Shown piece by piece: positions 1 through 16,257 of a stretch of DNA of 16,257 bases. The position numbers and the translations under genes were made by a program. The notes beneath the pieces were generated by a model. It saw nothing but the letters and a program-made list of their open reading frames with translations. It ran no database searches and had not been told where the DNA came from. The first letter of the stretch is position 1, and the number at the start of each line of letters is the position of its first letter. Source of the stretch: an uncultured Clostridia bacterium (GTDB lineage: Bacteria > Bacillota > Clostridia > Christensenellales > Aristaeellaceae); assembly GCA_946042585.1 (NCBI GenBank), contig CAMGDO010000002.1, positions 1-16,257 of the forward strand. Direction: 5' to 3'.

Positions 1-1
1 G

Positions 2-772
2 TATGATGATTATGATTGCGAAATACAAGATGAACCAAAATCGAAACGCGGTCAGATTTATCAACTCGGACGTCACAGGTTAATGTGTGGGGATTCAACA
101 GATAAAAATGATGTCGCATTACTTGTGGATGGTTGCCAAATTGATATGCTGCTTACTGATCCGCCTTATGGTGTCGATTACACAGGCAAGACAAAAGATA
201 ACATGAAAATTGCGAATGATGATCTCGATGATGGAGATCTGAGGTCATTTCTTTCGGACGCGTTTATTGCTGCTGATTCGGTTATGAAACCTGGCGCAGT
301 TTTTTATATTTGGCATGCGGATTCAAAATCTGGCATATTTAGAACCGCATGCCAAATGGCGAATTGGAAAGTGCGGCAAGTGCTCATATGGGTAAAAAAC
401 AGCATGGTTATGGGGAGACAGGATTACCAGTGGAAACACGAACCATGTTTATATGGGTGGAAAGATGGAGCTGCACATAAATGGGTAAGTGATCGGAAAC
501 AGACGACAGTTTTGGAGTTTGATCGACCAACAAAGAACAATCTTCACCCAACGATGAAACCTGTTGATCTGTTTGATTATCAAATAAAGAACAATACGGT
601 TCCAGGTGATGCTGTTCTTGATTTGTTTGGTGGAAGTGGAACGACTATCATTGCATGTGAGATAAATGGCAGACGAGGCTATGTTATGGAATACGATCCA
701 AAGTATGTGGACGTGATTATAAATCGTTGGGAACAAATCACTGGGCAAAAGGCGGTGATTATAAATGAATAG
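2..772 (+). CDS. DNA adenine methyltransferase, beta-class (5' truncated by the window)
   Basis: This is probably an N6-adenine DNA methyltransferase that protects or marks phage DNA. The reading frame is open from base 2, and the stretch before the first ATG (position 83) reads QIYQLGRHRLMCGDST, the usual join between an upstream ParB-like domain and the methylase. The true start therefore lies outside the window. Motif IV, TDPPYGVDY, is at about 155-181, and the AdoMet-binding motif I, VLDLFGGSGTT, is near 614-646. Motif IV before motif I is the beta-class order, and DPPY favours adenine as target. The target recognition region should lie between them. The frame ends in TAG at 770-772, overlapping the next start. 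Base composition is clearly AT-richer than the structural genes downstream. The presence of the ParB-like domain is inferred from this short stretch only; the recognition sequence cannot be read from the gene. Confidence 0.88.
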   Translation, partial: YDDYDCEIQDEPKSKRGQIYQLGRHRLMCGDSTDKNDVALLVDGCQIDMLLTDPPYGVDYTGKTKDNMKIANDDLDDGDLRSFLSDAFIAADSVMKPGAVFYIWHADSKSGIFRTACQMANWKVRQVLIWVKNSMVMGRQDYQWKHEPCLYGWKDGAAHKWVSDRKQTTVLEFDRPTKNNLHPTMKPVDLFDYQIKNNTVPGDAVLDLFGGSGTTIIACEINGRRGYVMEYDPKYVDVIINRWEQITGQKAVIINE

Positions 773-968
773 CCGCCAACAGTTTGTATATGAGATCGAA
801 GCTGCATGTGATGAGTTGAAACATGCTGGGATCCCACATGCGATCGATCTTGCAAAGCACATTGTGCGCATGAAGAGAGAACTCAATTTTTACGATAAAT
901 GCCATGCCATGAATAACGTGGCAAAATCAAGTGGTGGTGAGGTGAGTGCCGAGTGCAAAGAGCCTTGA
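765..968 (+). CDS. Small protein of unknown function
   Basis: This encodes a 67-residue protein of no family I recognise. The ATG at 765 lies inside the end of the methyltransferase gene (8-base overlap), with a moderate purine-rich stretch (GGCGGTG) about 8 bases upstream. The end overlaps the terminase small subunit start by 23 bases, so it is translationally embedded between two phage genes. The sequence is mostly charged and probably helical (EIEAACDELKHAG, then AKHIVRMKREL). It shows no signal peptide, membrane segment or Cys cluster. Small helical genes of this kind are common just before phage terminases. Its reality rests on the tight overlaps at both ends. Confidence 0.6.
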   Translation: MNSRQQFVYEIEAACDELKHAGIPHAIDLAKHIVRMKRELNFYDKCHAMNNVAKSSGGEVSAECKEP

Positions 969-1422
969 AAATCTGAAAAAAGGGCGAAGGTTTACGGCAG
1001 ATGCAGACGATCTGGTGACGAAAAATGCGCAGCGCAAGGGTGGGATCAATCACGCGCGCAAACTATCGATGCGCAAAGAATGCCAACGCATGCTTGGTAT
1101 GATGCCGGAAGTTACTGATGCTACAATCAAGCAGTTAAAACGTATGGGTATGGACGCTGAAGATCCAACGTTGCAAACGCTTATATTGGCACGCATAGGT
1201 GCGTTGGTGCTTGGCAAGAACGAGCGTGTTGCGCTCCAGGCTGCGCAGTTGCTTTTGGAGATTTCTGGCAACGATGCAAAGAGCATGATCGCATCTGAAG
1301 ATAGGAAGCTGCAGCGCGAAAAGCTCAAAATCGAGCGTGAGCGCTTGCAATTGGAAATGCAGAAAATAAACGGTGCAGAGGTTGCGGATGTGCCGCAGAT
1401 CATCGATCGGAGGCCCGAATGA
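946..1422 (+). CDS. terS: Probable terminase small subunit
   Basis: This is a likely DNA-recognition subunit of the packaging terminase, which would bind the packaging start site and load the large subunit. The 158-residue protein starts at a GTG (946) and ends in an ATGA overlap with the large subunit gene, the classic position. The N-terminus (SLENLKKGRRF, then AQRKGGINHARKLSMRK) resembles the basic segment seen in many Bacillota small subunits. The C-terminal half has a long charged helix (REKLKIERERLQLEMQKI) suited to oligomerisation. The start is not certain: GGTGAGGTG precedes the GTG closely, but the spacing is short. Composition is intermediate between the AT-richer genes to the left and the GC-rich genes to the right. 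The call rests on position and general character, not on a signature motif. Confidence 0.75.
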   Translation: MPSAKSLENLKKGRRFTADADDLVTKNAQRKGGINHARKLSMRKECQRMLGMMPEVTDATIKQLKRMGMDAEDPTLQTLILARIGALVLGKNERVALQAAQLLLEISGNDAKSMIASEDRKLQREKLKIERERLQLEMQKINGAEVADVPQIIDRRPE

Positions 1423-2888
1423 GCGAGATCAACATCTACGAGTCCATGTCGCCCGCATTCTGGGATCTCTACGACGACATCAAGGCAGAGCGCCACGCGG
1501 AATACTGGCTGGACGGCGGGCGCGGCTCGACGAAGTCCAGCTTCATTTCGCTGGTAATCGTGCGGGGGCTGCTGGCCGACCCGGACGCCAACGCGATCAT
1601 CTACCGCCGGGTGGGCAACACGATCAAGGACAGCGTATACAGCCAGATGCTGTGGGCCATCGACCGGCTGGAGCTCGCGCCTTGGTTCACGGCGAGGGTC
1701 TCCCCCTTCGAGCTGATCTACCGGCCCACGGGCCAGCGGGTGCTGTTCCGGGGCGCGGACGATCCCATGAAGTCGAAGTCCATCAAGCTCTCCCGCGGCT
1801 ATTTCAAGTATCTGTGGTACGAGGAGCTGGCGGAGTTCCGTGGCATGGAGGACGTGCGGTCGATCAAGCAGAGCGTGCTGCGCGGCGTGGATCGGGCGTG
1901 CACGCTCTACAGCTACAACCCGCCCCGCAGCGCCCAGAGCTGGGTGAACGTGGAGGCGCTGAACCCCGCGAAGCGCAGGCTGAAGCACCACAGCACCTAT
2001 CTGGACGTGCCTCCGGAATGGCTGGGCGATGAGTTCATCGCCGAGGCGGAGGCGCTGAGAACCGCCAATGAGCGGGCCTATCGCAACGAATACATGGGCG
2101 AGGTGACCGGCAGCGGCGGGCAGGTGTTCGACAATCTGGAGCTGCGGCCCATTGAACAGGCGGACGTGGACGGGCTGGAGCGCTTTTACAACGGTCTGGA
2201 CTTCGGCTTTGCGGTGGATCCGGACAGCTTCACCCGCTGGGGCTACAGCCGCAGGACGCGCATGCTGTACGCGCTGGGCGAATATTACGGCGCGCGCACG
2301 CCGCTGGACGTGCTGGCGGAGAAGGTGGGCGCGCAGGCCGGGCAGGAGCCGGTGCGGTGCGACAGCGCCGAGCCGCGCGCGATTGCGGAGCTGCGGGCGC
2401 GCGGGATCAACGCCATCGGCGTGAAGAAGGGGCCCGGAAGCGTGCACCACGGAATGCGCTGGCTGCAGGATCTGGGCGCGATCGTGATCGACCCGGAGCG
2501 CACGCCCAACATTGCCCGGGAGTTTTCCAAGTACGAATTCGACCGTGATCGGAGCGGGAATTTCCTGTGCGAGTACCCGGATCGGGACAACCATTGTCTG
2601 GCGGGAGATACCATTGTGCACACCTCGGAAGGCGATTTCAGGATTGATTCGCTGGTGGGAAAGACCGGGGTTGTGGTCTGCTATGACGAAGAGGCGAAGC
2701 GTGCCGCGAGGGCGCGCTTTTTTGATGTGCGCATGACGGGCGTTGAAGAGATTTTCGAGATTGAACTGGCGGACGGCAGATTGCTGCGCGCCAGCGCTGA
2801 GCACCCGGTACTGACGCGGCGCGGGTGGGTTCCCGCCGGTGCGCTGACAGCCGGGGATGATATCGTGGAGGCTGCAGATGGTTGTTGA
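1419..2888 (+). CDS. terL: Terminase large subunit, N-terminal part fused to N-terminal split intein half
   Basis: This encodes the motor ATPase and most of the nuclease that translocates and cuts phage DNA, followed by half an intein. Of 489 residues, 1-392 are terminase and 393-489 intein. The Walker A-like GGRGSTKSS is at 33-41 and the Walker B-like YLWYEE at 131-136. Nuclease acidic residues are likely Asp261 (GLDFGFAVDP) and Asp315 (CDSAEPR). The terminase part stops at DRDNH, in the middle of the conserved DNHxIDxxRYAL motif of PBSX-type terminases. The rest of that motif is encoded 0.7 kb downstream at 3605-3676. The start at 1419 overlaps the upstream stop and has GGAGG at 1409-1413. 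The 489-residue product alone lacks the third catalytic Asp and should need trans-splicing to become a nuclease. The predicted joined protein has 416 residues, normal for the family. Confidence 0.93.
   Translation: MSEINIYESMSPAFWDLYDDIKAERHAEYWLDGGRGSTKSSFISLVIVRGLLADPDANAIIYRRVGNTIKDSVYSQMLWAIDRLELAPWFTARVSPFELIYRPTGQRVLFRGADDPMKSKSIKLSRGYFKYLWYEELAEFRGMEDVRSIKQSVLRGVDRACTLYSYNPPRSAQSWVNVEALNPAKRRLKHHSTYLDVPPEWLGDEFIAEAEALRTANERAYRNEYMGEVTGSGGQVFDNLELRPIEQADVDGLERFYNGLDFGFAVDPDSFTRWGYSRRTRMLYALGEYYGARTPLDVLAEKVGAQAGQEPVRCDSAEPRAIAELRARGINAIGVKKGPGSVHHGMRWLQDLGAIVIDPERTPNIAREFSKYEFDRDRSGNFLCEYPDRDNHCLAGDTIVHTSEGDFRIDSLVGKTGVVVCYDEEAKRAARARFFDVRMTGVEEIFEIELADGRLLRASAEHPVLTRRGWVPAGALTAGDDIVEAADGC
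2595..2885 (+). other. N-terminal split intein half (IntN, 97 residues)
   Basis: The intein half begins at Cys (TGT, 2595-2597) with a canonical block A, CLAGDTIVHTSEGDF. It ends shortly after block B, GRLLRASAEHPVLTRRGW followed by AGALTAGDDI. The block B His is intein residue 70; the usual Thr three places earlier is Ser here. A 97-residue length with blocks A and B matches IntN halves split at the classical endonuclease insertion site. By hand count it is acidic (18 D/E against 11 K/R), while the IntC half is mildly basic. Such charge complementarity is common in natural split inteins. The stop codon directly follows DGC. Confidence 0.92.
2867..2880 (+). promoter_or_regulatory. Ribosome binding site and start of the HNH gene inside the intein frame
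   Basis: GGAGG at 2867-2871 is followed by a 6-base spacer and ATG at 2878. This is a near-ideal Shine-Dalgarno site and selects 2878 over the in-frame ATG at 2857. The start lies 11 bases before the end of the IntN stop codon, so translation of the endonuclease is probably coupled to that of the terminase-IntN gene. Confidence 0.8.
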
Positions 2889-3534
2889 ATATATCGAGGA
2901 TGGAAAGCGCGCCATTTATGGCGGGCTTGTTTTTGTGCGGGACGATACGACCGGGTATTATTTGAACTCGACCCTTTCGCTGAGACTGCACCGCGCGGTA
3001 TACGAGGGGGAAAACGGGCCGATTCCTGAGGGGTTCCATGTGCACCATGTGGATTTCGACAAATCGAACAACGAGCCTGAGAATCTTGTTGCGCTCTCTG
3101 CGGAGGATCATCTTCGGCTGCACGGACGCTGCATTACCGAAGAAGAGCGCGAAACCCGCAAGATGAACTTCATCAGCAATGTACAGGACAAGGCGCGCGA
3201 ATGGCATCACAGCGACGAGGGCCGCGAGTGGCACAGGGAGCACTACGAGCGCATGAAGAGCGCTATGCACAGAACCGGCACATTCGAATGCGCATATTGC
3301 GGGCGGACGTTTGAGGCGCAGGATAACGGCGCTGTGAAGTTCTGTTCGAACGCCTGCAAGAGCGCGTTTCGCCGGGCATCCGGGGTAGACGATGAGACGA
3401 GAATCTGCTTTGTTTGCGGAGGGAAATTCAATGTCAACAAGTACAGCGGCACAAGATGCTGTTCGCGCCGATGCGCCTCACTCATGCGCTGGGCGCTTCG
3501 CGCGGGTGAAGTCCGTTCGGCGGGCGGCGCCTGA
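2878..3534 (+). CDS. HNH homing endonuclease, free-standing, between split intein halves
   Basis: This probable site-specific DNA endonuclease of 218 residues is likely to spread the intein locus into intein-free terminase genes. The N-terminal half follows the phage HNH homing pattern: TTGYYLNSTLSLRLHRAVYE, then IPEGFHVHHVDFDKSNNEP and ENLVALSAEDHLRLHG. The HNH core is His56-His57, Asn65/Asn69 and His78/His82. Two zinc-finger-like units follow: C138-x2-C141-x14-C156-x3-C160 and C177-x2-C180-x14-C195-x3-C199. They probably aid DNA binding. Its frame differs from both intein halves. It overlaps the IntN gene by 11 bases, and its last 104 bases overlap the IntC gene. GC in two counted lines is about 50-57%, below the flanking terminase (about 70% in one line), consistent with a mobile gene. 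Activity and target are inferred. Confidence 0.9.
   Translation: MVVEYIEDGKRAIYGGLVFVRDDTTGYYLNSTLSLRLHRAVYEGENGPIPEGFHVHHVDFDKSNNEPENLVALSAEDHLRLHGRCITEEERETRKMNFISNVQDKAREWHHSDEGREWHREHYERMKSAMHRTGTFECAYCGRTFEAQDNGAVKFCSNACKSAFRRASGVDDETRICFVCGGKFNVNKYSGTRCCSRRCASLMRWALRAGEVRSAGGA
3418..3433 (+). promoter_or_regulatory. Ribosome binding site and start of the IntC-terminase gene
   Basis: GGAGGG at 3418-3423, a 7-base spacer and ATG at 3431 give an excellent translation start inside the HNH coding sequence. It decides the start of the C-terminal terminase gene against the in-frame ATG at 3392, which lacks such a site. The site also argues that the third reading frame is translated on its own and is not the debris of a broken gene. 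Confidence 0.8.
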
Positions 3535-3604
3535 GCCGGTCTACAACATGGAGGTTGAGCGGTACCACAATTTCGCGGTAAACGGCGGCCTGATTGTGCA
3601 TAAC
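3431..3604 (+). other. C-terminal split intein half (IntC, 58 residues)
   Basis: The half ends at the Asn codon 3602-3604, directly before the Cys codon 3605-3607 of the extein. It contains the block F His-Asn-Phe and the block G His-Asn needed for C-terminal cleavage and Asn cyclisation. With Cys1 in IntN, a block B His and a Cys +1 nucleophile, every main class 1 splicing residue is present across the two genes. The block B Thr is replaced by Ser. Confidence 0.92.
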
Positions 3605-3679
3605 TGCATCGACAGCGCGCGCTACGCACTGGAAGCGGAGATTTCGCGGCGCAGGGCGGAGACGCGCAGGGACTTTTAG
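3431..3679 (+). CDS. terL: C-terminal split intein half fused to terminase large subunit C-terminal part
   Basis: The 82-residue product supplies the second half of the intein (residues 1-58) and the last 24 residues of the terminase (59-82). The intein part has block F, EPVYNMEVERYHNFAVNGG, and block G, LIVHN, with penultimate His57 and terminal Asn58. Cys59 is the +1 nucleophile. The extein, CIDSARYALEAEISRR and onward, continues the motif left open upstream at DRDNH and brings the third nuclease Asp (residue 61 here, 395 after splicing). Residues 1-34 are encoded by bases that also encode the end of the HNH protein in another frame. The recognisable intein core starts near residue 22 (RFARVKSV), so the core's first dozen or so residues fall in the double-coding stretch. 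The function of the first 20 residues is unclear. The portal gene follows 17 bases later. Confidence 0.9.
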   Translation: MSTSTAAQDAVRADAPHSCAGRFARVKSVRRAAPEPVYNMEVERYHNFAVNGGLIVHNCIDSARYALEAEISRRRAETRRDF

Positions 3680-3696
3680 GAGGTTTACAGCAGAAC

Positions 3697-5118
3697 ATGA
3701 TTCAGAGATCGAGGGGCTATCTCGAGCCGGACGGCCTGCCATCGCAGAAGATGCTGCAGAGCGCGCTGAAGGAGCATCTGGGGCAGCTGCCCCGGCTGGA
3801 GAAACTGCGGAAATACTACGAGGGCGACAATGACATTCTGCAGCGCAGGCGCGCCAGCGGGCTGCCGAACAACCGCATCGCCCACCCCTTCGGGCGGTAC
3901 ATCGCTGCCGTGACGGCCGGTTACCTGATCGGCCAGCCTGCGGCCTACACGGTGGGCGACGGCGCGCCATCGGAGACGCTGGACGCGATTGTGGATCTGT
4001 ACGCCCGCAGCAGCATGGATTCGGTGGACATGGAGAACGCGCACAACGCGGCGGTCTACGGTCGGGGCATTGAGTACGTGCACGTGGACGCGGACGCATC
4101 GCCCCACGCGACGGCGCTCTCCCCTGCAGATGCGTTTGTGGTATATGAGGACACCTACGACATGTCGCCGCTGTTCGGCGTGTACATCGCACCGAAGCTG
4201 AAGGAGACCGGCGGCGCGGACGGGTTTCGGGTGTGGGTGATGACTGACCGGCTGATCGCCGAATACTACGCCAGGGATATGACGGTGGCGGAGTTTTCCG
4301 AGGTGAAGCGCGAGAGCCACTACTTCGGCGGCGTGCCGCTGGTGGAATACTGGAACGATGAGGATGAGCGCGGCGACTTCGAGTGGGTGATTCCGCTGAT
4401 CGACGCCTACGACAAACTGGAATCCGACCGCGTGAACGACAAGGAGCAATATGTGGACAAGCTGATCGTGATGACCGGATGCGTGCTGGAGAAGGACGAT
4501 CAGGGCCGCACCCCCGGGCAGCAGCTGCGCGAGGACAAGCTGCTGGCGCTGCCGGACAGCGACGCCAGCGTGGAATACCTTTCCTCCGCGCTGGACGAAG
4601 CCAACGTGGAGGTGCAGCGGCAGGCGCTGGAGGCGGACATCCACAAGCTGAGCATGGTGCCCGATCTGACGGACAGGGAGTTTGCGGCCAACGCCTCGGG
4701 CGTGGCGATGCGCTACAAGCTGTGGGGGCTGGATCAGCTGATCCGCATCAAGGAGCGCTGGTTCATCGAGGGTCTGCGCGGCCGCCTCAGGCTGTACGCC
4801 GGGTTTATGGCGGTGAAGGGATTCCCCGCGATGGACGTGTCGGGCGTGAACATCACCCTTTCCCGCTCCATGCCGGCCAACACGCTGGAGCAGGCGCAGA
4901 TTGCCCAGTACGCCAAGGCGGCGGACGCGGCCAGCGTGCGAGAGCGCGTGGCGATTCTGCACCGGGGCGAGGGCTGGACGGACGATCAGATCGACGCGGA
5001 CGCGGAGCGGATCCGGGTGGAGAGCGGCGATCCGCTGGGTCAGTTCGGGAACATCATTCCCGGCGACACGATGCCGCAGCTTGAACAGCAGGATCGGATG
5101 ATGGGCGATGGCGCGTAA
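3697..5118 (+). CDS. Portal protein, SPP1 gp6-like
   Basis: This forms the dodecameric portal ring at one capsid vertex through which DNA is packaged and released. At 473 residues it has the usual length for the SPP1-type family. The diagnostic N-terminal segment is at residues 58-77 (NNRIAHPFGRYIAAVTAGYL), followed by IGQPAAYTVGD. The middle part has the typical FGGVPLVEYWNDEDERGDFEW, and later come NASGVAMRYKLWGLDQL and IKERWFIEGLRGRLRL. The gene directly follows the split terminase, as expected. An AGGAGG at 3678-3683 overlaps the preceding stop, but the spacer to ATG 3697 is long (13 bases), so initiation may depend on coupling. The 3' end overlaps the minor head gene by 11 bases. Confidence 0.93.
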   Translation: MIQRSRGYLEPDGLPSQKMLQSALKEHLGQLPRLEKLRKYYEGDNDILQRRRASGLPNNRIAHPFGRYIAAVTAGYLIGQPAAYTVGDGAPSETLDAIVDLYARSSMDSVDMENAHNAAVYGRGIEYVHVDADASPHATALSPADAFVVYEDTYDMSPLFGVYIAPKLKETGGADGFRVWVMTDRLIAEYYARDMTVAEFSEVKRESHYFGGVPLVEYWNDEDERGDFEWVIPLIDAYDKLESDRVNDKEQYVDKLIVMTGCVLEKDDQGRTPGQQLREDKLLALPDSDASVEYLSSALDEANVEVQRQALEADIHKLSMVPDLTDREFAANASGVAMRYKLWGLDQLIRIKERWFIEGLRGRLRLYAGFMAVKGFPAMDVSGVNITLSRSMPANTLEQAQIAQYAKAADAASVRERVAILHRGEGWTDDQIDADAERIRVESGDPLGQFGNIIPGDTMPQLEQQDRMMGDGA

Positions 5119-6319
5119 GACGACGGCCCGGAGGGCCATTGACGGCGGCATGCGGATGCGGCTGGCCTTTGAGGACGGCGAGCTGAAGGTGATCAGCGTG
5201 CTGCGCGAAGAGGCCGCGCGCGTGATCGAGCTGCCCGGGCCGATGGCCGTTTACGATTCATCGAGCTTTGAGAAGAGGATTGACGCGCTGGCGCAGGAGA
5301 TCCGCGCCGAAGCGATGCGCATTGCGCAGGATGTTCTCGCGGACGCCTACGAATCCGTGGCGAATGAGATCGAAGCCTTTGCCGATGAGATGCAGCGGCT
5401 GGACGAAGAGGCATCTGCCGCGCTGGACATGGATCTGGCGGCGGCGGAGGATTGGGCGCGCGCTGAGGCAGAGGCCTACGCCGGGACCGATGCGGCTGCG
5501 GAGCAGGCGGAGGCGCGGGAGGCCATCGCAAAGGTGCAGTATGAGGTGGACGCATCGATTCAATCCGGAATCCGCCACATGCGCCGGGATGCGGACGACG
5601 TATACCAGCAGATCATTGATGCGGCCCGCGACACCCGCGAGGCGGAATGGGACACCCTGCGCAAGGCATCGAAGGACGCGCTGGACGCATTTGCGGATCG
5701 TGGCGTAACCGGGTTCACGGATCGCGCGGGGCGCAGGTGGGGACTTCCGGAATATGCGGACATGGCCATGCGCACGGGCATTCAGCGCGCGGCGCTGGCG
5801 GCGACCGTCAGCAGCATGCAGCGCTGGGGCATGGATCTGTGCTTTGTGAACAAGCACATGGGATGCTGCCCAAAGTGCGCGAAGTGGCAGGGCGTGATCC
5901 TTTCGCTGCGCGGCACGGGCGGGCATCCGAGCCTGGACGACGCGATGGCGGACGGGCTGTTCCACCCCAACTGCGGGCACGTGCTGCAGGTCTATCTCGA
6001 GGGATATTCGGAGCCGTGGCTGGGCGTGCCGGAGGGCTACGAAGAGGCGGACAATGCAGATCTCTACGCCCGCAGGCAGCGGCAGCGCATGATGGAGCGC
6101 GAGGTGCGGCGCTGGAAGCGGCGGCAGGCCGCAGCCGCTTCGCCACAGGATGAGCGCATCGCCCAGGCGCACGTGCAGCTGTGGCAGAAGCGCATTCGCG
6201 AGCACATCGGAGATGACGTGAATCTGCCGCGCCGCTACGATCGCGAGGGCGGGCGCGTTCTGCTGTCCGATGCGGCGAAGAAGCTTATGCCCGCGAAGCT
6301 GGGTTTCCAGCAAACTTGA
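5108..6319 (+). CDS. Minor head protein, phage minor capsid protein 2 family
   Basis: This is a head protein made next to the portal, probably present in few copies and linked to head assembly or DNA delivery. The 403-residue protein has a long charged, probably helical N-terminal half (EIRAEAMRIAQDVLADAYES and similar). A C-terminal half carries the Cys-rich signature of the family, CCPKCAKWQGVILSL with CPKC at 254-257, then GLFHPNCGHVLQVYLEG with HPNC at 286-289. These may bind zinc or form disulfides. It starts inside the portal gene at ATG 5108, with only a weak ribosome binding site, so translational coupling is likely. A strong hairpin with a T-run follows 15 bases after the stop. The family's precise role is poorly defined. 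Confidence 0.88.
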   Translation: MARKTTARRAIDGGMRMRLAFEDGELKVISVLREEAARVIELPGPMAVYDSSSFEKRIDALAQEIRAEAMRIAQDVLADAYESVANEIEAFADEMQRLDEEASAALDMDLAAAEDWARAEAEAYAGTDAAAEQAEAREAIAKVQYEVDASIQSGIRHMRRDADDVYQQIIDAARDTREAEWDTLRKASKDALDAFADRGVTGFTDRAGRRWGLPEYADMAMRTGIQRAALAATVSSMQRWGMDLCFVNKHMGCCPKCAKWQGVILSLRGTGGHPSLDDAMADGLFHPNCGHVLQVYLEGYSEPWLGVPEGYEEADNADLYARRQRQRMMEREVRRWKRRQAAAASPQDERIAQAHVQLWQKRIREHIGDDVNLPRRYDREGGRVLLSDAAKKLMPAKLGFQQT

Positions 6320-6333
6320 AATACCGGCAATCC

Positions 6334-6360
6334 GCCGCGCTCGGTTCGGGCGCGGCTTTT
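6334..6360 (+). terminator. Intrinsic terminator-like hairpin between minor head and scaffold genes
   Basis: A 10-base-pair GC-rich stem, GCCGCGCTCG with CGGGCGCGGC (one G-T pair) and a GTT loop, is followed by TTTT at 6357-6360. It lies in the 115-base gap between the minor head and scaffold genes. In an otherwise continuous operon it may partly terminate transcription or protect a processed RNA end. The T-run is short, so efficiency is uncertain. Confidence 0.7.
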
Positions 6361-6434
6361 GCATGCCCGGACGTCTGGGGGCTGATCCAGGCGGAGTATG
6401 CCGACGGGCGTTAAACGGATGAGGAGAGACCAAC

Positions 6435-7091
6435 ATGAGCAGATACAAGCACAGGGAACCCATCTTTGACCTCCAGCTTTTCGCGGAGGGCGAGGCGCAG
6501 CAGGCGGCCGGAGGCGAACCCTCGAACAGCGGCGATACGGGCGCACAGGCCGCGCAGGAGGCGCAGCCCGCCCAGCAGGAGGTGGCGCGCGAGAGCGAGC
6601 ACACCTACACGCAGGCGGATGTGGACAGGATCATCAACCAGCGCTTTGCGCGCTTTCAGCGCGAGGCGGACCGGCGCGTGGAACAGGCCCGGGAAGAGGC
6701 CCGCACGGAGGCCGAGCGGCTGGCCCAGATGACGGAGCAGCAGCGCGCGGAGCACGAGCGGCAGCGCGCAGAGCAGGCTGCGCAGCAGCGCGAGAGCGAT
6801 CTGGCGCGCCGGGAGGCGGAGATCACCCGCCGCGAGCTGCGGGCAGAGGCCATCGACACGCTGGCGCAGCGGGGCCTGCCCCGGGCGCTGGAGCAGATGC
6901 TGGACTATTCCGGCGCGGACGCCTGCAGCGCGAGCATTGACGCCGTGGAGCGCGTGTTCCGCGACGCGGTGCAGCAGGGCGTGGAGGAGCGGCTGAAGCA
7001 GAGCGGCGTGCAGCTGCAGGCCGCCGGCAAAGCGCCCGACTATGACTCCATGAGCGACGCGGACTACTACGCCGCTCGATACAAAAAATAA
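6435..7091 (+). CDS. Capsid scaffold protein
   Basis: This is a probable internal scaffold guiding coat protein assembly, then removed from the procapsid. The 218 residues begin with KHREPIFDLQLFAEGE, an N-terminus often seen in phage scaffold genes. An Ala/Gln/Glu-rich disordered stretch follows (to about residue 50), then a long charged coiled coil from about 60 to 140 with regular Arg, Glu and Gln (for example AERLAQMTEQQRAEHERQRA). The C-terminus MSDADYYAARYKK is typical of the helical segment that contacts coat protein. It sits directly before the major capsid gene. ATG 6435 has GAGGAGAG 6-7 bases upstream. No serine protease motif is seen, so maturation by an in-frame protease is not supported. 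Confidence 0.88.
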   Translation: MSRYKHREPIFDLQLFAEGEAQQAAGGEPSNSGDTGAQAAQEAQPAQQEVARESEHTYTQADVDRIINQRFARFQREADRRVEQAREEARTEAERLAQMTEQQRAEHERQRAEQAAQQRESDLARREAEITRRELRAEAIDTLAQRGLPRALEQMLDYSGADACSASIDAVERVFRDAVQQGVEERLKQSGVQLQAAGKAPDYDSMSDADYYAARYKK

Positions 7092-7113
7092 AACCCAAGG
7101 AGGCTGAAAAACC

Positions 7114-8229
7114 ATGGCAAACACTTTCATTACTCTGAAGCTGATCGCACGCGAGGCGCTGCCCCGGCTGATCGAGAATCTGGTCTTCCCCAACCTGGTC
7201 TACCGCAACTTCAGCGCGGACTTCAAGAACCTGGGCGACACCATTCAGGTGCGCAAGCCCACGATTCTGACCGCGGAGGAGTTCAACCAGGATACGGGCG
7301 TGAACTACCAGGACATGACCGAGGACAGCGTGGACGTGAAGCTGGACAAACTGGCCACCGTTGACGCGAAGGCCAGCGCGATCGAGACGGCTGTGAACAT
7401 CGACGATCTGAACCGCGTGTTCATCGAGCCCGCCGCCGTGGCGCTGGCGGAGAAGATCAACGCCGACGGTCTGGCGCTCTACAAGGACGTGCCCTACGCC
7501 GTGGGCACTGCGGGCACCACGCCCACCGATCTGAGCATTCTGGCCAACGCGCGCAAGCAGCTGAATATCAACAAGGCCCCCGTTTCCGGGCGCGTCGCCG
7601 TGTGGGATCCTGAGGCGGACGCGGCGTTTACCCAGATTCCCGCCGTGGTGAACGCGGAGAAGTCCGGCAGCACTCAGGCGCTGCGCGAGGGCAGCATTGG
7701 CCGGCTGATGGGCTTTGAGAACTACATGGCCCAGGGCGTGGCGCACCACGAATCCGGAATTACCGGCTCCAGCGCCGTGAAGGTAAGCGGCAGCGTTTCC
7801 GAGGGCGATACCTCGCTGAACCTGACCGCCACCACGCTGACCGGCAAGCTGCTGAAGGGCGACATTCTGACCATCAAGGGCAAGACCTACGTGGTGACCG
7901 AGGATTCCGCCGAGGCGAGCGCGAACGCCATTTCCGGCGTGAAGGTCTATCCCGCCCTGCCCGCGCTGACCTCCAGCACCACTGTGACCATCGCGGCCAG
8001 CCACACGGCGAATCTGGCCTTCCTGCCCATGGCCTTCGCCTACGTGACCCGCCCGCTGATGAACCCGGACGGCCAGGGCGTGATGAGCTATGTGACCAGC
8101 TACAACGGCATTTCCCTGCGCGTGACCAAGGGCTACGATCAGAAGTACAAGCGCAGCACCTACTCTATGGACGTGCTGTACGGCTACAAGACGATCTATC
8201 CCGAGCTGGCGGTTCGCGCGATGGGCTGA
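7114..8229 (+). CDS. Major capsid protein, P22 coat-like
   Basis: This is the main shell protein of the capsid. The 371 residues start MANTFITLKLIAREALPRLI, then ENLVFPNLVYRNFSADF and GDTIQVRKPTILTAEEF, the pattern of P22 gp5-like coat proteins with the HK97 fold. A beta-rich, Thr/Ser-rich segment at about residues 222-297 (GSVSEGDTSLNLT to TVTIAASH) interrupts the shell domain. It contains GDILTIKGKTYVVTED, similar in place and style to the insertion domain of P22-like coats. The C-terminus returns to the fold with KYKRSTYSMDVLYGYKTI. AAGGAGG at about 7097-7103 gives a strong ribosome binding site, fitting high expression. Codon use is strongly GC-biased. Confidence 0.93.
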   Translation: MANTFITLKLIAREALPRLIENLVFPNLVYRNFSADFKNLGDTIQVRKPTILTAEEFNQDTGVNYQDMTEDSVDVKLDKLATVDAKASAIETAVNIDDLNRVFIEPAAVALAEKINADGLALYKDVPYAVGTAGTTPTDLSILANARKQLNINKAPVSGRVAVWDPEADAAFTQIPAVVNAEKSGSTQALREGSIGRLMGFENYMAQGVAHHESGITGSSAVKVSGSVSEGDTSLNLTATTLTGKLLKGDILTIKGKTYVVTEDSAEASANAISGVKVYPALPALTSSTTVTIAASHTANLAFLPMAFAYVTRPLMNPDGQGVMSYVTSYNGISLRVTKGYDQKYKRSTYSMDVLYGYKTIYPELAVRAMG

Positions 8230-8233
8230 TACC

Positions 8234-8545
8234 ATGGCTGCGGACTATGAAAGCGTTGAGGCGCGGCTGAGAGCGTACATCGCGCCCAACGCGCCGCAGA
8301 CCGCTGCGGAGAACGACGCGTTTGAGCAGGCTGTGGAGGCGCAGGCGGAATATGAGAGCGCCGCAGAAAGCGACGCTCAGGTTCCGATGGGCGTTTCGGG
8401 ATACAGCGCCGGAAACTTTTCGGTGAACTATGTGCACGCGCAATCCGGAGAATTCGATCAGTTTTCGATTTCGCCCTATGCGCGCGCCATTCTTCAGAAC
8501 GCCGGACTACTGCGCCATGCGATGCCCGTGGCGAGGAGGCTCTGA
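8234..8545 (+). CDS. Head-tail connector protein (adaptor position)
   Basis: This is a probable adaptor that attaches below the portal after packaging. The 103-residue product follows the coat gene by 4 bases, the standard place for the first neck gene. The N-terminal half is helical and acidic (AADYESVEARLRAYI, then FEQAVEAQAEYESAA). The second half has GYSAGNFSVNY and SISPYARAILQNAGLLRHAM, a pattern I associate with small connector proteins of Bacillota siphophages. No strong ribosome binding site is visible before ATG 8234, so it is probably translated by re-initiation. Assignment is by position and general resemblance. Confidence 0.68.
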   Translation: MAADYESVEARLRAYIAPNAPQTAAENDAFEQAVEAQAEYESAAESDAQVPMGVSGYSAGNFSVNYVHAQSGEFDQFSISPYARAILQNAGLLRHAMPVARRL

Positions 8546-8546
8546 C

Positions 8547-8855
8547 ATGCTTGGATTGACGGATTCCGCCATGATCTTCAAACAGTCGGGCAGACAGAAC
8601 GGCGCGCCGCAGTGGGAAGCCGTTGGCGCGCCGTGCGTCTGCCGCGTGGAGCCCGCCCGTGCGTATCGGTTCAGCGGGAATTCCGTCGAGCAGATCGCGG
8701 ACACGCGCATTTTTATCTCCGGTGCGGCCTGCGCGCCCGGGGATCGGATTCGGGTGAACGCGCGGACGTACATCGCCGTGCAGGTGAATGAGATGCGCGC
8801 CTTCGGGCGCACGCACCACCTTGAGATCTTTTGCAAGGCGGTGGATGACGCGTGA
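8547..8855 (+). CDS. Head closure / minor capsid neck protein
   Basis: This is a small neck protein likely to close the portal-adaptor channel. I choose ATG 8547, with GAGGAGG at 8533-8539 and a 7-base spacer, over an upstream in-frame ATG at 8430 that would lie deep in the preceding gene. The 102 residues are beta-rich (CVCRVEPARAYRFSGN, ARTYIAVQVNEMRAFG, HHLEIFCKAVDDA), as in the stopper proteins of SPP1-like phages and the minor capsid families of A118-like phages. It ends in a GTGA overlap with the next gene. Confidence 0.7.
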   Translation: MLGLTDSAMIFKQSGRQNGAPQWEAVGAPCVCRVEPARAYRFSGNSVEQIADTRIFISGAACAPGDRIRVNARTYIAVQVNEMRAFGRTHHLEIFCKAVDDA

Positions 8856-9226
8856 AGAACTATACGAAGAATCTGGGCGCATTTACCTACAGCATCGATT
8901 TTGATGTGGAAGGTTTGGGCGGCCGTGCGCAGCGCGCTGCAGAGCATGCCGTGATGGAATGCGGCGAATACATCCGACAGCGGTCTACGGCCATCGCGCC
9001 CTATCGGGAAGGGCCGCTGACCGAGTCCGCACGGGTTCGTTCGTCCGGCCCTGTCAGCGCGACGATTGAATATGCGATTGTGTACGCCAGATATCAGCAT
9101 GAGAACACCGGCCTCAGGCATCCGAACGGCAGGCAGGCGAAATACCTTCAGTCCGTGATGGAAAGCCCCGCCACACAGCAGGCGATGCAATCCATCTTTC
9201 AGAAGCACCTTGGAAAGGAGCTGTGA
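8852..9226 (+). CDS. Neck / tail completion protein, minor capsid family
   Basis: This 124-residue protein lies in the third neck position. The start is GTG 8852, overlapping the preceding stop, with AAGGCGGTGG about 7 bases upstream. The middle holds AEHAVMECGEYIRQRSTAIA and TIEYAIVYARYQHENTG, followed by HPNGRQAKYLQSVM. This 'YA..QH...' segment before a conserved C-terminal helix is typical of the small minor capsid and HK97 gp10-like proteins that complete the head-tail joint. The exact family cannot be fixed by eye. Confidence 0.72.
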   Translation: MKNYTKNLGAFTYSIDFDVEGLGGRAQRAAEHAVMECGEYIRQRSTAIAPYREGPLTESARVRSSGPVSATIEYAIVYARYQHENTGLRHPNGRQAKYLQSVMESPATQQAMQSIFQKHLGKEL

Positions 9227-9229
9227 GGA

Positions 9230-9412
9230 ATGACGCAGCAGGACAGGCTTGAGCTTGCCTCCGCGCTGGAATCGATCGGGGAGCTTGAGCGCTATGCCGG
9301 TTGCTCGGATCTGTTCTTCCGGCAGGTGCTCACCCAGAAGATCCGCGCGATTCTCGCGGGCGGATACATCGAGAAACTGAGAAGCGATGGCGCGCAGGAG
9401 CGCGCCGATTAA
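9230..9412 (+). CDS. Small helical protein of unknown function
   Basis: This encodes a 60-residue protein that I do not recognise. It starts 3 bases after the preceding stop, with GGAG and TGAGGA in the 20 bases before ATG 9230, and ends 12 bases before the major tail gene. It is predicted mostly helical (QQDRLELASALESIGELERY, then FRQVLTQKIRAILAGGYIEKL). Its position between the neck and major tail genes suggests a role in tail joining or a regulatory accessory role, but the sequence shows none directly. Confidence 0.6.
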   Translation: MTQQDRLELASALESIGELERYAGCSDLFFRQVLTQKIRAILAGGYIEKLRSDGAQERAD

Positions 9413-9424
9413 GGAGGGAATTTT

Positions 9425-10162
9425 ATGGCGAGAAAATCCGGATGCCCGTTCAATATTCGGGACTATTCTGTGAAGATCGAAAACAAGGTGACCGACGACG
9501 AGGTTCAGGTGAAGGGTCTGAACACCATGAGCGTGGACGTGGACGCGGACACCGACGACGGCAAGACCGGCGAAGCGGTTTGGGCGGAGATGTTCATCAA
9601 GGGCCGCAGCGTGTCCGGTTCGCTGGGCGGCCGACCGATCGTGGATCGCGCCACCGGAACCCGCGACCCCGGCCAGGCGCTGATGCACAAGGCCGCCTAC
9701 AATTCCGGCGGCTGCGACAACGATCAGACGCTGATCGTTGCGGACGCCATCGGCCGCGCGGTGAAGTACGACTGCGTGATCACCAAGGAATCCATTTCTG
9801 CCGACGAGGACGGCGAGGAGATCAGCTGGGACTGGGAGGGCGTCGGCCAGCCCGAGGAGATGCCCTATGTGCAGCTTACGGCCGTCGCATTCAAGGAGAG
9901 CAGCGGCAGCTCGACGACCACGTCTGTGGCCGTGAATGTGGGCGCTACGAAGGAGGTCACTGTGGCGTTTACGCCGGAGAACGCCTCCAACCAGCGCTAC
10001 AGCTATTCCATCGGCGATGAATCCATCGCGGCGCTGAACGCCATCGACGGTGCGAACATCTCCATCCGCGGCGTGAGCGCCGGCAGCACGAAGCTGACCG
10101 TGAAGACCATGAATAATAGCAAGACTGCGGAGCTGACCATCACGGTATCCTCGGCCAGCTGA
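9425..10162 (+). CDS. Major tail protein with C-terminal Ig-like domain
   Basis: This is the probable tail tube subunit. The 245 residues divide into a tube domain (about 1-158) and a C-terminal bacterial Ig-like (Big_2 type) domain (about 165-243). The tube domain has KIENKVTDDEVQVKGLNTMS and AEMFIKGRSVSGSLGGRP. The Ig-like domain has VAVNVGATKEVTVAFTPENA, SYSIGDESIAALNAIDG and GVSAGSTKLTVKTMN. Such domains decorate the outside of many siphophage tails and may help weak binding to host surfaces. AAGGAGGGA just before ATG 9425 is a very strong ribosome binding site, as expected for an abundant structural protein. A strong hairpin follows the stop. Confidence 0.87.
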   Translation: MARKSGCPFNIRDYSVKIENKVTDDEVQVKGLNTMSVDVDADTDDGKTGEAVWAEMFIKGRSVSGSLGGRPIVDRATGTRDPGQALMHKAAYNSGGCDNDQTLIVADAIGRAVKYDCVITKESISADEDGEEISWDWEGVGQPEEMPYVQLTAVAFKESSGSSTTTSVAVNVGATKEVTVAFTPENASNQRYSYSIGDESIAALNAIDGANISIRGVSAGSTKLTVKTMNNSKTAELTITVSSAS

Positions 10163-10170
10163 ATTTCTCA

Positions 10171-10195
10171 GGGCGCGGGGGATTCCCCTGCGCCC
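10171..10195 (+). other. Strong hairpin after the major tail gene
   Basis: An 11-base-pair stem with an ATT loop, GGGCGCGGGGG with CCCCTGCGCCC (one G-T pair), lies 8 bases after the tail gene stop. No T-run follows, so it is not a classical intrinsic terminator. It may stabilise the 3' end of the major tail mRNA against exonucleases or cause weak termination. Confidence 0.6.
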
Positions 10196-10220
10196 AATGA
10201 CTTGATCGCGGAGGAAAATT

Positions 10221-10610
10221 ATGACGATCATTGAACAGATGGCGCGGTATCTGGCCGCAAAGCTGGCGCTCCCGTTTGAGGGAGCGGCATCCGGCGCGGT
10301 GTTCTTCGGTTACCTGCCCGCGGCTCCGGTGAAGGCCATCTGCGTGTATGCCAGAGATCTGCGCGCGCCGGGAGATCAGGACGGCGCGCGGGTGCAGATC
10401 GTGATCCGGTCGGACGCGGACGGCGCATGGCCGCTGGAAAAGGCCGTGGAGATCATGCGGCTGCTGGATGAGCGGCGGGATCTGCTGTTTACTGCGGACG
10501 GGGACTACATCAGCCGCGTTGAAACGGAGTCAGGATTTGAATTTGCCGGGCTGGAAAACAACGCGACCCAGATGTATGCGGCAAACTTCCGCGTGTACTA
10601 TTGCGGTTGA
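10221..10610 (+). CDS. Probable tail terminator / minor capsid protein 3-like
   Basis: This probably caps the tail tube and joins it to the head. The 129 residues follow the pattern of the family: an N-terminal helix (IIEQMARYLAAKLALPF), GAVFFGYLPAAPVKAICVYA, then GARVQIVIRSDADG, a helix with EKAVEIMRLLDERRDLLF, and a final strand AANFRVYYCG. GGAGG lies about 8 bases before ATG 10221. In related phages this gene usually precedes the major tail gene; here it follows. The stop codon overlaps the -35 element of the next promoter. Confidence 0.75.
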   Translation: MTIIEQMARYLAAKLALPFEGAASGAVFFGYLPAAPVKAICVYARDLRAPGDQDGARVQIVIRSDADGAWPLEKAVEIMRLLDERRDLLFTADGDYISRVETESGFEFAGLENNATQMYAANFRVYYCG

Positions 10611-10635
10611 CAGGCCACCTTATGCGTGATATGAT
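10607..10635 (+). promoter_or_regulatory. Near-consensus sigma-70 (SigA) promoter with extended -10
   Basis: TTGACA at 10607-10612 is a perfect -35 box. Exactly 17 bases later comes TATGAT at 10630-10635, one mismatch from the consensus -10, preceded by TG at 10627-10628 with one base between (extended -10). Transcription should begin near 10642, about 23 bases before the start of the next gene. The match is far better than chance in GC-rich sequence, and it sits just before a gene with its own terminator. Confidence 0.88.
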
Positions 10636-10664
10636 AAATCCATCACACAGATGGAGGGTTCGCA

Positions 10665-11138
10665 ATGTACGTTTGGTTGGTTGTGATCGCATATGTTGTG
10701 TCCGTGATTGCGTGCGGCTGCATGTGCAGCGATCTTGCGAATGAGAAGGGGCATTCTTCCACACCGGCTTTCTGGTGCGGATTGGTCTTTGGGGTGATGG
10801 CGCTCATCTATTACGCCGGTCGGCCCGTATCGGAGGAAATGCGCGCAAAGGCCGACCGCGCGCGCGCTGAAGCGCTTGCCTCCGCGCTGGAGATGCGTGG
10901 GCAGAACCAGAGCGGCGTGAATGGTGCAGACATGCCCGCGCCAGATGCGAAGCCGCTGAAGAACAAGGCGCTGGCGGCGATGGATGCGCTTGAACGTGAA
11001 TCCAAGAGCGCTGCGCACAGGATTCCCATTGAGGGAACTGTTCGCGGAAAGGCGCAGTGCACATGCTCGGAATGCAAAACGCAGCAGGACGCCGGCAGAA
11101 CGAAATGCTGGCACTGCGGAAGAATCTTTGAGGATTGA
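10665..11138 (+). CDS. Small membrane protein with C-terminal zinc ribbon, probable moron
   Basis: The 157-residue protein has two predicted membrane helices: YVWLVVIAYVVSVIACGCMC at the N-terminus, and FWCGLVFGVMALIYYAG around residues 36-52. A charged region (RAKADRARAEALASALEM) follows, then a C-terminal zinc ribbon, C134-x2-C137 and C148-x2-C151. It does not resemble a tail structural protein. It interrupts the tail module between the tail terminator and the chaperones, with its own promoter (10607-10635), a strong ribosome binding site (GGAGGG at 10653-10658, 6-base spacer) and its own terminator (11183-11213). These are the marks of a phage moron, which may be expressed independently of lytic genes, for example from a prophage. 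Possible roles include superinfection exclusion or altering the host envelope, but the sequence shows no specific function. Confidence 0.8.
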   Translation: MYVWLVVIAYVVSVIACGCMCSDLANEKGHSSTPAFWCGLVFGVMALIYYAGRPVSEEMRAKADRARAEALASALEMRGQNQSGVNGADMPAPDAKPLKNKALAAMDALERESKSAAHRIPIEGTVRGKAQCTCSECKTQQDAGRTKCWHCGRIFED

Positions 11139-11182
11139 CGATCCGGCGCACCTCGGGCGCGCTTTGACTGAGGAATGAAAAG

Positions 11183-11213
11183 AACCGCTTCACAGCCGTG
11201 AGGTGGTTTTTTT
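11183..11213 (+). terminator. Intrinsic terminator of the moron unit
   Basis: An 11-base-pair stem, AACCGCTTCAC with GTGAGGTGGTT (two G-T pairs) and an AGCC loop, is followed by a seven-T run at 11207-11213. AAAAG just before the stem could let it act weakly in the other direction. It ends the transcript started at 10642. Read-through or antitermination would be needed for upstream structural transcripts to reach the tail genes beyond it. Confidence 0.9.
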
Positions 11214-11240
11214 GTATAGATTTGAGGAGGAGCAATCAAT

Positions 11241-11624
11241 ATGGCAAAGCGGCATGTGGATTTTGACAGGTTTCTCGCAGAGCGCGAGGACAGGACGATG
11301 ACGGTTCGCGTTTTCGGGCGCGACTGCGAAGTGCCCGTAGAGCTTCCGTGGGTCTATGTATTGAAAATTCAGGAGATGCTCAGCGGAAAGATTCAGATCA
11401 GCGGCGAGGAAAACATGAAGTTGCTTCAGCAGATGTTCAGCCGCGATGATTTTGAATTCATCGTGAGCCATCCTGAATTCCGGTATTCCTATGTATGGGA
11501 GCTGATCGCCTATACGTGGCTGCGCGCGGATGCGCCCGAAAAGCCTTCCGAGCCTGTTTTCAGGACGGAGGACGATATCAAGGTGGAACAGACGCAGGCG
11601 GGCGCTAAAAAAAAATCACCGTAA
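11241..11624 (+). CDS. Tail assembly chaperone, short form (gpG-like)
   Basis: The 127-residue zero-frame product should bind the tape measure protein during tail assembly. It contains FGRDCEVPVELPWVYVLKIQ and QQMFSRDDFEFIV, then a mainly charged tail ending GAKKKSP. ATG 11241 is preceded by GAGGAGGAG with a 7- to 10-base spacer. Its place directly before the tape measure gene, its size and the slippery run at its end identify it as the first chaperone of a lambda G/GT-type pair. The stop is TAA at 11622-11624, nine bases beyond the slip point. Confidence 0.85.
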   Translation: MAKRHVDFDRFLAEREDRTMTVRVFGRDCEVPVELPWVYVLKIQEMLSGKIQISGEENMKLLQQMFSRDDFEFIVSHPEFRYSYVWELIAYTWLRADAPEKPSEPVFRTEDDIKVEQTQAGAKKKSP

Positions 11625-11863
11625 GCCCGATCAGCCTGTGGCGATATATTGAGGCTGATTTTCAGCGCGAATACGGGATTGATCTGATCCATTCGGATAT
11701 GTCATGGCGGAAGTTCTGCGTGCTTTATTCGGGGCTGTCCCCAAGAAGCCTGTGCTATCTGAACTACGACCGAATCGCCCAAAGGGAAGGAATCAACAAC
11801 GCGGCGGCGGAGGCGAGCGCATGGGATGCGCTGACCGGCCTGAGCAAGCCGCGCGGACAGTGA
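11241..11863 (+). CDS. Tail assembly chaperone, frameshifted long form (gpGT-like, Gp15-like C-terminus)
   Basis: A -1 shift at 11609-11615 would join the first 125 codons to the overlapping frame 11615-11860, giving about 207 residues. The added part reads ITVSPISLWRYIEADFQREYG, then IDLIHSDMSWRKFCVLYSGL and SYLNY-like sequence (actual SLCYLNYDRIAQREGI). This resembles phage Gp15 proteins, with their YGI(x) and MxWxxF...L(x)GL pattern. In this frame a TAA at 11606-11608 lies just before the slip site, and the first ATG (11699) has no ribosome binding site and would lose a third of the domain. Translation by frameshift is therefore the simplest explanation. The stop is TGA 11861-11863, close to the tape measure start. 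Confidence 0.85.
11607..11615 (+). promoter_or_regulatory. Slippery A-run for -1 ribosomal frameshift
   Basis: Nine consecutive A follow GCT. The heptamer A-AAA-AAA at 11609-11615 is in the right phase (zero-frame codons AAA 11610 and AAA 11613), and the next -1 codon is ATC at 11615. I did not find a convincing downstream pseudoknot by eye; many A-run shifts work without one. Confidence 0.82.
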
Positions 11864-11873
11864 GGTGAAACAT

Positions 11874-14800
11874 ATGCCCGGCACGAGCGTCGGATCGATT
11901 TATGCGGAAGCATCGCTGAACATCGACAAATTCAAGGCTTCGGCGGCGCAGCTCGGAATTGATGCGTCAAAGATTGCAAACGCCATGGACAAGGCGGGCG
12001 TAGGGCTCGAAAAGGCGAAGGCGCATCTGGAAAGCCTGAAAATCAGCATGGATACGGCGTCTGCACAGGCAGACAGGCTGCTGATCGAATGGATGGACGG
12101 CGTGGATGCGCTGAAGGCGCTGCAGGAGCAGGAGGAATCCGCCGCCATTCGCGCAGCTGAGCTTGGGAATGCCTACGAAAGCGCAGCGGAGCGCTTCGGC
12201 GAAAACAGCCGCACTGCACAGAATGCCGCCAAGTCCTACCAGGAGGCCGCCAATGAGGCAGAGCGTCTGGAGAAGGCCGTGGATAAGCAGAGCAACGCGA
12301 ACAGCAAGGCCTATCTCGCGCTTAAAAAGGCAGAGGACGCGGTAAAGAAATACGATATCCAGATCAAAAGCGCAGAATCCGATATCTCGCGCTTCAACGA
12401 AAAGATCGCCGACCTCGGGCGCAGTCTGGACGACGTATCGTTGGAGGATTATACTGGTGGGATTGACCAGGCGTCGCTCTCTTCCGAGGCGTTCGAGGAT
12501 ATTCTGAACGCCGTGTCTGAAAAAGGGCTCCAGGGCCTAGGATCCGCCGTATCCAGCTCCGTGGGGCAGCTTGGCGTGTTCAAAAACGCCACAGGCCTGG
12601 CGGGCGTTGGCCTGACCGCCTTTCAGCGCGGACTTACCAGCATGATCGGCGCGCTGTCGCCTACCACGGTCGGCGTTCTGGCGCTCACATCGGCGATTGG
12701 ATACGGTGCATACAAATGGTACGACTACGCATCTGGCGCAGCTGCAGCGCGGGAAGCGCTGGAAAACCTGAATACAGTCGCGAACGAATGGCAGGAAACC
12801 AATGTCACCACCCGATTCGAGGAATCCGCCGGATTGGGGGCGTACGGGCTGTCGGCGGATGATTTTGCACCCGCCGTTACCAATTCAAAAGAATGGCTGG
12901 ATGAGCTGGTCAAGGTTTGGACGGACGGCAAGCTCGAAACGGATGACATTGTAAAGCAGATGGTTTCCGGCTTTACTTCCGGCACGGAAACGCTGAAGTC
13001 CGGCATTGAGGATCTGCAGACGCGCGCTGAAATGGCGGGCGTAGGCGAGGTCGGTATTTTCGGGGACATGGATGCGGATCTGGCGCGGCTGGATGAGATC
13101 GACGCGCAGGTGGAAGCGCTGCTGAAGAAGCGGCAGAACGGCTTTCTGACCGAAGATGAGATCGCAATGCTGCAGGGCCTCGTGGATGAGCGCGGGGCGC
13201 TGGAGATCAAATATCATCTGGTGGAGGACGGAACCGGCGGGTTCGAGGAGATCGTACAGGGCGCGGAGGCGGCCCTGTCGAGAGGCGCGTCGGGCACGGA
13301 CGTTTGGGCGGATGCATATGCTTCGGCCGCGCAGGGCATACAGGCGTACAACGACGCGCTGAACGCCGAGTATGACGCGCAGTACAGGGTGATCGGCCTG
13401 ATGGAGGACGGCGCGGAAAAGCAGCAGGCGCTCAATCAGTTGCAGACCTGGTATAACGAACAGGCGACGGCGGGCGTGAATGCCTACGGGGAAGCGCTTT
13501 CAAATGTCGCAGCTCAGACCGGCGTTTTTGATGCAAACGGCGAATATGCGCAGACGACGGAGCAGCTCGCTCAAGCCGTTGAGGCGATGTACGCTGCGGC
13601 GCAAAACCCCAGCAATGAAAACATGACGGCTTTTGCGGATTCGCTTGCGGCGCTGGATGAAACCGACGTGGTTGAAATGACGGCCGCACTGACCGCCATG
13701 CAGGCAGCGGCGCAGCAGTCCGGCACGGAGCTGGATTCATCGCTCACGGATACGCTTTCCTATATCTCGGAATTGAAATCCGCGCTTTCAACGCCCGTAT
13801 TTCAGGGGAACAATACCCTGTTTTCATCGCTGGAGGCCATGTTCGGCGAAAATCTGGATGCAGAGGTGCTGGAGGTCAACGCAGCGCTGAACACGGAAAT
13901 GCTGGACAGCATATACGACGCATGGGCGGCGGGCGAGCATGCGGATATCATTCCGGATATTGATATCGCGCCGATTGAAACGAAGATATCCGATCTGAGC
14001 ATAGACGAGCTTACGGGCAGGGTGACCGCCGTGACATCGGACGGCATATCGCTGGATGTATCGGAGGTGCTGCTGGATCCGATCACGGGCAAGGTAACTG
14101 CCGTGACCTCGGACGGGCAAACGCTGGACATGTCCAACGTGCTCTATGACGATCTGACCGGTTATGTCACCTATATCACGGACGATGGCCGCGATGTTAC
14201 GGTTGAGATCGCGGCGCTTGAAAATCTTGAAGGCACGGTTGTAAAGCTCGTTGAATCGGAAAACATCGAGAAACCGGAGATTGAAGTGACCGCTGCGGTG
14301 AAATACGGGTTTGAAACGGGGAAAATTTCAAACTCCATGAACGCCGCGCTTGAATATGCCCAGACGTCGTCGACCATCAATGTGGGCACCTCCGGCGGCC
14401 TGTTTTCAGGGGATTTCGCGCGTGCAGTGAACCAATATGTGGAAGCGGCCGGGCGGCTTCAGGAGGCGCAGAGCAAACTTCAGGGGATCGACATGTATGC
14501 CGATATTCAGGGATATATGCTCGCATCCGACGAGGTTTCTGCCGCACAGCAGACGCTATCGAGCGCAGGACAGGCGATTCTTGATTTTTCGGAAGACAGC
14601 GACAGTTTCAGCGCCGCTGTTTCCTACGTCGTAAACGGCATGCAGCTGCTGAGCGAAGGCGCGCTGAGCGAAGAAGATGCGGCGGGGCTGATCAGCTTTG
14701 TTGAAAATCTGGAAACAGTAATGGATGAGATCGGCGCCAGCGATATCGGCGGAGATATGATGGCGGGCATCGCAGAAGGCATGCAGGGATACGGCTGGAG

Positions 14801-15476
14801 CGTGGACGCTTCCACCGTTGCATCCGCGCTGGAAACAGCGCTGCGAACTGCGCTGGAGACCCATTCGCCCTCCACGCTGACCATGCCCATCGGCACGGAT
14901 TTGACGGCCGGCATCGGCGAAGGAATGAAGGAAACTTCCAGCCTTGAAGATGCGGGGGCCGTGATCGCGCAGGATGCCGTTTCCGCGATTCAGGCAAACC
15001 TTGGAAGCGCCTATGCAATGGGCGTGCATTTCGATGCGGGATTTGCGCGTGGTATCCTAGCCGGAAAATCCAGGGTGATTGCGGCCGCGACCAGCATGGC
15101 GGTTTCCGCCATTCAGGCGGCAAAGCAAAAGCTGCAGATCGCATCGCCTTCGAAGGTAACGGAGGAATTCGGCGAATTCTTCGGGCTCGGATTTATCCGC
15201 GGCATCGAAGACATTCAGCCCAGGATCGACGCATCCATGGCCGACGCGCTCGCCATCGATCCTCCTGCCGGCGCAGCCTATGGGCGTGAATACAATGCCG
15301 CGCCCGCACATGCGCCCGGCATGCAGATCGATTATGAGCGGCTGGCCGAAGCGATGAGCCATTGGCCGGTGGTACTGGTGCAGAATGGAAAGAAGGTCGC
15401 CGAAGTGCAGGCCAGGGACAACGCGCTTGCGCGAAACGGCATGGACAGAAGAATTGCGCTGGGTTATGGAAGGTGA
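11874..15476 (+). CDS. Tape measure protein
   Basis: This sets tail length and is expelled into the host during infection. I choose ATG 11874, with GAGGTGA at 11862-11868 overlapping the chaperone stop, over GTG 11865; this gives 1200 residues. The N-terminal third is helical and coiled-coil-rich (to about residue 190). A hydrophobic region at about 252-283 (LSPTTVGVLALTSAIGYGAY) is the expected membrane-active segment. Three 24-residue-type repeats lie at about 712-776. The C-terminal part has the usual HSPSTLTMPIGTDLTAGIGE (about 997) and ASPSKVTEEFGEFFGLGFIR (about 1090). By the usual 0.15 nm per residue rule the tail would be roughly 180 nm. No lysozyme or peptidase motif was recognised inside. 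Confidence 0.93.
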   Translation: MPGTSVGSIYAEASLNIDKFKASAAQLGIDASKIANAMDKAGVGLEKAKAHLESLKISMDTASAQADRLLIEWMDGVDALKALQEQEESAAIRAAELGNAYESAAERFGENSRTAQNAAKSYQEAANEAERLEKAVDKQSNANSKAYLALKKAEDAVKKYDIQIKSAESDISRFNEKIADLGRSLDDVSLEDYTGGIDQASLSSEAFEDILNAVSEKGLQGLGSAVSSSVGQLGVFKNATGLAGVGLTAFQRGLTSMIGALSPTTVGVLALTSAIGYGAYKWYDYASGAAAAREALENLNTVANEWQETNVTTRFEESAGLGAYGLSADDFAPAVTNSKEWLDELVKVWTDGKLETDDIVKQMVSGFTSGTETLKSGIEDLQTRAEMAGVGEVGIFGDMDADLARLDEIDAQVEALLKKRQNGFLTEDEIAMLQGLVDERGALEIKYHLVEDGTGGFEEIVQGAEAALSRGASGTDVWADAYASAAQGIQAYNDALNAEYDAQYRVIGLMEDGAEKQQALNQLQTWYNEQATAGVNAYGEALSNVAAQTGVFDANGEYAQTTEQLAQAVEAMYAAAQNPSNENMTAFADSLAALDETDVVEMTAALTAMQAAAQQSGTELDSSLTDTLSYISELKSALSTPVFQGNNTLFSSLEAMFGENLDAEVLEVNAALNTEMLDSIYDAWAAGEHADIIPDIDIAPIETKISDLSIDELTGRVTAVTSDGISLDVSEVLLDPITGKVTAVTSDGQTLDMSNVLYDDLTGYVTYITDDGRDVTVEIAALENLEGTVVKLVESENIEKPEIEVTAAVKYGFETGKISNSMNAALEYAQTSSTINVGTSGGLFSGDFARAVNQYVEAAGRLQEAQSKLQGIDMYADIQGYMLASDEVSAAQQTLSSAGQAILDFSEDSDSFSAAVSYVVNGMQLLSEGALSEEDAAGLISFVENLETVMDEIGASDIGGDMMAGIAEGMQGYGWSVDASTVASALETALRTALETHSPSTLTMPIGTDLTAGIGEGMKETSSLEDAGAVIAQDAVSAIQANLGSAYAMGVHFDAGFARGILAGKSRVIAAATSMAVSAIQAAKQKLQIASPSKVTEEFGEFFGLGFIRGIEDIQPRIDASMADALAIDPPAGAAYGREYNAAPAHAPGMQIDYERLAEAMSHWPVVLVQNGKKVAEVQARDNALARNGMDRRIALGYGR
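14007..14200 (+). repeat. Tandem 72-base coding repeats in the tape measure gene
   Basis: Units start at 14007, 14079 and 14151 and are 72 bases (24 residues) each, the third degrading after about 50 bases. The shared core is LTGxVTAVTSDGxxLDxSxV in the first two units and LTGYVTYITDDGRDVTV in the third. The DNA has diverged more than the protein, so the repeats are old and kept for their beta-strand pattern. Confidence 0.8.
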
Positions 15477-15482
15477 TGGACA

Positions 15483-16211
15483 ATGGCGCGACAGAGCGGC
15501 GGATGGATGGAATTCAACGGCACAGATTCAAGGGATATGGGTGTTTCGCTGATATCCGGCGCAAGGCACATTCGCCCGGAATGGCGCGGCGCTGCGCAAA
15601 CTGCGGCGGGCCGAAGCGGCGATATCTGGCTGACGGACGGCGCATACGATCCGTTCAGCCTGAAGCAGAAATTGCGCTGCCGACTTTCCAAACTGGACAG
15701 CGTATGCGCATGGCTGACCGGCTCCGGGCGGCTGCGCTTTTCCTGGGCGGAGGATCGAGCCTACGATGCGCGCGCGGCGAAGAGCACAGAGTTTGTGCAG
15801 GTGAGCCCGGACATCGATCCGCTGATGGAATTTTCAGCGACCTTCACCTGTCAGCCGTTTCGGCGGATGGTGCCGGAGGCGGAGGCATTTACGATATCGT
15901 CCAGCGGGCAAAGCTTCAAGAATCCCGGCACCGCGCCCTCCCTGCCCCGGGTGAAGATCACGGGCAGCGGCGATTTCAGCGTATCCATCGGCATGGAGAC
16001 GCTGTTTTTTTCGGGCGTGACGGGCGGCGGGATCATCGTGGACAGCGAACTGATGGACGCGCTGACCTATGACGGCGCACTGCTGGCCAACGATCATGTT
16101 TCGGGCACGCCGTTTCAGATTCAGCCGGGCACGAACGCGGTGAGCTGGCTGGCTGAATCGGGCGGCAGTGTGACATCAGTGGAGATTCTGCCGCGATGGA
16201 GGTACCTGTAA
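15483..16211 (+). CDS. Distal tail protein (Dit), siphophage tail component
   Basis: This is a probable hexameric hub protein at the tail tip joining the tube to the tail-associated protein or receptor-binding structure. The 242 residues begin with WMEFNGTDSRDMGVSLISG, the typical Dit N-terminus. Then come GDIWLTDGAYDPFSLKQKLR and RLRFSWAEDRAYDARAAKS, a central YTP/FTCQPF-type strand (FSATFTCQPFRRMVPEAE), and a C-terminal galectin-like part (GTAPSLPRVKITGSGDFSVS to the end). GGAAGGTGA lies about 8 bases before ATG 15483. It directly follows the tape measure gene, the standard position. Confidence 0.88.
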   Translation: MARQSGGWMEFNGTDSRDMGVSLISGARHIRPEWRGAAQTAAGRSGDIWLTDGAYDPFSLKQKLRCRLSKLDSVCAWLTGSGRLRFSWAEDRAYDARAAKSTEFVQVSPDIDPLMEFSATFTCQPFRRMVPEAEAFTISSSGQSFKNPGTAPSLPRVKITGSGDFSVSIGMETLFFSGVTGGGIIVDSELMDALTYDGALLANDHVSGTPFQIQPGTNAVSWLAESGGSVTSVEILPRWRYL

Positions 16212-16257
16212 ATGATAGCGATTCCGGTATATGCCCCGGACGCGGAGGATTTTTCCA
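16212..16257 (+). CDS. Start of tail-associated protein / tail endopeptidase gene (cut by window end)
   Basis: ATG 16212 opens directly after the Dit stop and reads MIAIPVYAPDAEDFS to the window end. In Bacillota siphophages, genes after Dit often begin with 'IPVYxPDAxDFSxNG' and encode the tail-associated (Tal-like) structural protein, sometimes with a peptidase. The identity is inferred from 15 residues and position only. Confidence 0.6.
   Translation, partial: MIAIPVYAPDAEDFS

Follow-up and report, generated by a model that had tools for sequence, protein, structure and literature searches.

The window, by which we mean the whole 16,257-nucleotide stretch of uncultured Clostridia DNA analyzed here, very probably carries a class 1 split intein in the phage terminase large subunit (TerL), with a free HNH endonuclease gene between the intein halves, derived from an ancestor in which that gene was nested within the intein. 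Judged from its sequence, the window is a variant of the fractured-gene arrangement, distinguished by its TerL extein, its HNH_3 nuclease and its nested relatives. The initial annotation had proposed the split intein in TerL with the HNH gene between its halves, and this is borne out by domain matches, splicing residues, ribosome sites and 26 other loci. That annotation could not see that in most relatives the intein is unbroken and the HNH gene lies within it in another frame.

Three overlapping genes in the window

Three genes lie on the forward strand, each in its own frame, at positions 1419-2888, 2878-3534 and 3431-3679. Coordinates, translations and domain matches agree with the three overlapping genes first annotated, and both overlaps, of 11 bases between the IntN and HNH genes and 104 bases between the HNH and IntC genes, are real. 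The first gene opens with a TerL N-extein of 392 residues (1419..2594) that contains the ATPase and most of the nuclease domain, with matches to Terminase_3 (E=5e-32) and Terminase_3C (E=1e-11), both over their Pfam cut-offs, and to TIGR01547, below its cut-off. The window TerL has the ATPase and RNase H-like nuclease domains that characterize a phage terminase large subunit. IntN follows with 97 residues (2595..2885, stop 2886-2888) and matches TIGR01445 exactly at the cut-off of 24.5 bits. The third gene encodes a 22-residue N-terminal extension of the IntC protein on HNH DNA (3431..3496; phrog_28563 spans residues 4-78), a 36-residue IntC core (3497..3604) that matches TIGR01443 at 30.9 bits against a cut-off of 15.6, and a TerL C-extein of 24 residues (CIDSARY...; 3605..3676, stop 3677-3679). 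Both intein halves also matched Pfam Intein_splicing, with scores under its cut-off, a threshold meant for complete inteins.

The intein is inserted in the C-terminal nuclease motif of TerL, at DNH/CIDSARY. Directly after the same site, D[ASG]xRY was found in all 21 intein-free TerLs listed, 20 of which have tails of 18-35 residues, the nearest being 66% identical to the window C-extein. Since its 24 residues resemble these tails, the window C-extein appears to be complete. The main class 1 splicing residues named in the initial annotation were confirmed as Cys1, the block B His (SAEH), the terminal His-Asn and Cys at +1 (IVHN/C); we add that at the position of the block B Thr (TxxH) the window has Ser, the sole case among the 26 split representatives scored. 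This Thr is a consensus residue and is not known to be an absolute requirement for class 1 inteins.

The HNH_3 endonuclease gene (2878..3534) encodes 218 residues and matches HNH_3 (E=8e-15) and phrog_15471 (E=1e-44). It contains an HNH domain with the conserved His and Asn residues of an HNH homing endonuclease; alignments place the core at residues 56-82 (3043..3123), with H56, H57, N65, N69, H78 and H82 invariant, and this core has 6 and 5 stops in its two other frames. A search of the window's own genome with PF01844 found nothing, HNH_3 being the right family for this nuclease. Two zinc-finger-like motifs, composed of invariant columns, follow at C138, C141, C156 and C160 (3289..3357) and at C177, C180, C195 and C199 (3406..3474), the latter overlapped by the IntC gene; neither matched a curated domain. 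I-HmuI is a group I intron endonuclease. It was the best solved match to the HNH protein (PDB 1u3e), and the match is weak (profile E=0.01, fold E=0.03, probability 0.87). GGAGG ribosome sites lie 6 bases 5' of the HNH ATG (2867..2871) and 8 bases 5' of the IntC ATG (3418..3422), in agreement with the good sites first reported for these two genes. A promoter and terminator scan gave results near shuffle level.

Split, nested, free and remnant relatives

Related loci were clustered at 85% HNH identity into 147 representatives. One HNH fetch comprised the best 80 of 236 matches, L052-L061 were fetched via IntC with a bias toward split loci, the IntC profile was built from a seed, and L197-L203 were profiled after counting and stand outside the counts. 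The 152 loci listed from HNH-only fetches comprised 103 nested, 25 split, 20 without an intein, 2 IntN-open and 1 IntC-only, and the remaining locus, L095, had no HNH profile match.

The split layout was observed in 27 of the 147 representatives, the window counted. The other 26 non-redundant loci, one of which has an HNH remnant only, include isolate genomes and Lactobacillus phage CL2; therefore, the window layout is neither an artefact nor unique. CL2 (KR905067) has TerL-IntN, HNH and IntC-TerL tail annotated as separate genes, with IntC unannotated. In Brochothrix phage BL3 (HM144386), likewise annotated as separate genes, the split intein is kept and the HNH core is lost, with the zinc-finger part remaining. 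The search for the same three-gene order, set as a test in the initial annotation, thus found it in these 26 loci. The claim that the combination is distinct has to be revised: the order itself occurs in known phages.

Among the matches listed, the TerL-intein frame is unbroken across the HNH gene in 105 of the 144 loci with IntN beside HNH, and the HNH gene is fused into the intein ORF in none of the 144; an in-frame HNH intein was rejected on this count. In the nested loci, the HNH gene lies out of frame inside an intein that retains splicing residues. Residues were counted in 26 of the 27 split representatives and 93 of the 95 nested ones. With IntN covered from profile position 1, Cys1 is present in all 26 split and all 93 nested inteins, and TxxH in 25/26 and 93/93, respectively. 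The His ahead of the last Asn is missing from 23 of the 93 nested inteins. The nested inteins were aligned using 71 of the 88 listed, and Pfam was applied to 10 N-exteins hand-picked from those with no TerL profile match beside the intein. The intein of one nested relative, L012, has a predicted HINT fold, its middle part at low confidence, and matches 4kl5_A (TMt 0.87, rmsd 1.8).

The distribution of the HNH gene is sporadic, and element-free terL alleles exist: across 150 genomes, the window's own included, a full-length HNH match was found in its own genome only and weak partial matches in 4, and TerL matches at E<=1e-30 were found in 30. A search for known introns in the window and 19 no-intein loci, 20 sources together, gave no Rfam match, nor was there a match at E<=1 in L064 or the window. 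One sub-threshold snoRNA match in L079 was judged to be chance.

Stop codons, ribosome sites and the direction of change

Expected stop numbers were obtained from synonymous shuffles of the HNH genes, using 94 of 97 nested or IntN-open, 26 of 27 split and 19 of 21 intein-free sequences, namely those of at least 360 bases that contained no N. Across 94 nested representatives, the intein frame has 0 stops over the HNH gene against 197.7 expected, and 94 of the 114 loci with IntN in a frame other than that of HNH are stop-free against 19.4 (sd 3.1) expected. The third frame of the nested loci has 1385 stops versus 1435.5 expected. Apart from the avoidance of stops, no amino-acid constraint on the overlap was detected in 27 nested, 40 split and 3 free pairs, for which the third-position excess was similar (2.12, 2.28 and 2.18). 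In split loci, the IntC frame is at the shuffled level, with 188 stops versus 185.9 expected, as it is in the window (6 versus 5.5). The IntN frame has 272 versus 299.1 in split loci, counted outside the 6 with IntN in the HNH frame, and 5 versus 11.3 in the window (P=0.004), and some deficit is left in the +2 frame of HNH (485 versus 539.6). This deficit may be partly codon context that the shuffles do not preserve, since this frame is also short of stops, though less so, in free HNH genes (391 versus 406.9) and where it is the third frame of nested loci.

We read the window as the derived state, on parsimony of stops: the reverse change, from split to nested, would require 188 stops in the IntC frame to disappear from 25 split loci, which argues for the direction from nested to split. 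The opposite view, with an ancestral split state from which nested forms arose by frame fixing and stop removal, could draw on the modest one-frame deficit in split loci, which could be relic or precursor, and on a quick tree of 141 of the 147 representatives, which has weak deep support and no inferred root and gives 6 nested/split changes without direction. In that tree, starred branches require the split label to change at least 3 times, and an unsupported count gives 9 split origins at every support threshold, the filter being without effect. We consider split ancestry unlikely, because about 7.5 stops would have to be lost at each locus and a shared frame acquired each time, and nested forms, among the matches listed, both outnumber split ones and occur in more phyla of the genome collection. 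In 11 of 27 split representatives, IntN and IntC are in one frame, no more than expected by chance; IntC occupies the +1 frame relative to HNH in 23/26 split and 88/94 nested loci, and the IntN frame relative to HNH in split loci is mixed (12/8/6). At ten split loci, IntN shares its frame with HNH, and a stop separates the two.

About equally improbable is that the HNH protein serves DNA packaging together with TerL and is kept for that role instead of homing. HNH genes often adjoin terL, with 10 of the 21 free ones directly 3' of an uninterrupted terL, and according to one report (PMC10448857) the HK97 HNH nuclease, encoded upstream of terminase, joins it in cos cleavage. Against such a role, the HNH gene is sporadically distributed and sits inside inteins, and BL3 lost the HNH core yet keeps its split intein.

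The closed frames of the window, its block B Ser and the loss of HNH in BL3 could also indicate a decaying intein, that is, a nested element that lost its frame so that working TerL is no longer made. We regard such decay as quite unlikely. GGAGG precedes both downstream starts, the window C-extein is complete, splicing residues are retained in nearly all of the 26 split representatives scored, and CL2 and BL3 each have one Terminase_3 match, the interrupted gene, with no second match. Furthermore, the IntC start has a ribosome site of at least 5 bases in 17/27 split versus 10/95 nested loci (Fisher p=1e-7; codon-shuffle controls, 0.21 and 0.14), leaving 10 of the 27 split loci with no IntC site of 5 bases; this contrast is not independent of phylogeny, and its test on independent pairs, which were too few (2 on starred branches and 5 on all), was not significant. 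These observations fit the initial view that the arrangement is built to work and not decayed. The HNH start has a site of this length in 20/27 split and 34/95 nested loci (controls, 0.135 and 0.107).

These HNH sites, above control, also bear on whether the nested HNH protein is made by -1 ribosomal frameshifting from IntN with no start of its own. Relative to the intein, the HNH gene is indeed in frame -1 at 88 of the 94 nested loci, but slippery heptamers are not enriched (15 versus 18.9 expected in 90 loci), the first start of the HNH frame is ATG in 73 of 95 nested representatives, and the +1 frame of HNH is stop-poor in free HNH genes too (116 stops, compared with 391 in the +2 frame), making frameshifting very unlikely. 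Sequencing or assembly errors that broke one continuous intein-HNH frame were rejected as extremely improbable, despite the origin of the window in a fragmented, 59% complete genome bin, as the layout recurs and the HNH frame differs from the intein frame in nested loci too.

Proposed route and relation to known systems

We suggest a starting state in which the intein gene was unbroken and contained the HNH gene in another reading frame. In-frame stops would then arise as IntC gains its own start and ribosome site; with both in place, the intein frame across the HNH gene would be free to close, giving a split intein. In the window, TerL-IntN, the free HNH endonuclease and IntC-TerL tail would be translated as three genes from one operon, the intein being split at the place where inteins usually carry an endonuclease. 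The halves are expected to associate and splice in trans, yielding a TerL of 416 residues. The HNH enzyme may cut terL alleles that lack the intein close to the insertion site, and repair would then copy the element into them. On balance, we lean toward a broader reading in which the phage TerL inteins studied here are two-frame elements and a common hidden source of repeated split-intein origins, the window being one product. A two-frame element would hold a splicing domain and a homing endonuclease on the same DNA in different frames, with selection removing stops from the splicing frame along the nuclease gene and so keeping that frame open.

Dassa et al. (2009, NAR 37:2560) reportedly described fractured genes, in which a phage enzyme is broken by a split intein whose halves flank a free endonuclease gene. 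As far as citing papers define this type, the window belongs to it, having an enzyme gene in two pieces, an intein half on each and an endonuclease gene between them, all on one strand. Like the window, the type combines a conserved phage enzyme, a split intein and a free endonuclease; the window differs in its TerL extein, its HNH_3 nuclease with zinc-finger-like motifs (phrog_15471), its overlapping genes and its nested relatives. According to PMC7891396, trans-splicing of the AceL NrdHF split intein was demonstrated in vitro. That locus shares with the window a fractured gene, a canonical split (IntN 98, IntC 48) and an endonuclease between the halves but has a class 3 intein, a GIY-YIG nuclease and a ribonucleotide reductase. 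AceL-TerL and GOS-TerL are likewise split inteins in TerL, but their split is atypical according to the review PMC11766414, with IntN of 25 and 37 residues; the 97-residue IntN of the window lies outside this range. The phage MIJ3 PolB intein has a DNA polymerase extein in contrast to TerL, and the accessible part of PMC6892783 describes no nested state.

The nested relatives resemble the ShiLan-type hidden HNH, a zinc-finger HNH gene out of frame in an open host ORF; the host frame is open across HNH in 105 relatives and closed in the window. For the ShiLan type, neither intein splicing domains nor a ribosome site was found, whereas in the nested loci intein ends flank the hidden gene and the host is terL. 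In the literature, as far as we found, endonuclease entry and split-intein origin have been inferred and not traced stepwise. Here, free, nested, split and remnant forms of one nuclease family stand side by side at essentially one TerL motif, so natural pairs are available to test each step. As overlapping genes, the nested inteins are long, natural and under measurable selection, and the split forms add canonical-split inteins, possible candidates for protein joining tools. Annotation overlooks the hidden HNH gene: at the nested locus of Tetrasphaera phage TJE1 (L197), as at that of phage Highwayman, terL alone is annotated.

Anatomy of the interrupted terminase gene

The three overlapping plus-strand open reading frames (ORFs) lie where the initial annotation had placed them: the terminase large subunit (TerL) with the N-terminal intein half (IntN) at 1419-2888, the HNH gene at 2878-3534, and the C-terminal intein half (IntC) with the TerL tail at 3431-3679. 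The first, whose last segment is IntN, matches Terminase_3 (E=5e-32) and Terminase_3C (E=1e-11); the second encodes an HNH_3 protein carrying two CxxC...C...C motifs; and the third opens with IntC (TIGR01443 above the cut-off) and has 24 TerL residues at its end. Intein-free TerLs, up to 66% identical to that of the window, continue uninterrupted past the insertion site; in all 21 listed, D[ASG]xRY follows the site, and the tails measure 18-35 residues in 20 and 48 in the remaining one. Because these TerLs carry like tails past the same site, the 24-residue C-extein represents the missing end of TerL. The sequence provides a separate start for each gene, the splicing ends, a complete TerL in two parts and an intact HNH core, and the two halves would be expected to trans-splice into a TerL of 416 residues.

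Genes for an SPP1-type portal and a P22-like coat protein (Pfam) lie 3' of the three ORFs, the usual layout of an operon for packaging and head proteins; the names small terminase and tape measure were given to genes by position and size only. Upstream of this operon, an N6_N4 DNA methylase gene (2-772) enters from the window edge. Elsewhere in the genome bin lies another, distantly related TerL (G000:C36:5179-6267; open frame of 435 aa), 34% identical over residues 31-394.

Split and nested layouts among relatives

HNH relatives were gathered by protein patterns from viral contigs, genome contigs and phage records, and TerL and IntC relatives were added. The HNH profile matched 170 of 195 sources at E<1e-8. 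In 105 loci the layout is nested, with one open ORF holding IntN and IntC and the HNH gene in a different frame, and in 37, including the window, it is split into separate ORFs; fusion of HNH into the ORF of the intein was seen in none of the 170. The remainder comprised 24 sources in which no intein was found, 2 with IntN open and no IntC match, and 2 at a contig edge where IntC was the sole intein half. Representatives at 85% HNH identity numbered 147 (95 nested, 27 split, 21 without intein, 2 IntN-open and 2 IntC-only). The arrangement had been thought distinct, a view that did not hold, as the window is 1 of 27 non-redundant split cases; a search of phages for the same three-gene order, proposed at the outset, found it in Lactobacillus phage CL2. 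Brochothrix phage BL3 is also split, its HNH reduced to the zinc-finger part; this remnant (locus L063, 2196-2417) lies between TerL-IntN and IntC, leaving a split intein without a nuclease core. Separate profiling suggests a split layout in Vibrio phage 1.238.B too; the IntC match there is weak (E=0.005). CL2 and BL3 each have one Terminase_3 match, the interrupted TerL, so a working TerL there would need joined halves, an argument that a TerL of another family would escape. Terminase_3 had no match in the Vibrio phage or in Tetrasphaera phage TJE1.

Nested inteins occur in TJE1 and Acinetobacter phage Highwayman, where the sole annotation is terL, and in Rhodobacteraceae phage LS06. They are found in more than one terminase family: of ten selected N-exteins that had no profile match next to the intein, four had Pfam terminase matches (Terminase_3, 6N/6C; at least one above the cut-off), one had a T7-like match below the cut-off and five had none. 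Among genome-contig loci L074-L092, seven are split, which from record titles we take to be from Bacillota (six) and Patescibacteria (one), and nine are nested, presumably from Bacteroidota, Pseudomonadota, Actinomycetota, Omnitrophota and Nitrospirota.

The intein halves were located by profile, which partly builds in the agreement of splicing residues among the representatives scored: Cys1 in 93/93 nested and 26/26 split, TxxH in 93/93 and 25/26 (the exception being the window, with SxxH), a final Asn in 93/93 and 25/26, Cys/Ser/Thr at +1 in 93/93 and 25/26, and His before the final Asn in 70/93 and 23/26. The split intein of L013 ends, near 4249, in Gln instead of Asn. A second, upstream IntN match in the same TerL ORF (L009, 1266-1454; L047, 1734-1958; L198, 12-224) indicates that some TerLs may hold two inteins. 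In L016 (700-1581 and 1400-2959), the frame changes in the N-terminal part of TerL upstream of the nested intein, through sequencing error or a real break.

Reading frames, starts and fold

In nested loci the TerL frame passes through IntN, the HNH gene, IntC and then the TerL tail. Across the HNH core of 94 nested loci, the intein frame contained 0 stops against 197.7 expected from synonymous shuffles of the core. As the nested class is defined by an open frame, a fairer count takes all loci with IntN outside the HNH frame; the intein frame was stop-free in 94 of 114 of these, against 19.4 expected (sd 3.1). The third frame of nested loci had 1385 stops (1435.5 expected), the IntC frame of split loci 188 (185.9) and of the window 6 (5.5), and the same frame of free HNH genes, those without an intein, 116 (110.4), with none in 2 of 19 genes. 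The +2 frame was depleted in split loci (485 stops against 539.6, below all 1000 simulated totals) and in the window, where it is the IntN frame (5 against 11.3, P=0.004), with a smaller deficit in free HNH genes (391 against 406.9, P=0.08). The deficits in split loci and the window speak against a fully relaxed interpretation; because those frames are closed regardless, part of this may be codon context lost in the shuffles.

The AlphaFold2 model of the nested L012 intein (mean pLDDT 70.6, pTM 0.50) is confident in both halves (ten-residue means 90-98 through residue 90, 95-98 from residue 311 onward) and poor between residues 111 and 300 (45-77), where the DNA doubles as the HNH gene; it matches the Npu DnaE intein 4kl5_A (E=2e-7, TMt 0.87, rmsd 1.8).

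Starts in the IntC frame that have a ribosome site of at least 5 bases, searched within 120 bases, were present in 17/27 split representatives versus 10/95 nested ones (controls by codon shuffling, 0.21 and 0.14; Fisher p=1e-7, weakened because the loci are related); tested on independent pairs, 2 for starred branches and 5 for all, the contrast was not significant. HNH starts had sites of at least 5 bases in 20/27 split, 34/95 nested and 11/21 free cases (controls, 0.135, 0.107 and 0.110). Expression of nested HNH by -1 frameshift was without support. IntC lies in the HNH +1 frame in 23/26 split loci, as do 88/94 nested inteins, and IntN of split loci lies in frame 2 in 12, 1 in 8 and 0 in 6. 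This fits an overlap that locks HNH and IntC together, IntN having drifted once free from the frame of IntC. A quick tree built from 141 HNH proteins, weakly supported at depth and without an inferred root, requires 6 changes between nested and split; at least 3 changes of the split label are imposed by starred branches, and 9 split groups result if nested is ancestral and change irreversible, a count unfiltered for branch support.

Known systems and the role of HNH

The window is a fractured gene as reportedly defined by Dassa et al. 2009, going by citing papers. It is a further variant within the fractured-gene/split-intein group, and probably a functional one. Among the cases compared, and as far as the available text describes it, the nearest biochemically tested one is AceL NrdHF, with an IntN of 98, an IntC of 48 and a GIY-YIG gene between them (PMC7891396). 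AceL-TerL and GOS-TerL are described with a very short IntN (PMC11766414), which places the window outside their type. The out-of-frame idea was already published for the ShiLan methylase insertion, which, in the portion available, differs in being without splicing domains (PMC11855218). Literature searches, covering titles, abstracts and selected passages of open-access papers and some preprints, yielded neither a genuine intein with an HNH gene out of frame within it nor a TerL split intein with an endonuclease. The family around the window shows a two-frame arrangement of intein and endonuclease that is apparently undescribed and is common among the TerL genes of phages, and with it the origin of split inteins becomes testable.

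HNH would cut intein-free terL, after which the element would be copied in. Free HNH genes lie directly 3' of an uninterrupted terL in 10 of 21 cases; among 150 genomes, a full-length HNH match occurred in 1, the genome of the window itself, with weak partial matches in 4 more, and TerL matches in 30. This position and sparse spread agree with a mobile gene that targets this site. A service of HNH in packaging, as reported for an HK97 nuclease in the text available (PMC10448857), seems improbable here. The HNH model of the window is confident (mean pLDDT 94.5), and its best solved match is I-HmuI, a weak one (E=0.03); Rfam revealed no known intron in the window or in 19 loci without intein.

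In L064 (Exiguobacterium phage vB_EauM-23, 2246-3160), TerL stops 4 codons past the insertion site; after the HNH gene a tail resembling that of TerL (CDATRYAME...) recurs. Neither intein halves nor an Rfam intron were found there, and this may be an interruption of a different kind at that position. TerL likewise ends at the insertion site in L079 (Limosilactobacillus coleohominis). In L094 (Spirosoma MAG), a TerL-tail-like stretch (LGDCFRY...NFEY..YKQI) flanks the HNH gene on both sides, near 2732 and 3575, like a target duplication.
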